From Dechloromonas sp. (GTDB taxonomy: Bacteria; Pseudomonadota; Gammaproteobacteria; Burkholderiales; Rhodocyclaceae), in contig JAQTXC010000004.1 in the NCBI GenBank assembly GCA_028689015.1, positions 1 through 64,000 of the forward strand: a stretch of 64,000 bases of DNA. The letters run 5' to 3'. Each line of letters starts with the position of its first letter. Positions within the stretch are counted from its first letter, which is position 1. A model generated the notes under the pieces. It worked only from the letters and a program-made list of their open reading frames with translations. It was not told where the DNA came from and did no database searches. Positions 1 to 64,000 of the stretch are shown one piece after another. A program made the position numbers and the translations under genes.

Positions 1-1052
1 TTTGATTCGTTATTCAGTCGTCCCAATGCCCAGTGTATATGGCTGCGGACCACGGTTGACGGGTGATCGAGGCGACTTTTTAGGGCGGCCAGGCTGTCGA
101 CCGTGGCTGGGCCATTACCGAGAGCGACGGCAATATTGCGTAGCCAGCGTTCGTGGCCGATACGGCGGATCGGATTGCCGGCCAGGCGCTGTTCGAATTC
201 GCTGGCGTGCCAGGCCATCAGGCTGGTCAGCATGCTGGCGTCGAGCCCGTGCCGAGGGGCGAAGTCCGGATCGCCGAGGCGGGCGAAACGATTCCAGGGG
301 CAGCAGGTTTGGCAATCGTCGCAGCCGTAAATGCGATTACCGATCAGAGGGCGGAATTCGACGGGAATGTCGCCGGCCAGTTCAATGGTCAGATAACTGA
401 TGCAGCGTCGGGCATCGACCTGGTAAGGGGCGATGATGGCGGCAGTCGGGCAGGCGTCGAGGCAGGCGGTGCACTGGCCGCAGTGTGTGCTTACCGGCGA
501 GTCGGCAGGTAAAGCCAGGTCGCAGTAGATTTCGCCCAGAAAACGCCAGGAGCCCTGCCGCGATAGCAGCAGCGTGTGTTTTCCGCGCCAGCCGAGGCCG
601 GCCTGACGGGCGAATTCGACTTCCATGACCGGCGCCGAGTCGGAAAAAACGCGATAACCGAAGGGGCCGATGAGGGCAGCGATGGTATCCGCCAGTTTTT
701 GCAGGCGCTGGCGCACCACCTTGTGATAATCGCGTCCCTGGGCGTAGCGAGAAATGGCGGCCAGGGCGGGATCGTCGCTGGTTTTTCGGTGTGGCAGATA
801 GTCGACCGCGGCACTGATGACGCTGAGGGTGCCAGGTTGTAGCAAGGTGGGCTGGGCGCGCAATTCGACATGACGCGCCATATAATCCATCTCCCCATGC
901 CGGCCGTTGGCCAGCCAGTCACGCAGGCGGCCAACGGCTGCGCCGGGGTCGGCGTTCGTCACGCCTATTGCCGAAAAACCCAGTTGCTGCGCGGCCGCAC
1001 GAATGCGGGCCTTGAGTTCCTGGCCATCGAAAGAGGAGTCCTGATCATGCAT
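1..1052 (-). CDS. queG: Epoxyqueuosine reductase QueG (C-terminus cut by window edge)
   Basis: Cobalamin- and Fe-S-dependent reductase that converts epoxyqueuosine to queuosine in tRNA, the last step of the pathway, in the cytosol. The ORF track shows only shadows here; reading the minus strand from ATG at 1052 gives MHDQDSSFDGQELKAR and about 350 residues with no stop before the window edge. Two ferredoxin-like cysteine clusters are visible, CGQCTACLDACP from about residue 191 and CDDCQTCCPWN further on, which is the QueG pattern. The family is usually 350-380 residues, so only a short C-terminal piece is missing. Its start codon overlaps that of the divergent tsaE. Confidence 0.93.
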   Translation of the reverse strand, partial: MHDQDSSFDGQELKARIRAAAQQLGFSAIGVTNADPGAAVGRLRDWLANGRHGEMDYMARHVELRAQPTLLQPGTLSVISAAVDYLPHRKTSDDPALAAISRYAQGRDYHKVVRQRLQKLADTIAALIGPFGYRVFSDSAPVMEVEFARQAGLGWRGKHTLLLSRQGSWRFLGEIYCDLALPADSPVSTHCGQCTACLDACPTAAIIAPYQVDARRCISYLTIELAGDIPVEFRPLIGNRIYGCDDCQTCCPWNRFARLGDPDFAPRHGLDASMLTSLMAWHASEFEQRLAGNPIRRIGHERWLRNIAVALGNGPATVDSLAALKSRLDHPSTVVRSHIHWALGRLNNES

Positions 1053-1574
1053 GGCAGCGATGTTACCGCGCTTTTTCCCTTGCCCGACGAGGCAGCGACC
1101 CAGTATCTGGGGTCCTGTCTAGCGCCAGTCATGGCGCCGGGGCTGGTGATTTTTCTGGAGGGGGATCTGGGCGCTGGGAAAACGACGCTGGCCCGGGCGC
1201 TGATTCGTGCCCTGGGCCACGCCGGTCCAGTCAAAAGTCCGACCTATGCTTTGGTTGAAGTTTACGTAATTTCGAGCTTATACTTATATCACTTTGATTT
1301 TTATCGCTTCGAGTCACCGGAGGAGTTCCTCGATGCGGGGTTTGGCGACTACTTCAACGAATCAACAGTCTGTCTGGTCGAATGGCCGGAACGGGCGGCT
1401 GCTTGCGTTCCTTCGCCTGATCTACGCATCAAGCTTCTGCATCAGGGCAACGCTCGTGTTGCCCACCTCGAAGCAGCGTCCGCAAGGGGGGCGTCATGCG
1501 TAAAGACACTCACCTCAATCTGGGGCGACGGCAGCTGTTCCGCGGTGCCGGCGCCGCCCTCGTCCTCTCGCTGA
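1047..1574 (+). CDS. tsaE: tRNA threonylcarbamoyladenosine biosynthesis ATPase TsaE
   Basis: Small P-loop ATPase that works with TsaB and TsaD to make t6A37 in tRNAs. The ORF track begins at 870, but the likely start is ATG 1047 (MHGSDVTALF), preceded by GAGGAG. The Walker A motif GDLGAGKTT is at about residues 39-47, followed by the family signature SPTYALVEVY and HFDFYRFESPEEF. The product is 175 residues, slightly longer than the usual 150-160. The extra C-terminus reads 79 nt into the downstream amidase gene, and the last 26 or so residues look unconserved. tsaE next to an amiC-type gene is a common proteobacterial pairing. Confidence 0.93.
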   Translation: MHGSDVTALFPLPDEAATQYLGSCLAPVMAPGLVIFLEGDLGAGKTTLARALIRALGHAGPVKSPTYALVEVYVISSLYLYHFDFYRFESPEEFLDAGFGDYFNESTVCLVEWPERAAACVPSPDLRIKLLHQGNARVAHLEAASARGASCVKTLTSIWGDGSCSAVPAPPSSSR

Positions 1575-2836
1575 AGCCGCTCACGGCGGCTGCGGCGGCG
1601 TTGCCGTCCGTGCTCGCCGTCCGCATCTGGCCGGCCGCCGAATACACCCGGGTGACGCTGGAGCACGATGCGCCACTCAAATTCAATCATTTCATGGTTG
1701 AAAACCCGGACCGCCTGGTTGTTGATATCGAGGGCGTTGAATTCAACAGCGTGCTTGATTCGCTGGCCCGCAAGGTGGCGACCGACGATCCCTACATCAA
1801 GCTGGTACGGGCGGGGCGCTTCAAACCCGGTGTGGTTCGCTTGGTCATGGAGCTCAAGGCGCCGGTCGCGCCACAGGTGTTCACCTTGGTGCCGGTCGGC
1901 GAATATGGTCATCGTCTGGTGCTTGATGTCTACCCCAAGGTGCCGGTTGACCCCTTGATGGCGCTGGTCGAAGGGCGGCAGGACCGTGTTGAACCCTTGA
2001 AAATGGACGGTGAGTTGCAGTTGTCAGACAGTGCACCGCCATCCGCAGTCAGCGAGCCGCCGGTGGCGCGGGCCCCCGAGGTTCACACCAGCAAGAAATC
2101 GCAAAAACCGATCGTTGACCGTCTGGTGACCATCACGCTCGACCCCGGCCATGGTGGCGAGGATCCTGGCGCGGTTGGCAAGCAGGGGACTTACGAGAAA
2201 AATGTCACGCTGGCCGTGGCGCGGCGTTTAAAAAGCCGGATTGATGCCGAGCCAAACATGCGTGCGGTGTTGACCCGGGATGCTGATTTCTTCGTTCCCC
2301 TGGGGGTTCGGGTCGAGAAGGCGCGCCGCATTCGCTCCGATCTCTTCCTGTCCATCCATGCCGATGCCTGGATCAAGCCGGATGCCCGGGGGTCGTCGGT
2401 TTTCGTGTTGTCCGAAAAGGGCGCCACCAGTACGCAGGCTCGCCTGCTGGCCCAGAACGAAAATCGGGCCGACTTGATTGGCGGCGTCAACCTGGGTTCG
2501 AAAGACCTTTTCTTGGCCCGGACGCTGCTTGATTTGTCGCAGACCGCAACCATTAACGACAGCCTGAAGCTGGGTAAATATTTGCTCGGCGAGTTGGGAA
2601 ACATCAACACCTTGCACAAGGCGCAGGTTGAGCAGGCGGGTTTTGCTGTTTTGAAAGCGCCGGATATTCCTTCAGCGCTGATCGAAACGGCTTTTATCTC
2701 CAACCCCGAAGAAGAGCGGCGCCTGAATGACGATGCCTATCAAGATCGTCTGGCCGAGGCGATGATCCGAGGGATCAAGCAGTTTTTCATCAAGCATCCG
2801 CCCAGCCCGAAAGCCAAGATCGCCCGCCTCGATTAA
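1496..2836 (+). CDS. amiC: N-acetylmuramoyl-L-alanine amidase (AmiC type, AMIN domain, Tat signal)
   Basis: Periplasmic zinc amidase that removes peptide stems from peptidoglycan during daughter-cell separation. The N-terminus carries a twin-arginine signal (RRQLFRG, then a hydrophobic Ala/Leu stretch), as in E. coli AmiC. An AMIN septal-targeting domain follows at about residues 43-150, then a Pro/Ala-rich linker, then an Amidase_3 domain from about 210. Zinc-site residues are visible in DPGHGGEDPG, the Glu of YEKNV and the His of LSIHAD; the catalytic Glu lies in LIETAFISNP. The 446-residue length is typical. The start ATG follows AAGGGGGG and lies inside tsaE, which suggests translational coupling. 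Confidence 0.93.
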   Translation: MRKDTHLNLGRRQLFRGAGAALVLSLKPLTAAAAALPSVLAVRIWPAAEYTRVTLEHDAPLKFNHFMVENPDRLVVDIEGVEFNSVLDSLARKVATDDPYIKLVRAGRFKPGVVRLVMELKAPVAPQVFTLVPVGEYGHRLVLDVYPKVPVDPLMALVEGRQDRVEPLKMDGELQLSDSAPPSAVSEPPVARAPEVHTSKKSQKPIVDRLVTITLDPGHGGEDPGAVGKQGTYEKNVTLAVARRLKSRIDAEPNMRAVLTRDADFFVPLGVRVEKARRIRSDLFLSIHADAWIKPDARGSSVFVLSEKGATSTQARLLAQNENRADLIGGVNLGSKDLFLARTLLDLSQTATINDSLKLGKYLLGELGNINTLHKAQVEQAGFAVLKAPDIPSALIETAFISNPEEERRLNDDAYQDRLAEAMIRGIKQFFIKHPPSPKAKIARLD

Positions 2837-2843
2837 GCGGGAG

Positions 2844-3887
2844 TCAGAATAGTTCGACTTCGCCCTTGCTGATTTCCTTGGCGGTCAGTTGTCCTTCAGT
2901 GACCAGGTGTTCGTAACAATCGACCCGGTTACGGCCATTGCGTTTGGCGTAGTACAGCGCTTCATCGGCGCGGTCGATGACGTCGGTCGGCGTATCGTTC
3001 GGCATCAGGCGGCTGAATCCGACGCTGACCGTGACGTGGCCGACGCGGCTGAAAACAGTGTTCTCGACATCCTTGCGAAAACGTTCCAGCGTGGCTTGTG
3101 CCGAGGCTTGGTTGGTCGGTTGCAGCAGGGCGATGAATTCCTCGCCGCCGAAACGAAAGAGTTGGTCATCGAAACGAAAAGACTGGCGCATCACTTGCGA
3201 TAAAAGGATCAGCACTTCGTCACCGATCAGGTGACCAAAGGTGTCGTTAACCCGCTTGAAGTGGTCGATATCGCAGACCGCCAGCCAGTGGTTGCCGCCG
3301 TCGCTGGCGTTACGTCGGCGGTGGGCGGCGGCATTGCCCAGCAATTCGTCGGAGGCGGCCTGACCCAGTAGTTCGAACAAGTGTTTGTCGAAGGTCTTGC
3401 GGCTGGCTAAACCGGTCAGGGTGTCGGCTTCGCCATAGTCGAGGAGCGAAATGTGGTTGCCGAAATATTCGATCAACCCCATCAACGAAACTCGTTGATC
3501 CGCCGAAAAATCGTCGCGCAGTTGCAGGTCAATGAAGTACATCGGCTCGTCGCGTCGGATGACCGGGAAAACGATGCGATGCGACTGGGCGTCGATGACG
3601 TCGAGGACCGCTGACAATTCCTTGCGGCAGCGATTGAGCAAGGGGTCCTGATCCACTGTCTGACAAAAACGGTTGTCCGGCAGATAGGCGTTACGCAGGA
3701 AAGGGCCTTGCGGGCCATGGCCGGCACAGGCGAAAACAACGGTCTTGCGTTTCCCGGCGTAGCAGCGATAAATGGTCAGCCGCTCCGGATGAAAGAGGTC
3801 AACCAAGGCATCAACCATGGCCGAGTTGATTTCTGTTCGGTCGCGTCGGGCGGAAATTCTGACAACGTGGCTGATCAGTTCAAGCAT
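2844..3887 (-). CDS. Diguanylate cyclase (GGDEF) with N-terminal sensory region
   Basis: Makes cyclic di-GMP from two GTP. The ORF track starts at 4214, but that extension runs through the divergent ribF gene and looks non-coding; ATG 3887 (MLELISHVVRISARR) gives 347 residues. Residues 1-160 resemble a GAF-like sensory fold, though I cannot name the ligand. A GGDEF domain follows with ADTLTGLASRKTF, an RFGGEEF active site, and RFDD five residues ahead of GGEEF, which fits an RxxD product-inhibition I-site. It is soluble, with no membrane segment. It converges on amiC with only 7 nt between the stops. Confidence 0.88.
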   Translation of the reverse strand: MLELISHVVRISARRDRTEINSAMVDALVDLFHPERLTIYRCYAGKRKTVVFACAGHGPQGPFLRNAYLPDNRFCQTVDQDPLLNRCRKELSAVLDVIDAQSHRIVFPVIRRDEPMYFIDLQLRDDFSADQRVSLMGLIEYFGNHISLLDYGEADTLTGLASRKTFDKHLFELLGQAASDELLGNAAAHRRRNASDGGNHWLAVCDIDHFKRVNDTFGHLIGDEVLILLSQVMRQSFRFDDQLFRFGGEEFIALLQPTNQASAQATLERFRKDVENTVFSRVGHVTVSVGFSRLMPNDTPTDVIDRADEALYYAKRNGRNRVDCYEHLVTEGQLTAKEISKGEVELF

Positions 3888-3975
3888 GGTCGATGGGGCG
3901 ATGGTCCTAAATGAAAACGTTAAAGATATGGCGCAAACGCGGGGCCATCTTACCACCCGAGTGTGCAAATTCGCC

Positions 3976-4001
3976 TTGATTTCACGGTCCACCGCTATAA
4001 T
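3976..4001 (+). promoter_or_regulatory. Possible sigma-70 promoter of ribF operon
   Basis: A perfect TATAAT hexamer (3996-4001) lies 23 nt before the ribF ATG. The nearest -35-like hexamer, TTGATT at 3976, is only 14 nt away, so the -35 assignment is doubtful. No Shine-Dalgarno is obvious before ribF. Confidence 0.3.
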
Positions 4002-4024
4002 TGCCCATTTTTTGGCCAGCCTCC

Positions 4025-4945
4025 ATGCGCGTTTTTCGCGGTTATTCGCGTCCTGTTCCGGCGCCTGTCGTGCTCGCTGTCGGCAATTTTGACGGGGTGC
4101 ATCTCGGGCACGCTGCGCTTGTCCGGCAATTGGTCCAGGCATCCGTGGTGCGTGGCCTGACGCCGGCCGTGCTGAGCTTTGAGCCGCATCCGCGCGAATT
4201 CTTCGCACCGTCATCGGCGCCGGCTCGTTTGTCCACCTTGCGTGAGAAGCTCGAGCTGCTGGCGGAGGGTGGTGTGCAGCAAGCCATGATTTGCCCGTTC
4301 AACGCGGCTTTTGCCGCGCTAAGTGCCGAAGAATTCGTTCAGCGCGTGCTGGTTGAGGCCTTGCAACTTCGCCACCTGATCATTGGCGATGATTTTCGCT
4401 TTGGCCGCGAGCGGCGCGGCGACTTTTCCTTGTTGCAACGCTTGGGCGCCGACCTTGGCTTTACCGTGGAGGCGATGGGGAGTGTGCGGCTTGATGGGGA
4501 GCGGGTTTCCAGTTCCGGCGTGCGGCGGGCGCTGGCGGCGGGTGATATGGCGCATGCCGCCCGCTTGCTCGGCCGCCCTTACATGATCGATGGCCAGGTC
4601 GCACATGGCGACAAGTTGGGCCGGCAACTTGGTTTTGCGACGGCCAATATCCGCATCAAGCACAATCCCTTGCCGATGCGCGGCGTGTTTGCCGTCGAGG
4701 TGGCGGGGCTGGGCCCGAACCCCTTGCCCGGGGTGGCCAATCTGGGTATCCGGCCAACCGTGGCCGGCACCCGCGCCTTGCTGGAAGTGCATCTTTTCGA
4801 TTTCGCGCGCGATATTTACGGCGCCCATATTTCGGTACGTTTCGTGCGCAAGCTGCGCGATGAGCAACGTTTTCCTAATCTCGATGCCCTCAAGGCGCAG
4901 ATCGCGGCCGATGCCGCGGCGGCGCGGGCCTTCTTTACGCAATGA
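4025..4945 (+). CDS. ribF: Bifunctional riboflavin kinase / FAD synthetase RibF
   Basis: Phosphorylates riboflavin to FMN and adenylates FMN to FAD. The start at ATG 4025 (MRVFRGYSRPVPAP) gives 306 residues, the usual length. The N-terminal nucleotidyltransferase half shows AVGNFDGVHLGHAAL (HxGH type) and a later SSSGVRRAL. The C-terminal flavokinase half shows KLGRQLGFATANI and GVANLGIRPT. It heads the ribF-ileS-lspA-fkpB-ispH operon, an order widely kept in beta- and gammaproteobacteria. ileS starts 9 nt after its stop. Confidence 0.96.
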   Translation: MRVFRGYSRPVPAPVVLAVGNFDGVHLGHAALVRQLVQASVVRGLTPAVLSFEPHPREFFAPSSAPARLSTLREKLELLAEGGVQQAMICPFNAAFAALSAEEFVQRVLVEALQLRHLIIGDDFRFGRERRGDFSLLQRLGADLGFTVEAMGSVRLDGERVSSSGVRRALAAGDMAHAARLLGRPYMIDGQVAHGDKLGRQLGFATANIRIKHNPLPMRGVFAVEVAGLGPNPLPGVANLGIRPTVAGTRALLEVHLFDFARDIYGAHISVRFVRKLRDEQRFPNLDALKAQIAADAAAARAFFTQ

Positions 4946-4954
4946 GCGCACACC

Positions 4955-7753
4955 ATGGCTGATTACAAAGACACTCTGAATCTCCCCGATACCCCTTTCC
5001 CGATGCGGGGTGATCTGCCCAAGCGGGAACCGCAATGGGTGGGTCAATGGCAACAAAAAAAGTTGTATCAACGTATCCGTGAGGTGTGCGCTGGTCGCCC
5101 CCGTTTCGTGTTGCATGACGGTCCGCCCTATGCCAATGGTGATATTCACATTGGTCACGCGGTCAACAAGGTTTTGAAGGACATGATTGTTCGTGCCAAA
5201 ACTTTGTCCGGTTTCGATGCGCCCTATGTGCCGGGGTGGGATTGTCACGGCTTGCCGATCGAGCATCAGATTGAAAAGCTGCATGGCAAGAATGTCCCGG
5301 CTGATCAGGTGCGGGCCTTGTGCCGTACCTATGCGGCCGAACAGGTGGAGCGTCAGAAAAAGGATTTCATTCGTCTGGGGGTCTTGGGGGATTGGGAAAA
5401 TCCATACCTGACCATGAACTACAAGGCAGAAGCTGAGGAGATTCGCGCGCTCGGCCGGATTCTGGAGAATGGCTACCTCTATCAGGGACTCAAGCCAGTC
5501 AATTGGTGTCTGGACTGTGCTTCGGCGCTGGCCGAGGCGGAAGTCGAATATGAGGACAAGACCTCGCCGGCCATCGATGTGGCTTTTGAGGTGCATGAAA
5601 ACCACGCAGACAAACTGGCGCATGCCTTTGGCCTGATGCATCGGCATGGCCCGACCTTCGCCGTGATCTGGACAACCACGCCATGGACTTTGCCCGCCAA
5701 CGAAGCGGTCAGTGTGCATCCCGATTTAACCTACGATCTGATTCAAACCGAAAAGGGCTGCCTGATCCTGGCACATGAACTGGCGGAATCAGCCTTGCAG
5801 CGTTATGAGTTGACTGGTCAGACCCTTGCTCGCACGACGGGCGACAAGCTGGAACACTTGCTTTTGAAGCATCCCTTCCAGCCGCGCGAGGTCACTCTGA
5901 TCTGCGGCAAACATGTGACGACCGAGGCGGGGACAGGGCTGGTCCATACCGCCCCGGCGCATGGCGTCGACGACTACAACATTGGTCGCCAGTACGGCTT
6001 GCCGGTCAATAATCCGGTCGGCAATGACGGTAAATTTATTTCCACTGTGCCCGCCTTGTCGAGCGGGGCACTGGCTGGTAAGACGGTGTGGGAAGCCAAT
6101 CCGCTGGTCCTGGCTGAACTGGCATCGTGCGGTCGACTGCTCAAACAAGAAAAAATCCGCCATAGCTATCCGCATTGCTGGCGACACAAGACACCGATCA
6201 TTTTTCGCGCCACGACGCAATGGTTCATCGGCATGGAATCCCGCCAGTCGGACAGCGCACCCTCTTTGCGCTGGATAGCCGAACGGGCGGTGGATGAAAC
6301 CCAATTTTTCCCGGCCTGGGGGCGGGCCCGTCTGGAAGGCATGATGAAGACGCGACCCGACTGGTGCGTGTCGCGGCAACGCAATTGGGGGGTGCCGATT
6401 CCCTTTTTCTTGCATAAGGAAACCGGCCAGCCTCACCCGCGGAGTGCTGAACTGATCGAGCAGGTGGCACAACGGGTTGAACAAGCGGGCATCGAGGCAT
6501 GGTTCAGTCTGGATGCCGCCGAATTGCTCGGCGCGGAAGCGGCGGATTACGTCAAGATGAAGGACACCCTCGACGTCTGGTTCGATTCCGGCACGACCCA
6601 CTGGCATGTTCTGCGCGGTTCGCATGCCGATGTGTCGACGTATCCGGCAGATCTTTATCTGGAAGGCTCAGACCAACATCGTGGCTGGTTCCAGTCGTCG
6701 TTATTGTCCGGCTGCGCCATCGACGGGCGCGCTCCGTACAAGGCGCTGCTGACGCACGGCTTTGTGGTCGACGGCAAGGGCCACAAGATGTCAAAGTCGA
6801 AAGGCAATGTCATCGCCCCGCAGCAAGTGACTGACAAGATGGGGGCCGATATCCTGCGTCTGTGGGTGGCGTCCACCGATTACTCCGGCGAGCTGACCAT
6901 TTCCGACGAAATCCTCAAACGGGTCTCGGAAGGTTATCGTCGTATTCGGAATACCTTGCGTTTCCTGCTGGCCAATATTTCTGATTTTTCGGCGTCGACC
7001 GCGATGTTGCCGGTCAATGAGTGGCTGGAAATTGACCGCTACGCCTTGGCCCTGACCCGTCAGTTGCAAGATAACTGCGCCGTCGATTACGACAAATATG
7101 AATTCCATCGTGTCGTTCAGGCGCTGCAAACTTTCTGTTCAGAAGATATGGGGGGGTTCTACCTCGACATCCTGAAGGACCGTCTCTATACCACCGCGCC
7201 GAATTCCCCGGCCCGCCGTTCGGCCCAGTCGGCGCTGTGGCACATCACGCAAAGCTTCGTCCGCCTGCTGGCCCCGATCACTGCTTTTACCGCAGAAGAA
7301 GTCTGGGCGGTGCTGGCGAAGGGCGCCGATGAGTCAATCATGTTCCAGGTTTGGCATGACCTGCCGGAACAGCTTGATGAGGCCGGCTTGCTGGCCAAGT
7401 GGAGCATCGTTCGCGAGGTGCGCAACGATGTCACCAAGGCACTGGAGGCGCGTCGGGAAGCGGGCGAAATCGGCGCCGCTTTGCAGGCGTCGGTTGAAAT
7501 CCGTTGCGCGGGTGACAAGCTGGCGGCCTTGCGCTCTCTGGGCGAGGATCTGAAATTTGTCTTCATTTGCTCGTCGACCGTATTGGTCGACGCGGCCAGC
7601 GAAGCGGTCATCGCCACTCCGCTGGCCCATGCCAAGTGCGACCGTTGCTGGCATGTGCGGGCGGATGTCGGGGCCGATCCGGCACATCCGGGAATTTGTG
7701 GCCGCTGCGTCAGCAACTTGCAGGGGGCGGGTGAGGCGCGCACGCATGCCTAA
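4955..7753 (+). CDS. ileS: Isoleucyl-tRNA synthetase
   Basis: Class I aminoacyl-tRNA synthetase that charges tRNA-Ile in the cytosol. The HIGH-type motif [14 protein letters not shown] is near residue 57 and KMSKSKGNV near 610. The CP1 editing domain contains the [13 protein letters not shown] segment. A C-terminal zinc site is formed by CDRCW and CGRC, the bacterial type 1 IleRS arrangement. The 932-residue length is normal. Its end overlaps the start of lspA by 8 nt. A 466-residue antisense ORF (4319-5719) is a shadow and was not annotated. Confidence 0.98.
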
Positions 7754-8228
7754 ACCAGTCCACTGGTACGCGCTGGCTGGGCTGATCATTTTCCTCGATC
7801 AGTTCAGCAAATGGCTGGCTTTGGGCCGTATCGCGCCCGGTGAAGTGATCTATGTCGCGCCATTCTGGAACTGGGTGCTGACTTTCAATCCGGGTGCGGC
7901 CTTCAGTTTTCTGGCGGATCAGCCGGGTTGGCAGCGCTGGTTCTTCACCGGATTGGCGCTGGCCATTTCCGGCTGGATTGCCCTGGAAATCAGGAAGCAT
8001 CCGGAACCAAAAGCCATGGCACTGGCTCTGACGCTGGTCATGGGCGGCGCGCTGGGTAACGTGATTGATCGCGTGCGCTTCGGTGCGGTCGTCGATTTCA
8101 TCCAGTGGCATGCTGCCGGCTGGTACTGGCCGGCCTTCAATGTCGCCGATTCGGCGATCACGGTCGGTGCTGTTGTGCTGGTTTTTGCCTCGTTGACCGT
8201 TAAAGAATCGAAAGAAGAATCCGTATGA
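7746..8228 (+). CDS. lspA: Lipoprotein signal peptidase (signal peptidase II)
   Basis: Inner-membrane aspartic protease that cleaves the signal peptide of diacylglyceryl-modified prolipoproteins. The start at ATG 7746 ([10 protein letters not shown]) inside the end of ileS gives 160 residues, the family norm; the ORF-track start at 7557 lies inside ileS. Four membrane segments are recognisable. The catalytic Asp motifs are [15 protein letters not shown] and FNVADSAIT, with [10 protein letters not shown] upstream. The window encodes at least one likely substrate, the cytochrome lipoprotein at 26.8 kb. The stop overlaps the fkpB start by 4 nt (ATGA). Confidence 0.96.
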
Positions 8229-8656
8229 GTACGACCGTCCGTTCCGACAGTTATTTGACGCTGCATTACCGTATCAGCACGCTGGATGGCGAGGAGTTTC
8301 TGTCCACCTTCGACATGAGTCCGGCGACCCTGCAAATGGGCAGCGGTCAACTGGCTGAAAATCTCGAAAATGTCCTGATTGGCTTGTCGGCACAAGAACA
8401 TTTCGCGTTTGAACTTGAGCCGGCGCAGGCCTTTGGCATGCACAACGAACGCCTGGTCGAGCGCATTGCCCGCAGTGGCTTGCCCGCCGAGATGGAACTG
8501 AAGGAAAACTCGGTCGTTGAATTCACCGCGCCCAACGGCGGTACCTTCGCCGGTTTTTTGCGTGAGTTGGACGATAGCAGCGCTTTGTTTGACTTTAATC
8601 ACCCGATGGCCGGCAAGACGATCCGCTTCGAGGTGAAAATCATCGGAATCATGTAA
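8225..8656 (+). CDS. fkpB: FKBP-type peptidyl-prolyl isomerase FkpB/SlpA
   Basis: SlyD/SlpA-like prolyl isomerase, usually with an inserted chaperone flap. The N-terminal [16 protein letters not shown] matches the FKBP first strand, and [16 protein letters not shown] marks the flap region seen in SlpA. The FKBP core resumes at the C-terminus ([17 protein letters not shown]). The 143-residue length and the place between lspA and ispH are the standard setting of fkpB. The precise substrate is unknown. It overlaps lspA by 4 nt and ispH by 1 nt. Confidence 0.92.
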
Positions 8657-9582
8657 TGCAGATACTTCTCGCCAATCCCCGCGGTTTTTGCGCGGGTGTC
8701 GAACGCGCCATTACCATCGTCGAGCGCGCCCTCGAAAAATTTGGGGCGCCGATTTACGTTCGCCATGAAGTGGTGCACAACAAGTTTGTGTGCGATGACC
8801 TGCGCGCCAAGGGGGCGGTCTTCATCGAGGAATTGCATGAAGTACCGGCTGGCAGTACGGTGATTTTCAGCGCGCATGGCGTCGCCAAGGCGGTACGCGA
8901 TGATGCCGAGGCGCGGGGGCTCAAGGTGTTTGATGCCACCTGTCCGCTGGTCACCAAGGTGCATGTCGAGGTTGGCAAAATGCGCAAGGGCGACCGTCAT
9001 GTGGTGATGATCGGCCACAAAGGACATCCGGAAGTCGAAGGGACGATGGGGCAGAGCGAGGGCGGCATGCATCTGGTCGAGACGGTGGACGATGTCGCTG
9101 GTCTGGCGGTGGCCGACCCGGACAATCTGTCCTATGTGACGCAGACGACCTTGTCGGTTGATGATGCGACGGTGGTCATCGACGCGCTGCGCCAACGGTT
9201 CCCAGCCATCCAGGGGCCGAAGAAGGATGATATCTGCTACGCGACGCAAAATCGCCAGGATGCCGTCAAGGCGCTGACCGAGCAGTGCGATCTGGTCATC
9301 GTCGTCGGCAGTCCGAATAGTTCCAACTCTCGTCGCTTGAAAGAAGTGGCCGCCGGCCGTGGTATTGCCGCCTATCTGGTCGATAACGCTGACGAAATCG
9401 ATGCCGTCTGGCTGCAGGGCAAGCAGTGCATCGGGATCAGCGCCGGTGCCTCTGCTCCGGAAATTCTGGTTGAACGGGTGGTCGACCGTATCCAGTCGCT
9501 GACAGGCGCTCATCTGGCTCACCTTGATGGTGTTGCCGAGGATGTGGCGTTTCCGCTACCGCGCGAACTCAGCCTCGGCTGA
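8656..9582 (+). CDS. ispH: 4-hydroxy-3-methylbut-2-enyl diphosphate reductase IspH
   Basis: The last enzyme of the MEP isoprenoid pathway, an Fe-S protein that yields IPP and DMAPP from HMBPP. The three cluster-binding cysteines lie in [19 protein letters not shown] and [11 protein letters not shown]. The conserved SSNSRRL substrate-phosphate segment is present. At 308 residues it is of normal size. It is the last gene of the ribF operon. ispG, the preceding step, lies at 61.7 kb in the same window. Confidence 0.97.
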
Positions 9583-9591
9583 GCCGACGCT

Positions 9592-10179
9592 TTACTCGAT
9601 CAACACTTCCAGCGTCAGCCAGGTGGCCACCGGCTGACCCTCGATTTCCCCCGGGCTAAAGGGCATCGCGATAAAACCTTGGGCGACGATTTGACCGATG
9701 TCGGGCGGGAGACTACCGCCCTCATGGGTCGCACGCAGCACCGTTCCGTTCGAGTCGAGCCACAAGGTTACCGTGATGCTGCCAGTCAGCGTTTCAGGAA
9801 GATCATTCAGGATCTGTTGATCGAAATCTGCTTGTGCCTCGGGTTTTCGGGTCAGGCGGCCGGGAGGCTGAAATACCGGGCCATGAACAACGCGCTCCTG
9901 TGGCAGGGGCGTCGTTGTGCTTGTGCCAAGTTCGGGGTCTGGCTGATTGGCCGCAGGGGGAATTTGTGACCTTGGAAGACTCAGGCCGGGAAGAGCATGG
10001 CGGGGGCGCTCTTGGGCGGCAACTGGGTGTGCGGTGAAGCGGATGGTCAATGGCGCGTTAGTGAGTGATGGCGGATTTTGCCGGGGCAACGGCAGTCCGA
10101 TCAAAGTGTGAATGATCAGCGAAAAAATCAGGGAAATGATCAGGCGTAACCGCCCCGTATGGGCGGGATGAAATGACAT
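9592..10179 (-). CDS. TonB-like energy transducer / TonB C-terminal family protein
   Basis: A 195-residue protein from ATG 10179 (MSFHPAHTGRLRL); the track start at 10305 adds residues that look non-coding and run towards the rpsT promoter region. A single N-terminal membrane helix (LIISLIFSLIIHTLIG) is followed by a proline-rich periplasmic spacer and a C-terminal segment resembling the TonB C-terminal fold (GSITVTLWLDSNGTV). It probably spans the periplasm to contact outer-membrane proteins. No exbB or exbD is adjacent, and the match to TonB is loose, so it may instead be a structural TonB-box-binding relative. It converges on ispH. Confidence 0.6.
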   Translation of the reverse strand: MSFHPAHTGRLRLIISLIFSLIIHTLIGLPLPRQNPPSLTNAPLTIRFTAHPVAAQERPRHALPGLSLPRSQIPPAANQPDPELGTSTTTPLPQERVVHGPVFQPPGRLTRKPEAQADFDQQILNDLPETLTGSITVTLWLDSNGTVLRATHEGGSLPPDIGQIVAQGFIAMPFSPGEIEGQPVATWLTLEVLIE

Positions 10180-10298
10180 GTCAGCGTTTGTGGTGCATTG
10201 AAATGAGGCAGACGGTTTAATTACCCGAGGCGGGCATGGTAACAGTGAATATCCTCTTGCTTTGCTCGACGCCGACGCTTCTCTGAGTGATACATGCC

Positions 10299-10328
10299 TT
10301 GTCATTGCATGAGGTTCTGGTATAGAAT
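10299..10328 (+). promoter_or_regulatory. Likely sigma-70 promoter of rpsT
   Basis: TTGTCA (10299-10304, 5 of 6 to consensus) lies 18 nt before TAGAAT (10323-10328), or 16 nt before the overlapping TATAGA (10321-10326). The rpsT ATG is 33 nt downstream. Visual match only. Confidence 0.5.
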
Positions 10329-10361
10329 GCCGAATTCAGTTTTACTTACCGGATAACTTTC

Positions 10362-10634
10362 ATGGCCAATAGCGCACAAGCCCGCAAGCGCGCCCGTCAA
10401 GCTGACCAGCAGCGCGCCCATAACGCAAGCCTGCGTTCGACCCTGCGTACCGCGATCAAGAGCGTGCGCAAGGCGATCGTCGCCGGCGACAAAACCGCCG
10501 CCCAGAGCGTCTTCCAGCAGTCTGTTGCGGTCATTGACCGTATCGCTGACAAGAAGATTGTTCACAAGAACGCGGTTTCCCGTACCAAGAGCCGTTTGTC
10601 GGCCCAGATCAAGGCTTTGGGCGTCGCCGCCTGA
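10362..10634 (+). CDS. rpsT: 30S ribosomal protein S20
   Basis: Small basic primary binding protein of 16S rRNA in the 30S subunit. The 90-residue sequence begins [16 protein letters not shown] and shows the Lys/Arg/Ala-rich helical composition of S20, including [12 protein letters not shown] and [13 protein letters not shown]. It is monocistronic, with its own promoter and a strong terminator directly after it. Confidence 0.98.
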
Positions 10635-10653
10635 GTCCTGGTCTACGACCATT

Positions 10654-10681
10654 AAAAATGGCGCCTGCGGGCGCCATTTTT
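10654..10681 (+). terminator. Intrinsic terminator after rpsT
   Basis: A 12-bp perfect stem AAAAATGGCGCC / GGCGCCATTTTT closes a TGCG loop and ends in a T-run. The A-tract on the left arm means it may also stop transcription arriving from the right. Confidence 0.88.
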
Positions 10682-10730
10682 GTTTGCTGGTCACGTTGAC
10701 CTCAATCTGTGTTTTTTGTGTCGCTATTTG

Positions 10731-11030
10731 TTATTTCTTTCCGTCGATCGAACAGACGCCGTCGATGATCTGCAGGTCGTTGTCCTGCGCGAAATTAAGC
10801 ATGAAGCGATAGGCCATCGGCTCGATTTCGCCGAGGCGGCCGTCTACGAAAACAGCTTTGTCGCCGTTGTAATCACCGGGGCCGACGTAGGGGGAGTATT
10901 TCATCTTGCGTTCGGCGCCAAAAGCGGACATGACGCCGCACAGACGTTCCGCCCAATCGCTGGGGCGAAATTTTTTTCCCTGTTTGGTGACGCCGACAAT
11001 GATGAATGTGGTCGATTCTTGAGTTGTCAT
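10731..11030 (-). CDS. DUF3579 domain protein
   Basis: Conserved 99-residue protein typical of betaproteobacteria. The IIVGVTKQGKKFRPSDWAERL block is the recognisable DUF3579 signature, followed by GVMSAFG and a C-terminal half rich in acidic residues. It has no signal peptide or membrane segment. The function is unknown. It stands alone between rpsT and the ParA gene, both with different contexts, so neighbours give no hint. Confidence 0.8.
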   Translation of the reverse strand: MTTQESTTFIIVGVTKQGKKFRPSDWAERLCGVMSAFGAERKMKYSPYVGPGDYNGDKAVFVDGRLGEIEPMAYRFMLNFAQDNDLQIIDGVCSIDGKK

Positions 11031-11117
11031 TGTTCTACTCTGCGTTTATGGGCGATGCGACCTTGCGTGGCCGCATTCTAACAGAAGCCGTTGGTCTTAC
11101 CACAGGGCTGCGGCGAC

Positions 11118-11894
11118 TCAAGGCGGTGGTGGCCTGATGTCGCCGCGGTCGACCAGCTCTTTGAGCAATTTTTTGTAGTCGTGCGCACCCGGGCTGGAGG
11201 GGTTATGGCGAAAGACGTCGCAGTTGAGCGAGGGGCTTTCGGCAACGGTGACGTTTTCCGAAATGACTGTTTCCAGAACGTCGTCGCCATAACGTTCGTG
11301 CAGCTTGTGACGGATGTCATCGCTCATCCGGCGGCGGCGGTCGAAACGGGTTAGCAGGTAACGGCGTTGGACGCGGCGTTTGAGGACGGGTTCGAGGACT
11401 TGCAGCGTCCGGGTGATCTGTTCGGCGGCTTGCAGCGACAGATAATCGGTCGAAATTGGGACAATTAGGCAGTCGCAAGCAAAGATGGCGTTGAGCGCCA
11501 GAACGCCGATATAAGGACAGCAGTCGATCAAGACCGGTCGATTGGGGTGCTGCTGGGCCAGCGTGTCGAGGCCAACCCGCAGTTTGTTGAGGACGGCGGG
11601 GCCTTTGCCGAAAATCGAGTCGACCTTGATCAGCTGCTGGTGGGCGGGGATGAGTTGGCCGATCGGTGGCCAGTCGATTTCCAGGGTGTCGAGCGTCGTG
11701 GTTTCCTGGAAAAATGCGAACAGGCTGTGTTTGGCTTCCAGTGGAATGTTGCCATGAATGCTCGACAGGTGGCCTTGCGGATCAAGGTCGATCAGCAGCG
11801 GCGGGTTATCGGCCCGGCTGAGGGCTGCGCCGAGATTGAGCGCGGTCGTCGTTTTTCCGACGCCGCCTTTCTGATTGAAGATGGCGATTCGCAT
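11118..11894 (-). CDS. ParA/Soj-family ATPase (orphan)
   Basis: Deviant Walker-A ATPase of the ParA/MinD group. KGGVGKTTTALNLG at residues 9-22, LIDLDPQGHLSS and VLIDCCPYIGVLALNA are the three signature motifs. The 258-residue length fits small Soj-like proteins without an N-terminal DNA-binding domain. No parB is adjacent and no parS-like TGTTTCACGTGAAACA was seen nearby, so it is unlikely to be the main chromosome-partition ParA. It may position another cellular structure. It is divergent from argD. Confidence 0.85.
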   Translation of the reverse strand: MRIAIFNQKGGVGKTTTALNLGAALSRADNPPLLIDLDPQGHLSSIHGNIPLEAKHSLFAFFQETTTLDTLEIDWPPIGQLIPAHQQLIKVDSIFGKGPAVLNKLRVGLDTLAQQHPNRPVLIDCCPYIGVLALNAIFACDCLIVPISTDYLSLQAAEQITRTLQVLEPVLKRRVQRRYLLTRFDRRRRMSDDIRHKLHERYGDDVLETVISENVTVAESPSLNCDVFRHNPSSPGAHDYKKLLKELVDRGDIRPPPP

Positions 11895-12031
11895 GGTTCG
11901 TTCATTCTATACAAGGCGATATTTTTCACTTAACATTTCGTTTTCTGCAACTCTGGCGGCGTTGATGTTCCTCCTGAGTCGTGGTCGTTCCGGCGGCGGT
12001 GGCCGCCGTTTTCGTTTTATGGGGTCGTCTC

Positions 12032-13204
12032 ATGTCGCATGTCATGAATACCTACGCCCGGTTGCCGGTAGCCTTCAGCCATGGTCAGGGCAGCCGGATG
12101 ACCGATGTTGACGGTCGGGAATATCTCGATGCGCTGTCCGGGATCGCCGTCAATACCTTGGGCCATGCCCATCCCAAGCTGGTTGCTGCCTTGTCGGCCC
12201 AGGCTGGCCGAATGCTGCATACCTCCAATTTGTATCGGATTCGCGAGCAGGATTTGCTGTCGGACAAGCTGGCTGAGCGATCCGGCATGCAGGAAATCTT
12301 TTTTTGCAATTCCGGTTGCGAAGCCAACGAGGCTGCGATCAAACTGGCTCGCTACTATGGCCACAAAGAAGGCATTGAGACGCCGACCATCATCGTGATG
12401 GAAAAGGCGTTTCATGGCCGGACCATGGCGACGCTGTCGGCCACCGGTAATCGCAAGGCGCAAGCCGGGTTCGAACCGCTGGTCAGCGGCTTCGTACGGG
12501 TGCCTTACGATGACCTGGCGGCGATCAAGGCAGTGGCTGAACACAACAAGAATATCGTCGCCGTCATGCTGGAAATCATTCAGGGAGAGGGCGGGATTCA
12601 TCTCGCCTCGGCCGACTACCAGCAGGGTGTTCGCCAATTGTGTGACGAGCAGGGCTGGTTGATGATCTGCGATGAGGTGCAGTGCGGTATGGCCCGGACG
12701 GGCCAGTGGTTCGGCTATCAGCATGCGGGTGTGCAGCCGGATATCGCCACCCTGGCCAAGGGGCTGGGTTCCGGGGTGCCAATTGGTGCTTGCATGGTTG
12801 GCGGCAAGGCGGCCGGCCTGTTTGGACCGGGAAACCATGGGTCGACCTTCGGTGGTAATCCACTGGCTTGTGTGGCGGCGCTGACCACCATCGATACGAT
12901 CGAAGAAGAAGGTCTGCTGGCCAACGCCGAGCGGATCGGCGCTCTGATTCGTCAGTTGTTTGCCGAGGCGCTGGCCGGCGACAAGGGGTTGGTTGAGATT
13001 CGCGGTCGTGGTCTGATGATCGGGATTGAGCTGGATCGCCCCTGTGGCGAACTGGTGGGCAAGGCGCTAGAGGCCGGGCTGCTGATCAACGTGACGGGCG
13101 ACAAGGTGATCCGCCTGCTGCCGCCACTGACGTTCTCGGAAAATGAGGCACGCGAACTGGTCGACCGTATGCGGCCGCTGATCAAGAATTTCCTGGCAGG
13201 CTGA
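12032..13204 (+). CDS. argD: Acetylornithine aminotransferase
   Basis: PLP enzyme that transaminates N-acetylglutamate semialdehyde to N-acetylornithine in arginine synthesis; such enzymes may also act in lysine synthesis. ATG 12032 (MSHVMNTYARLPVAF) gives 390 residues. Fold-type I motifs are visible: FCNSGCEANEAAIKLAR, EIIQGEGGI, ICDEVQCGMARTG, and the PLP lysine in TLAKGLGSGVPIGA. The track start at 11981 adds non-conserved residues. argF follows 2 nt after its stop, then argG, making an arginine operon. Confidence 0.95.
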   Translation: MSHVMNTYARLPVAFSHGQGSRMTDVDGREYLDALSGIAVNTLGHAHPKLVAALSAQAGRMLHTSNLYRIREQDLLSDKLAERSGMQEIFFCNSGCEANEAAIKLARYYGHKEGIETPTIIVMEKAFHGRTMATLSATGNRKAQAGFEPLVSGFVRVPYDDLAAIKAVAEHNKNIVAVMLEIIQGEGGIHLASADYQQGVRQLCDEQGWLMICDEVQCGMARTGQWFGYQHAGVQPDIATLAKGLGSGVPIGACMVGGKAAGLFGPGNHGSTFGGNPLACVAALTTIDTIEEEGLLANAERIGALIRQLFAEALAGDKGLVEIRGRGLMIGIELDRPCGELVGKALEAGLLINVTGDKVIRLLPPLTFSENEARELVDRMRPLIKNFLAG

Positions 13205-13206
13205 CC

Positions 13207-14127
13207 ATGTCGATCAAACACTATCTGCAATTCAAGGATTTCACGCGCGAAGAGTATCAATACCTGTTCGAGCGCACGCGCTGGATCAAGGATCAGTTCA
13301 AGGCCTACCAGCAGTACTGGCCGCTGGTCGACCGCACGCTGGTGATGATTTTTGAGAAGGCCAGCACGCGGACCCGTCTTTCTTTCGAGGCCGGCATGCA
13401 CCAGTTGGGCGGCTCGGCGATCTATCTGAATACCCGCGATTCGCAACTCGGTCGCGGCGAGCCGGTTGAGGACGCCGCCCAAGTCATCTCGCGGATGAGC
13501 GATATCGTGATGATTCGCACCTACGAGCAGGACATCATCGAACGCTTCGCCGCCAATTCGCGCGTGCCGGTGATTAACGGGCTGACCAACGAATACCATC
13601 CCTGCCAGATCCTGGCCGACATTTTTACCTTCATCGAACATCGCGGCTGCATTCAGGGCAAGACGGTGGCCTGGGTGGGTGATTCGAACAACATGTGCAA
13701 TACCTGGCTGCAAGCGGCAGAAGTCCTGGACTTCAATGTCCATGTTTCGACGCCGCCGGGTTACGAAGTCGAGGCTGAGCGCGCCGGCTTGTACGGCACC
13801 GATCATTTCGAACAGTTTGCCGACCCGATGGATGCCTGCCGCGGTGCCGATCTGGTGACCACCGATGTGTGGACCTCGATGGGTTTCGAGGCTGAAAACG
13901 AAGCACGGATCAAGGCCTTTGCCGACTGGTGCGTCGATGGCGACATGATGCGGGTGGCCAACCCGGAGGCCGTTTTCATGCACTGCCTGCCGGCGCATCG
14001 TGGCGAGGAAGTCACGGCAGAAGTGATCGACGGGCCACAGTCCGTGGTCTGGGACGAGGCGGAAAATCGCCTGCATGTGCAGAAAGCATTAATGGAATAC
14101 TTGCTGCTCGGCCGCATTCAGGCTTGA
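13207..14127 (+). CDS. argF: Ornithine carbamoyltransferase
   Basis: Joins ornithine and carbamoyl phosphate to make citrulline in the cytosol. The carbamoyl-phosphate site STRTRLSFE is near residue 52. VINGLTNEYHPCQILAD carries the conserved HPCQ, WVGDSNNMCNTW is the ornithine-side loop, and FMHCLPAHRGEEV holds the HCLP motif. The 306-residue length is standard for anabolic OTCs. It sits directly after argD. Confidence 0.97.
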   Translation: MSIKHYLQFKDFTREEYQYLFERTRWIKDQFKAYQQYWPLVDRTLVMIFEKASTRTRLSFEAGMHQLGGSAIYLNTRDSQLGRGEPVEDAAQVISRMSDIVMIRTYEQDIIERFAANSRVPVINGLTNEYHPCQILADIFTFIEHRGCIQGKTVAWVGDSNNMCNTWLQAAEVLDFNVHVSTPPGYEVEAERAGLYGTDHFEQFADPMDACRGADLVTTDVWTSMGFEAENEARIKAFADWCVDGDMMRVANPEAVFMHCLPAHRGEEVTAEVIDGPQSVVWDEAENRLHVQKALMEYLLLGRIQA

Positions 14128-14160
14128 TCGGCAGGATTGAAACGTAACAGGGAAATTGTC

Positions 14161-15390
14161 ATGAGCGATGTCAAAAAAGTTGTTCTCGCCTATTCGGGCG
14201 GTCTGGATACCTCGGTCATCCTGAAGTGGTTGCAGGATACCTATCAATGCGAAGTGGTCACCTTTACCGCCGACTTGGGGCAGGGTGAAGAACTGGAGCC
14301 GGCCCGTGCCAAGGCGCTGCAGTTCGGCATCAAGCCGGAAAACATCTTCATCGATGACCTGCGTGAAGAGTTCGTCCGCGATTTCGTCTTCCCGATGTTC
14401 CGTGCCAACACGGTTTACGAAGGCGAATACCTGCTGGGTACGTCGATTGCCCGTCCGCTGATCGCCAAGCGCCTGATCGAGATCGCCAACCTGACCGGCG
14501 GTGATGCCATTTCGCACGGTGCGACCGGCAAGGGTAATGACCAAGTGCGTTTCGAACTGGGAGCCTATGCGCTCAAGCCGGGCGTCAAGGTCATCGCACC
14601 ATGGCGCGAGTGGGACCTGCTGTCGCGTGAGAAGCTGCTCAATTACGCAGAAACCAACGGCATTCCCATCGACATGAAGCACCGCAACGGCGGTTCGCCG
14701 TACTCGATGGACGCCAACCTGCTGCACATTTCCTTCGAAGGCCGTCACCTGGAAGATCCGGCGGCCGAAGCCGAGGAGTCGATGTGGCGGTGGACCGTGT
14801 CGCCGGAAGCGGCGCCAGACCAGGCAGAGTACCTTGATCTCGAATTCGAGCAGGGCGATCTGGTGGCCATCAACGGTCAACGCTTGAAAGCGCACGAATT
14901 GCTCGCCAAGCTGAATGAACTCGGCGGCAAGCACGGCATCGGCCGGCTTGACCTGGTCGAGAACCGTTATGTCGGTATGAAGTCGCGCGGCTGCTACGAA
15001 ACCCCGGGCGGCACCATCCTATTGCGTGCCCACCGCGCCATCGAATCGATCACCCTCGACCGCGAAGTCGCCCACCTCAAGGACGACCTGATGCCGCGTT
15101 ACGCCAGCATGATCTACAACGGCTACTGGTGGAGCCCGGAGCGTCTGGCCTTGCAGGCGTTGATCGATTTCACGCAGACCACGGTCAACGGTTCGGTGCG
15201 CCTGAAACTGTACAAAGGCAATGTCATCGTCGTCGGTCGCGACTCGCCGAGCGATTCGCTGTTCGATTCGACCATCGCCACCTTCGAGGATGATGCCGGC
15301 GCTTACGACCAGAAGGATGCTGCTGGTTTTATCAAGCTGAACGCATTGCGCTTGCGCATCGCCGCTAATCTCAAGGCGCGCCAGGGGTAA
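14161..15390 (+). CDS. argG: Argininosuccinate synthase
   Basis: ATP-dependent ligation of citrulline and aspartate to argininosuccinate. ATG 14161 ([18 protein letters not shown]) gives 409 residues; the PP-loop AYSGGLDTS is at the N-terminus. [13 protein letters not shown] and [15 protein letters not shown] are family landmarks. The track start at 14137 is upstream of the ribosome-binding region. It lies 33 nt after argF and closes the arg cluster; argH is not in the window. Confidence 0.97.
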
Positions 15391-15396
15391 ACGGTG

Positions 15397-15621
15397 ATGG
15401 AAAGCGGAACCCTGTTCGGGCTCAACGAAGAGCAAATTTCAGATTTCTTTTCGACCTGGGGCGTGGCCGCCTTCATCATCTTCATGCTCTTCATCATTGG
15501 CGAGATTGCCTGGAAGTCCAAGGCGGGCAAGACCGGGACTTTCGTCCTGTTTTTTGTGCTGGCCTTCGGCATGGTCGGCTTTGTCGCCAAATCCGTTATT
15601 CAAAAAATGTGGGGAATCTGA
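15397..15621 (+). CDS. DUF2788 small membrane protein
   Basis: A 74-residue protein from ATG 15397 (an in-frame GTG lies one codon earlier). It contains two hydrophobic helices, [17 protein letters not shown] and [18 protein letters not shown], separated by the KSKAGKTG loop typical of DUF2788. It is probably an inner-membrane protein. The function is unknown. It lies 3-6 nt after argG, and its TGA shares its last base with the ATG of the next gene, so the three are probably co-transcribed. Confidence 0.8.
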
Positions 15622-15938
15622 TGTTGCAATACGACAACGTGTCTGTGGTCAAGAAGGCCAATGTTTATTTCGATGGCAAGTGCGTCAGCCACACCGTGGT
15701 GCTGGCCGATGGTACGAAGAAGACGGTCGGCGTCATCCTGCCGTCCAGTCTCACCTTCAATACCGGCGTGCCGGAAATCATGGAAGGCGTCGGCGGCACC
15801 TGCCGTGTCAAGCTCAAGGGCGACTCCGAGTGGACCGCCTACGGCGAAGGCCAGTCCTTCAATGTGCCGGGTAATTCGTCCTTCGAGATTGCCGTTGCTG
15901 ACGGCGAGGCTTATCACTACGTCTGCCATTTTGCTTGA
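15621..15938 (+). CDS. ppnP: Pyrimidine/purine nucleoside phosphorylase PpnP (DUF1255)
   Basis: Small cupin-fold enzyme; E. coli PpnP phosphorolyses a wide range of nucleosides. ATG 15621 ([17 protein letters not shown]) gives 105 residues. The family signature runs through [30 protein letters not shown] and a C-terminal YHYVCHF. It overlaps the DUF2788 stop by 1 nt. A near-palindrome GCGGTTGACCGC lies just after the stop. Confidence 0.92.
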
Positions 15939-16003
15939 TTGCCCGCGGTTGACCGCAGTATCCGCCCGGCGCCGGCCGGGCGTTGTCAGAAAAGGAGAGT
16001 TCC

Positions 16004-16498
16004 GTGCCCAGTTTTGACTTCACCTCTGAAGCGGACATGGTGGCGTTGAAGAACGCCGTCGATATCACCATTCGCCAGATCGATAATCGCTATGACTTCA
16101 AGGGCACTTCGGCCAAGCTCGAGTTGAACGAAAAAGACAAGGTCATCACCTTGCACGGCGATTCCGATTTCCAGCTTGACCAGATCAAGGACATCCTCTT
16201 TCCGGCGATGGAAAAAAAGGAAGTGGAGAGTACCAAGCGCCTTGATCATCAGCCGGTGCAGAAAGTTTCCGGCAACAAGGTCAAGCAGGAATTGAAAATC
16301 AAGAACGGCATTGAGACCGAGATGGCGAAGAAGATCGTCAAGATGATCAAGGACGCCAAGCTCAAGGTCCAGGCCTCCATCCAGGGCGACGAAGTACGCG
16401 TCCAGGGCGCCAAACGCGACGATCTGCAGGAGTGTATTGCGCTGATCAAGAAATCGATTACTGATTTCCCGATCAAGTACGGCAATTTCCGCGACTAA
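16004..16498 (+). CDS. YajQ family nucleotide-binding protein
   Basis: A 164-residue protein with two YajQ-type ferredoxin-like repeats. It starts with GTG 16004 (MPSFDFTSEADMVALKNA) behind a strong AAAGGAG; the in-frame ATG at 15983 lies upstream of this site. IRQIDNRYDFKGT and KHIPIKYGNFRD-type end (here FPIKYGNFRD) are family hallmarks. Relatives bind nucleotides and RNA, and a Xanthomonas homologue binds cyclic di-GMP, which is relevant because this window has several c-di-GMP enzymes. Its actual ligand here is unproven. Confidence 0.92.
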   Translation: MPSFDFTSEADMVALKNAVDITIRQIDNRYDFKGTSAKLELNEKDKVITLHGDSDFQLDQIKDILFPAMEKKEVESTKRLDHQPVQKVSGNKVKQELKIKNGIETEMAKKIVKMIKDAKLKVQASIQGDEVRVQGAKRDDLQECIALIKKSITDFPIKYGNFRD

Positions 16499-16500
16499 AC

Positions 16501-16512
16501 GCGGTCGACCGC
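16501..16512. repeat. 12-bp perfect palindrome GCGGTCGACCGC
   Basis: Lies between the yajQ stop and its terminator. The same core occurs as a near-copy after ppnP (15945-15956), in part after the transglutaminase fusion (31351-31360), and extended to 16 bp at 46771-46786. The role is unknown. Confidence 0.6.
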
Positions 16513-16523
16513 AGAGGGGTAGC

Positions 16524-16549
16524 AAAAAGGCAGCTTCGGCTGCCTTTTT
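16524..16549 (+). terminator. Intrinsic terminator after yajQ
   Basis: Stem AAAAAGGCAGC / GCTGCCTTTTT (11 bp, perfect) with a stable TTCG tetraloop and T-run. It is bidirectional in form and also fits the end of the convergent amidotransferase gene. Confidence 0.9.
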
Positions 16550-16552
16550 CCA

Positions 16553-17266
16553 TTAGCGCGTCAGCCCGCCGATCCAGACCGAATACAACTGCTCGGACAA
16601 CTGCCGCATCGTCGGTAAGCGTTCGTTGATCTGCGCCAGCATCTCTGCCGGCTGCTGCGCACTGTCCTGGTCGGCGACGGACAGGGCTTCGTCGGCCCAT
16701 TGGTCGCACCAGGTGGCGATCATTTCGGGTGTCATCTCGACATGGCATTGCATGCCGAGGTGTGGGCCGAGCGCATACATCTGGTTGGCACAGTAAGCAT
16801 TGGCCAGCAGGCGGGTGGCGCCGGTTGGGATGCTGAAGGTTTCGCCATGCCACTGGAAGACGGTTGCCGTTTTTCCGGCCTGGGCGCCCAACCAGTGGCG
16901 GGCGATGGTGTCGTGTTCGCCCTGCGCCGTTCCCCAGCCAATTTCCTTGACCGGGTTTTTCGTCACCCGGCCCCCCAGCGCCTTGCTGATCAGTTGCCCC
17001 CCTAGGCAATGACCGATGAGCGGGATGTCACGGTCGACTGCCTGGCGAATCAAGAAACAAATGGGCTCAATCCAGGGTAAGGGATCATTGACGCTCATCG
17101 GTCCCCCCATGAAACACAGGCCGGAATAATCGTCGACCGTCCGCGGGACTGTGGCCCCTTCGTCGACTGCGATCAGTGTCCAGGGAATCCGGTGGCGTTC
17201 GAGGAATATGGCAAAATAACCCGGACCTTCGGTGGGTGAGTGACGAAAAATGGCGACCGGTTTCAT
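16553..17266 (-). CDS. Class I glutamine amidotransferase (GATase1-like)
   Basis: A 237-residue stand-alone GATase1 domain starting at ATG 17266 (MKPVAIFRHSPTEGPG). The nucleophile lies in LIGHCLGGQLIS. Further catalytic candidates are the His in FQWHGETF and the HVEMTPE region near the C-terminus. Stand-alone members include GuaA-like and gamma-glutamyl-peptide hydrolases. The substrate cannot be told from sequence. The gene is divergent from the retropepsin-like gene with only 15 nt between the two start codons. Confidence 0.85.
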   Translation of the reverse strand: MKPVAIFRHSPTEGPGYFAIFLERHRIPWTLIAVDEGATVPRTVDDYSGLCFMGGPMSVNDPLPWIEPICFLIRQAVDRDIPLIGHCLGGQLISKALGGRVTKNPVKEIGWGTAQGEHDTIARHWLGAQAGKTATVFQWHGETFSIPTGATRLLANAYCANQMYALGPHLGMQCHVEMTPEMIATWCDQWADEALSVADQDSAQQPAEMLAQINERLPTMRQLSEQLYSVWIGGLTR

Positions 17267-17281
17267 GGCGAGGCAGAGAAA

Positions 17282-17923
17282 ATGAGATGTGGGATGATGC
17301 ATTGTACGTTGGCAACCGCCCTCTGTCTGGCTGCCCCGCTGCTGCTGGCACAAGAGGTCGGCTTGGCGGGCATCATGGGGAATAAAGCCTTGCTGATGCT
17401 GAATGGTCAGCCACCTCGTGCAGTGCCGGTGGGTGCCGTGTTAGAGGGTGTCCGTGTCGTGGCTGTTCAGGGAGATCAGGTCCTTGTCGAGATCGACGGC
17501 AAAAAGCGTCCTTTGCGGGTCGGACAGCACGCCGTGGGGCGGAGTGAGGCGAGCGCCGAGCAGATTTTGTTGACGGCTGATCAGCAGGGGCATTTTTATA
17601 CCAACGGGACAGTCAATGGTCGCACCCAGCGCTTTTTGGTTGATACGGGCGCGACGATGATTTTCCTCGGGGCAAATGATGCGCGGCGCCTGGGTTTGAA
17701 TTTCGAGCAAGGTCAGAAAGGCTGGACCCAGACGGCGAACGGGCAAGTGGTGACCAGTAAGGTACAACTCGACACAGTCCGGATTGGTGGTGTTACCCTG
17801 CATCAGGTGGATGCGGTTATTCATCAGACGGATATGCCCATTGCTTTGCTGGGCATGAGTTTTCTGAGCCGAATGGAGATTCGGCAGGATGGTCAAACCA
17901 TGACAATGAAAAAACGCTTTTAG
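17282..17923 (+). CDS. Retropepsin-like aspartic protease (TIGR02281 type), exported
   Basis: A 213-residue protein with a signal peptide (LATALCLAAPLLLAQEV). The C-terminal half has a clan AA aspartic-protease motif, FLVDTGATMIFLG, followed by the matching hydrophobic Gly segment MPIALLGMSFLSRM. A single half-site means it must dimerise like retropepsins. The N-terminal 90 residues form an SH3-like or OB-like region (QPPRAVPVGAVLEG). Start ATG 17282 was preferred; 17294 and 17297 are possible. It is probably periplasmic or inner-membrane attached. The substrate is unknown. Confidence 0.75.
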   Translation: MRCGMMHCTLATALCLAAPLLLAQEVGLAGIMGNKALLMLNGQPPRAVPVGAVLEGVRVVAVQGDQVLVEIDGKKRPLRVGQHAVGRSEASAEQILLTADQQGHFYTNGTVNGRTQRFLVDTGATMIFLGANDARRLGLNFEQGQKGWTQTANGQVVTSKVQLDTVRIGGVTLHQVDAVIHQTDMPIALLGMSFLSRMEIRQDGQTMTMKKRF

Positions 17924-17933
17924 GAGAGACGAC

Positions 17934-18191
17934 GTGCCACACCGAGATCAGGAAATTGCCTTGCTGCGCGATGAGTTGGAAATGCTGATGGGGGAACGTC
18001 AATCCCTGTTGCGGGTGGTGGGCGCATCGGCCGCACTGATTGCCTCGCTCGATAGCAAGCGTTTGCCCGTAGGCGCCGTCGAGGCGGCAGACATGGTGGC
18101 GACCACCATCAATGGCCTGGCTGAGGAAACGCTGCAGGATGCCTTGTCTGCGGTCCACGCTGAAATCGAGGAAGATTCACCGGCAGCATGA
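17934..18191 (+). CDS. Small hypothetical protein, helical
   Basis: An 85-residue protein starting with GTG 17934 behind GGAGAG. It is strongly helical: residues 5-28 look like a coiled coil (EIALLRDELEMLMGERQSLL), followed by Ala-rich helices and an acidic tail. It has no cysteine or signal peptide. I do not recognise the family. It lies 10 nt after the protease gene and overlaps the Nudix gene by 4 nt (ATGA), so it is probably translated as part of that operon. Confidence 0.65.
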   Translation: MPHRDQEIALLRDELEMLMGERQSLLRVVGASAALIASLDSKRLPVGAVEAADMVATTINGLAEETLQDALSAVHAEIEEDSPAA

Positions 18192-18805
18192 GCTTGGCGT
18201 TGGCAGACCTCCGGGCCGTGCTGTTGTCGGCGCCGCCAGCAAGTGAATTTATTCAGGAAGCGGGTGGCGAGGGCCTTGTCCTGACGCCGGCCGCCGTGCT
18301 TTTCCCCATCGTCCAGCACCCGGGTGGGCAGACCGTATTGCTCACCCAGCGAACGGCGCATCTTCGCGACCATGCTGGGCAAATCAGTTTTCCTGGCGGA
18401 CGGGTCGAGCCGGAGGATCAGTCGCCGCTGGCGACGGCCCTGCGGGAAACCGAGGAAGAAATCGGTCTGGCACGTCAGCATGTCGAGGTGCTTGGCTATC
18501 TGCCGGAATACCGAACCGGGACGGGTTTTCGCGTCACGCCGGTGGTGGCAGCGATCAGGCCACCCTTCGAATTGAAGCCCGATCCTTTTGAGGTGGCCGA
18601 GGTTTTCGAAGTGCCGCTCGCTTTTTTGCTTAACCCAAAAAACCATCAGCAACACGAGCTGCATTACCGCGGCGCCTTGCGCCAATATCTCGCCATGCCC
18701 TACGGTGATTACTTCATCTGGGGGGCGACGGCAGGCATGATCCGGGCACTGTCCGACCGCCTGGCCCTGCAGTCAGCGGAGCCTTGTGGTATCTTGGCGC
18801 TTTAG
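18188..18805 (+). CDS. CoA pyrophosphatase (Nudix hydrolase, NudL-like)
   Basis: A 205-residue Nudix enzyme expected to split CoA or acyl-CoA into 4'-phosphopantetheine and 3',5'-ADP. The Nudix box is GGRVEPEDQSPLATALRETEEEIGL, preceded by the CoA-type LLTQRTAHLRDHAGQISFPGG. The LRDHAGQISFPGG block is the UPF0035/NudL signature. It overlaps the small upstream gene and is followed closely by the CobD-like gene. Confidence 0.88.
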   Translation: MSLALADLRAVLLSAPPASEFIQEAGGEGLVLTPAAVLFPIVQHPGGQTVLLTQRTAHLRDHAGQISFPGGRVEPEDQSPLATALRETEEEIGLARQHVEVLGYLPEYRTGTGFRVTPVVAAIRPPFELKPDPFEVAEVFEVPLAFLLNPKNHQQHELHYRGALRQYLAMPYGDYFIWGATAGMIRALSDRLALQSAEPCGILAL

Positions 18806-18843
18806 CACAAGACAATAACGCAGCCTGCGCCCACGATGTTCCC

Positions 18844-19767
18844 ATGAGTCTTTTTTCGCTGATCGCCGTTTTTATCATCGAGCAGTTCAAGCCGCTGGAC
18901 TACCGGCGCGTGGTCGGTGAGCCCCTCACCGTCTGGGCCGATTTCGTCGAATCCCGCTTTAATGCGGGAACCCGGGCGCACGGGGTCGCGGCGTGGTGTC
19001 TGGCTGTACTTTTGCCGGTCGCCGGGCTTGCCGTGCTTTACTACGGACTGCAGGCTTTGCATCCCTTGCTCGCCTGGCTCTTAAGTGTCGGTGTCCTGTA
19101 TCTGACCATGGGTTTTCGGCAGTTCAGTCATCATTACACTGAAATTCAGCTGGCCCTGCGGATGGGTGATCTTGATCTGGCTCGTGAGCGACTAGCGGGC
19201 TGGCTGGGGCATGCTAGCCATGGCATGAGCGCCGAAGAGATTTCGGCACGCGCCATTGAAGGTGCGCTGGCTGCTTCGCATCGACATGTCTTTGCCGTAT
19301 TGCTATGTTTCGTCTTGTTGCCAGGGCCGTGTGGTGCCTTGCTGTACCGTTTGTCACTCATCGTCCGTGATCGCTGGACGCGCCCAGAGGCGGCAGAGCA
19401 TCGTGAGTTCTCAATCTTTGCGCAACAGACTTTCGCTATCATTGACTGGTTGCCGCTTCGGGCAACGGCGGCTGCCTTTGCCGTCGTCGGTGATTTTGAG
19501 GATGCTGCGTACTGTTGGCGCACGCAGCCGGCGCAATGGCCAGATCAGGATTTGGGCATTGTTCTGGCAGCGGGTGCTGGTGCCCTTGGGGTACAACTAG
19601 GCAAACAGCTGGTTCAGGGTGGGACGCTGGAGGAGCAAGCTGAACTGGGTCTAGGTGATCCTGCGGATGTTGATTTTATGCAGGCTGCGGTCGGGCTCGT
19701 CTGGCGAGCCACCGTTTTGTGGATGCTATTGCTCTTTTTGCTGGGACTCGCCAGTCTGGTGGGTTGA
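18844..19767 (+). CDS. CobD/CbiB-like membrane protein
   Basis: A 307-residue integral membrane protein from ATG 18844 (MSLFSLIAVFIIEQ). Its several hydrophobic helices and the PLRATAAAFAVVGDFEDAAYCW segment near residue 200 match the CobD/CbiB family, which joins aminopropanol to cobyric acid. The N-terminus is shorter and differs from classic CbiB, and no other cobalamin gene lies in the window. It may be one of the betaproteobacterial CobD-like proteins whose role in B12 synthesis is uncertain. Its end leads straight into the thiolase ribosome-binding site. Confidence 0.7.
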   Translation: MSLFSLIAVFIIEQFKPLDYRRVVGEPLTVWADFVESRFNAGTRAHGVAAWCLAVLLPVAGLAVLYYGLQALHPLLAWLLSVGVLYLTMGFRQFSHHYTEIQLALRMGDLDLARERLAGWLGHASHGMSAEEISARAIEGALAASHRHVFAVLLCFVLLPGPCGALLYRLSLIVRDRWTRPEAAEHREFSIFAQQTFAIIDWLPLRATAAAFAVVGDFEDAAYCWRTQPAQWPDQDLGIVLAAGAGALGVQLGKQLVQGGTLEEQAELGLGDPADVDFMQAAVGLVWRATVLWMLLLFLLGLASLVG

Positions 19768-19790
19768 ATCATTTTTTTCAGGAGGTTTTC

Positions 19791-20972
19791 ATGAGTAAAG
19801 ATGTTGTCGTTCTGAGCGCGGTTCGTTCCCCGATTGGCGCTTTTGGTGGCGCCCTGGCCGATATGGATCCGTGTGATCTGGGTGCTGCTGTCATGAAGGA
19901 GGCGATTGCCCGTTCCTCCGTCGATCCGCAACAGATCAACTACGTGACTGTCGGCACGACGATGCCGGTCGACAGCCGTTATGCCTACGTTTCCCGCGTT
20001 GCTTCCATCCAGGCTGGCCTGTCGATGGACTCCGTCGCCATGCAGGTTTCACGCCTGTGCGCTTCTGGCCTCCAGGCGATCGTTACCACCGCCCAGAACA
20101 TCATGTTGGGTGATGCCGAGTACGGTATCGGTGGTGGTGTCGAAGTGATGTCCAAGGTGGCTTACCTGATGCCGGCCCTGCGCTCGGGTGCACGCATGGG
20201 CGATGCCAAGGCGATCGACGCCATGGTGGCCGTGCTGACCGACCCGTTTGGTGTTGGCCACATGGGCATCACCGCTGAGAACCTCGCTGCCAAGCATGGT
20301 TTCAGCCGCGAAGACCAGGATGCCTTCGCTGTTGAATCGCAGCGTCGTGCGGCGGCCGCCATTGATGCCGGTCACTTCAAGTCCCAGATCTTCCCGATCG
20401 TCAAGCAGACCCGCAAGGGCGAAGTCGTGTTCGACACCGACGAGCACCTGAAGCGCGGCACCACGATGGAATCCCTGGCCAAGATGAAGCCGGCCTTCAA
20501 GAAAGACGGTACGGTCACCGCCGGTAACGCTTCCGGTATCAACGATGGCGCTGCCTTCTTCGTGCTGGCTGATGCGGCCAAGGCTGCAGCGGCTGGCCAG
20601 AAGCCGATCGCCCGCATCGTTTCCTACGCCGTTGCCGGTGTGCCGAACGACATCATGGGCGAAGGTCCGATTCCGGCGACCAAGCTGGCGCTGAAGAAGG
20701 CCGGCCTGACCCTGGACCAGATGGACGTTATCGAATCCAACGAAGCCTTTGCCGCACAGGCCCTGTCGGTGAACAAGGTGCTGGGCCTGGATCCGGCCAA
20801 GACCAACCCGAACGGCGGCGCCATCGCCCTGGGTCACCCGGTTGGCTGTTCCGGTGCCTTCATCGCCACCAAGGCAATCTACGAAATGAACCGCATCGGC
20901 GGTCGCTACTGTCTGGCCACAATGTGTATCGGTGGCGGTCAGGGTATTGCCGTGATTTTCGAACGCGTCTGA
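19791..20972 (+). CDS. Acetyl-CoA C-acyltransferase (thiolase)
   Basis: A 393-residue thiolase that either condenses two acetyl-CoA (towards PHB) or cleaves 3-ketoacyl-CoA. The start at ATG 19791 follows CAGGAGG, a very strong Shine-Dalgarno. The active-site Cys is in SRLCASGLQA near residue 88; NEAFAAQ, GHPVGCSGA and CIGGGQG complete the catalytic set. Third codon positions are almost all C or G, unlike the neighbouring cobD-like gene, which suggests high expression. No phaB or phaC is adjacent, so biosynthetic or degradative use cannot be decided. Confidence 0.92.
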   Translation: MSKDVVVLSAVRSPIGAFGGALADMDPCDLGAAVMKEAIARSSVDPQQINYVTVGTTMPVDSRYAYVSRVASIQAGLSMDSVAMQVSRLCASGLQAIVTTAQNIMLGDAEYGIGGGVEVMSKVAYLMPALRSGARMGDAKAIDAMVAVLTDPFGVGHMGITAENLAAKHGFSREDQDAFAVESQRRAAAAIDAGHFKSQIFPIVKQTRKGEVVFDTDEHLKRGTTMESLAKMKPAFKKDGTVTAGNASGINDGAAFFVLADAAKAAAAGQKPIARIVSYAVAGVPNDIMGEGPIPATKLALKKAGLTLDQMDVIESNEAFAAQALSVNKVLGLDPAKTNPNGGAIALGHPVGCSGAFIATKAIYEMNRIGGRYCLATMCIGGGQGIAVIFERV

Positions 20973-20992
20973 TTCATCTGATCACGTGATTG

Positions 20993-21025
20993 AAAAACCC
21001 GTCGGCTAATCCCGGCGGGTTTTTT
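20993..21025 (+). terminator. Intrinsic terminator after the thiolase gene
   Basis: AAAAACCCGTCGG pairs with CCGGCGGGTTTTT through one G-T wobble, around a short CTAATC loop, and ends in a T-run. It separates the thiolase from cluster A. Confidence 0.85.
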
Positions 21026-21048
21026 ATTGCACCACCATGAAATCGGTG

Positions 21049-21065
21049 TGCACCATGTTGGGGCG
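21049..21065 (+). promoter_or_regulatory. Degenerate NtrC-like enhancer upstream of cluster A
   Basis: TGCACCATGTTGGGGCG matches 10 of 12 fixed positions of the NtrC dyad TGCACC-N5-GGTGCA. A further TGCACC half-site lies at 21028-21033. The centre is about 87 nt before the start point predicted from the sigma-54 element. The right half is weak, so the call is tentative. Confidence 0.4.
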
Positions 21066-21117
21066 TGTTGGTTTATTGGTTTTTCTTAATCCACTGATTC
21101 TATAAAGTTTTCATGTG

Positions 21118-21133
21118 TGGCATGGAAACTGCT
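21118..21133 (+). promoter_or_regulatory. Sigma-54-type (-24/-12) promoter for cluster A
   Basis: TGGCATGGAAACTGCT has the invariant GG-N10-GC spacing and matches 10 of 12 fixed positions of TGGCACG-N4-TTGCT. The -12 GC lies 36 nt before the ATG at 21169, the same geometry as the element before cluster B. Confidence 0.55.
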
Positions 21134-21168
21134 GAATTGGTTTTGAGAGAATCCCTTGCGAGTTCACT

Positions 21169-22581
21169 ATGAATTTCTATAACGAGATGTACGAGACGGA
21201 CGGTCAAGTCCGGGCGCATTACGCGCGTTACGATGCCTGGCTCAAGGCAACGCCGGCTGAGCGCATTGAACGTAAGCGTGCTGAGGCCGATCTGGCGTTT
21301 CACCGCGTAGGTATTACCTTTGCGGTCTACGGTGAAGAAGCAGGAAAAGAGCGACTGATTCCCTTCGATATCATTCCGCGCATCATTCCTTCCAAAGAAT
21401 GGAAGTCGATGGAGCGAGGCATGCGGCAGCGAGTCAAGGCGCTCAACATGTTCCTGTGGGATATTTACCACGATCAGGAAATTCTAAAGGCCGGGAAAAT
21501 TCCCGCTGAACAGGTCTTGAATAACACCCAGTACCGCAAGGTGATGCAGGGGGTCGATGTGCCGGGGCAGGTTTACGCCCACATCGCCGGGGTCGATCTG
21601 GTACGAGCCGGCGAGGGCGAGTTTTACGTCCTCGAAGACAATTTGCGGGTGCCGTCTGGCGTGTCCTACATGCTTGAGGATCGCAAGATGATGATGCGGC
21701 TTTTCCCTGAGTTGTTCGCCAGGCACAAAGTGGCACCAGTCCAGCACTATCCCGACATGCTGCTGGAGAAGTTGCGTGCCGTGGCGCCGAATGGCGTCAG
21801 CAATCCGACGGTGGTGGTGCTGACCCCGGGGGCTTACAACAGTGCTTACTTCGAACACAGCTTCCTGGCCCAGCAAATGGGGGTCGAACTGGTCGAAGGT
21901 CGTGACCTGTTCGTTAAGGATGAAGTGGTTTATATGCGGACGACCCAAGGGCCGCAGCGCGTTGATGTCATTTATCGACGCATTGACGACGATTTTATGG
22001 ATCCGCTGGCTTTCCGGGCGGATTCCGCATTAGGCGTGCCGGGCATCCTGCGCGCCTACCAGGCCGGTAACGTCACCTTGTCGAATGCTATCGGAACGGG
22101 GGTGGCTGATGACAAGTCGATCTATCCTTATGTGCCGGATATGATCCGTTTCTATCTGGATGAGGAGCCGATCCTTAACAACGTGCCGACTTATATGTGT
22201 CGCAAAAAGGATGATTTGGCCTATGTGCTTGCACACTTGGCAGAACTGGTGGTCAAGGAAGTGCACGGCGCTGGTGGTTACGGCATGTTGGTCGGCCCGG
22301 CGTCGACCAAGGAACAGATCGAGCATTTCCGTCAGTTGCTGATCGCCAAGCCGGACGGCTATATCGCCCAACCGACCCTGGCTTTGTCCAATTGCCCGAC
22401 GTTCGTCGAAGAAGGCATTGCGCCACGACATCTCGATCTACGCCCCTTTGTCTTGTCCTCGGGCAAGTGCGTCAATATGGTGCCAGGTGGCCTGACCCGC
22501 GTCGCGTTGACCAAGGGGTCGCTGGTGGTCAACTCGTCGCAGGGCGGTGGGACCAAGGACACCTGGGTCCTCGAAGACTGA
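21169..22581 (+). CDS. Circularly permuted ATP-grasp protein (COG2308, DUF404/DUF407)
   Basis: A 470-residue stand-alone member of the circularly permuted ATP-grasp group, predicted to use ATP to form an amide or peptide bond. Family landmarks are GEFYVLEDNLRVPSGVSYMLEDR, LTPGAYNSAYFEHSFLA, VDVIYRRIDDDF and a C-terminal MVPGGLTRVA followed by SQGGGTKDTWVL. No signal peptide. The start follows a run with no strong SD. It pairs with the alpha-E gene 15 nt downstream, as in the conserved neighbourhoods described by Iyer, Aravind and colleagues. A fused paralogue lies at 31.4 kb. The substrate is unknown. Confidence 0.9.
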   Translation: MNFYNEMYETDGQVRAHYARYDAWLKATPAERIERKRAEADLAFHRVGITFAVYGEEAGKERLIPFDIIPRIIPSKEWKSMERGMRQRVKALNMFLWDIYHDQEILKAGKIPAEQVLNNTQYRKVMQGVDVPGQVYAHIAGVDLVRAGEGEFYVLEDNLRVPSGVSYMLEDRKMMMRLFPELFARHKVAPVQHYPDMLLEKLRAVAPNGVSNPTVVVLTPGAYNSAYFEHSFLAQQMGVELVEGRDLFVKDEVVYMRTTQGPQRVDVIYRRIDDDFMDPLAFRADSALGVPGILRAYQAGNVTLSNAIGTGVADDKSIYPYVPDMIRFYLDEEPILNNVPTYMCRKKDDLAYVLAHLAELVVKEVHGAGGYGMLVGPASTKEQIEHFRQLLIAKPDGYIAQPTLALSNCPTFVEEGIAPRHLDLRPFVLSSGKCVNMVPGGLTRVALTKGSLVVNSSQGGGTKDTWVLED

Positions 22582-22596
22582 TTACGGAGAACAAAC

Positions 22597-23544
22597 ATGC
22601 TATCGCGTACTGCTGATCACCTGTTCTGGATGTCTCGCTACATTGAACGGGCTGAAAACCTGGCCCGCCTGCTCGATGTCACCTGGCAGATGTCGCTGGT
22701 GCCGCAATCCGAGGAGGCGGCGAATCAGAACTGGAATGCCATCATCGGTCTGAACAGCCTCGAAGCGGCGTATGCCGCCAAGTATTCTGCGGTCAACAGC
22801 GACAATGTGCTGCATTTCATGGTGAGTGATCCGGATAATTACGCCTCGATCACCAGCTGCCTGCGTTTGGCGCGGGAAAACGCACATGCCGTGCGTGGCA
22901 CGATTACCACAGAAATGTGGGAAACAATGAATGCCACCTGGCTGGAGGCGCGGGGCAAGAGCTTCGAGCACATTATCAATGCCGGGATCGGCGAGTTTTT
23001 CGAATGGGTCAAGATGCGTTCCTCGCTGGCCCGCGGGACGACGCTCGGCACCTTGCTACAAGACGAATCCTTCCACTTCATCCGTTTGGGGACCCTGCTC
23101 GAGCGGGCCGATAACACGGCGCGGATTCTCGATGTCAAATATCACGTTCTGCGCCCCCATGGCGACGAAGGGGCGACCGATTTCTATCAGTGGGGCGCCC
23201 TGCTGCGCTCGGTGTCCGCATTCGAGGTTTATCGCAAGGCTTATCGCGATGTGATTACCCCGGAGCGGGTGGCTGAACTGTTGATCCTGCGCAATGACAT
23301 GCCGCGTTCGCTGCATTTCTGCATGAATGGCGTCCTGAAAAATCTTGAGCTGATTGCCAACAGTCATTCCGGTGAAACGCTGCGTCAGGTTGGTTTGTTG
23401 CATGCCCAACTGCACTATGCCCGAGTTGAAGATATCCTGGCGCATGGTTTGCACCAGTGGCTGACCGATTTCATGGATCGGATCTATGCCTTGGGTGATG
23501 GCATCAGCAAGGATTTTCTGGTGCCGATGGCAGAGGCTGCCTGA
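22597..23544 (+). CDS. Alpha-E domain protein (COG2307, DUF403)
   Basis: A 315-residue all-helical alpha-E protein, almost always linked to COG2308 ATP-grasp proteins. It begins MLSRTADHLFWMSRYIERAEN; the ERAEN motif near residue 19 recurs in the middle as LLERADNTARILDV, giving the paired glutamates that name the domain. A biochemical role is not established; it is thought to assist or partner the ligase. In many genomes a transglutaminase and the proteasome-like Anbu gene follow; here neither does, and a 379-nt gap comes next. Confidence 0.9.
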   Translation: MLSRTADHLFWMSRYIERAENLARLLDVTWQMSLVPQSEEAANQNWNAIIGLNSLEAAYAAKYSAVNSDNVLHFMVSDPDNYASITSCLRLARENAHAVRGTITTEMWETMNATWLEARGKSFEHIINAGIGEFFEWVKMRSSLARGTTLGTLLQDESFHFIRLGTLLERADNTARILDVKYHVLRPHGDEGATDFYQWGALLRSVSAFEVYRKAYRDVITPERVAELLILRNDMPRSLHFCMNGVLKNLELIANSHSGETLRQVGLLHAQLHYARVEDILAHGLHQWLTDFMDRIYALGDGISKDFLVPMAEAA

Positions 23545-23923
23545 CTGTGCCTGGATCAGGCGGTGGCTTTGGCCGCCGTCGCTGATTCAGAGGGCAGCGG
23601 CATGCGGCACAGTGTGACCGCTGCTTTTTGCGCCGGTTCAACCACACGACGCAGGGCACTCAGACCGATCAGCAGGCGATCCATTGCTTCGATTCTGAGT
23701 TAGTCACGCGCTCCGCTGTCTTGCAAATGCGCTTTGGTGGTAATCCAACTCGAAGGCGCCGCCGATCAGGGCGCCGGGGTTGATGCCATCCATCTGCTGC
23801 TATCCCGTTTTGTCAACTTGCAGATTGAACTTCAGCCAGACGAGCGTCAACCGGTGGGCTGGCGGGGCGGTGCTAGAATTCGCCGCTTTGCATGTCCCGG
23901 CCGGGCCGGGGGAACGGGGTGCC
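23545..23923. other. 379-nt gap with possible decayed minus-strand coding remnants
   Basis: No full gene fits here. On the minus strand I read two short open stretches: one from an ATG at about 23792 giving MDGINPGALIGGAFELDYHQ and a stop after 29 codons, then in another frame one from about 23683 giving MDRLLIGLSALRRVVEPAQ and a stop after 42 codons. They could be pieces of one frameshifted gene or chance ORFs. A TAGAAT hexamer at 23874-23879 on the plus strand may be part of the promoter for the flavoprotein at 23924. Confidence 0.35.
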
Positions 23924-25141
23924 ATGTATTTCGATGTCATTATCATGGGGGCCGGGGCGGCCGGCATGATGTGCGCGGCGCAAGCCGGCCGGCGGGGGCG
24001 GCGGGTGCTGCTGATTGATCACGCCGAAAAACTGGCTGAACGCATCCGCATTTCCGGCGGTGGTCGCTGCAATTTCACCAACCGGACAGTCAGCGCCGAT
24101 CATTACCTGTCACAAAACCCGCACTTCTGCCGCTCGGCGCTGGCGCGTTTTACCCCGAACGATTTCATCGCCCTACTGGAAAAGCGGCGTATTTCTTATC
24201 ATGAACGCGAACAGGGTCAATTGTTTTGCGATGACTCGGCCGAGGACATCATCGCCATGCTGCGTGATGCCTGCGACGAGGCCGGTGTGCAATGGGCCAT
24301 GCCGTGTGCGGTGCAGGGCATTGAGGCTCGGTCAGCGGGCAGCGCCCGCGGTGCGTTCGCGGTCGACAGCACGCAAGGGCGTTTTTCTGCCGAATCGCTG
24401 GTGGTGGCAACGGGGGGGCTGGCCATTCCGAAAATAGGCGCGACCCCCTTTGGCTATCGTCTGGCCGAGCAGTTTGGTCTTCCGGTGGTGCCGCCACGGC
24501 CGGCCCTGGTGCCATTGGCACTGGCCCCGGAACTGCTCGAACCCCTGAAGCCAATGGCCGGAACCACGCTTGATGCCAGTGCCCGCTTTGCCGATGCGGC
24601 ATTTCGCGAGAATGTGCTGATGACCCATCGCGGGCTGTCTGGCCCGGCCATCCTGCAGATTTCCAGTTACTGGCAGATGCAGGAATACGGCAGTGGTAAA
24701 AAGCGACCACTGGAAATCGACCTGTTGCCCGGTATCGACGCCGCGGCGTGGCTGGATGCCCATCGCCAGGGCCGCAGCCATTTACCAAATGTGCTGGCCG
24801 AGTATCTGCCCCGGCGTTTTGCCCACGAATGGTGCGCTTTGTATGGCGGCGATAAGGCACTCAGTCGGCCGATCGGCGAACTGGGTCGCCGTGATCTTGA
24901 ACAGATCGCTCGCCAACTCAATGCCTGGTCGCTGATGCCGGCCGGGACGCTGGGGTTTGCCAAAGCCGAAGTGACGCTGGGCGGTGTGTCGACCGCAGCT
25001 TTGTCGTCAAAAACCATGGCTGCACGGGATGTACCCGGTCTTTACTTCATCGGTGAAGTGGTCGATGTCACCGGCTGGCTGGGGGGGTACAACTTCCAGT
25101 GGGCCTGGTCGTCGGGCTGGGTGGCTGGGCAGTTTGCCTGA
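23924..25141 (+). CDS. HI0933/BaiN-family NAD(P)/FAD-dependent oxidoreductase
   Basis: A 405-residue flavoprotein from ATG 23924 (MYFDVIIMGAGAAGMM). The Rossmann GxGxxG is at residues 9-14; the HI0933 hallmark RIRISGGGRCNFTNR follows near residue 43. SLVVATGGLAIPKIG and the C-terminal GLYFIGEVVDVTGWLGGYNFQWAW are also diagnostic. Related BaiN proteins reduce bile-acid dehydration intermediates, but most members have no known substrate. It follows cluster A in the same direction across the gap; a divergent paralogue ends cluster B. Confidence 0.87.
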   Translation: MYFDVIIMGAGAAGMMCAAQAGRRGRRVLLIDHAEKLAERIRISGGGRCNFTNRTVSADHYLSQNPHFCRSALARFTPNDFIALLEKRRISYHEREQGQLFCDDSAEDIIAMLRDACDEAGVQWAMPCAVQGIEARSAGSARGAFAVDSTQGRFSAESLVVATGGLAIPKIGATPFGYRLAEQFGLPVVPPRPALVPLALAPELLEPLKPMAGTTLDASARFADAAFRENVLMTHRGLSGPAILQISSYWQMQEYGSGKKRPLEIDLLPGIDAAAWLDAHRQGRSHLPNVLAEYLPRRFAHEWCALYGGDKALSRPIGELGRRDLEQIARQLNAWSLMPAGTLGFAKAEVTLGGVSTAALSSKTMAARDVPGLYFIGEVVDVTGWLGGYNFQWAWSSGWVAGQFA

Positions 25142-25161
25142 CCGGGCCCTCGCACCCTCGT

Positions 25162-26781
25162 TCAGTTTTGGTCCTTGAGTATGGCCTTGGCCACGGCTTC
25201 AGCCACCTTGATGCCGTCGACACCGGCGGACAGGATGCCGCCGGCGTAACCGGCACCTTCTCCGGCCGGGTAAAGGCCGCGGGTGTTGATGCTCTGGAAG
25301 TCGTCGCCGCGCTTGATGCGGATCGGCGATGAGGTCCGCGTCTCGACGCCGGTGAGCACCGCGTCGGCCATGGCAAAACCGCGAATTTGCTTGTCGAAGG
25401 CCGGGATCGCTTCACGTAGCGCATCAATGACGTAATCGGGGGCGCAACTGCTCAGGTCGGTCATGTGTACGCCCGGCTGGTAGGACGGATCGACCTGGCC
25501 GAGTGCGGTCGACGGCCGACCGGCGAGAAAATCACCGACGCGCTGGGCTGGTGCGTTGTAGCTGCTGCCGCCGGCAATGAAGGCCTGGCTTTCCCAGTGG
25601 CGCTGAAAATCGATGCCGAGCAAAGGGTTTTGCCGGGCATCGCCGGGGAAGTCGCTGGGGTCGACATTGACCACCAGCGCCGAATTGGCGTTGCGCTCGG
25701 CGCGTGAATACTGGCTCATGCCGTTGGTGACGACGCGACCCGGTTCGGACGTCGCGGCGACCACCTGGCCGCCCGGGCACATGCAGAAGCTGTAGGCGGC
25801 GCGGCCGTTGGCGCAGTGATGCACTAGCTTGTAGTCGGCGGCGCCGAGCAGTTCATTACCGGCGTTGGGGCCGAAGCGGGCCTTGTCGATCAGCGTCTGC
25901 GGGTGCTCGATGCGGAAACCGATGGCGAAGGGCTTGGCTTCGACATAGACGCCGGCGTCGTAAAGCATCTGAAAGGTGTCGCGGGCGCTGTGGCCAATGG
26001 CCAGCACGACGTGTTCGGCAGCAATTTGCTCGCCGCCGGCCAGTTCAACGCCCTTGACCTGATGATTGTCGATCAGGATGCGGTCGACCTTGCTGCCGAA
26101 GTGGATTTCGCCGCCCAGGCCGGTGATCGTCGCCCGCATGGCTTCGACCATTTTGACCAGGCGGAAAGTACCGATATGCGGCTTGCTGACGTACATAATC
26201 TCTTCGGGAGCGCCAGCCTTGACGAACTCTTCCATCACCTTGCGGCCGAGAAAATGAGGGTCCTTGATCTGGCTGTACAGCTTGCCGTCGGAGAAAGTAC
26301 CGGCGCCGCCCTCGCCAAACTGGACGTTCGACTCCGGGTTCAAGGTCTGTTTGCGCCACAGCTCCCAGGTGTCTTTCGTGCGTTCGCGCACCGCTTTGCC
26401 GCGCTCAAGGATGATCGGCTTGAAGCCCATCTGCGCCAGTAGCAGCCCGGCCAGCAAGCCGCAGGGGCCGGTACCGATGACGACTGGACGCGTCGTCAGT
26501 TCGGCCGGGGCCTGGGCGATGTAGCGGTAACGGGTATCCGGCGCCGGACCGATCTGGCGGTCGTCGGCCAGACGGGCGAGGACGGTGGCCTCGTCCTGTA
26601 CCTCGACATCCAGTGCGTAGATCAGTGTGATCGCATTTTTCTTGCGTGCGTCATGGCTGCGCTTAAAGATGCTGACCTTGAGCAATTGCGCGTCGCTAAT
26701 GCCAAGGCGATTGACGATGGCTGGGCGCAGGGCGTCCGCAGGGTGGTCGAGGGGGAGTTTGAGTTCGGAAATTCGCAACAT
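25162..26781 (-). CDS. FAD-dependent dehydrogenase of COG2509
   Basis: A 539-residue soluble flavoprotein. The first 95 residues form a separate N-terminal domain (LRISELKLPLDHP start), then the FAD Rossmann motif VVIGTGPCGLLAGLLLAQMG. QFGEGGAGTFSDGKL is the COG2509 signature, AFCMCPGG-type CMCPGGQVV holds conserved cysteines, and GLYPAGEGAGYAGGI is the C-terminal FAD contact. Substrate unknown. It converges on the HI0933-type gene with 20 nt between stops, and the cytochrome gene on the same strand lies 15 nt upstream, so they may be co-transcribed. Confidence 0.87.
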   Translation of the reverse strand: MLRISELKLPLDHPADALRPAIVNRLGISDAQLLKVSIFKRSHDARKKNAITLIYALDVEVQDEATVLARLADDRQIGPAPDTRYRYIAQAPAELTTRPVVIGTGPCGLLAGLLLAQMGFKPIILERGKAVRERTKDTWELWRKQTLNPESNVQFGEGGAGTFSDGKLYSQIKDPHFLGRKVMEEFVKAGAPEEIMYVSKPHIGTFRLVKMVEAMRATITGLGGEIHFGSKVDRILIDNHQVKGVELAGGEQIAAEHVVLAIGHSARDTFQMLYDAGVYVEAKPFAIGFRIEHPQTLIDKARFGPNAGNELLGAADYKLVHHCANGRAAYSFCMCPGGQVVAATSEPGRVVTNGMSQYSRAERNANSALVVNVDPSDFPGDARQNPLLGIDFQRHWESQAFIAGGSSYNAPAQRVGDFLAGRPSTALGQVDPSYQPGVHMTDLSSCAPDYVIDALREAIPAFDKQIRGFAMADAVLTGVETRTSSPIRIKRGDDFQSINTRGLYPAGEGAGYAGGILSAGVDGIKVAEAVAKAILKDQN

Positions 26782-26796
26782 GTGTGACGGGCCCGC

Positions 26797-27252
26797 TCAG
26801 CGGCTCTTGAAAGTCTTGTGGCAGTCCTGGCAGGTCTCGTGCACCGTTTTGTAGGCGGCGCGCACTTGGCTTTCATCCTTGCCGTGGGCGGTGGCCAGCA
26901 ACAAGTCGGTGGCGCGCAGGAAGGCGTCGCGGCGCTCGGCAAACACAGCGGGCTGTTGCCAGATGGCCGGCGTGCCCTTGGACGGTGGGTAATGCGTGTC
27001 GGCCGCAAAAAGTGGCCAGGGCGCATCGCGCAGGGTTGACAGGCGTTCGGCCAAGGCTTCGAATTTGTCAGCTTCGTAGCGATCCTGGCGCAACATGGTG
27101 CCCATCGGCTCGAAGACGCGCAGGATCTCCTTGAATGCCGTTTGCCGCGTTTTGACCGGTTGGCCGGGGCGGGTGTCCTCGGGTTCACCACAGGCCGTCA
27201 GAACAGCGACGGTCGACAACAAAAGCAGGGCATTTTTCAGCGAGATGGACAT
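26797..27252 (-). CDS. Cytochrome c556-like lipoprotein
   Basis: A 151-residue class II-type cytochrome from ATG 27252 (MSISLKNALLLLSTVAV). The lipobox LTAC predicts cleavage before Cys-20 and lipid anchoring in the periplasm. The haem site CQDCHK is close to the C-terminus, as in cytochromes c' and c556, on a four-helix fold. The long ORF in the track (to 27825) runs through the divergent VOC gene and is not real beyond this start. It is upstream of the COG2509 flavoprotein on the same strand; a redox partnership is possible but unproven. Confidence 0.82.
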   Translation of the reverse strand: MSISLKNALLLLSTVAVLTACGEPEDTRPGQPVKTRQTAFKEILRVFEPMGTMLRQDRYEADKFEALAERLSTLRDAPWPLFAADTHYPPSKGTPAIWQQPAVFAERRDAFLRATDLLLATAHGKDESQVRAAYKTVHETCQDCHKTFKSR

Positions 27253-27387
27253 GGCCAGGTCGGTTCGGAAGGAAAGCGGAGGGTGATTATACGGTGCCCG
27301 GTAAACGGGCGGGAGATGCTTACATTTGCTGACGTCTGCCAGGGGCTGCGGGCATAATGCAGCGATTGTCCATTTCATTTGAACGAC

Positions 27388-27813
27388 ATGCAGCAGACAA
27401 TCAGTTTCATTACCTTGGGGGTCTCTGACTTGGCGCGCAGTCGGGCTTTTTATGGCGCGCTGGGCTGGCAGGAGGCGGCGGCCAGTCAAGCCGAGGTGGC
27501 TTTCTTCCAGGCGGGCGGTGTCGTGCTGGCGCTTTTTCCACGTCAGGCGCTGGCCGAAGACGCCGGGGTGGCTTCGGCCGGCCAGGGCTTTGCCGGGTTT
27601 TCTCTGGCGCATAACGTGACTTCCGAGGCTGCCGTCGATAGCCTGCTGGCGGCTGCGCAGGCGGTGGGGGCGACGTGTCCGCAGCCGGCCAGTCGGGCGC
27701 CCTGGGGCGGTTATCGTGGCTATTTTGCCGACCCTGACGGCTTCCTGTGGGAGGTCTGTTTCAATCCCTTCATGCCCTTGGCCAGCGATGGCAGCTTGCG
27801 GCTGGCCGAGTGA
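27388..27813 (+). CDS. VOC (glyoxalase/bleomycin resistance) family protein
   Basis: A 141-residue vicinal-oxygen-chelate protein from ATG 27388 (MQQTISFITLGVSDLARS). Two beta-alpha-beta-beta-beta modules are recognisable: GVSDLARSRAFYGALGW at the start and WGGYRGYFADPDGFLWEV near the C-terminus, with the terminal Glu often used as metal ligand. First-module His is not seen, so catalysis is uncertain. It may bind a small molecule or be an enzyme of unknown type. It precedes the cluster B promoter. Confidence 0.8.
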   Translation: MQQTISFITLGVSDLARSRAFYGALGWQEAAASQAEVAFFQAGGVVLALFPRQALAEDAGVASAGQGFAGFSLAHNVTSEAAVDSLLAAAQAVGATCPQPASRAPWGGYRGYFADPDGFLWEVCFNPFMPLASDGSLRLAE

Positions 27814-27820
27814 GCGGGGA

Positions 27821-27837
27821 TGCACTGTTGTGGTGCA
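27821..27837 (+). promoter_or_regulatory. NtrC-like enhancer dyad upstream of cluster B
   Basis: TGCACTGTTGTGGTGCA is a TGCAC-N7-GTGCA dyad, matching 11 of 12 fixed positions of the enterobacterial NtrC consensus TGCACC-N5-GGTGCA. Its centre is about 107 nt upstream of the start point predicted from the sigma-54 element, the distance typical for NtrC enhancers. Confidence 0.6.
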
Positions 27838-27909
27838 TTCCTGCTGTCATGGAGCCTTCACCGAGTGCGTGGCAGAATTGACCACTCGAATAATCAGTGG
27901 CTTACAGGC

Positions 27910-27925
27910 TGGTTCGCCTTTTGCT
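27910..27925 (+). promoter_or_regulatory. Sigma-54-type (-24/-12) promoter for cluster B
   Basis: TGGTTCGCCTTTTGCT has GG-N10-GC spacing and matches 10 of 12 fixed positions of TGGCACG-N4-TTGCT. The -12 GC is 36 nt before the GTG start at 27961, and a GGAG ribosome-binding site lies between. Confidence 0.6.
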
Positions 27926-27960
27926 TTTAATCACGCAGTCATCTTGCCCGGAGCAAACTT

Positions 27961-30900
27961 GTGTCCATTCATGTCGCACTGAATCACGTAACCAAATATA
28001 GCTACGACCGCCTGATCAATCTGGGTCCGCAGGTTATCCGCCTGCGTCCCTGCCCGCACTCGCGCAGCCGCATTCTTTCCTATTCGCTGAAGATCGGTCC
28101 GGAAACGCATTTCATCAACTGGCAACAAGATCCGCAGGGCAATTACCTGGCCCGCCTGGTCTTCCCGGAAAAGACCCGCGAACTGTCGATCGAAGTCGAT
28201 CTGGTCGCTGAAATGTCGGTCATCAATCCCTTTGATTTCTTCCTTGAGCCGTACGCCGAGGAATTTCCCTTCACCTACGAAGCCTGGCAGCGCCATGAGC
28301 TGATGCCTTACCTGTACAAGGTGGCGGGCGGCGACTTGTTTGATCGCTACGTGGCGGCTATTCCGTTAGAGAAAAAGCGCAGTGTCGATTTCCTGGTCGC
28401 GCTCAATGCCCAGGTGCAGCGCGACATCAGCTACACCATTCGCATGGAGCCCGGCGTGCAGACGCCGGAGGAAACGCTGACCAAGCGTTCCGGTTCCTGT
28501 CGCGATACGGCCTGGTTGCTGGTACAGATCCTGCGTCATCTCGGTCTGGCGGCGCGTTTCGTTTCCGGCTATCTGGTCCAGTTGACCGCAGACGTCAAAT
28601 CGCTCGACGGTCCCTCCGGGCCAGAGGCTGATTTCACTGACTTGCATGCCTGGTGCGAGGTTTATTTGCCCGGCGCTGGCTGGGTCGGGCTCGATCCGAC
28701 CTCTGGCTTGTTTGCCGGTGAAGGCCATATCCCGCTGGCCTGTACGCCGGAACCGGCCTCAGCAGCCCCCTTGACTGGGGTGCTGGACGAGTGCGAAACC
28801 GAGTTCAGTCACCACATGCAGGTCACCCGGGTGTGGGAAGCACCACGAGTCACCAAACCCTATAGCGATGCGCAATGGGTTGAGATCGAAGGCCTCGGTC
28901 ATCAGATCGACGAAGAATTGCAGCGCATGGATGTGCGTCTGACGCAGGGGGGCGAGCCGACCTTTGTCGCGGTCGACGACCCGGATGGCGCAGAATGGAA
29001 TACCGCTGCGATGGGGCCGACCAAGCGGTATTTCGCGGCTGACCTGTTCCATCGTTTGCGCGAAAAATACGCCGCCAATGGCCTGATGCATTTCGGTCAG
29101 GGCAAGTGGTATCCCGGTGAGCAATTGCCGCGCTGGTCGCTTAACTGCTTCTGGCGCAAGGATGGTGAGCCGATCTGGAATTCGCCGGCACTCTATGCCG
29201 ATGAGCGCAAGGACTACCACGTCAGCGCCGAGCAGGCTGGACAGTTCCTCAAGCGGGTTGCCGAGCGCCTGGGCGTGACTGCCGAGCACGTCTTCCCGGC
29301 GTTCGAGGATGTCTATTACTACATGTGGCGTGAGCGCCGGCTACCGGGCAATGTCGATCCTTTTGATTCTCGGGTTGACGACGCCCTGGAGCGCGAGCGC
29401 CTGATGAAGGTGTTTACCCAGGGGATGACGCATACCGTCGGCCATGTCCTGCCGATCATGAAGAATGTCTGGAATCAGTGGCAGACCGGGCCATGGTTCC
29501 TGCGTGCTGAACGTTGCTACCTGTTCCCGGGCGATTCGGCCATGGGCTATCGCCTGCCGATCGACTCCCAGCCGTGGACGGCGACGAGCGACTACCCCTA
29601 TGTCAACGTGCCGGATGCTGAAACGGCGACCGATCCGTTGGCCAGTTATCAAGCTTTGCGGGCCCGGGTGGATGGTCAGCGCGACAGCGCCACGCCGATC
29701 CGCCAGCAGATGCGTGGCCAGGCCGAGGGCTGGCAGGCGATCGGGCCGGATGGCAAGGCGCGGGCCTGGGCCAAGCCGTCGGATACCGTGCCGGGATTCA
29801 AGGAATCCGCCGCCTGGATTACTCGCCTGGCGATGTGTGCCGAGCCGCGTGACGGCAAGCTTTACATCTTCATGCCGCCGACGCAGACGCTGGATGATTA
29901 TCTGGAAGTGGTGGCCGCAGTCGAGGCGACGGCCGAGGAAATGTCCTTGCCCATCATCATGGAGGGCTACGAGCCGCCGTCCGACCCGCGGATGACGCAT
30001 TTCCGCGTGACGCCGGATCCGGGCGTGATCGAAGTCAATATTCATCCGGCCAAGAGTTGGGATCAACTGGTCGACCAGACCACCCATCTCTACGAATCGG
30101 CCTACTACTCGCGCCTGACCACCGAAAAATTCATGCTCGACGGTCGTCATACCGGGACGGGGGGCGGTAATCACTTCGTACTCGGCGGCGCAACGCCGAA
30201 TGATTCGCCCTTCCTGCGCCGGCCAGACCTGCTGAAGAGCCTGATCGCCTACTGGCACAATCACCCCAGCCTGTCCTACCTGTTTTCTGGCTTGTTCATC
30301 GGGCCGACCAGCCAGGCGCCGCGTGTTGATGAGGCGCGCAACGACAGCCTGTACGAGATGGAAATCGCCTTCAAGCAGATTCCAAATCCCGGTGGTTTTG
30401 TGCCGCCCTGGCTGGTCGACCGTATCCTGCGCAATTTGCTGATCGACGTGACGGGTAATACGCACCGCGCCGAGTTCTGCATCGACAAGCTCTATTCACC
30501 GGATGGCCCGACTGGTCGCTTGGGCCTGCTTGAATTGCGCGCTTTTGAAATGCCGCCGCATGCCCGCATGTCGCTGGCCCAGCAACTCTTGCTACGTGGC
30601 CTGCTGGCCCGTTTCTGGAAGATGCCCTATACCCCGCCCAAGCTGGCGCGCTGGGGCACCGAGTTGCACGACCGCTTCATGCTGCCGCATTTTGTCGAGC
30701 AGGATTTTGCCGATGTGATGGAAGAAATGCAGCAGGCCGGTTTTGGCTTCAAGAAAGAATGGTTTGCCCCACATTTCGAATTCCGCTTCCCGAAATACGG
30801 CGATTTCGCCGTCAAAGGAATCGAATTCGAATTGCGGCATGCGCTGGAGCCCTGGCATGTCATGGGCGAGGAGGGGGGCGCCGGGGCAACCGTGCGTTAC

Positions 30901-31326
30901 GTCGATTCCTCAGTTGAGCGCGTTCAGGTCAAAGTGACCGGCATGGCACCGGATCGCTATGTGCTGACCTGTAACGGCGAACCCGTGCCGCTGACCAACA
31001 CCGGCAAGAACGGCGAGTTCGTTGCTGGCGTGCGCTACCGCGCCTGGCAACCAGAATCCTGTTTGCATCCGACCATCGGCGTGCATGCACCGCTGGTCTT
31101 CGATATCGTCGATACCTGGATGCAGCGCTCATTGGGTGGTTGTCAATACCACGTGGCGCATCCGGGTGGGCGTAGTTACGATGTTTTCCCGGTCAATGCC
31201 TTCGAGGCCGAAAGTCGACGTCTGGCACGTTTCTTCCGCTTCGGTCATACCCCTGGGCAAATGCAGGTCAAGCCGCTTGAGGTCAGCGCCGAGCATCCGT
31301 TTACGTTAGACTTGCGCCGCAGGTAA
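27961..31326 (+). CDS. Transglutaminase-DUF2126 (putative amidoligase) fusion protein
   Basis: A 1121-residue protein starting with GTG 27961 behind GGAG. Residues 1-90 form the bacterial transglutaminase N-terminal domain; the papain-like core carries Cys180 (SGSCRDTAW), His229 (DLHAWCEVYL) and Asp245 (GLDPTSG), an intact triad. From about residue 300 the protein is DUF2126, beginning at MDVRLTQGGEPTF; this region is classed as a putative amidoligase of the glutamine-synthetase-like fold. One chain thus seems to hold both a bond-breaking or transfer activity and a ligase. No signal peptide, so cytosolic. First gene of cluster B. Substrate unknown. Confidence 0.9.
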   Translation: MSIHVALNHVTKYSYDRLINLGPQVIRLRPCPHSRSRILSYSLKIGPETHFINWQQDPQGNYLARLVFPEKTRELSIEVDLVAEMSVINPFDFFLEPYAEEFPFTYEAWQRHELMPYLYKVAGGDLFDRYVAAIPLEKKRSVDFLVALNAQVQRDISYTIRMEPGVQTPEETLTKRSGSCRDTAWLLVQILRHLGLAARFVSGYLVQLTADVKSLDGPSGPEADFTDLHAWCEVYLPGAGWVGLDPTSGLFAGEGHIPLACTPEPASAAPLTGVLDECETEFSHHMQVTRVWEAPRVTKPYSDAQWVEIEGLGHQIDEELQRMDVRLTQGGEPTFVAVDDPDGAEWNTAAMGPTKRYFAADLFHRLREKYAANGLMHFGQGKWYPGEQLPRWSLNCFWRKDGEPIWNSPALYADERKDYHVSAEQAGQFLKRVAERLGVTAEHVFPAFEDVYYYMWRERRLPGNVDPFDSRVDDALERERLMKVFTQGMTHTVGHVLPIMKNVWNQWQTGPWFLRAERCYLFPGDSAMGYRLPIDSQPWTATSDYPYVNVPDAETATDPLASYQALRARVDGQRDSATPIRQQMRGQAEGWQAIGPDGKARAWAKPSDTVPGFKESAAWITRLAMCAEPRDGKLYIFMPPTQTLDDYLEVVAAVEATAEEMSLPIIMEGYEPPSDPRMTHFRVTPDPGVIEVNIHPAKSWDQLVDQTTHLYESAYYSRLTTEKFMLDGRHTGTGGGNHFVLGGATPNDSPFLRRPDLLKSLIAYWHNHPSLSYLFSGLFIGPTSQAPRVDEARNDSLYEMEIAFKQIPNPGGFVPPWLVDRILRNLLIDVTGNTHRAEFCIDKLYSPDGPTGRLGLLELRAFEMPPHARMSLAQQLLLRGLLARFWKMPYTPPKLARWGTELHDRFMLPHFVEQDFADVMEEMQQAGFGFKKEWFAPHFEFRFPKYGDFAVKGIEFELRHALEPWHVMGEEGGAGATVRYVDSSVERVQVKVTGMAPDRYVLTCNGEPVPLTNTGKNGEFVAGVRYRAWQPESCLHPTIGVHAPLVFDIVDTWMQRSLGGCQYHVAHPGGRSYDVFPVNAFEAESRRLARFFRFGHTPGQMQVKPLEVSAEHPFTLDLRRR

Positions 31327-31337
31327 TTAATTGTAAA

Positions 31338-31395
31338 ACCGCATGTTTTTTGCGGTCGACCCTAAAAACAGGCCGATAAACGGCCTGTTTCTTTT
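31338..31395 (+). terminator. Tandem hairpins inside cluster B
   Basis: First hairpin ACCGCA-TGTTTTT-TGCGGT (31338-31356); second, stronger, AAACAGGCCG-ATAAA-CGGCCTGTTT followed by CTTTT (31366-31395). The second looks like an intrinsic terminator or attenuator and would limit read-through to the next three genes. Confidence 0.65.
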
Positions 31396-31403
31396 CCGCC
31401 CAT

Positions 31404-33926
31404 ATGGCCCGAACACTACTCGCGATCTATCCCCATAGCGCCCGCCGTTACGATGAAATGTTGTCGTCCGAGGGCAGCGTTCGCACGCACTGGCGGCGTT
31501 TCTTCGTCCATCTTGACTCGGTGGCCCCAGAAGAAATGCACCACCGACTAGATTTTGTTGATCGACGCATTCTGGAAAATGGCGTTACCTATAACGTCTA
31601 TGCCGATCCCAATGGCGCCGACCGACCGTGGGCGCTCGATCCTCTGCCATTGATCATTCCCGAGGATGAGTGGGCCGAGGTATCGGCTGCGGTTGCTCAG
31701 CGGGCGCAATTGATGAATGCCATCATTGCCGACCTTTATGGCGAACAGCGCCTGCTGGCCGAAGGCCTGCTGCCGCCAGCCCTGGTGTATGGCCAGCATG
31801 GTTATTTGTGGCCTTGCCAGGGGATCAAGCCGCCCGGCGGTATCTGGCTGCATCACTACGCGGTAGACCTGGCTCGTTCGCCGAATGGGCAGTGGTGGGC
31901 GATTGCTGACCGGACGCAGGCACCGTCCGGCGCCGGTTATGCGCTGGAAAACCGGCTGATCGTGTCGCGTGTTTTTCCGGAAATGTTCCGTGACCTGCAT
32001 GTTCAGCATCTGGCCGATTACTTCCGCGACCAACAAGATGGCCTGGCGGCGCTAGCTCCGCTTGAAGGTGATGAGCAGCCGCACATCGTGTTGCTGACCC
32101 CCGGACCGTACAACGAAACCTATTTTGAACACGCCTATCTGGCCCGCTATTTGGGTTATCCACTGGTTGAGGGACAGGATTTAACCGTCCGCGGCGACAG
32201 TATTTACCTCAAAACGCTGCGTGGCCTGAAGCGGGTGCACGTCATTCTTCGTCGTCAGGATGATGCCTATTGCGATCCGCTTGAATTGCGTGGCGATTCG
32301 GCGCTGGGTATTCCTGGATTGCTCAATGTGGCGCGTGCCGGCCGGGTTGTCATTGCAAATGCGCTGGGCAGCGGATTGCTGACTTCCGGTGCCTTGATGG
32401 GTTTTCTGCCCGGCATTTGCGAGCGTCTGCTTGGTGAAAAACTGGCCATGCCCTCGGTGGCCACCTGGTGGTGCGGCGAAAAACCGGCCCTGGACTATGT
32501 CAAGAAACATTTTGACGATCTGGTCATCAAGCCAGCCTACCCAACCCAGAATATGTTGCCCGTATTTGGCCATACGCTGGAAGGCGAGGAGCGCGCTGAA
32601 ATGCTGCGTCGTATCGAAGCCCGACCCCATGCCTATGTCGCTCAGGAAATGGTCAATCTGTCGCAGGCGCCGACCTGGAGCCGGGCGCACGAACGGCGCC
32701 TGATTGCTCGACCCCTGGGCCTGCGCGCGTATGCCGCAGTCAATGCGGTGGGGGAATATTCGGTGATGCCAGGGGGGCTGACGCGGGTGGCAGCAGGAGC
32801 CAACGAACGCATTATCTCCATGCAGCGCGGCGGCGCATCGAAAGACACCTGGGTACTGACCAAGGGCCAGGTCAGTGAATTCACCATGCTCAAACCCTCG
32901 GTCACGGTTCGTGACCTGGTGCGGGCTGGCGCCAATCTGTCGTCACGGGTGGTGGAAAATCTGTTCTGGCTGGGCCGTTATTCCGAACGTTTCGACGACA
33001 GCGCCCGTCTGCTGCGCGTGGCGCTATCGCGGCTGGTTGATGCCGGCGGCGAAAAAACACCGGCGGTGGCCTCGGTCATGGAATTGGCACAACGTCTGGG
33101 CGTCCTGCCCAAACCGGAGGAGGATGCGCCGATGGCGGAGGGGGGCGAACATGTGCTGCTTGAAGCCATTTACGACCCCAAACAACCGGGCAGCCTGGCA
33201 GGTACCATCCGCAACCTGATGTGGTCGGCCACCCACGTTCGCGAACGACTGTCACTCGATCACTGGCATTCACTTAACCGCCTGCAGCGCGAGCAACAGG
33301 CCGCGCAGAAAAAACATCCGACCCTGACCGAGGCAATTGCTTTTCTCGACCGGGTGTTGGTGATTTCATCCTCGCTCAATGGCTTCGCCATGGACAACAT
33401 GACGCGCGACGATGGCTGGCGTTTCCTGATCATCGGCCGGCGACTGGAGCGCTTGTCTTTCTTCGCGCTGGCCATTGCTCATTTCATGCACATGCCCTCG
33501 TCGCGGGCAACGGGTTGCTTGGAGTGGTTGCTTGAGTTGGCCGATTCGATCATCACATATCGTTCGCGCTACTCGCGTGCGCCGGAGTTGTTGCCGGTGG
33601 TCGATCTACTGGTCTTTGACGAAAGCAATCCGCATAGCGTACTTTTCCAGGCGGGCGTGCTGGGGCGTTACCTGGACCGCATGGCACGGGAACTGGCGGC
33701 TGATCCGGAGGCCCCCTTGCTCGAGGCCAGTGAGACCTTGCGCCAGTTTTCGCTGGAATCGCTTGAGCATCTGCAATTCAGCCACTGCACGCAATGTTCG
33801 CCTTGTGATGATCTGGCGGCACGCTTGCTGGCCCTGGAGGCCGCAGCAGGTCAGTTGTCCGATCAACTGGGGATGCGTTATTTCACTCACGTCGGCGATG
33901 TCAGCCGGCAGACCATGGCCTTGTGA
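31404..33926 (+). CDS. ATP-grasp (COG2308) and alpha-E (COG2307) fusion protein
   Basis: An 840-residue fusion of the two proteins that are separate in cluster A. Residues 1 to about 490 are the circularly permuted ATP-grasp part, with LTPGPYNETYFEHAYLA, VHVILRRQDDAYCDP and MPGGLTRVA; residues from about 515 are alpha-E, with VVENLFWLGRYSERFDDSAR. SERFD replaces the ERAEN of the cluster A protein. The Cys-rich tail HCTQCSPCDD near the C-terminus is unusual and could bind metal. ATG 31404 has no clear Shine-Dalgarno. Predicted ATP-dependent peptide or amide ligase, substrate unknown. Confidence 0.9.
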   Translation: MARTLLAIYPHSARRYDEMLSSEGSVRTHWRRFFVHLDSVAPEEMHHRLDFVDRRILENGVTYNVYADPNGADRPWALDPLPLIIPEDEWAEVSAAVAQRAQLMNAIIADLYGEQRLLAEGLLPPALVYGQHGYLWPCQGIKPPGGIWLHHYAVDLARSPNGQWWAIADRTQAPSGAGYALENRLIVSRVFPEMFRDLHVQHLADYFRDQQDGLAALAPLEGDEQPHIVLLTPGPYNETYFEHAYLARYLGYPLVEGQDLTVRGDSIYLKTLRGLKRVHVILRRQDDAYCDPLELRGDSALGIPGLLNVARAGRVVIANALGSGLLTSGALMGFLPGICERLLGEKLAMPSVATWWCGEKPALDYVKKHFDDLVIKPAYPTQNMLPVFGHTLEGEERAEMLRRIEARPHAYVAQEMVNLSQAPTWSRAHERRLIARPLGLRAYAAVNAVGEYSVMPGGLTRVAAGANERIISMQRGGASKDTWVLTKGQVSEFTMLKPSVTVRDLVRAGANLSSRVVENLFWLGRYSERFDDSARLLRVALSRLVDAGGEKTPAVASVMELAQRLGVLPKPEEDAPMAEGGEHVLLEAIYDPKQPGSLAGTIRNLMWSATHVRERLSLDHWHSLNRLQREQQAAQKKHPTLTEAIAFLDRVLVISSSLNGFAMDNMTRDDGWRFLIIGRRLERLSFFALAIAHFMHMPSSRATGCLEWLLELADSIITYRSRYSRAPELLPVVDLLVFDESNPHSVLFQAGVLGRYLDRMARELAADPEAPLLEASETLRQFSLESLEHLQFSHCTQCSPCDDLAARLLALEAAAGQLSDQLGMRYFTHVGDVSRQTMAL

Positions 33927-33928
33927 CA

Positions 33929-34885
33929 ATGGAAGCCGTTCGCTATCACGTTCTGCACGAGACCCGCTACGACTACGGTAGTCCGGTTTCCTTGTCGCAG
34001 CAGCAACTGCACCTGTCGCCACGCTTCCTGCCCTGGCAGCAGGTCGAGGAGCAGCGGATCGACATCGAGCCGGTGCCGACCTGGCGCCGTGATGGCCAGG
34101 ATGCCTTTGGCAATCCGGTGAGTTGGCTGGCTTTCAATGCACCGCACGAAAGTTTGCGCATTCGCTCGGCCATGACGGTTGATATCCTGCCGCACCGGCC
34201 TGTCGATCTCGACCAGTCGATGCCTTGGGATGCCTTGCGCAGGCGCCTGGCGTATGGCGCTGACGAGCCGCTGGCCGAGGATCTGTTGGCAGTGCGTTTC
34301 CGTTTTGAGAGTCCGCATATCCGGATTAAGCACGAACTGGCCGATTACGCCGCTGACTGCTTTCCGCCGGGTCGGCCGGTGCTCCTTGGCGCCCAGGCGC
34401 TGATGACGAAAATCTTTACCGAATTCGAATTTGACCCCGAGGCCACCACGGTGTCGACGCCTATCCTTGAGGTGCTGGAGAACAAGCGCGGCGTTTGTCA
34501 GGATTTCGCCCATTTGATGATTGGTTGCCTGCGTGCCATCGGTCTGGCCGCTTGCTATGTCAGCGGTTATCTGCTGACCCGGCCACCGCCGGGCAAACCC
34601 CGGCTGATCGGTGCCGATGCCTCGCATGCCTGGGTGTCAGTTTATTCACCGGGCAGCGAACATGGCTGGGTTGATTTCGACCCGACCAACGATTTACTGC
34701 CTGATACCGAGCACATCACCATTGCGCTGGGTCGCGATTTCAGCGACATCTCGCCGCTACGCGGCATCATCCTGGGCGGCGGCGGGGCGGAGCCTGATGT
34801 CGCCGTCACGGTGGTGCCGCTCGATGAAGAGGCTTTGCCAGAGGGCTTGCTGGAAGCGAGTCCGACTGTTCCCGCCGACGACTGA
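33929..34885 (+). CDS. Transglutaminase-like cysteine peptidase family protein
   Basis: A 318-residue protein from ATG 33929 (MEAVRYHVLHETRYDYG); a GTG two codons earlier overlaps the preceding TGA and is an equally possible start. It has the same N-terminal beta domain as the cluster B fusion and an intact triad: Cys190 (RGVCQDFAHL), His233 (DASHAWVSVY) and Asp251 (VDFDPTNDLL). Such proteins can hydrolyse or transfer amide bonds. No export signal. It is tightly coupled to the ATP-grasp fusion upstream and the flavoprotein downstream. Confidence 0.9.
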   Translation: MEAVRYHVLHETRYDYGSPVSLSQQQLHLSPRFLPWQQVEEQRIDIEPVPTWRRDGQDAFGNPVSWLAFNAPHESLRIRSAMTVDILPHRPVDLDQSMPWDALRRRLAYGADEPLAEDLLAVRFRFESPHIRIKHELADYAADCFPPGRPVLLGAQALMTKIFTEFEFDPEATTVSTPILEVLENKRGVCQDFAHLMIGCLRAIGLAACYVSGYLLTRPPPGKPRLIGADASHAWVSVYSPGSEHGWVDFDPTNDLLPDTEHITIALGRDFSDISPLRGIILGGGGAEPDVAVTVVPLDEEALPEGLLEASPTVPADD

Positions 34886-36099
34886 TGCGGCGGGTGGCAA
34901 TTATTGGCGGTGGTCCGGCAGGCCTGATGGCGGCCGAGCAACTGTCCACGGTCGACGGCCTGCAAGTCGATATTTTCGAAGCCATGCCCTCGCTCGGCCG
35001 CAAGTTTCTGATGGCCGGCAAGGGCGGCATGAATATCACCCATGCTGAACCGCTGGCCGACTTCATTCGCCGTTATGGTGAACGGGCTGCTCAGTTGGCG
35101 CCATGCCTGCTGGCCTTTGGCCCGGCAGCGGTGCGTGAGTGGATTCATGGTCTGGGCATCGAAACCTTCGTTGGCACCTCAGGTCGGGTTTTTCCGACCG
35201 GGATGAAGGCCGCTCCCTTACTGCGCGCCTGGCTGCATCGTCTGCGCCAGCGTGGGGTGCGGATTCATGTCCGGCATCGCTGGCTGGGCTGGGGTGATGC
35301 GGGGGCCTTGCGTTTTGCCACGCCAGACGGCGAAATGGCCGTTTTTGCCGCGTCGACCGTGTTGGCACTTGGCGGTGGCAGTTGGTCGCGCCTGGGGTCG
35401 GATGGCCGTTGGGTGCCTTTGTTACGGTCGACCGGCTTGCCGGTCGCCGATTTGCAGCCAGCCAACTGTGGTTTTGAGGTTGCCTGGTCGGATCATTTTC
35501 GCCAGCGCTTTGCCGGCGCCCCGGTGAAGGCAGTCATCGCCGCTTGCGGTCAACGGCAGCAACAGGGCGAATTCAACATTACCGAAACAGGGGTCGAGGG
35601 TGGTTTGATCTACGCTTTGTCGGCGCCCTTGCGAGAGGCTCTGGCCCGTGGTGAACAAGCGGTGTTACAGCTTGATCTGGCGCCGGGCCGCAGCCTGGCG
35701 CGGCTGAGCGCTGATCTGGCGCTGCCGCAGGGCCGCGATACGCTGGCCAATCATTTACGACGACGGGCCGGAATCGATGGGGTCAAGGCGGGTTTATTGC
35801 GTGAATTTTTCTCGCCAGCGCAGTTGACCGTGGCGACCACGCTGGCCGCCGCGATCAAGGCCTTGCCGCTGGTGGTGCAGGCGACGCGACCATTGGACGA
35901 GGCGATCAGTTCAGCTGGCGGTCTTGACCTGGCCGCGTTGAACGATCAAGGCATGGTCGTTGCGCGGCCTGGCCTGTTTTGCGCGGGCGAGATGCTGGAT
36001 TGGGAAGCGCCGACCGGCGGGTATCTGCTGACCGCCTGTTTGGCGACCGGCTGGCGGGCCGGTCGCGGTGTACGCTGCTGGCTGGGCGAAACCCGCTAG
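34885..36099 (+). CDS. TIGR03862-type flavoprotein (HI0933 family)
   Basis: A 404-residue FAD protein whose ATG shares one base with the stop of the transglutaminase gene, so it is part of the cluster B operon. VAIIGGGPAGLMAAEQL is the FAD Rossmann motif; LGRKFLMAGKGGMNITHAE is the variant of the HI0933 signature typical of TIGR03862, and GLFCAGEMLDWEAPTGGYLL the C-terminal FAD contact. It is clearly divergent from the HI0933-type protein at 23.9 kb. The function is unknown. Its stop codon TAG overlaps the stop of the convergent kinase gene within CTAG. Confidence 0.87.
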   Translation: MRRVAIIGGGPAGLMAAEQLSTVDGLQVDIFEAMPSLGRKFLMAGKGGMNITHAEPLADFIRRYGERAAQLAPCLLAFGPAAVREWIHGLGIETFVGTSGRVFPTGMKAAPLLRAWLHRLRQRGVRIHVRHRWLGWGDAGALRFATPDGEMAVFAASTVLALGGGSWSRLGSDGRWVPLLRSTGLPVADLQPANCGFEVAWSDHFRQRFAGAPVKAVIAACGQRQQQGEFNITETGVEGGLIYALSAPLREALARGEQAVLQLDLAPGRSLARLSADLALPQGRDTLANHLRRRAGIDGVKAGLLREFFSPAQLTVATTLAAAIKALPLVVQATRPLDEAISSAGGLDLAALNDQGMVVARPGLFCAGEMLDWEAPTGGYLLTACLATGWRAGRGVRCWLGETR

Positions 36100-39000
36100 G
36101 TCGGCTGGCTGGCTTGCCAACGGTGGCGGCATTGATCCAGTTCATTGATCGCAGCCTCGAAGTCGAACTCGTTAACCTGGCGTGCAAAGATGGGATAGCG
36201 CGGGCCGAGAATTTTTTCCAGGGGCAGGGCATTTTGCTGAATGGTGCCTTGGGCTGAAAAGTCGCCTTCGGCCAGTTGGTGGCGAATCTGCTTGAGCAGG
36301 GTCAAAGCAAAACCCGGGTCAATTTGTGCTTGCGGTTGACCAGAAATCGTCTCGCTACCAAAAACCTTTAACAACTGCTCGTGTAGATTTTGGTAGCTGC
36401 GCTGGGTTTGCACCAGCAATGCTTCAATCTCGGGGCGTGTCCGCTGTTGTCGAATGGCACTTTCGAGATCAGCAGCCTGTCGCTGGATGGTGCTGGCACC
36501 CAAGGTGCCCGCCGCGCCCTTGATCGAATGGGCGAGACGCCGGGCTTCGTCGGGTTGTTGATCGAGCAAGTCGGGAATGCGAGCCAGATCGTTGCGATGA
36601 ATGCTGGCGAATTGGATCAGCAGGCGTCGATAGCTGTTGAAACGGCCACGCAAGGCCCGTAAGCCCGTATGGGCATCGAGGCCAGGAATTTGCTCGAGGC
36701 GGGCCTGCAACAGGGCGTCGGCATCTTGTTCCGTGTTGCCGGGGGGGGCGGAAGGTGCTGCGCTTGGCGGTGCGGCGGTTCGGCCAGGCAGCCAGTGCAA
36801 GACCGTTTTAAACAACTGGGCGGGGTCGATGGGTTTGGCGACGTGATCATTCATCCCGGCCTGCAGGCATTGATTGCGGTCATCGCTGAAGGCATTGGCC
36901 GTCATGGCCAGAATGGGCAACTCGGCCAGACCGGGCAAGCGGCGAATTTCCCGGGTAGCGGCCAGGCCATCGAGGCGGGGCATCTGGACGTCCATCAGGA
37001 TCAAGGCATAGCCGTGTTGTTTCGCCAGGTCGAGGGCCTCCTGTCCATCCTGTGCCAGCTCGACCAGCAAACCGGCATCGGTCAGCAACTGCTGGACCAC
37101 TTCGGCATTGATCGGATTGTCTTCCGCGACCAAAACCCGGGTGCCGCGATAATTTTTCTGCAATTGCTGTTCGGCGCTCAGGGTTGATACGTCGGGATGG
37201 GGGAGGGATAGCGGGAAGGGGGCTGCCGGGGAAAATTCGGCAATAAACCAGAAACTGCTGCCTTGGCCCGTTTGGCTCTGGACCCCGATCGTTCCGCCCA
37301 TGGCCTCGGCCAGACGGTGGCTGATGGCCAGGCCCAGACCGGTGCCCCCATGGCGACGGGTGGTTGAACTATCGGCCTGTTCAAAGGGCCGGAACAGGCG
37401 TCCCTGCGCTTCGTCGCTGATGCCGATGCCCTGGTCGATGACTTGCCAACGCAGACGTACCCGTTCGTCGCCTCGGGATTCAAGCTGCAGTCGAACCTCG
37501 ATTTTGCCGTGGGTAGTGAACTTGACCGCATTGGACAGAAAGTTGAGCAAGATCTGGCGCACACGCAGGGGGTCGCCTTGCAGTCGCTCAGGTAGCAGGG
37601 GGTCGATGTTGGACTCGATGGGCAGGGATTTCTCGTGCGCCTTGTCGGCGACGAGGGCAATCGCCGATTGGGTGATCTCAAGTGGCGAAAAATTGCTTTG
37701 GCTCAGCACCATCTTGCCGGCCTCGATTTTCGACAAATCGAGTACGTCGTTGATCAGTGACATCAGGTGTTGCGCGGCGTCCGAGACCTTGGCCAGGCGC
37801 TGACGGTCTTCCTCGCGCTCGACATCGCGCTGCAGCAGGTGGGTGAGACCCAGAATGGCGTTCATGGGGGTCCGGATTTCGTGGCTCATGTTGGCCAGAA
37901 AGGCGCTCTTCGCCTTGTTGGCTGATTCGGCCGCATTTTTGGCCAATTCCAGTTCGGCGGTGCGGTCGACTACCAGGGCCTCAAGTTCGGCGCGATAACG
38001 GTCGAGTTCTGTTTGCGTGCGTTTCTTTTCGGTAATGTCTTCCTTGATCGCCAGATAATGGGTGATCTGGCCATTAGGTTGGCGAACCGGCGAGATGATG
38101 GCGAACTCTTCATATTCGCTGCCATCCTTGCGTTTGTTGATGAGTTCGCCACGCCAGATGTCGCCACGCTGGATCGTTGACCACAAGTCCTGGTAGGTCG
38201 CCGCCGAGGTGCGCCCGGACTGCAGCAGCCGCGGGTTCTGGCCGATGACTTCATTGGCGCTGTAGCCGGTGTTGGCGACAAAGGATTCGTTTACGTATTC
38301 GATGCTGCCGTCTTTGTTGGTAATGACGATGCTGTGCGGGCTTTGCCGGATGGCCAACGACAACTGCCGCAGATTGGCTTCGCTTTCATCAAGGGCGCGC
38401 CGCGAGCGTTGCATGGCCAGACCCAGGCTGAGTTCGCCGGCCAGGTTTTCCAGCAGGCTGATTTCCTCGTCGTCGAACGCATCGGACTGCTTGGCGTAGA
38501 GGTTGAACACGCCTTCGACCTGACCATCAATCCGCAGAGGGAGGGAGATTGAGGCGTGATAGCCGTGCGCGAGGGCTGTTTCGCGCCATGGGGAAAAAGC
38601 CGGGTCGCTTCCGATGTCGCGGCAGATGACCGGCAGGCCGGTGCGGATGGCGCGCCCAGTGGGACCTTGACCCAGCGGATTGTCGCCCCAGGACAGTTTG
38701 ATCTGACTGAGATAACCGTTGTCGTAGCCCGCATCGGCCAGAATGCGCACCGATTTTTCTGCGTCATTCTGGACTTCACCGATCCAGGCCAGGCGATAGC
38801 CACCAATGTCGGTGGCGATTGCGCAGACTTCCGCCAGGATCTGGTCTTCGTCCTGGTTTCTGACCATGGCTTGCGCTGTTCCATGCAGCAAGCGCAGCAA
38901 TTTCGTTTGTCGCCGCAAGCGCTCCAGATCGGTGCGATGGCGGGTGATGTCGGTCAGGATGCCGGTGGTTGTCCGTGCTTGCTGTTCCCGATTGCGATCG

Positions 39001-40124
39001 ATCACCCGGCCGCGATCCTCAACCCACAGCCACTGCCCATCGTGGTGCCGGATGCGGTATTCGATGCGGTGGTCGCCTTGGGCTGGATCGTCGCCGGCAG
39101 TGAGGGTTTGAGTGAGCAGGTGGCGATCGTCAGGATGGAGGTGCTGCAGCCAGACTGACAGGGTGACCGGCGCAGCATCGGCACTCAGGCCGATCAGATC
39201 AAGCAGGCTGTCACTCAGGACGTAGTGGTCGGTTTCGTGGAAATATTCCCAGGCCCCGGCCCCGGCTGCCGAGAGTGCCAGATGTAGATGGGTTTCCAGC
39301 CGACGACGCTCGCGCTCCTGCTGCGCTTCACGCAGGGATTCCTCGAGTTCGTGCAAGCTCAGGCGCTCGAACAGACGGTGCTGACTGACGACACCGATCA
39401 GTTGTTGTTCCTCATTGCAGACCGTCATGTGACGGACCTTGAAACGATTCATGGCTTCCAGCGCCTCGGTGACCGAGGCGGTCGGCGACAGACTGTGGAC
39501 CGGGCTGCTCATGACCTCGGCCAGGCTTAGGCCCTCGCTGCTGGCGTAGTCGCGTAACAGGCGCGGAATGTCGCGTTCGGTCAAAATGCCAATCGGGTAG
39601 CGATCACGAGCGACGATCAGATAGTCAGCGCCAAAGGCAAGCATGCTACTAACCCCCTCCGCCAACGAGGTTTCTGGGGGTAGTTGTGGAATTTTGCGCT
39701 GCATGACCGATTCGATTGAGCGCAGGTGACGAAAGACACTGTTGCCCAGATGAATCCTGAAATCGGTTTCGCTGACCAGACCGACTGTTTTACCCAGCGG
39801 GTCCACAACGACCAGATGGCGAATATTTTTTTGCTCGATCAACTGGCGGGCGGCCATCAGGTCCAGAGCGGCCGGGGCCGTCACCAGCGGCGATGACATC
39901 AATTCGGCAGCGCGGGTGTGTGGCGGACGGTGGGTGTGCAGGGCCCGGATGATGTTGCTTTCGGTAATGATGCCCAAGGCCTGTTGGTCATCCTGCACCA
40001 GCAAACTGGAGATGTGGGCTTCGGCCATCTGCCGGGCGATGTCATGCAATGGCGTGTCCGGGCCGATGCTCTGCACCGCGGGGTTCATGATTTCAGCCAG
40101 GGTCAGGGGCAATTGCAGGTTCAT
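36096..40124 (-). CDS. Hybrid histidine kinase with four CBS motifs, PAS, GAF, PAS, REC and Hpt
   Basis: A 1342-residue soluble sensor kinase. Residues 1 to about 255 hold four CBS motifs (two Bateman pairs), which in other proteins bind adenine nucleotides. A PAS domain (about 285-395), a GAF domain (about 415-560) and a second PAS (about 575-690) follow. HisKA has NMSHEIRTPMNAILGLTH, HATPase has GTGLGLAISHRLAEAMGG, REC has LILMDVQMPRLDGLAA, and a C-terminal Hpt has RLAHSIKGAAGTLG. All phosphotransfer residues are present. Its ATG overlaps the stop of the upstream kinase (TAATG). Output partner is probably the co-transcribed HD-GYP regulator, inferred from context. Confidence 0.9.
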   Translation of the reverse strand: MNLQLPLTLAEIMNPAVQSIGPDTPLHDIARQMAEAHISSLLVQDDQQALGIITESNIIRALHTHRPPHTRAAELMSSPLVTAPAALDLMAARQLIEQKNIRHLVVVDPLGKTVGLVSETDFRIHLGNSVFRHLRSIESVMQRKIPQLPPETSLAEGVSSMLAFGADYLIVARDRYPIGILTERDIPRLLRDYASSEGLSLAEVMSSPVHSLSPTASVTEALEAMNRFKVRHMTVCNEEQQLIGVVSQHRLFERLSLHELEESLREAQQERERRRLETHLHLALSAAGAGAWEYFHETDHYVLSDSLLDLIGLSADAAPVTLSVWLQHLHPDDRHLLTQTLTAGDDPAQGDHRIEYRIRHHDGQWLWVEDRGRVIDRNREQQARTTTGILTDITRHRTDLERLRRQTKLLRLLHGTAQAMVRNQDEDQILAEVCAIATDIGGYRLAWIGEVQNDAEKSVRILADAGYDNGYLSQIKLSWGDNPLGQGPTGRAIRTGLPVICRDIGSDPAFSPWRETALAHGYHASISLPLRIDGQVEGVFNLYAKQSDAFDDEEISLLENLAGELSLGLAMQRSRRALDESEANLRQLSLAIRQSPHSIVITNKDGSIEYVNESFVANTGYSANEVIGQNPRLLQSGRTSAATYQDLWSTIQRGDIWRGELINKRKDGSEYEEFAIISPVRQPNGQITHYLAIKEDITEKKRTQTELDRYRAELEALVVDRTAELELAKNAAESANKAKSAFLANMSHEIRTPMNAILGLTHLLQRDVEREEDRQRLAKVSDAAQHLMSLINDVLDLSKIEAGKMVLSQSNFSPLEITQSAIALVADKAHEKSLPIESNIDPLLPERLQGDPLRVRQILLNFLSNAVKFTTHGKIEVRLQLESRGDERVRLRWQVIDQGIGISDEAQGRLFRPFEQADSSTTRRHGGTGLGLAISHRLAEAMGGTIGVQSQTGQGSSFWFIAEFSPAAPFPLSLPHPDVSTLSAEQQLQKNYRGTRVLVAEDNPINAEVVQQLLTDAGLLVELAQDGQEALDLAKQHGYALILMDVQMPRLDGLAATREIRRLPGLAELPILAMTANAFSDDRNQCLQAGMNDHVAKPIDPAQLFKTVLHWLPGRTAAPPSAAPSAPPGNTEQDADALLQARLEQIPGLDAHTGLRALRGRFNSYRRLLIQFASIHRNDLARIPDLLDQQPDEARRLAHSIKGAAGTLGASTIQRQAADLESAIRQQRTRPEIEALLVQTQRSYQNLHEQLLKVFGSETISGQPQAQIDPGFALTLLKQIRHQLAEGDFSAQGTIQQNALPLEKILGPRYPIFARQVNEFDFEAAINELDQCRHRWQASQPT

Positions 40125-43100
40125 TACTGGGGAGGGCTTTCGTGGTCAAGAACAGCGCGCAGCGCGACTAGGGTGTGCTGCAGGGCATGTTGCAAGGGGG
40201 CCACTTGGCTCGCCTCAGGGGGCGAACTGCTGTTGTGCAAGTGGTCGTTGCAGACTTTGGCTGCGACAAAAATATCGTTCAGGCCCAGTGTGCCGCTGAC
40301 GCCCTTGAGGTTATGTACCAGGCGCTGCAAATCGTCAGGGCGGTGCTCGCTCAGGGCTTGGCTCAGGCGCTGGGCGTCGTCGCCATGGCTATCCAGAAAG
40401 TGGCGCAACAAGCGGCAGTAGTTGCTCAATCGGCCACGCGTGGTCCGCAAGCCCGTGGCCAGGTCCACCCCCGGCACGGCGGCCAGTGCGGTGCGCAGGG
40501 GCTCGTCGCTACCCGTGGCCTCGTCAGACGGCGGGGGGGTATTCGTAGCGGGCTGTACCGGCGGGCGGCTGGTCGACGGCAGCCAGTCGAGCAGTTTGCG
40601 ATACAGCGTGGCGGGATCAACGGGTTTGCCGAGATGGTCGTTCATGCCGGCGGCCAGGCAACGCTGGCGATCTTCGCCGAAAGCGTTGGCCGTCATGGCG
40701 ATGATTGGCATCTGGTGGCCGGCGGCCCGCAGGGCGCGGGTGGCGCTCAAGCCATCCATTTCTGGCATCTGGATGTCCATCAGGATCAGGTCGTAACGCG
40801 TTTCCCCGGCCATTTTGACGGCTTCGTGACCGTTGACCGCGAGATCGCAGCTGAGCCCGACCTGACGCAGTAAATCACTGGCAACCTCCTGATTGATCAG
40901 GTTGTCTTCGGTCAGCAGCAGGCGCCACTGTCCCCCATTGGCCCGCAGCTGGTTTTCCAGATGGTTGTCGGTCTGAGTGGGGAGGCGGTTTGATTTTTCC
41001 TGTCGGCCCGGCGTGACTTGCACGCTGAACCAGAAGCGGCAGCCGTCCCCCGGCTGACTGTCAACCCCGGTATCGCCGCCCATCAGACCGGCCAACCGGC
41101 GTGCGATGGCCAGTCCCAGGCCGGTGCCACCATGGGCTCGGGTGGTTGAGCTGTCGGCTTGTTCGAAGGGTTCGAACAGACGCACCTGTTCTTCCGCCGA
41201 CAGTCCGGGGCCGGTGTCGCTGACGCTGAGTTGCAGGTGCAGCGTGTGTTCCTTGCGTTCCAGCAATTGGGCGCTGAGGAGGATTTCGCCATCCTGCGTG
41301 AACTTGAGGGCGTTAGACAGGAAATTGAGCAGGATCTGGCCGATGCGCAGGGGGTCGCCCTGCAAGGCATCGGGCAGTTGCGGGTCCAGTTCGGTGCGTA
41401 GGGTCAGCCCCTTGGCGCGGGCGGCATCGCTGATCATGCTCAGGGTGTTGTCGAGCAGTTCACGCAGCGAAAAGTCGCTGGCATCAATTTCCAGTTTGCC
41501 CGCTTCGATTTTCGACAAGTCGAGAATCTGGTTGATGATGCCGAGCAGGTGATGGGCTGCTTGCCCAACTTTGACCAGACGTTCTCGTTGTGCCGGGTCG
41601 CTGGTATTGCGCTCGCTCAGGTGGGTGAGGCCGATGATGGCGTTCATCGGGGTGCGGATTTCATGGCTCATATTGGCCAGGAAAGCACTTTTCGCCCGGT
41701 TGGACGCTTCGGCTGCGTCGCGTGCCTTGCGTAATTCGGCGGTACGCACGGCGACCTGGACTTCAAGTTCCTGATGCGCCGCGGCGAATTCGGCACTGGC
41801 TTTTTTCTGCCGGGTGATGTCCTGCCAGATGAAATTGATGTGCGGTCGGTTGGCGAGGTGAACCACGCTGGCGGCGACGCGGGCAAACAGCCGGCTGCCG
41901 TCACGGTGGCGATAAGGGGTTTCAAAAGTTTTTTGGCCGCGCGCCATGACGTCGGCGATGAGTTGCTGTGCCAGCGTCTGATCCTGGTTAACTTCCAGGT
42001 CGCTCAGGCGGAGATGGGTCGTTTCTTCTCGCGTATAACCGATCAGTTGGCAACCGGCATCGTTGATTTCGACGACGGTCAGCGTGTCAGGGTTGACCAG
42101 GCAAATACCATCCTGGGCATAGGAAAAAATGCCGCGATAGAGTTCTTCCCGCTCACGCAGGGCACGTTCAGCGGCGCGGCGCTCAGAAATGTCGGCAATA
42201 TAAACCACCATATGCGCTTCGCCATCGAGTTCGATCGGTTCGGCCGAGAAGCTGATTTCCCGTTTGCGGCCATCGCGGCCGACCCCGATGCTTTCGAAAT
42301 CATGGATGCGTCCGTCTCGTTGTAGTTGCTCGACCATTCGTATCCGGTCTTCCTGACGCCCCCATAAACCGGCTTCGAGCGTGGTCTTGCCGATGAGTTC
42401 ATCGCGGGTCCAGGCATATTCGGTCAACAGTCGTTGGTTTACGTCGATCAACCGGCCATCACGGACCCGAGTGATACAGGCCGCAACCGGGGCAGCGCTA
42501 AAGGCGGTGGCCAGGCGCGATTGCAACTGTCGGACCTGACGTTCAGCGGCCTGGTGCTCGCTGATGTCGATGATGAAAGAGAGGACAAAAGGCTGGGCGT
42601 CCAGGGCGATGATTTCGGAAGAAAGACTGACCGCGCGACCTTGGCCGTCCGGCGCCAGCCATTCTGTCCGGTAGTCCTGAATCCGGCCTTTTTGTTGTAA
42701 TTCATTGCGCCAGGTGAGGCGGGCCGCCGCATTGGGCCAGAAATGAAAGGACAGGGCAGATTGGCCGAGTAGTGCCTCGCGGGATTGACCGACCAGGGCG
42801 CAGTATCGCGGATTGACGTCGAGAAAAATTCCGTCGTCGAGTGTGCTTAAGGAAATGGCGGCCGGGCTGGCGTTAAAGGCCACGGCGAAGCGTTCCTGCA
42901 ACTGATGCATCAGGGTGATGTTGCGACCAATTCCGATGATGCCAAGCAGTCGACCGTGCGCATCGCGAATCGGCGCCTTGGTGATGTAGAGGAGTTCGCG
43001 GTGACCATCGCTGGCGAAGCGCTGCCAGCTTTGCTCGTTGATTGGAACGCTGGCTTCCAGCGTCTGGGCGTCGGATTGCCGGATATGGGTCGCAATGTCC

Positions 43101-43570
43101 GGGCTGACAAAATCGGCATCGCTTTTGCCGATGATGTGTTGTTCCGTGGTGCCGTAAAGCTGTTCGACCCGTTCGTTGCAGGCCAGGTAGATGCCTTGCA
43201 CATCCTTGAGCCAGATCAGGTCGGGTGCGGCGTCGAGAACGCGGCGCAGCAGGGTTTTCTCATCGTCGAGCTTGCGCAATGCCCGTTCGGCCAGCAGCAA
43301 GGCCTGGCGTTCGGCGTGCCGCCCGGTCTCGTGGCGTTTGAGCAAACGATGCAGCAGCAGGGTCAGCAAACCCGCGGTAATCAGGACGAAGAACCAGCCC
43401 TTGAGCAGACTGAACTGATGACGAAGATCTGTCGATAGCGGGAATTGGTGCAGTAATTCGTCCGATAGCAGAATCCATAGGCTGGCCAATATCACATAAG
43501 GCAGGACGACCCGGCGCAAGGCACTCCACAACAGCGGGTGACGTGTGGATTGGCGAGGTGTATCCGTCAT
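40124..43570 (-). CDS. Membrane hybrid histidine kinase with four PAS, REC and Hpt
   Basis: An 1148-residue kinase. Two N-terminal membrane helices (VVLPYVILASLWILL and WFFVLITAGLLTLLL) flank a short periplasmic loop. Four PAS domains follow, recognisable from AAPDLIWLKD, ASPAAISLST, AAPVAACITR and YAQDGICLVN. Then HisKA (NMSHEIRTPMNAIIGLTH), HATPase (GTGLGLAIARRLAGLMGG), REC (LILMDIQMPEMDGLSA) and Hpt (RLVHNLKGVSGTLG). The catalytic half is close to that of the downstream CBS kinase, suggesting duplication with exchange of sensor modules. It lies 11 nt after the HD-GYP gene. Confidence 0.9.
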   Translation of the reverse strand: MTDTPRQSTRHPLLWSALRRVVLPYVILASLWILLSDELLHQFPLSTDLRHQFSLLKGWFFVLITAGLLTLLLHRLLKRHETGRHAERQALLLAERALRKLDDEKTLLRRVLDAAPDLIWLKDVQGIYLACNERVEQLYGTTEQHIIGKSDADFVSPDIATHIRQSDAQTLEASVPINEQSWQRFASDGHRELLYITKAPIRDAHGRLLGIIGIGRNITLMHQLQERFAVAFNASPAAISLSTLDDGIFLDVNPRYCALVGQSREALLGQSALSFHFWPNAAARLTWRNELQQKGRIQDYRTEWLAPDGQGRAVSLSSEIIALDAQPFVLSFIIDISEHQAAERQVRQLQSRLATAFSAAPVAACITRVRDGRLIDVNQRLLTEYAWTRDELIGKTTLEAGLWGRQEDRIRMVEQLQRDGRIHDFESIGVGRDGRKREISFSAEPIELDGEAHMVVYIADISERRAAERALREREELYRGIFSYAQDGICLVNPDTLTVVEINDAGCQLIGYTREETTHLRLSDLEVNQDQTLAQQLIADVMARGQKTFETPYRHRDGSRLFARVAASVVHLANRPHINFIWQDITRQKKASAEFAAAHQELEVQVAVRTAELRKARDAAEASNRAKSAFLANMSHEIRTPMNAIIGLTHLSERNTSDPAQRERLVKVGQAAHHLLGIINQILDLSKIEAGKLEIDASDFSLRELLDNTLSMISDAARAKGLTLRTELDPQLPDALQGDPLRIGQILLNFLSNALKFTQDGEILLSAQLLERKEHTLHLQLSVSDTGPGLSAEEQVRLFEPFEQADSSTTRAHGGTGLGLAIARRLAGLMGGDTGVDSQPGDGCRFWFSVQVTPGRQEKSNRLPTQTDNHLENQLRANGGQWRLLLTEDNLINQEVASDLLRQVGLSCDLAVNGHEAVKMAGETRYDLILMDIQMPEMDGLSATRALRAAGHQMPIIAMTANAFGEDRQRCLAAGMNDHLGKPVDPATLYRKLLDWLPSTSRPPVQPATNTPPPSDEATGSDEPLRTALAAVPGVDLATGLRTTRGRLSNYCRLLRHFLDSHGDDAQRLSQALSEHRPDDLQRLVHNLKGVSGTLGLNDIFVAAKVCNDHLHNSSSPPEASQVAPLQHALQHTLVALRAVLDHESPPQ

Positions 43571-43581
43571 GATCGGCGGCC

Positions 43582-44676
43582 TTACTCGCCGTAGGTGGCG
43601 GCGATCTGCTGGAAGGTTTCGAATTCCTGTTCGAACGCGGTGACGATGTCGGGATCGAAATGCTTGCCACTGCCCTCGATGATGATGCGATAAGCATCGT
43701 CGATCGAGAAGGCCGGTTTATACACCCGGGCGCAGATCAGGGCATCGAAGACATCGGCTAGCGCCATCAGGCGGGCTGAAATGGGGATGGCATCACCAGC
43801 CAATTGACTGGGGTAGCCGCTACCATCCCATTTCTCATGGTGGTGGCGGGCGATTTCCTTGGCGATGCGCAGAAAGTCAACCGGGTTGGCGGCATCCGCT
43901 TCGGCTTGGGCAATGGCGTGGGCACCCAGTTCGGCGTGCGTTTTCATGATCTCCCACTCCTCCGGCGTCAGTTTGCCGGGCTTGCGCAGGATGTGGTCCG
44001 GAATGCCGACTTTCCCGATGTCATGCAGTGGTGCGGATTGCGCCAGGGCATCAATGGTCCGGTTGTCGAGGTAGTCACGAAAGCGCGGGTGATCCTGTAG
44101 GGCGCGGGCCAGGGTGCGAACGTATTCCTGGGTGCGTCGCAAGTGATTACCGGTTTCTGGATCGCGTGTTTCGGCCAGGCGGGCCAGGGCGTGGATGCTG
44201 ACTTCCTGAATCACCCGGTTTTCAGCCATGCGGCGGGCTACTTCACTTTCCAGATAGCTGTTCTGGTCGCTGAGGATGTCGCGAGCGTGCTTCAGTTCGA
44301 GCTGGGTGCGGACGCGGGCTAGAACAATGGCTGGCCGGATCGGCTTGGCAATGTAATCGACGGCACCACGTTCCAGACCGTGTTCTTCATCATCGGTGCC
44401 ATCCATGGCGGTAACGAAGATGACCGGGATGTGACGGGTCAGCGGGTCTTGGCGGAGTTCGGCGAGGACGGCGTAGCCATCCATGTCCGGCATCATGACG
44501 TCGAGCAGGATGATGTCCGGTATGGGTGGGGTGTGGGCGATCTGTAGCGCCCGGCGTCCGGAATTGGCGGCACGCACGCGGTACAGGGGTTGCAGCAATT
44601 CGCCCAGCACGCTGAGATTTTCCGGAATGTCGTCGACAATCAGCACGGTCGGCGGCAACGGCGTTTTATGATCCAC
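43582..44676 (-). CDS. Response regulator with HD-GYP phosphodiesterase output
   Basis: A 364-residue protein: a receiver domain (residues about 8-125; phospho-acceptor Asp in IILLDVMMPDMDGY) joined by a helix to an HD-GYP domain that hydrolyses cyclic di-GMP. HDIGKVGIPDHILRKPGKL and HHEKWDGSGYP are the catalytic motifs. It is the first gene of the three-gene signalling operon, so the two hybrid kinases downstream are its likely phosphodonors via their Hpt domains. With the GGDEF enzyme at 2.8 kb it gives the window both arms of c-di-GMP turnover. Confidence 0.92.
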   Translation of the reverse strand: MDHKTPLPPTVLIVDDIPENLSVLGELLQPLYRVRAANSGRRALQIAHTPPIPDIILLDVMMPDMDGYAVLAELRQDPLTRHIPVIFVTAMDGTDDEEHGLERGAVDYIAKPIRPAIVLARVRTQLELKHARDILSDQNSYLESEVARRMAENRVIQEVSIHALARLAETRDPETGNHLRRTQEYVRTLARALQDHPRFRDYLDNRTIDALAQSAPLHDIGKVGIPDHILRKPGKLTPEEWEIMKTHAELGAHAIAQAEADAANPVDFLRIAKEIARHHHEKWDGSGYPSQLAGDAIPISARLMALADVFDALICARVYKPAFSIDDAYRIIIEGSGKHFDPDIVTAFEQEFETFQQIAATYGE

Positions 44677-44752
44677 GGTCCGATTCCAGGATGAAGGTCA
44701 GACGATTATGTCTGTTCGTCACCAATCTGGCTAGCAATTGGCCGCGATAGGC

Positions 44753-45616
44753 TTAATTGACGGGCAGGCCGACCAGTCGGCGATAGGCTTGATAACGGGA
44801 AAAGTTGATTTTTCCCGCGTTGACCGCAGCGGTTAACACACAATCCGGTTCGCGGTCATGGCGACAGTCGCGGAAACGGCATTGGCCCAGATAGGGCCGA
44901 AACTCGCGAAAAGCATGTTCAATATCCGGGCGGTCGAGATGGCCGAGGCCGAATTCCTGCAGACCTGGCGAGTCGATTAAATGGCTGTCTGCATCGAGAT
45001 GGTAGAGCGTGGCATGCGTGGTGGTGTGTTTGCCCGAGTCGAGGGCTTGCGAAATCTCACGCGTTGCGGCCCGCGCTTCGGGAATCAGGGCATTGACCAG
45101 GGTGGATTTACCCATGCCGGATTGACCCACCAGGACACTGGTTTGCCCGGCCAGTCGCGGGCGCAGGGCGGCTGCGTCGCAACGGGCTGATAATTCCAGG
45201 GTGGGATAGCCGAGGAGGGCGAACAGTTGCAAGCGCTCGCGTGCGGCTGGCAGACGCTCGGCCAAGTCGCATTTGTTGAGGATGATCAGGGCATCGATCT
45301 CTTCGCTCTCAGCGGCGAGCAGGGCGCGGGTGATCAGGTCATCCGAGAAGGCCGGTTCGGTGGCGACGACGATCAGCAGCAGGTCGACGTTGGCGGCGAT
45401 CAGCTTCTGACGGATGTCGTTGGATCGATAGAGCAGGCTGTGCCGGGGCAGGATGGCTTCGATGACGCCCTGGTCGTCGGAGGTCTGCAGAATACGCACC
45501 CGATCGCCGCAGGCAACATCGCTTTTCTTGCCACGAGTGAAACAGGGCAGACGGTCACCGGCGTCGGTTTCGACGATGTACTGGCGGCCATGTGCCGCAA
45601 CGACCCGTCCTTCCAT
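44753..45616 (-). CDS. rsgA: Ribosome small subunit-dependent GTPase RsgA
   Basis: Circularly permuted GTPase that acts in late 30S subunit maturation. The 287-residue protein has an N-terminal OB domain, then the permuted G motifs: LNKCDL (G4) precedes GQSGMGKSTLVNALIP (G1), with DSPGLQEFGL (G3) after it. A C-terminal zinc site is formed by CRFRDCRHDREPDCVL. It is downstream of the cytochrome and M48 genes on the same strand. Confidence 0.96.
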   Translation of the reverse strand: MEGRVVAAHGRQYIVETDAGDRLPCFTRGKKSDVACGDRVRILQTSDDQGVIEAILPRHSLLYRSNDIRQKLIAANVDLLLIVVATEPAFSDDLITRALLAAESEEIDALIILNKCDLAERLPAARERLQLFALLGYPTLELSARCDAAALRPRLAGQTSVLVGQSGMGKSTLVNALIPEARAATREISQALDSGKHTTTHATLYHLDADSHLIDSPGLQEFGLGHLDRPDIEHAFREFRPYLGQCRFRDCRHDREPDCVLTAAVNAGKINFSRYQAYRRLVGLPVN

Positions 45617-45665
45617 TAGTGAGGTGTTCCAGTGATTGGTGGGCGGGCGGGGCGTTGTGGCATGG

Positions 45666-45977
45666 TCAATCCTTGAAGTGGTAATACTGCTTGTTCAGAT
45701 AGGCGGCGACGGCGCCTTCCTCGTCGGGGAACCAGCCGGCATGGACCTGGGCGTTACAGGCGGCGACCCGTTGCAGGATGTCGAGTTTGCTCGATAACAG
45801 ACGGCCGTCGCGGGTGTACATCTTGCTGCCGTCGCCACCGTAGAGGCGAACGTGGCAGGCAACGCAGGCTTTTTCGTGCAAATCATGGCCCGCGACAGGG
45901 TCGGCTTTGCCCCAGGGATCAGCGGCCAGCGTCGTAAGTGGCCAGAGGGCGGCGAGGGTGACGATGAGTTTTTTCAT
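45666..45977 (-). CDS. Small periplasmic cytochrome c
   Basis: A 103-residue mono-haem cytochrome with a cleavable signal peptide ([17 protein letters not shown]). The haem motif is CVACH near residue 38. A second Cys (VAACNAQVH) lies later but is not part of a CxxCH. It resembles small green/betaproteobacterial class I-like cytochromes, with no clear axial Met, so the redox role is uncertain. Its start overlaps the end of the M48 gene by 4 nt (ATGA type). Confidence 0.82.
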   Translation of the reverse strand: MKKLIVTLAALWPLTTLAADPWGKADPVAGHDLHEKACVACHVRLYGGDGSKMYTRDGRLLSSKLDILQRVAACNAQVHAGWFPDEEGAVAAYLNKQYYHFKD

Positions 45978-47224
45978 GCGGCATTCTCCAGGCGTTGAAG
46001 GTGGGCGATGCGTTGGGCAGCGGGGGGGTGTGAATCGTAGAACAGCGAGTGCAGCGGATCGGGGGTCAGGGTCGCCGCGTTGTCATCGTACAGCTTGACG
46101 AGGGCACGAACCAGATCACTGGCCGAGGCATGTTCGGCCGCGTAGGCATCGGCCTCGAATTCATGGCGGCGCGACCAGCGGCTGCTGAGCGGCCCCAGTG
46201 GGAAAAGGAAGAGCGGAATGACCAGAAAAAACAGGATCAAGGCCAGGGCTGTACTCTGCGTCGGTACCCCCAGCGCGTTGTAAAAAGTCGGGTAGTGCAT
46301 GAGTTGGCCGAGTAGCCAGAGCAGTAGCAGCGAGCCGGCAAAGCTGAGGAGCAGGCGCTGCAGGACGTGGTGTTTGCGGAAATGCCCCAGTTCGTGAGCG
46401 AGGACCGCTTCAATTTCGCCCGGGCTCAGTCGTTCGAGCAGGGTGTCGAAAAAAACGATGCGCTTGTTGCGGCCGAAACCGGTGAAATAGGCATTGCCGT
46501 GGCCGGAGCGCTTGGAACCATCCATGACGAACAGGCCGGCGGCGTTGAAACCACAGCGCTGCAGCAGGTCTTCGATGCGGGTTTTCATCTCGCCTTCGGC
46601 CAGGGGGGTGAATTTGTTGAACAGCGGGGCGATCCAGGTCGGGTAAATGAAGAGCAGCAATAGGTTGAAACTGCACCAGAATATCCAGGTGGTCAGCCAC
46701 CAGTCGTCACCCATGCGTTCCATCAACCACAGTACGACTAGAATCAGCGGGGCACCGATCAACAGGCCGAGCGCGGTCGACCGCGCCAGATCGCTAAAAA
46801 AGAGGCCAAGGCGCATGCGATTGAAGCCGTAGCGGGCTTCGATGACGAATTGTTTGTAGAGGGTCAGTGGCAGGTCGACCAGCGCCGACAGGCCGAGCAC
46901 GCTGAGAATGAGGGCAAGGCCGTAGCTCAGGCCGCTGCTGTGGGTGGCCCAGAAATCATGCAGCAGGGCCAGGCCACCGCCCAAGGTGAGAACGAGCAAC
47001 AGCACGCTTTCGCTCAGCTGGCCGACGAGGGCCAAGCGGCTGCGGTCGACGGTGTAATCGGCTGCCTTTTGATGCGAGGCCAGGCTGATGCGGTGGCTGA
47101 ATTCGGCCGGCACTTGCGCCCGATGGGCCTGAATGTGGCGAATGTGACGCCATTTGAGCAGAGATTGGGTTAGTAGAAAGCAGGCTAGGGCGAGCAGGAA
47201 GAAGAATGTCAGGGTCGAGGGCAC
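45974..47224 (-). CDS. M48 family membrane metallopeptidase (Ste24/HtpX-like)
   Basis: A zinc protease with several membrane helices. GTG 47224 ([17 protein letters not shown]) gives 416 residues, close to the family norm and placing the first helix at the N-terminus; the track start is TTG 47275. The zinc motif is [15 protein letters not shown], with the downstream Glu ligand in [13 protein letters not shown], which is the CAAX-protease Ste24 arrangement. A periplasm/cytosol-facing quality-control role is likely. A 16-bp palindrome lies inside the gene. It is divergent from orn with about 55 nt between starts. Confidence 0.88.
46771..46786. repeat. 16-bp perfect palindrome GCGCGGTCGACCGCGC
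   Basis: An extended version of the GCGGTCGACCGC palindrome at 16501, here inside the M48 protease coding sequence (reads as part of ARSTALG on the minus strand). Function unknown. Confidence 0.6.
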
Positions 47225-47279
47225 GGGGGCGTTGGCAAGCTGTGAGAAAATTCGATTTTTGAAAAATGCGGGCAATTAT

Positions 47280-47825
47280 ATGGCAGGGACTACAAACAAC
47301 CTCGTCTGGCTGGACATGGAAATGACCGGTCTGAATCCGGACGGCGACCGCATCATCGAACTGGCGATGGTGGTGACCAATTCCGAACTCGAGATGGTGG
47401 CGGAGTCGCCCGCCTGGGTGGTGCATCAATCCAATGACACCCTGGCCGCGATGGATGATTGGAACCAGAAAACGCATGGTCGTTCCGGCCTGATCGATAA
47501 AGTGCGTGCCTCAACGATGGATGAGGCGGCGGTGGAAGCCGAAGCTTTGGCTTTTTTGCAGAAATATTCCGGCAAGGGCCATTCGCCGATGTGCGGTAAT
47601 TCGATTGGCCAGGACCGCCGTTTCATGGCGCGTTACATGCCGACCCTGGAAGATCACTTTCATTATCGCAACCTCGATGTCAGCACGCTGAAGGAGCTGT
47701 GCAAACGCTGGCAGCCGGAAGTTTACAAAGGGTTCAAAAAGAAAAGCCGGCACACGGCGCTGGCCGATATTTATGAGTCGATCGACGAATTGAAGTACTA
47801 CCGCGAGCACTTCCTGCGCGCCTGA
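47280..47825 (+). CDS. orn: Oligoribonuclease
   Basis: DEDDh 3'-5' exoribonuclease that degrades 2-5 nt RNAs, and pGpG made from c-di-GMP, so it also completes c-di-GMP breakdown. ATG 47280 ([17 protein letters not shown]) gives 181 residues. The DEDD set is visible in [28 protein letters not shown] and [14 protein letters not shown]. The track start at 47154 lies inside the divergent protease gene. It converges on the glycosyltransferase gene. Confidence 0.97.
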
Positions 47826-47841
47826 ACCGCGGTGTTTGCGG

Positions 47842-49464
47842 TCAACGGTGATAAAGGCGGAGTTTTTCCCGCCGATCACCAGGGCGGCTGCCTTCCCAGC
47901 GCAGTTGCCAGCGGTCGTCCGGCGCCGCCAGTTCGCGGCTGTTCTGGCCGACGACTAATAGCCAGCGGCAGCGCCCGCCGTCGCTGCTCTGTCGGGCGAC
48001 CGGGCGCAGGCCGACAAAATAAGCCAGTGAGGCTCGTTGACCGTCGGTCAGCCCCTGTTCAGCCAGGCAGCGCTCGCTGTCGGGCAGGGCGCGGGCGATT
48101 TGCTCTGCCACCGGTCGGTAACTCTTGCCGTAATCGAACCAGGGCAGGATCAGTGAGGTGGCGAGCAGCCACAGCATGGTGAAGCCTAGCGTCCAGTGGG
48201 TCAGGCTGCGGTAGGGCGAACGCGGTGCGGTCAGGATCAGCCACAGCCACCAGGCGCTGGCCGCCAGACCGACCAGGACATCGGAGAGATCAAATTGACC
48301 GACAAAGCCGGGCCGCAGGGCGGTGACTCGACCGGCTAACTGTTGGGGCCAGCCCAGTGCCATGGCCGACCAGGCCAGCCAGACCAGGCCAGCGAAAATG
48401 CTGAAGGTGGTCATCGCGAACCAGTCAAAGGCACTGGCAGCACCGCGCCGCAATTTGAGCGCGCCAGGGGTGGCCAGCAGGGCCAGCGAGGGGAGTAGCA
48501 GCAAGGCGGGAATTTCCCGCGGGCGATAGGCCCAGGCCAGCAGCAGCACGGTCATCAACAAGAAAATGAAGGGCAGGCGCAAGGGCGACGCCGCCCACTG
48601 GCGGCGGGCCAGCCACAGGCTCCACAGGGCCAGCGGTAGGGCGGGAAAGGCAAACCACGGTAGTAAGGCCAGAAAACGCCCCAGGCCACCCGGCGAGAAA
48701 GGGGTGCGCAAGGGTTGCAATTCCATGCTTAGCCAGCCGGTCAGACGCGCGGGGGTGGTGCTGTATACCGCCAGCAGCCAGGGGGCGACGAGCAGCAGAG
48801 CTAGGCCGAGGCCAATTAGCAGGGTATGGCCGGCGATGCGACGGTCTTCGGCCAGCCACCAGGCGACCGGCAGCATGGCCAGTAAAGGCAGGCTGGGGGC
48901 GACGCCAGCACCGAGCAGGCAACTGGCCAGCGATAACGCATAAATCGGCCCGGTCAGTTGCGGCTTGCGGCCGAGGGCGGCAAAGGCGCCCAGGGCTGCG
49001 CTGTAGGCCGCCAGGGCAATCAGCATCGGCTGGGCGTCGTGAGCGTGGATCAGAAGTCCGGCGCAGCCTGCCAGTAACAGGGGGCTGGCCGCTGCTTGTG
49101 TCTGGCCGAAAAATTCACGCCCGGCGTAATACAGTCCGGCCAGGGTCAGGGCGATCCACAGGCCGCTGGCCAGCCGCATGGCTTCGTGTACTGGCAGCCA
49201 ATCGCCAAGCAGCCAGCCACTGAGTGCGGCAGTCCAGTAATACAGCGGGGGTTCGTGAAACGGGCGGCCGGCAATGGCCGGGTGCAGCAAGTCGCCGGTG
49301 CTGAGCATTTCCCAGGCAGCGCCAAGGTGGATGGCGTCTTCACCCTTCCATGGGTCGCGGCCGAACAGCCCGGCCAGCACATACAGTGCGAGCATGACGG
49401 CCAGCATCCAGCCGCTCGGGGGCAGGCGAATACCGCGACGCAGGGTGGTGATTAATTCAGGCAC
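47842..49464 (-). CDS. ArnT/PMT-like glycosyltransferase family 39 membrane protein
   Basis: A 540-residue polytopic membrane protein with about 12 hydrophobic segments. The first periplasmic loop carries FGRDPWKGEDAIHLGAAWEM, matching the acidic ED catalytic pair of ArnT-type GT-C enzymes, and later FHEPPLYYW, also typical. The C-terminal region forms a soluble periplasmic domain. Probably transfers a sugar from undecaprenyl phosphate to a lipid or protein; the acceptor (lipid A or other) cannot be told. No arn genes are adjacent. It follows the rpmE terminator. Confidence 0.82.
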   Translation of the reverse strand: MPELITTLRRGIRLPPSGWMLAVMLALYVLAGLFGRDPWKGEDAIHLGAAWEMLSTGDLLHPAIAGRPFHEPPLYYWTAALSGWLLGDWLPVHEAMRLASGLWIALTLAGLYYAGREFFGQTQAAASPLLLAGCAGLLIHAHDAQPMLIALAAYSAALGAFAALGRKPQLTGPIYALSLASCLLGAGVAPSLPLLAMLPVAWWLAEDRRIAGHTLLIGLGLALLLVAPWLLAVYSTTPARLTGWLSMELQPLRTPFSPGGLGRFLALLPWFAFPALPLALWSLWLARRQWAASPLRLPFIFLLMTVLLLAWAYRPREIPALLLLPSLALLATPGALKLRRGAASAFDWFAMTTFSIFAGLVWLAWSAMALGWPQQLAGRVTALRPGFVGQFDLSDVLVGLAASAWWLWLILTAPRSPYRSLTHWTLGFTMLWLLATSLILPWFDYGKSYRPVAEQIARALPDSERCLAEQGLTDGQRASLAYFVGLRPVARQSSDGGRCRWLLVVGQNSRELAAPDDRWQLRWEGSRPGDRREKLRLYHR

Positions 49465-49470
49465 GATGGG

Positions 49471-49502
49471 CGAAATAAAAAAGGCAGCCTGCTGGCTGCC
49501 TT
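49471..49502 (-). terminator. Intrinsic terminator after rpmE
   Basis: On the minus strand AAGGCAGCC-AGCA-GGCTGCCTT is followed by TTTTATT, a 9-bp stem with T-run. It lies between rpmE and the glycosyltransferase start. Confidence 0.88.
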
Positions 49503-49529
49503 ATCGACTCGAGACGAGTGCGTGGCCAA

Positions 49530-49757
49530 TCAGGCTGCTGCAGCCTTGCCGCGCTTGGCGCCGAATTTCTGATTGAATTTCTCGACGCGGCCGGCGGTGT
49601 CGACAATCTTCTGCTTGCCGGTGTAGAACGGGTGGCAGAGCGAGCAGACTTCAACGTGGAAGGCATCTTTGGCCATCGTCGAGCGGGTCGTAAAGGTGCT
49701 GCCGCAGGAGCAGGTCACCTGGATTTCTTTGTACTTCGGGTGGATATCGGCTTTCAT
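49530..49757 (-). CDS. rpmE: 50S ribosomal protein L31 (zinc-binding type)
   Basis: A 75-residue ribosomal protein from ATG 49757 ([16 protein letters not shown]). CSCG and CSLC provide the four zinc-binding cysteines of the C+ paralogue. The minus-strand sequence AAAGGACAAAAG before the ATG supplies a good ribosome-binding site. The track ORF to 49970 runs into rho and is not real upstream of this start. It has its own promoter and terminator, though read-through from rho is possible. Confidence 0.96.
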
Positions 49758-49802
49758 CTTTTGTCCTTTAAGCAAGCGACCGGCGGATGTGGCCGATCTG
49801 GG

Positions 49803-49840
49803 AAGCCCGCGATTATCCTTGAAAAAACGCGGGCTTGCAA
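49803..49840 (-). promoter_or_regulatory. rpmE promoter embedded in an inverted repeat
   Basis: On the minus strand TTGCAA (49840-49835) is separated by exactly 17 nt from GATAAT (49817-49812). The element is nested in a 9-bp inverted repeat, AAGCCCGCG and CGCGGGCTT (49803-49811 and 49828-49836), which could be an operator, an RNA leader structure, or the end signal of rho. Confidence 0.5.
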
Positions 49841-49849
49841 TGTAATTAA

Positions 49850-51109
49850 TTAACCGCGACGCATCGCATCGAAAAACTCGGCATTGCCCTTGGTCGACTT
49901 GACCTTGTCGAGCAGGAACTCCATCGCTTCGAGGTCGTCCATCGGGTAGCACAGCTTGCGCAGCACCCACATTTTCTGCAGCACGTCGGGCTTCAGCAGC
50001 AACTCTTCGCGGCGGGTGCCGGAGCGGTTGACGTTGACCGCCGGATACATCCGCTTCTCGGCCATGCGGCGGTCGAGGTGGATTTCTGAGTTGCCGGTGC
50101 CCTTGAATTCTTCGTAGATCACTTCATCCATGCGCGAGCCGGTGTCGATCAGCGCGGTGGCGAGGATGGTTAGCGAGCCGCCTTCTTCGATATTGCGTGC
50201 GGCGCCGAAGAAGCGTTTCGGCTTCTGCAGCGCGTTGGCATCGACGCCGCCGGTCAGCACCTTGCCGGAAGCCGGCTGCACGGTGTTGTAGGCGCGGGCC
50301 AGGCGGGTGATCGAGTCGAGCAGGATGACCACGTCTTTCTTGTGCTCAACCAGGCGCTTGGCCTTCTCGATGACCATCTCGGCGACGGCAACGTGGCGTG
50401 AGGCCGGTTCGTCAAAGGTCGAGGCGACAACTTCGCCGCGCACGGTGCGCGTCATTTCGGTGACTTCTTCCGGGCGCTCGTCGATCAACAAGACGATCAG
50501 GGTAACTTCCGGATGGTTCGCCGTAATGGCGTGCGCGATGTTCTGCAGCATCACGGTTTTACCGGTCTTCGGTGGCGCAACCAGCAGGCCGCGCTGGCCA
50601 CAGCCGATCGGCGCGATCATGTCGATGACACGGCTGGTGATGTTTTCGTCCGACTTGATGTCGCGCTCGAGTTTCAGGTGACGCGTCGGGTGCAGCGGCG
50701 TCAGATTCTCGAACATGATTTTGTTTTTGTTGGCTTCCGGCGGGAAGCCGTTGATGCGGTCGAGCTTGGTCAGTGCGACGTAGCGTTCGCCATCCTTTGG
50801 CGTGCGGATTTCGCCTTCGACCGTGTCGCCGGTCCGCAGGTTAAAGCGGCGGACCTGCGAGGGTGAGACATAAATGTCATCCGGATTGGCCAGGTAGGAG
50901 GTGTCAGCCGAGCGGAGAAAGCCAAAGCCATCCGGCAGGACTTCCAGCGTGCCATCGCCGTAAATGGTGTCACCGTTCTTGGCCTTGGCCTTGAGAATGG
51001 CGTAAATCAACTCCTGCTTGCGCATGCGGTTGGCGTTTTCAATCGCCAGTTCGGTGGCCATGTCGAGCAGTTTGCTGACGTGCAGGGTCTTGAGTTCTGA
51101 AAGTTGCAT
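49850..51109 (-). CDS. rho: Transcription termination factor Rho
   Basis: Hexameric RNA helicase that ends transcription at rut sites. The 419-residue protein begins [18 protein letters not shown]. The N-terminal cold-shock-like RNA-binding domain has [26 protein letters not shown]. Walker A is [13 protein letters not shown] and Walker B is [13 protein letters not shown]. The Q- and R-loops appear as normal, without the insertions of actinobacterial Rho. trxA lies upstream with a 163-nt leader between. Confidence 0.98.
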
Positions 51110-51272
51110 GAGGATTCGTGTGGCGCCGGGAAGGGGAAACGGGCACAGGCCCGGTCAACGGGACGCGGAAGCTAAAATTGCTTGGGATCGGGGAAAGGAC
51201 GCTGGGCAGGAATGCCGTTTGGCGTCAGCCTGAAGGTGCAGGACGCACCTTCAGGGCGGCAGACTACGGAGA
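51110..51272 (-). promoter_or_regulatory. Leader region of rho with C-rich RNA and a strong hairpin
   Basis: The minus-strand transcript is rich in C and poor in G over its second half (runs such as TTTCCCCTTCCC), as in Rho-loading rut regions. Near the trxA end a perfect 10-bp stem CTGAAGGTGC / GCACCTTCAG (51230-51239 and 51245-51254) has no following T-run, so it is not an ordinary intrinsic terminator. E. coli rho is known to be autoregulated by attenuation in its leader; the same is inferred here. Confidence 0.45.
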
Positions 51273-51599
51273 TTACAGGTTGCTGTCAATAAAGGCAGCG
51301 AGTTGAGACTTGGAAAGGGCGCCGACCTTGGTGGCTTCGACATTGCCGTTCTTGAAAATCATCAGGGTCGGGATGCCGCGGATGCCGTACTTGGCCGGCG
51401 TTCCTTGGTTGTCATCGATGTTGACCTTGGCAACTTTGAGCTTACCGGCGTATTCGGCCGCGATCTCGTCGAGGATGGGAGCAATCATCTTGCACGGACC
51501 ACACCATTCGGCCCAGTAGTCGACGAGCACCGGTTGCTGTGCCTGCAGCACTTCGGCTTCGAAGCTGTCGTCGGTGACGTAATGGATATGCTCGCTCAT
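51273..51599 (-). CDS. trxA: Thioredoxin
   Basis: A 108-residue thioredoxin 1. The redox site is WCGPCK near residue 32, cis-Pro in [11 protein letters not shown]. It reduces protein disulfides in the cytosol with thioredoxin reductase, which is not in the window. trxA before rho is a widely conserved order. It lies after the terminator of the two-component operon. Confidence 0.97.
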
Positions 51600-51636
51600 T
51601 GGATGGCCTCTTGGGATGGGTGTCTGCTGTCTTAGG

Positions 51637-51654
51637 AAAAGCGCCGTGGGCGCT
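51637..51654 (-). terminator. Terminator-like hairpin after the FixJ-like gene
   Basis: On the minus strand AGCGCC-CAC-GGCGCT is followed by TTTCC. The stem is 6 bp and the T-run short, so termination may be partial. It lies between the regulator operon and trxA. Confidence 0.5.
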
Positions 51655-51701
51655 ATGAAATTTGGCGTGATGCTAGCGAAAAATTGGGGGCAAGGGAAGC
51701 T

Positions 51702-52304
51702 TTACGGGGTGCGCTGCAGTAGATTGGCCAATTCGACCGCCGTCTTAACCTGCATTTTGTCGAACAGGTTGGCCCGATGCACCTCGACGGTGCGCATGCT
51801 GATGTTTAATTCGTCGGCAATGACTTTGTTGTACTTGCCGGCGAGAACCAATTCCATGATCTGGCGTTCGCGCGGGGTCAGGCGGGCCAGTTGGGCGTTG
51901 ACGGTATCGGCACAGGCTTCGGCGGCACGTTGCTTGCAGTCGGTGGCCATTGCTTCGCTGATGCGGGTGGCCAGATCATTGTCATTGAATGGTTTTTCGA
52001 AAAAATCGAAAGCACCTTTCTTCAAGGTGGCGACCGCCATCGGGACATCGCCATGGCCGGTCAGGAAAATGACTGGTAGGCGGGCGCCCCGGCTGTGCAG
52101 AATGTCGAAGCAATCAAGGCCGCTCATCCCCGACATGCGCATGTCCAGGACCACGCAGCCGCATAGACCAGGGTGCCAGGCAGCTAGAAAAGTTTCGGCC
52201 GATTCATAGGTGGCGCACGGTAGACCGCGTGATTTGAGGAGCCAGGCGAGGGCGTCGCGAATGGCTTCGTCGTCGTCAACCAGGTGGGCTTGGGGCAAAC
52301 TCAA
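51702..52304 (-). CDS. FixJ/DctR-like response regulator
   Basis: A 200-residue regulator: receiver domain with Asp in GCVVLDMRMSGMSGLD, then a LuxR-type HTH (LTPRERQIMELVLAGKYNKVIADEL and SMRTVEVHRANLFDKM). It overlaps the sensor kinase gene by 4 nt (ATGA). Next to a dctPQM TRAP operon this matches the DctS/DctR systems that switch on C4-dicarboxylate uptake in Rhodobacter and others; the ligand here is inferred. A candidate binding dyad lies before dctP. Confidence 0.88.
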   Translation of the reverse strand: MSLPQAHLVDDDEAIRDALAWLLKSRGLPCATYESAETFLAAWHPGLCGCVVLDMRMSGMSGLDCFDILHSRGARLPVIFLTGHGDVPMAVATLKKGAFDFFEKPFNDNDLATRISEAMATDCKQRAAEACADTVNAQLARLTPRERQIMELVLAGKYNKVIADELNISMRTVEVHRANLFDKMQVKTAVELANLLQRTP

Positions 52305-54286
52305 GATGACTCCAGGGGCAGCGTGAAGTGGAATATCGTACCGTGCCCGTCGGTCGTGGTGTGATTGGCTTCAGCCCATAGTCGACCGCGGTGGAATTCG
52401 ATGATCGAGCGACAGATGGATAAGCCGATTCCCATGCCCGCCGGTTTGGTGGTGAAAAAAGCGGTGAATAATTGGTCGCGAATTTCGGGAGAAATGCCGC
52501 AGCCTTGGTCGCTGACGCTGATGCGGATTTCAGGACCGTCGCAGAGGGCGCTGATCTGGAGTTGCCGCTCGCCGGGCGGGGTGTCGTTCATGGCATCCAT
52601 GCCGTTGCGGATCAGGTTGAGCAGCACTTGTTCGAGTAGCACGCGATCGGCCAGGATGTCGGGCAGCGCTGGAATATCAGTGTCGATGCGGATCTGCTGC
52701 TTACGGGCGTCGGGTTCGATGAAACCCATACAGTCGTCGATGACGTCAGCCAGCGCACAAGGTGCTCGCTTGGGCTCGCTACGCCGGACAAAATCGTGCA
52801 CCCGGCGAATGATCTTGCCGGCGCGTTGTGCCTGGGCACCGAGCTTTTCGAGGGCGGGCTTGATGTTGTCCAGGTTGTTATCACCTTGGTTGATCAGGTT
52901 CAGGCAGCCGGTGTTGTAGCTGGCAATGGCGGCCAGCGGCTGATTGAGTTCGTGGGCCAGGGTCGAGGCCATTTCGCCCATGGTGACCAGGCGGGACGTG
53001 AACTGTAGTTGTGCCTGCTGCTGCCGGGCCAGTTCCTCGGCCCGCTTGCGTTCGGTGATGTCGAGTACCGAAGCCATCCAGCCGGTGTGCTGGCCATTGC
53101 CGTCGATTAATTTGGCTTCATAAACCAGGGCATGAAAGCGCTCCCCGTTTTTCCGCACGAAGGTGATTTCAAAACCGTCCTCGGGGGCGGCGCCCGCCAG
53201 CACAGCGTCGTGCATGGCGTAGGTGGCGGCCAGATGTTCGGGGGCCCAGTAAGGCATCGGGGGGACGCGGTCGACCAGTTCGTCCCGGCTAAAACCCGTC
53301 ATGCGGCAAAATGCCGGGTTGACGTAGATGACTCGGCCCTCCAGATTGCGGGCCCGCATGCCAACCGTCAGCGAGTCTTCCATGGCCGAGCGGAAAGCAT
53401 GTTCGGCGCGCAGGGCTTCCTCGGCTTGGTTGTGTTTTTTCATCAGCTTGCGGACCAGCCACAAACTCCAGAATACCCCCGTGCCCAGAACCAGAATGGC
53501 GCCGACCAAGAGGCGTTGCAAACTGTTGTCCGGTGTTCGATAACTGGTGACCCGCAGGCGTAGACCGTAACCGGGTGGATCGAAGGGGATTTCGTAGCTT
53601 TGGTCGCCGTTGCCGGTAATGTTGGTTTTGCTGGCGTATTGCGTGTTGTTGTCGTCGACCAATTCGACCTTGTATTTGGCTGTAAACCACCACGGCACCT
53701 GATCGGCCAGCAGGGTGTCGAGCGGGTAGATGGCGACCAGCATGCCGTGTAGTTGGCGACGCTGAAAGACTGGGATCAGGACCTCGATGAAGGCCCGGTT
53801 GCCTTCGAGAAAAAAGGGTTCGCTATAAACCCGCTTGCCGAGGCGGCGAGCCATGTCGAAGGCGCGACGGCCCGCTGTCGGGCCAAAGGTTTCGATTTCC
53901 TCGTCTGGTAGATGAGCGGTCGGTAAGGCATCGACCACCATCGCCTGAGGCGTCAGCCAGAGAATTTGTGAAATTTCCGGCGTGTTGCGCAGCATATGAC
54001 TGGCCCGTAGGCGGAACAGGCGTTCGGCATCGGGCAGCGTGCCCATCTCCAGCGCCAATTGCTCCAGCTGTTCTTCATTGCTGGCCAGGTGAAAGCGCAG
54101 GTTCTGCTCCAGCCACAGCACATCCTTGATCAAGGCGCTGCGCTCTTCTTCGATTTCATTGCGATGCAGCAGCCAGAGCAGTGACAGCAGGGCGGCGAGC
54201 AGCAAGACAATACCCAGCTTGGGCAGGGCCAACAGCCAGCGCAAGCGGCGGTTGGTGGTCGGCATGGGGATTTCGGGCGGCGTCAT
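52301..54286 (-). CDS. DctS-like membrane sensor histidine kinase
   Basis: A 661-residue kinase from ATG 54286 (MTPPEIPMPTTNRRLRW); 54265 is another possible start. A membrane helix (LGIVLLLAALLSLLWLL) precedes a large periplasmic sensor region of about 250 residues, then a second helix (LLVGAILVLGTGVFWSLWLV). A PAS domain (GRVIYVNPAFCRMTGFSRDE) follows, then HisKA with MASTLAHELNQPLAAIASY and a HATPase with GMGIGLSICRSIIEFHRG. HELNQPLAAI is typical of DctS/FixL-type kinases. The track start at 54388 would run through the candidate operator and is rejected. Divergent from dctP. Confidence 0.87.
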   Translation of the reverse strand: MTPPEIPMPTTNRRLRWLLALPKLGIVLLLAALLSLLWLLHRNEIEEERSALIKDVLWLEQNLRFHLASNEEQLEQLALEMGTLPDAERLFRLRASHMLRNTPEISQILWLTPQAMVVDALPTAHLPDEEIETFGPTAGRRAFDMARRLGKRVYSEPFFLEGNRAFIEVLIPVFQRRQLHGMLVAIYPLDTLLADQVPWWFTAKYKVELVDDNNTQYASKTNITGNGDQSYEIPFDPPGYGLRLRVTSYRTPDNSLQRLLVGAILVLGTGVFWSLWLVRKLMKKHNQAEEALRAEHAFRSAMEDSLTVGMRARNLEGRVIYVNPAFCRMTGFSRDELVDRVPPMPYWAPEHLAATYAMHDAVLAGAAPEDGFEITFVRKNGERFHALVYEAKLIDGNGQHTGWMASVLDITERKRAEELARQQQAQLQFTSRLVTMGEMASTLAHELNQPLAAIASYNTGCLNLINQGDNNLDNIKPALEKLGAQAQRAGKIIRRVHDFVRRSEPKRAPCALADVIDDCMGFIEPDARKQQIRIDTDIPALPDILADRVLLEQVLLNLIRNGMDAMNDTPPGERQLQISALCDGPEIRISVSDQGCGISPEIRDQLFTAFFTTKPAGMGIGLSICRSIIEFHRGRLWAEANHTTTDGHGTIFHFTLPLESS

Positions 54287-54331
54287 CGGCAGGCGCGAAT
54301 GCGGTGATGTGGAAATCCACAATACCCGGAG

Positions 54332-54348
54332 ATTACACCTTTCGTAAT
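54332..54348. promoter_or_regulatory. Inverted repeat between sensor kinase and dctP
   Basis: ATTAC-N7-GTAAT, centred at 54340, in the 119-nt divergent gap. A second, imperfect repeat GTGGA-AA-TCCAC lies at 54309-54320. Either could be the operator of the FixJ/DctR-like regulator. Assignment is by position only. Confidence 0.4.
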
Positions 54349-54405
54349 ACTTTCCTCCTGTCGCAACGGGAATTCCTTGTGGCATCAATCTATGGAGGAG
54401 AAAAC

Positions 54406-55410
54406 ATGAAAATTTCCAAGCTGCTGGTAGGCTTGTTCGCCTGTGCCATTTCGCTCGGTTCCTATGCTCAGGATCCGATTGTCATCAAGTTCAGTCACGT
54501 GGTTGCCAACAACACCCCCAAGGGTAAGGCGGCCGATTTCTTCGCGCAGAAGGCTGCGGAGCTGACCAAAGGCAAGGTGAAGGTTGAGGTTTACGCCAAC
54601 TCCACGCTCTACAAGGACAAGGAAGAGATGGAAGCCCTGCAACTGGGTGCTGTCCAGATGCTGGCGCCGTCGCTGGCCAAATTTGGCCCGCTGGGGGTCA
54701 AGGAATTTGAAGTCTTCGATCTGCCCTATATCTTTGATGGCTATGATGATCTGCACAAGGTCACGACCGGTCCGGTCGGCCAGCAACTGATGGCTAAGCT
54801 GGAACCCAAAGGGATTCGTGGTCTGGCTTTCTGGGATAACGGCTTCAAATCCTTCTCGGCCAATACGCCGATCAAGACACCGGACGATCTGAAGGGCAAG
54901 AAGCTGCGGATTCAGTCATCCAAGGTGCTGGAAGCTCAGATTCGTGCGCTCGGTGCCATGCCGCAAATGATGGCGTTCTCTGAGGTTTATCAAGCCTTGC
55001 AGACCGGCGTGGTCGACGGTACGGAAAACCCGATTTCCAATCTCTATACGCAGAAGATGCATGAAGTCCAGAAGCATCTGTCGATTACCGAGCACGGTTA
55101 TCTCGGATATGCCGTCATCGTGAACAAGAAGTTCTGGGATGGTCTGCCGGCGGATGTGCGTGGTCAATTGGAGACCGCCATGGTCCAGGCGACCCGCTAT
55201 GCCAACCAGATTGCCAAGGTGGAAAATGATGCCTCGCTTGATGCGGTGAAAAAGAGCGGCAAGACTGAAGTTTACATGCCGACCAAGGAAGAGCGCGTGA
55301 TCTTCAAGAAGAAGCTTGTGGATGTTCACAAGAAGATGGAAAGCCGGATCGGCAAGGACGTGATTGACGCTGTGTACAAAGAAACTGGTTTCAATCCCGC
55401 CAAGATGTAA
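54406..55410 (+). CDS. dctP: TRAP transporter substrate-binding protein DctP
   Basis: A periplasmic solute-binding protein of 334 residues with a signal peptide (SKLLVGLFACAISLGSYA). IKFSHVVANNTPKGKAADFF starts the mature fold; GIRGLAFWDNGFKSFSA, KLRIQSSKVLEAQ and QTGVVDGTENPISN are family landmarks, the last including the conserved substrate-contacting region. ATG 54406 follows TATGGAGGAG. Likely substrates are C4-dicarboxylates, judging by the DctS/DctR-like regulators next door. Confidence 0.93.
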   Translation: MKISKLLVGLFACAISLGSYAQDPIVIKFSHVVANNTPKGKAADFFAQKAAELTKGKVKVEVYANSTLYKDKEEMEALQLGAVQMLAPSLAKFGPLGVKEFEVFDLPYIFDGYDDLHKVTTGPVGQQLMAKLEPKGIRGLAFWDNGFKSFSANTPIKTPDDLKGKKLRIQSSKVLEAQIRALGAMPQMMAFSEVYQALQTGVVDGTENPISNLYTQKMHEVQKHLSITEHGYLGYAVIVNKKFWDGLPADVRGQLETAMVQATRYANQIAKVENDASLDAVKKSGKTEVYMPTKEERVIFKKKLVDVHKKMESRIGKDVIDAVYKETGFNPAKM

Positions 55411-55427
55411 GTAACGCGCATGCAGTG

Positions 55428-55464
55428 CGCCCGCTACGGTCCACGGGACTTGGCGGGCGTTTTT
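55428..55464 (+). terminator. Intercistronic hairpin between dctP and dctQ
   Basis: CGCCCGC (55428-55434) pairs with GCGGGCG (55453-55459) around an inner GTCC-ACG-GGAC stem, followed by five T. It looks like an attenuating terminator or 3'-end stabiliser, giving more DctP than DctQM. Confidence 0.7.
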
Positions 55465-55479
55465 GCAAGGAGAGGGTAA

Positions 55480-56193
55480 ATGGGGAAAATTATTGACCGC
55501 CTCGAAGAGTTTGTGATCGCCGTGTTGATGGCGGTGGCAACGCTCGTGATTTTCGTTTCGGTGGTGCATCGCTATATGTCCGGATTCGACATTCCGGGCT
55601 TGCAGGATTGGTTGCTGTCGCTCGATCTGGGCTGGGCGCAGGAATTCTGCATCATTCTTTTTGTGTGGATGGCGAAGTTTGGCGCCGCCTATGGCGTGCG
55701 CACCGGCATCCACGTCGGGGTTGATCTGGTGATCAACAAGATGAAGGACAAGCCTCGCGCTTTCATGGTGCAACTTGGTTTGGCTTGTGGCGTTCTTTTT
55801 ACCGGCGTAATCGCCGTTTTTGGTGCCCTGTTTGTGTGGGAAAACGGCTTGGCGTACTACTTTTTGAACGCCATGAGTATGGATTTGGGAGAGCACTTTG
55901 AAGGTCCCATCACCCCTGATCTCGAATGGCCGACCTGGGCGGTCTATTCCGCCGTCCCCATTGGTTCGGCCCTGATGTGCTTCCGTTTTGTGCAGGTGAT
56001 GATCACGTTTGGGCAAACAGGCGAGTTGCCGGCGCATGACCATGGTCATGTCGAGGGACTTGAAGAGGGTGAAGTGCTGACGCTGGGCGAGGCGATCGAA
56101 ATTGCCGAACAGCGCGAACATGCCCACGCCGGCCTCGCCGAAAGCGATTGGGCAAAGCAGCATGCGGTCGACGCGGATAAAAAGGAGAAATAA
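55480..56193 (+). CDS. dctQ: TRAP transporter small permease DctQ, with long C-terminal tail
   Basis: A 237-residue four-helix membrane subunit that binds DctM. It begins MGKIIDRLEEFVIAVLMAV; SLDLGWAQEFCIILFVWMAKFGAAYGVRTG is the conserved DctQ core with an EE/ WAQE-type segment. Beyond about residue 180 there is a 55-residue acidic, His-containing cytosolic tail (HDHGHVEGLEEGE and REHAHAGLAESD), longer than the usual DctQ of 160-180 residues. The tail's role is unknown. It sits 3 nt before dctM. Confidence 0.92.
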   Translation: MGKIIDRLEEFVIAVLMAVATLVIFVSVVHRYMSGFDIPGLQDWLLSLDLGWAQEFCIILFVWMAKFGAAYGVRTGIHVGVDLVINKMKDKPRAFMVQLGLACGVLFTGVIAVFGALFVWENGLAYYFLNAMSMDLGEHFEGPITPDLEWPTWAVYSAVPIGSALMCFRFVQVMITFGQTGELPAHDHGHVEGLEEGEVLTLGEAIEIAEQREHAHAGLAESDWAKQHAVDADKKEK

Positions 56194-56196
56194 GCG

Positions 56197-57480
56197 ATGA
56201 GCGCACTGATTATCTTTGGCCTGTTGCTGGCGCTGATGGTGGTTGGCATGCCGGTCGGGGTCGCCCTCGGCTTGACCGTGCTTGGTTTCATGTTCGTCTT
56301 CACCGATACGCCGATTGCCTCGGTGGCGTTGAAGATGTTCACCGGGATCGAGAAGTTCGAAATCATGGCGATTCCGTTCTTCATTCTGGCCGGCAATTTC
56401 CTGACTCACGGCGGTGTGGCGCGACGCATGATCAACTTTGCCTCCGCCATGGTCGGTCACCTGACCGGTGGCCTGGGCATGTCCTCGGTGCTGGCCTGTG
56501 CCTTGTTCGCGGCAGTTTCCGGTTCGTCGCCGGCAACCGTGGTGGCGATCGGTTCCATCCTGATTCCGGCGATGCTTAAGCAGGGTTTTCCGATGAAGTT
56601 TGCCGCCGGTGTCGTGGCGTCAGCCGGTGGCCTGGGCATCCTGATTCCGCCGTCCATCGTCATGGTGATGTACGCGGTGACGACCAATTCGTCGGTCGGC
56701 GCCCTGTTCATGGCGGGTGTTGTCCCGGGCTTGTTGCTGGCGTTGACGCTGGGTCTGACGACCTGGTGGCAGGCACGCAAGGGCGGTTATCCGAAATTGC
56801 CCAAGGCTAGCTGGGGCGAGCGCCTGAAGACCTTCCGCGAAGCCTTTTGGGGCCTGATGCTGATCGTCGTCGTCATGGGCGGTATCTATTCCGGCATGTT
56901 TACGCCGACCGAAGCGGCAGCGATGTCTGCGGTCTACGCCTTCTTGATCGCGGTTTTTGTCTACAAGGACCTGACCTTCAAGCAAATTCCGAAGGTGCTG
57001 ATCGACTCTGCCAACATGAGTTCGATGCTGCTGTTCATCATCGCCAGCGCCATCTTGTTCTCGTTCATCCTCACCTCCGAGCAGATTCCGCAGGATATCG
57101 CTGACTGGATCGTCAGCATGGGGATGGGGCAAGTTGGTTTCCTGGTGATGGTCAACATCCTGTTGCTGATTGCCGGCAACTTCATGGAGCCATCGTCGAT
57201 CATCCTGATCCTGGCGCCGATCCTCTTCCCGGTGGCTGTCGCCCTGGGCATCGATCCGGTGCACTTTGGCATCATCATTACGGTCAACATGGAAATCGGC
57301 ATGATTACGCCGCCGGTCGGTCTCAATCTCTTCGTTGCCAGCGGCATCACCCGCGCCGGCATGACCGAGATGACCAAGGCCGTGCTGCCGTGGCTGTATG
57401 CGATGCTGGTCTTCCTGATCTTCATCACCTATGTGCCGGAAGTCTCGCTCTGGCTGCCGAGAACGCTTGGCATGTTGTAA
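56197..57480 (+). CDS. dctM: TRAP transporter large permease DctM
   Basis: A 427-residue membrane protein with about 12 helices, the sodium-coupled transport subunit. LGMSSVLACALFAAVSGSSPATVVAIGS and GGLGILIPPSIVMVMYAV are the signature blocks, and MITPPVGLNLFVASGI the matching one in the second half. The length is standard. It is the last gene of the dctPQM operon and is followed by a terminator. Confidence 0.95.
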   Translation: MSALIIFGLLLALMVVGMPVGVALGLTVLGFMFVFTDTPIASVALKMFTGIEKFEIMAIPFFILAGNFLTHGGVARRMINFASAMVGHLTGGLGMSSVLACALFAAVSGSSPATVVAIGSILIPAMLKQGFPMKFAAGVVASAGGLGILIPPSIVMVMYAVTTNSSVGALFMAGVVPGLLLALTLGLTTWWQARKGGYPKLPKASWGERLKTFREAFWGLMLIVVVMGGIYSGMFTPTEAAAMSAVYAFLIAVFVYKDLTFKQIPKVLIDSANMSSMLLFIIASAILFSFILTSEQIPQDIADWIVSMGMGQVGFLVMVNILLLIAGNFMEPSSIILILAPILFPVAVALGIDPVHFGIIITVNMEIGMITPPVGLNLFVASGITRAGMTEMTKAVLPWLYAMLVFLIFITYVPEVSLWLPRTLGML

Positions 57481-57498
57481 ATAGCTTGTCGCCAAGGC

Positions 57499-57532
57499 AA
57501 GGCCGCACCCCTCACCGGGCTGCGGCCTTTTT
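57499..57532 (+). terminator. Intrinsic terminator after dctM
   Basis: AAGGCCGCA pairs perfectly with TGCGGCCTT across a 13-nt loop, followed by TTT TTC. Confidence 0.82.
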
Positions 57533-57591
57533 CTTGTGCGGCCGGACGCTGTGGCACAATGCCCCGCTTCCCCATGCCATTGCCGTCGACC

Positions 57592-58278
57592 ATGAAATTT
57601 GCCCTGTCTGTTATCGCCTTCATCCTTGCCGCGCTGATCATTCCGTTCTTTATCCCGGGGTCGGGGGTGCAGCAAGGGGTCGATCCGAACAGCAATCTGC
57701 CCTGGCAGATTCAGCTGGATGGCCAGGGCGGGAGCCAGGTATTTGGCCTGCAGCCGGGCGTCAGCACGCTGGCCGAGGTGCGCGGCCGTCTGGGGGCTGA
57801 GCCGGAGGTGGCGATTGTCGCCGCACCCAACGAAGACGGGGCGGTTGAGGCCTATTACAGCCAGGTAGCGCTCGGTTTCGTGCTGGCCAAGGTGGTGCTC
57901 ACGGTCGACGTGCCGGCAGCGGAAATTTCTGCCATGCGAGCGCGGGCATCGAAAGCCCAATTCATGGAAAGCACTACTGTCAAGATCCGCCTGCAGGCCG
58001 ATGATCTGGCCCGCGTTGATCAGGCGCCGGTCAAGGCGCTGAGCGTCATTCCCACGGTCAACCTCGATGAGGCGACCATTATCCAGCGCTTTGGCCAAGC
58101 GGCCGAGCGGCTGGTCGTCAGCGACAAGCAGGTGCACCTGCTGTACCCGGCACACGGTCTGGATATCATTCTCGATGGCGCTGGCAAGGAGTTGCTGCAA
58201 TATGTCGCGCCGCGCGATTTCCCCGCGTTGGTCGCGCCCTTGCATCAGGCGCTTGCGGCCGAGGGCAAGCCGCAGTAA
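57592..58278 (+). CDS. Conserved hypothetical membrane-anchored protein
   Basis: A 228-residue protein from ATG 57592 (MKFALSVIAFILAAL). One N-terminal hydrophobic segment (residues 3-20) probably anchors it in the inner membrane with the rest in the periplasm; it could also be a signal peptide. The body (VFGLQPGVSTLAEVRGRLG and TIIQRFGQAAERLVV) contains two similar short helices that look like a repeated SmpA/BamE-like or PASTA-like element; I cannot assign it. No cysteine pattern or catalytic motif is evident. It stands alone before ndk, as in related betaproteobacteria. Confidence 0.6.
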   Translation: MKFALSVIAFILAALIIPFFIPGSGVQQGVDPNSNLPWQIQLDGQGGSQVFGLQPGVSTLAEVRGRLGAEPEVAIVAAPNEDGAVEAYYSQVALGFVLAKVVLTVDVPAAEISAMRARASKAQFMESTTVKIRLQADDLARVDQAPVKALSVIPTVNLDEATIIQRFGQAAERLVVSDKQVHLLYPAHGLDIILDGAGKELLQYVAPRDFPALVAPLHQALAAEGKPQ

Positions 58279-58301
58279 GCCCGGCCGGGGCGGCGCTTAT
58301 C

Positions 58302-58310
58302 TGCTAAAAT
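58302..58310 (+). promoter_or_regulatory. Possible extended -10 promoter of ndk
   Basis: TGCTAAAAT fits an extended -10 (TGn-TAAAAT), 39 nt before the ndk ATG. No matching -35 is seen. Confidence 0.35.
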
Positions 58311-58349
58311 CCCGTGTTTTTCAACTGACTAGCTTTTTTCGGAGCAAAC

Positions 58350-58778
58350 ATGGCTATCGAACGCACCCTTTCCATCATCAAGCCGGACGCCGTCGCCAAG
58401 AACGTGATCGGCCAGATCTATTCCCGTTTCGAAGGCGCCGGCCTCAAGGTCATCGCCGCCCGCATGACCTGGCTGTCTGCCCAGGAAGCAGGCCAGTTCT
58501 ACGCCGTGCACCAGGCACGTCCCTTCTTCAAGGATCTGGTCGAGTTCATGACCTCCGGTCCGGTGATGATCCAGGCGCTGGAAGGCGAGAACGCCATCCT
58601 CAAGAACCGTGAACTGATGGGTGCTACCAACCCGAAGGAAGCCGCACCGGGCACCATCCGCGCCGATTTCGCCGAATCCATCGATGCCAATGCCGTGCAT
58701 GGTTCTGATGCACCGGAAACCGCTGCCGTGGAAATTGCCTTCTTCTTCCCGGGCATGAACACCTACGCCGGTCGCTAA
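58350..58778 (+). CDS. ndk: Nucleoside diphosphate kinase
   Basis: Transfers the terminal phosphate between nucleoside triphosphates and diphosphates through a phospho-histidine. The 142-residue protein starts [18 protein letters not shown]. The active-site His lies in [12 protein letters not shown]. The standard NDK fold signatures [17 protein letters not shown] and [17 protein letters not shown] are intact. It heads the ndk-rlmN-pilW-rodZ-ispG-hisS run typical of proteobacteria. Confidence 0.98.
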
Positions 58779-58841
58779 AAGCAGTCATGAGGATCGAGGA
58801 TCGAGCGTTTGCTGACGGCTCCTTCCTCGCTCCTGGAATCT

Positions 58842-59933
58842 ATGCAAAATCTTCTTGATCTTGATGCGGCTGCGCTGACCGCCTGGTTTGCCGAGCAAGG
58901 CGAAAAGCCTTTTCGCGCCAAGCAGGTCTTACGCTGGATGCATCGTTCGGGCGTGGCTGATTTTGATGCCATGACCGATATCGCCAAGAGTCTTCGCGAG
59001 AAGCTCCGGACGCGTGCGGTCGTTTTGCCGCCGACCGTGGTTTCCGACAAATTGTCGGACGATGGAACACGCAAGTTCCTGATTGATGTCGGTAACGGCA
59101 ATGCGGTCGAGACGGTGTTTATTCCCGAGGATGATCGCGGCACGCTATGCATTTCGACGCAGGCAGGTTGCGCGCTCGATTGCGCCTTCTGTTCGACCGG
59201 CAAGCAGGGTTTCAACCGCAACCTGACGGTGGCGGAAATTATCGGCCAGCTATGGCAGGCCAATCAGGCGCTGGGTGCGGTCCACGGCGATGAGCGGGTG
59301 ATTTCCAACGTCGTCATGATGGGCATGGGCGAGCCCTTGGCCAACTTCGATAACACCGTTGCGGCGCTCCGCCTGATGCTCGACGATCACGCCTATGGCT
59401 TGTCGCGCCGGCGGGTCACGGTCTCGACCTCCGGCCTGGTGCCAGTCATGGATCGGCTGCGCGACGAGTGCCCGGTGGCACTGGCGGTATCGCTGCATGC
59501 GCCGAATGATGCCTTGCGCGACCAACTGGTGCCGATTAACCAGAAATACCCCCTGAAGTTGCTGATGGCGGCCTGCCAGCGTTATCTGGAGAAAGCGCCG
59601 CGTGACTTCATTACCTTTGAATACACCATGATGGACGGCATCAATGACAGCGAGGCGCAGGCCCGTGAGTTACTTGCGTTGGTCCGCCATGTGCCGTGCA
59701 AATTTAATCTGATTCCATTCAATCCCTTCCCCGGTTCGCCGTTTCGGCGCTCTTCCGCGGAGCGGGTTCGCCGTTTCGGCGAGATCTTGATCCAGGCCGG
59801 TATCGTCACGACGACACGCAAGACGCGCGGTGATGATATTGATGCCGCTTGCGGTCAACTGGCTGGGCAGGTGCAGGATAAAACCCGGCGGACCGCCGGG
59901 CGCGTCATTCCCCTTCAGGAGATCCGGACATGA
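58842..59933 (+). CDS. rlmN: Dual-specificity 23S rRNA/tRNA adenine-C2 methyltransferase RlmN
   Basis: Radical SAM enzyme that methylates A2503 of 23S rRNA and A37 of some tRNAs. ATG 58842 ([18 protein letters not shown]) gives 363 residues; the track's TTG start at 58809 is upstream of the likely site. The radical SAM cluster is [11 protein letters not shown]; the SAM-binding [12 protein letters not shown] and the C-terminal catalytic Cys in DAACGQL are present. It overlaps pilW by 4 nt (ATGA). Confidence 0.96.
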
Positions 59934-60745
59934 CGAAACAGGCCCCATCACTGGCTTTGGCGCTTGCTCTGTGGTTGGCGGCTGTGCCGGCGCAGGCACA
60001 GTATGAATTTGCCCAGCAGGGGAGCGGTATATCGCCAGCGCCTGCCCCGCAGCAGACGGCACCGGCCGACCCGCGGCAGCGCGCCAAAATTCATACCGAG
60101 TTGGGGGCGCTTTATTTCCAGGCCGGCAATATGGCGGTGGCGCTCGATGAATTGCGGATTGCCCTCGATGCAGATAAGACCTATGTCCAGGCTTATAGCG
60201 TGCGTGGCCTGGTCCACGCTGCGCTCAAGCAATACGACAAGGCCGAGGCTGATTTTCAGCGGGCCCTCGACCGGGCACCCGATGATCCCGAGGTGAACAA
60301 CAATTACGGCTGGTTTTTGTGCGATATCGGTAAGGAAGCCCGCTCAATCACCTATTTTATGAAGGCGCTGAAGAACCCGTTGTACGAGACACCGGGTCGG
60401 GCGTATACCAATGCCGGCACCTGTGCACTGAAGGCGGGCGATATTGATGCGGCACAGGACTATTTGCTGAAAGCGATTCAGGTAGCGAATGACGGGGCCT
60501 TGCTGGCCCGTTTCAAGCTGGCCCAGTTGCTGTACATGCGCGGCAATTTGCCGGAATCACGCCTTTATCTGGCCGATGCCTTGCGCATGATGGAGCCGCC
60601 GACTGCCGAGGCCTTGTGGCTGGGCATCCGGCTTGAGCGCCGTCTGGGTAACCGGGTGGCTGAAGGCAGTTATGCAGCCCAGTTGCGTAGCCGCTATCCG
60701 GCCTCGGCTGAATATCAAGACTTCCTCAAAGGGCGCTTTGAATAA
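59930..60745 (+). CDS. pilW: Type IV pilus biogenesis/stability lipoprotein-like PilW (TPR)
   Basis: A 271-residue exported TPR protein, counterpart of PilF/PilW, which helps the PilQ secretin assemble in the outer membrane. A signal peptide ([15 protein letters not shown]) is present; a lipobox cysteine is not obvious, which differs from most PilF. TPR units run from about residue 45 to 200 ([48 protein letters not shown]). The position between rlmN and rodZ is the standard one. No other pilus genes are in the window. Confidence 0.87.
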
Positions 60746-61686
60746 TGAGTGAACAGATCGAACAGACAGAATCCGATGCGGTGCCTGATTTAGCGCCGGC
60801 GACTCCAGCCATCGGACTGCGTTTGCGTCAGGCTCGCGAGGCCATGGGGCTGCAGTTGAGCGAGGTTGCGCAAACGCTCAAACTCGGACAGCGTCAGGTT
60901 GATGCGCTGGAGCGCGACGATTGGGCTGCTTTGCCTGGTCAGACCTTTATTCGCGGTTTTATCCGCAACTATGCCCGTCTGGTCCAGTTGGACCCGTCAC
61001 CGCTGATGGCTGATCTGGATCGCGTCCTGGCCAAGCCACAGGACACGCTCGACGTTCCTGAGGTCAAGCCGGCGACCATGCCTAGTGTCGGTTCGGTCGG
61101 GCGGCGTGACCGCAATGTCGCCCTCTTTGGCATGGGCCTGCTGTTGCTCGCTGCACTGGCTTATTTTCTGTTGCCCAATGATCTGGCAGCCTGGCGTGAT
61201 CGCCTGCAGTCCTTGCTGGATGGCACGCCCGCCGTGACGGAGCCAGTGCTGGCCGTCGCCCCGGCCAATGAGCCGGTTTTCCCGCCGGGGGCCAGTACGG
61301 AGCAGGTATTGAATCCTCAGGTGTTAAATGGCGAACCGGCGGCGAGTGCGCCTGCGACTGGCGATGTGGTGGCCATCCCGACGGCGGCGCCGAGCGCGAC
61401 CATCGTGCCGGCTGAGGTGCCGTTGGCGCCCCCCGCCGTTGATGCCCGGCCGCCGCAATTGCGATTCGTGGTCAGCAAGGCGTCCTGGGTCGAGGTCCGT
61501 GACCGCGAGAATAAAACGCTTTTTTCGCAGCGCTTGCTGGCGCCGAGCGAACAACTGGTGAGCGGTCAGGGGCCGTTCAATGTCGTGGTCGGTTATGCGC
61601 CGGGAGTTCGCTTGTATTCGCGCGGTCAGGTTGTTGATCTGGAGCCGCATACCAAGGGCGATGTCGCTCGCCTGGTTCTGGAGTAA
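60745..61686 (+). CDS. rodZ: RodZ-family cytoskeletal/HTH protein (DUF4115)
   Basis: A 313-residue protein: N-terminal HTH (GLRLRQAREAMGLQLSEVAQ, residues about 25-90), one membrane helix near residue 135 (LFGMGLLLLAALAYFLL), a long Ala/Pro-rich periplasmic linker, and a C-terminal DUF4115 beta domain (WVEVRDRENKTLFSQRLLA). RodZ links MreB to the membrane and supports rod shape. mreB is not in the window. It overlaps pilW by 1 nt. Confidence 0.9.
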   Translation: MSEQIEQTESDAVPDLAPATPAIGLRLRQAREAMGLQLSEVAQTLKLGQRQVDALERDDWAALPGQTFIRGFIRNYARLVQLDPSPLMADLDRVLAKPQDTLDVPEVKPATMPSVGSVGRRDRNVALFGMGLLLLAALAYFLLPNDLAAWRDRLQSLLDGTPAVTEPVLAVAPANEPVFPPGASTEQVLNPQVLNGEPAASAPATGDVVAIPTAAPSATIVPAEVPLAPPAVDARPPQLRFVVSKASWVEVRDRENKTLFSQRLLAPSEQLVSGQGPFNVVVGYAPGVRLYSRGQVVDLEPHTKGDVARLVLE

Positions 61687-61689
61687 GTC

Positions 61690-62919
61690 GTGAGTGCTTT
61701 GAGCAAGCGGCTAACCCGCGTCTGCCACATTGGCCCTGTGCGATTGGGCGGGGATGCCCCCGTGATCGTCCAGTCGATGACCAATACCGATACCGCCGAT
61801 TATCTGGCCACTGCCATCCAGTGTGCCGAACTGGCGCGTGCCGGTTCCGAACTGGTGCGCATCACGGTCAACTCGCCGGAAGCCGCTGCTGCCGTGCCGA
61901 AGATCCGCGATCATCTGGCCAAGATGAACTGCAACGTGCCGCTGATCGGCGATTTCCACTACAACGGCCATCGCTTGCTGACGGATGAACCGGCCTGTGC
62001 CGAGGCGCTGGCCAAATACCGGATCAATCCCGGCAACGTCGGCTTCGGCAAGAAGAAGGACGAGCAGTTTGCGCAGATGGTCGAACTGGCGTGCAAATAT
62101 GACAAGCCAGTGCGCATCGGCGTCAATTGGGGTAGCCTCGACCAGGAATTGCTGGCGCGGATTATGGACGAAAACTCGCGTCGACCGCAGCCACTCGATG
62201 CCACCGAGATGATGCGTCATGCGATGGTCACCTCGGCGCTTGAGTCCGCCGCCAAGGCAGAGGAAGTCGGCTTGGCCGGCAACAGGATCATCCTGTCGTG
62301 CAAGGTGTCGAGCGTGCAGGATCTGATCGCCATTTACCGGGAACTGGCACGTCGTGCCGATTATGCTCTGCACCTCGGGTTGACCGAGGCCGGCATGGGT
62401 TCGAAGGGGATCGTGGCGTCGACCGCGGCGCTGTCGGTGCTGCTGCAGGAAGGCATCGGCGATACCATTCGTGTCTCGCTGACGCCGGCGCCCGGTGGTT
62501 CGCGCACCGAGGAAGTCATCGTCGCCCAGGAAATCCTGCAGACCATGGGCCTGCGCGCCTTTACCCCGATGGTCGCGGCCTGTCCCGGTTGTGGCCGGAC
62601 GACCAGCACCTTCTTCCAAGAACTGGCTGGTGAGGTGCAGGATTACGTCCGTGCCCGCATGCCCGAGTGGAAGCTGTATTACGACGGTGCCGAGAACATG
62701 ACGCTGGCCGTCATGGGCTGCATCGTTAACGGCCCGGGCGAGTCGAAGCACGCCAACATCGGCATCTCGCTGCCGGGCACCGGCGAAGCGCCCTCGGCAC
62801 CGGTCTACGAAGATGGGCAAAAGACCGTGACACTGAAGGGCGAGCACATCGCCAGCGAATTCAAGGACATCATCGAGCGCTACGTCCAGCGCACCTACAA
62901 GAAGAAACTGCAAGCATGA
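61690..62919 (+). CDS. ispG: 4-hydroxy-3-methylbut-2-en-1-yl diphosphate synthase IspG
   Basis: Fe-S enzyme converting MEcPP to HMBPP, the step before IspH. A GTG start at 61690 ([17 protein letters not shown]) gives 409 residues. The Fe-S cysteines are in ACPGCGRT and [11 protein letters not shown]. Other landmarks are VQSMTNTDT and [14 protein letters not shown]. It shares a 4-nt overlap with hisS. A 400-residue antisense ORF is a shadow and is not annotated. Confidence 0.96.
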
Positions 62920-64000
62920 GTCAGACGCTCCAGTCCGTCCGCGGGATGAACGACATCCTGCCAGACGAAGCCGCTTTCTGGGAATTGTTCGAAGATAGCA
63001 TCCGTAGTTGGCTGAAAGCCTACGGTTATCGGCCGATCCGCATGCCCATCGTCGAGCCGACGCCCTTGTTCAAGCGGGCCATCGGTGAAGTGACCGACAT
63101 CGTCGAGAAGGAAATGTATTCCTTCGAGGACAGTCTGAACGGTGAGCAATTGACCCTGCGCCCCGAGGGGACCGCCGGTTGCGTGCGCGCCCTGATCCAG
63201 CACAATCTGGCCGCCCGTCAGACGCAGCGCCTCTATTACATCGGCCAGATGTTCCGCCACGAGCGGCCGCAAAAGGGGCGTTATCGGCAGTTTCACCAGG
63301 TGGGTGTCGAGGCTTTTGGTTTCGATGGTCCGGATGTCGATGCCGAAATGATCCTGATGGGGGCTCGCCTGTGGGACGATCTAGGCTTGGACGGGATCGC
63401 CCTGCAGATCAACAGCCTGGGGCAGCCTGCCGAGCGCGCCGAGCATCGCACTGCGCTGATCGCTTATCTGGAACAGCATATCGACCTGCTTGACGACGAC
63501 GCCAAGCGGCGCCTGCATACCAATCCGTTGCGCATCCTTGATACCAAGAATCCGGCCCTCCAGGCCCTGTGTGCGGCGGCACCGAAACTGATCGATTATC
63601 TGGGCGCCGAATCGCTCGCCCACTTCGAGGGCGTGCAGCAGATTCTGCGCGATGCCGGCATCCCGTTCACGGTCAACCCGCGCCTGGTGCGAGGTCTGGA
63701 TTATTACAACCTGACCGTTTTCGAGTGGGTCACCGACAAGTTGGGCGCGCAGGGCACGGTCTGTGCCGGCGGGCGCTATGACGGACTGGTCGAACAACTG
63801 GGTGGCAAGCCGACACCGGCCTGCGGTTTTGCCATGGGCGTCGAGCGCTTGATTGCGCTGATCAAGGATAGCGGCGGCGAACCGGCGGCACCGGTACCGG
63901 ATGTCTATCTTGTCCATCAGGGCGAGGCGGCGGCACGGCTGGCTTTCCGCGTCGCCGAGGGCTTGCGCGACCAGGGTATCGATGTGCTGCTGCACTGTGG
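62916..64000 (+). CDS. hisS: Histidyl-tRNA synthetase (3' end cut by window edge)
   Basis: Class II aminoacyl-tRNA synthetase. It is missing from the ORF track because it runs off the window; ATG 62916 ([18 protein letters not shown]) gives about 361 of some 420 residues. Motifs seen are [36 protein letters not shown] (motif 2) and the histidine A/B-type [12 protein letters not shown] plus [12 protein letters not shown]. The C-terminal anticodon-binding domain has just begun. It overlaps ispG by 4 nt. Confidence 0.95.

Follow-up and report, generated by a model that had tools for sequence, protein, structure and literature searches.

Which signal switches on a cluster of predicted amide-bond enzymes in a bacterium of the Azonexus/Dechloromonas group, and what might these enzymes do for the cell? 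The window, the whole 64,000-nucleotide stretch of contig that we analyzed, carries two gene clusters, A (21169-23544) and B (27961-34885), encoding enzymes with a predicted role in forming and cleaving amide bonds. Genes of these kinds (ATP-grasp, Alpha-E, transglutaminase, and DUF2126) are widespread in proteobacteria and, to our knowledge, have remained without a known function since their description in 2008-2009. Our comparison of dozens of relatives indicates that the regulator responding to nitrogen shortage almost certainly switches the cluster on. Nitrogen control of such clusters is already known and is strengthened and extended here, and the clusters in this genome are a further example of a known system whose function is unsolved.

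An earlier note on this DNA had described three cluster B genes preceded by an NtrC-type dyad matching 11 of 12 consensus positions, a sigma-54 element matching 10 of 12 with GG-N10-GC, and a spacing of about 107 nt. We recovered all of these at the same positions, along with a tentative second NtrC-like site and a flavoprotein gene that is found downstream of cluster B only in the host genus:

27821..27837, + strand: NtrC-type dyad TGCACTGTTGTGGTGCA (enhancer), 11/12; motif scan, kept in the genus
27857..27873, + strand: weaker second NtrC-like site TTCACCGAGTGCGTGGC (tentative); conserved block in the genus alignment
27910..27925, + strand: sigma-54 (-24/-12) element TGGTTCGCCTTTTGCT, 10/12, GG-N10-GC; scan and genus conservation
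27961..31326, + strand: transglutaminase-like protein with DUF2126, 1121 aa (Bact_transglu_N + Transglut_core + DUF2126); Pfam
31404..33926, + strand: circularly permuted ATP-grasp (CP_ATPgrasp) fused to Alpha-E, 840 aa; Pfam
33923..34885, + strand: second transglutaminase-like protein, 320 aa (318 from ATG 33929; Bact_transglu_N + Transglut_core); Pfam
34885..36099, + strand: HI0933-like flavoprotein (TIGR03862), overlapping the stop of the second transglutaminase gene

The dyad begins 8 nt past the stop codon of a glyoxalase-like ORF (27379-27813), and its centre lies about 107 nt from the expected transcription start (~27936). The second NtrC-like site, 36 bp downstream of the first dyad, matches 8/12 here and up to 9/12 in relatives, and the genus block has the consensus CTTTCATCAGGTGCGTGGC. 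Taken from one genome alone, the sigma-54 match carries little weight because nine matches of 10/12 occur in the window, against 16 expected from shuffling. Dyads of 11/12 are less common (two found, 0.38 expected), and both elements would occur together in about 1 in 20,000 random upstream stretches of equal composition. A simple scan of 27700-28100, which could miss one, found no sigma-70 promoter.

What we regard as the decisive proof of these promoter elements is their conservation across relatives. All 32 same-genus loci at which the cluster B gene has its own promoter carry a sigma-54 element 52-56 nt upstream of the reference position, and an NtrC dyad of at least 9/12 is present at all 31 with readable upstream sequence (about 3.4 expected). 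The two elements occur jointly at 26 of 31 same-genus loci and 22 of 26 loci from other genera, with none expected; other genera of the Rhodocyclaceae carry both. In the genus alignment, mean column identity reaches 0.98 in the sigma-54 element compared to 0.53 in other intergenic columns, and the dyad half-sites are conserved at 0.86 compared to 0.54 for their spacer. Loss of the elements from close relatives, which the earlier note had held would speak against nitrogen control, was checked, and the elements are kept. The four exceptions in other genera comprise two merged operons with elements before cluster A, a third merged operon with candidate elements farther upstream, and a locus where both elements are present farther upstream. 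Where cluster A lies directly upstream of B, the local B elements are missing and matching ones precede cluster A; in a same-genus merged operon (L156) the elements have likewise shifted with the operon, and in Burkholderia three loci carry both elements, dyad and sigma-54, at the head of the operon.

In the window, cluster A has a dyad and sigma-54 pair of its own:

21049..21065, + strand: NtrC-type dyad TGCACCATGTTGGGGCG, 10/12; scan and footprint
21118..21133, + strand: sigma-54 element TGGCATGGAAACTGCT, 10/12; conserved in 19/19 same-genus loci with a readable start
21169..22581, + strand: circularly permuted ATP-grasp with an intact glycine-rich loop (KEVHGAGGYGM); Pfam
22597..23544, + strand: stand-alone Alpha-E protein; Pfam

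The earlier note treated cluster B as a unit; its genes are real, but they would constitute only half of a two-module system that includes the ATP-grasp and Alpha-E genes at 21169-23544. We propose that A and B are co-regulated halves of one enzyme system, because merged A+B operons occur in several genera and because the two clusters are retained or lost together in the genus: among 41 genomes, 34 have both, five have neither, two have B only, and none has A only (P = 3e-5 for co-retention, without tree correction).

The genome encodes NtrC (687.7 bits) and RpoN (471.5 bits), and the same dyad/sigma-54 architecture is found at its glnA and porin-glnK-amtB operons. It also encodes eight strong sigma-54 activators. 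Genes for nif are apparently present as well, a NifE-like ORF having been recognized by eye at L238.

Expression data for one homologue are consistent with this architecture. In Burkholderia cenocepacia H111, the genes I35_5080-5083, which encode the same families as A and B together (ATP-grasp, Alpha-E, transglutaminase, and a large transglutaminase protein), are listed among the common sigma-54/NtrC targets, and an ntrC mutant expresses them at levels 6.0- to 9.4-fold lower (PMC5491218). Related Burkholderia carry NtrC/sigma-54 elements at the operon head, as do the host's clusters; reading from related loci, Burkholderia has A and B in one operon with an extra transglutaminase, whereas the host has them as two separate operons that lie 4 kb from each other and are each preceded by elements of their own. 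The Pseudomonas putida transglutaminase genes PP_2686-2688, which we equated with cluster A by annotation, respond to nitrogen limitation with an 11- to 15-fold rise in the wild type, and an rpoN mutant still shows induction of 14- to 20-fold (PMC7801951 Table 2). Since induction persists in that mutant, sigma-54 may not be the sole route to nitrogen induction in P. putida, and its record of nitrogen control is less clean than that of B. cenocepacia. The earlier note's claim of nitrogen control in this organism is thus strongly supported, as NtrC/sigma-54 control, by the relatives and by the NtrC-dependent homologues (PMC5491218), but such control is not peculiar to this organism, being known for B. 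cenocepacia and, less cleanly, for P. putida.

Both transglutaminase-like proteins of cluster B have the Cys-His-Asp triad of the papain fold. In the first it is Cys180/His229/Asp245, as the earlier note had it, and is invariant among 37 homologues; the numbering given for the second, Cys190/His233/Asp251, is right from ATG 33929 but becomes 192/235/253 from GTG 33923. DUF2126, matched by Pfam at 1356 bits, is predicted to be a glutamine-synthetase-like amidoligase. For the DUF2126 protein, a low-confidence structure model (mean pLDDT 66) matched 3isr, with weak additional matches to glutamine synthetases (E 0.02-0.1), and when DUF2126 was searched as a profile against solved structures, only transglutaminases reached significant E-values. 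The model of the fused ATP-grasp/Alpha-E protein (pLDDT 85) matches 3n6x and glutathione synthetases. After its conserved Lys this protein has no glycine-rich ATP loop, reading KPAYPTQNMLPVFG where the cluster A copy has KEVHGAGGYGM. A fold match to the E-64 ligase Cp1B (9cjn) was set aside after PMC12568646 yielded no link.

We consider it likely that A and B form a single NtrC/sigma-54-driven system that makes and cuts amide conjugates, capturing or releasing nitrogen; the regulation is read from sequence comparison, and we infer the chemistry. When nitrogen is scarce, phosphorylated NtrC and sigma-54 RNA polymerase would activate both clusters, and at cluster B, NtrC dimers on the dyad would make looping contact with the sigma-54 polymerase at 27910-27925, leading to a start near 27936. 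The cluster A ATP-grasp and the DUF2126 domain would use ATP to join a carboxylate to an amine or amino acid through an amide bond, and the Cys-His-Asp transglutaminase-like domains, one of them fused to the ligase, would cut or transfer such bonds, a combination resembling that of glutathionylspermidine synthetase and other bifunctional synthetase/amidases. Lacking an ATP loop, the fused ATP-grasp/Alpha-E protein is probably a partner or scaffold. The product may be a peptide or isopeptide-linked nitrogen compound, as the earlier note suggested. Activity tests on the related Anbu operon gave phosphate release from ATP and nothing more (PMC6376114). More tentatively, A and B might be an Anbu-independent amide-conjugation route by which beta- and gamma-proteobacteria salvage nitrogen, with DUF2126 and the intact ATP-grasp as ligases, the fused ATP-grasp/Alpha-E as a catalytically dead partner, and a metabolite of its own, making it an unrecognized general branch of the Ntr response. 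The conserved footprint suggests that nitrogen limitation acting through NtrC is the likely ancestral trigger in many beta-proteobacteria, that the two separate clusters act as one system, and that the proteasome-like partner is dispensable, which together narrow the search for a substrate to nitrogen-starved cells.

The peptide-tagging system reportedly predicted by Iyer and Aravind in 2009 combines a circularly permuted ATP-grasp, a GS-like ligase, Alpha-E, and an NTN peptidase. The earlier note was right to recognize this amidoligase system: by the account of it in citing papers, ATP-grasp, Alpha-E, DUF2126, and transglutaminase are shared with the host, whereas the NTN peptidase (Anbu) is lacking from the host genome. 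The Anbu operon of Pseudomonas and Yersinia comprises ATP-grasp, Alpha-E, transglutaminase, and Anbu, the first two of which match cluster A, and is reportedly induced by nitrogen starvation, as we predict for the host's clusters; in contrast, the host has no Anbu, its cluster A has no transglutaminase, and a separate DUF2126 module is added. Glutathionylspermidine synthetase/amidase and the glutathione synthetases have the ATP-grasp fold in common with the host proteins and likewise combine a ligase with a cysteine amidase, but sequence identity is ~12%, the ATP loop is lost from the host's fused copy, and the amidase domain has a different fold.

The alternative that survives best is a nitrogen-controlled use of amines resembling the gamma-glutamyl-putrescine pathway, in which the ligase would glutamylate an amine, an oxidase would act on it, and a transglutaminase-like domain would remove the glutamate. 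We regard this as possible but rather doubtful: a glutamine-synthetase-like ligase, a glutathionylspermidine-synthetase-like ATP-grasp, and amidase-like domains would suit such a route, as would the flavoprotein overlapping the last cluster B gene in the host genus and the polyamine and urea transport genes of the B. cenocepacia NtrC regulon, but the flavoprotein lies outside the cluster in other genera and we saw no dedicated transporter for amines adjoining the cluster. It is unlikely that the enzymes tag proteins with peptides for breakdown by the proteasome-like Anbu, freeing amino acids in nitrogen starvation. Anbu does occur in operons together with these genes and is reportedly upregulated in nitrogen-limited P. 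putida (PMC5666114, PMC6376114), and in several genomes of the family it sits between cluster A and DUF2126. However, this genome yielded no Anbu match, its sole proteasome-family match being HslV-like, and Anbu is missing from 34 of 41 genus genomes and frameshifted in the genome G023; an obligatory Anbu tag-and-degrade model is therefore unfit here. Many family genomes with cluster B also have no Anbu, and tests of purified Anbu on proteasome substrates revealed no peptidase activity (PMC6376114).

Control of the clusters by a sigma-54 activator other than NtrC, for example NifA, is very improbable; the other activators and the apparent nif genes of this genome would permit it, but the conserved dyad matches the NtrC consensus, the NifA site TGT-N10-ACA is not in the genus promoters except in two scattered cases, and the homologue is NtrC-dependent (PMC5491218). 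That the dyad is a mere terminator hairpin of the glyoxalase-like gene, with a chance sigma-54 match, would fit its closeness to that stop codon and the frequency of 10/12 matches but is ruled out by the conserved footprint across relatives, for the dyad has neither a T run nor a terminator-like site, its half-sites are better conserved than its spacer, it is kept where no glyoxalase is detected upstream (e.g., at L157, the locus of the cultured relative Azonexus fungiphilus DSM 23841, whose cluster B is intact), and the elements travel with operon rearrangement.

Cluster B is very likely under NtrC/sigma-54 control, as the earlier note had proposed from the sequence alone, and we base this reading on promoter elements conserved in related genomes. 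That note had described the system as nitrogen-controlled in this organism; the control very likely stands, though as an old and shared trait and not one peculiar to the Dechloromonas sp. source. Both promoter elements that it reported were found, and the Cys-His-Asp triads of the cluster B transglutaminases are intact. The features concerned are:

21049–21065, NtrC dyad of cluster A
21118–21133, sigma-54 element of cluster A
21169–23544 (+), cluster A: circularly permuted ATP-grasp and stand-alone Alpha-E
27821–27837, NtrC dyad of cluster B (11/12)
27910–27925, sigma-54 element of cluster B (10/12, GG-N10-GC)
27961–34885 (+), cluster B, in order: transglutaminase-DUF2126 fusion; circularly permuted ATP-grasp/Alpha-E fusion; second transglutaminase-like protein

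The source genome (2.87 Mb, 99% complete; window on contig 49) has close relatives in Azonexus and Dechloromonas, including Azonexus fungiphilus DSM 23841. A TIGR03862 flavoprotein (34885–36099) overlaps the end of cluster B, a placement shared by the Azonexus loci examined and not by other genera, and a second HI0933-like flavoprotein (23912–25138) comes after cluster A.

Sequence match by itself sets the cluster B elements only partly apart from chance: the window held nine 10/12 sigma-54 matches versus 16 from shuffling and two 11/12 NtrC dyads versus 0.38, and about 1 in 20,000 random stretches would carry both elements in the 200 bases ahead of a single gene. Conservation in close relatives was therefore checked. 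Elsewhere in the window, an 11/12 dyad (51778–51794) with an 11/12 sigma-54-like site 144 nt further on (51923–51938), in a region that a listed ORF overlaps, is probably a chance pair.

Where the earlier note had looked to absence from close relatives as evidence against its reading, the sigma-54 element was present in 32/32 same-genus loci, 52–56 nt upstream of the reference position, with 9–10/12 matches and GG and GC retained. Every locus with sufficiently long upstream sequence also had a dyad, between about −141 and −155, and a weaker second half-dyad ~36 bp downstream of it was conserved too. Mean column identity was 0.98 at the twelve sigma-54 positions and 0.86 at the dyad half-sites, compared with 0.54 in the dyad spacer and 0.53 in other intergenic columns. 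Cluster A's own pair was conserved in all 19 same-genus loci with a readable start.

Both elements also occurred inside the scanned window in 22 of 26 loci from other Rhodocyclaceae genera (none expected). Three of the four exceptions carry cluster A directly upstream in a single operon merged with cluster B; two (L101, L105) have both elements before cluster A, and the third (L109) has candidates further upstream. In the fourth (L100), both lie further upstream of DUF2126. In the same-genus merged operon L156 the local elements are missing and a pair precedes cluster A instead; the same holds for Burkholderia latens, Burkholderia arboris and Burkholderia sp. TSV86. In Pseudomonas loci, TGGCATAAGTCTTGCG is almost invariant at about −53, and the dyads are weaker. 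The scanned stretch of some loci from more distant groups (e.g., Serratia L210, Herbaspirillum L219) held no clear elements, and NtrC/sigma-54 control is therefore not universal.

The source genome encodes NtrC (687.7 bits, cut-off 558.6) and RpoN (471.5 bits, cut-off 277.35). A strict dyad search of it gave 54 strand-counted matches, six of which were followed 50–150 nt downstream by a sigma-54 element scoring 10/12 or better, versus one in the upstream control; glnA and the porin-glnK-amtB operon, both identified by their ORF sequences, are among the six. In the region G000:C15:5000-12000, a dyad and sigma-54-like element also precede the gene of an 883-aa dCache/CheW protein, adjoined by an ORF that is NifE-like by eye; the gene may serve chemotaxis under nitrogen control in a putatively nitrogen-fixing organism.

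The cluster B system belongs to an already known, functionally unsolved kind, for which nitrogen control is on record in Burkholderia cenocepacia. In an H111 ntrC mutant, I35_5080-5083 (DUF404/407, DUF403, transglutaminase and large transglutaminase protein) fell 8.2-, 9.4-, 9.4- and 6.0-fold, respectively, and are listed among common NtrC and sigma-54 targets (PMC5491218). P. putida PP_2686-2688, assigned to NtrBC, rose 11- to 15-fold on nitrogen limitation. The rise was as large when rpoN was mutated (PMC7801951), evidence against a strict need for sigma-54 in that species. Papers on Anbu, a proteasome-like partner, likewise cite induction by nitrogen starvation (PMC5666114, PMC6376114), and in marine metagenomes these domains correlate with urea metabolism (PMC3597751).

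Clusters A and B behave as one system in two modules: 34 genus genomes have both, five neither, none A only and two B only, the last being incomplete or fragmented assemblies (Fisher p = 3e-5, uncorrected for shared ancestry). From Pseudomonas to Burkholderia, almost every locus keeps the cluster B gene order. Anbu was not found in the source genome and is present in 7/41 genus genomes, after cluster A where positions were compared; the conserved core therefore does without it. One of the seven copies (G023:C1:1443762-1444483) is frameshifted, its coding sequence being spread over two frames, and one in-frame TGA interrupts that genome's DUF2126 match, reflecting either decay or sequencing error.

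The system most likely forms and cleaves amide bonds as part of the cell's nitrogen economy. The ATP-grasp/Alpha-E fusion model (pLDDT 85) matched 3n6x (E 6e-32) and glutathione, glutathionylspermidine and trypanothione synthetases. The cluster A ATP-grasp retains the glycine-rich loop KEVHGAGGYGM, which we take to resemble the ATP loop of glutathione synthetase. In the fused copy KPAYPTQNMLPVFG stands in its place, and the homologues of that copy lack the loop as well, a hint though no proof that the fused protein differs from an ordinary ligase. The transglutaminase-DUF2126 model was poor (pLDDT 66); besides transglutaminase 3isr, glutamine synthetases made up most of its high-probability matches (probability up to 0.99, E 0.02–0.1), in line with a published proposal that DUF2126 is reportedly a circularly permuted glutamine-synthetase-like ligase. 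Residues 615–1107 of the DUF2126 protein may form a ligase unit of their own, because shorter proteins (~700–790 aa open frames in G107, G155, G089, G064, G125 and other genomes) match that part only, at 32–35% identity. A further transglutaminase-like protein of the source genome (L236:2996-3892, G000:C29), with a different N-terminal domain (PF21295), lies outside the nitrogen clusters.
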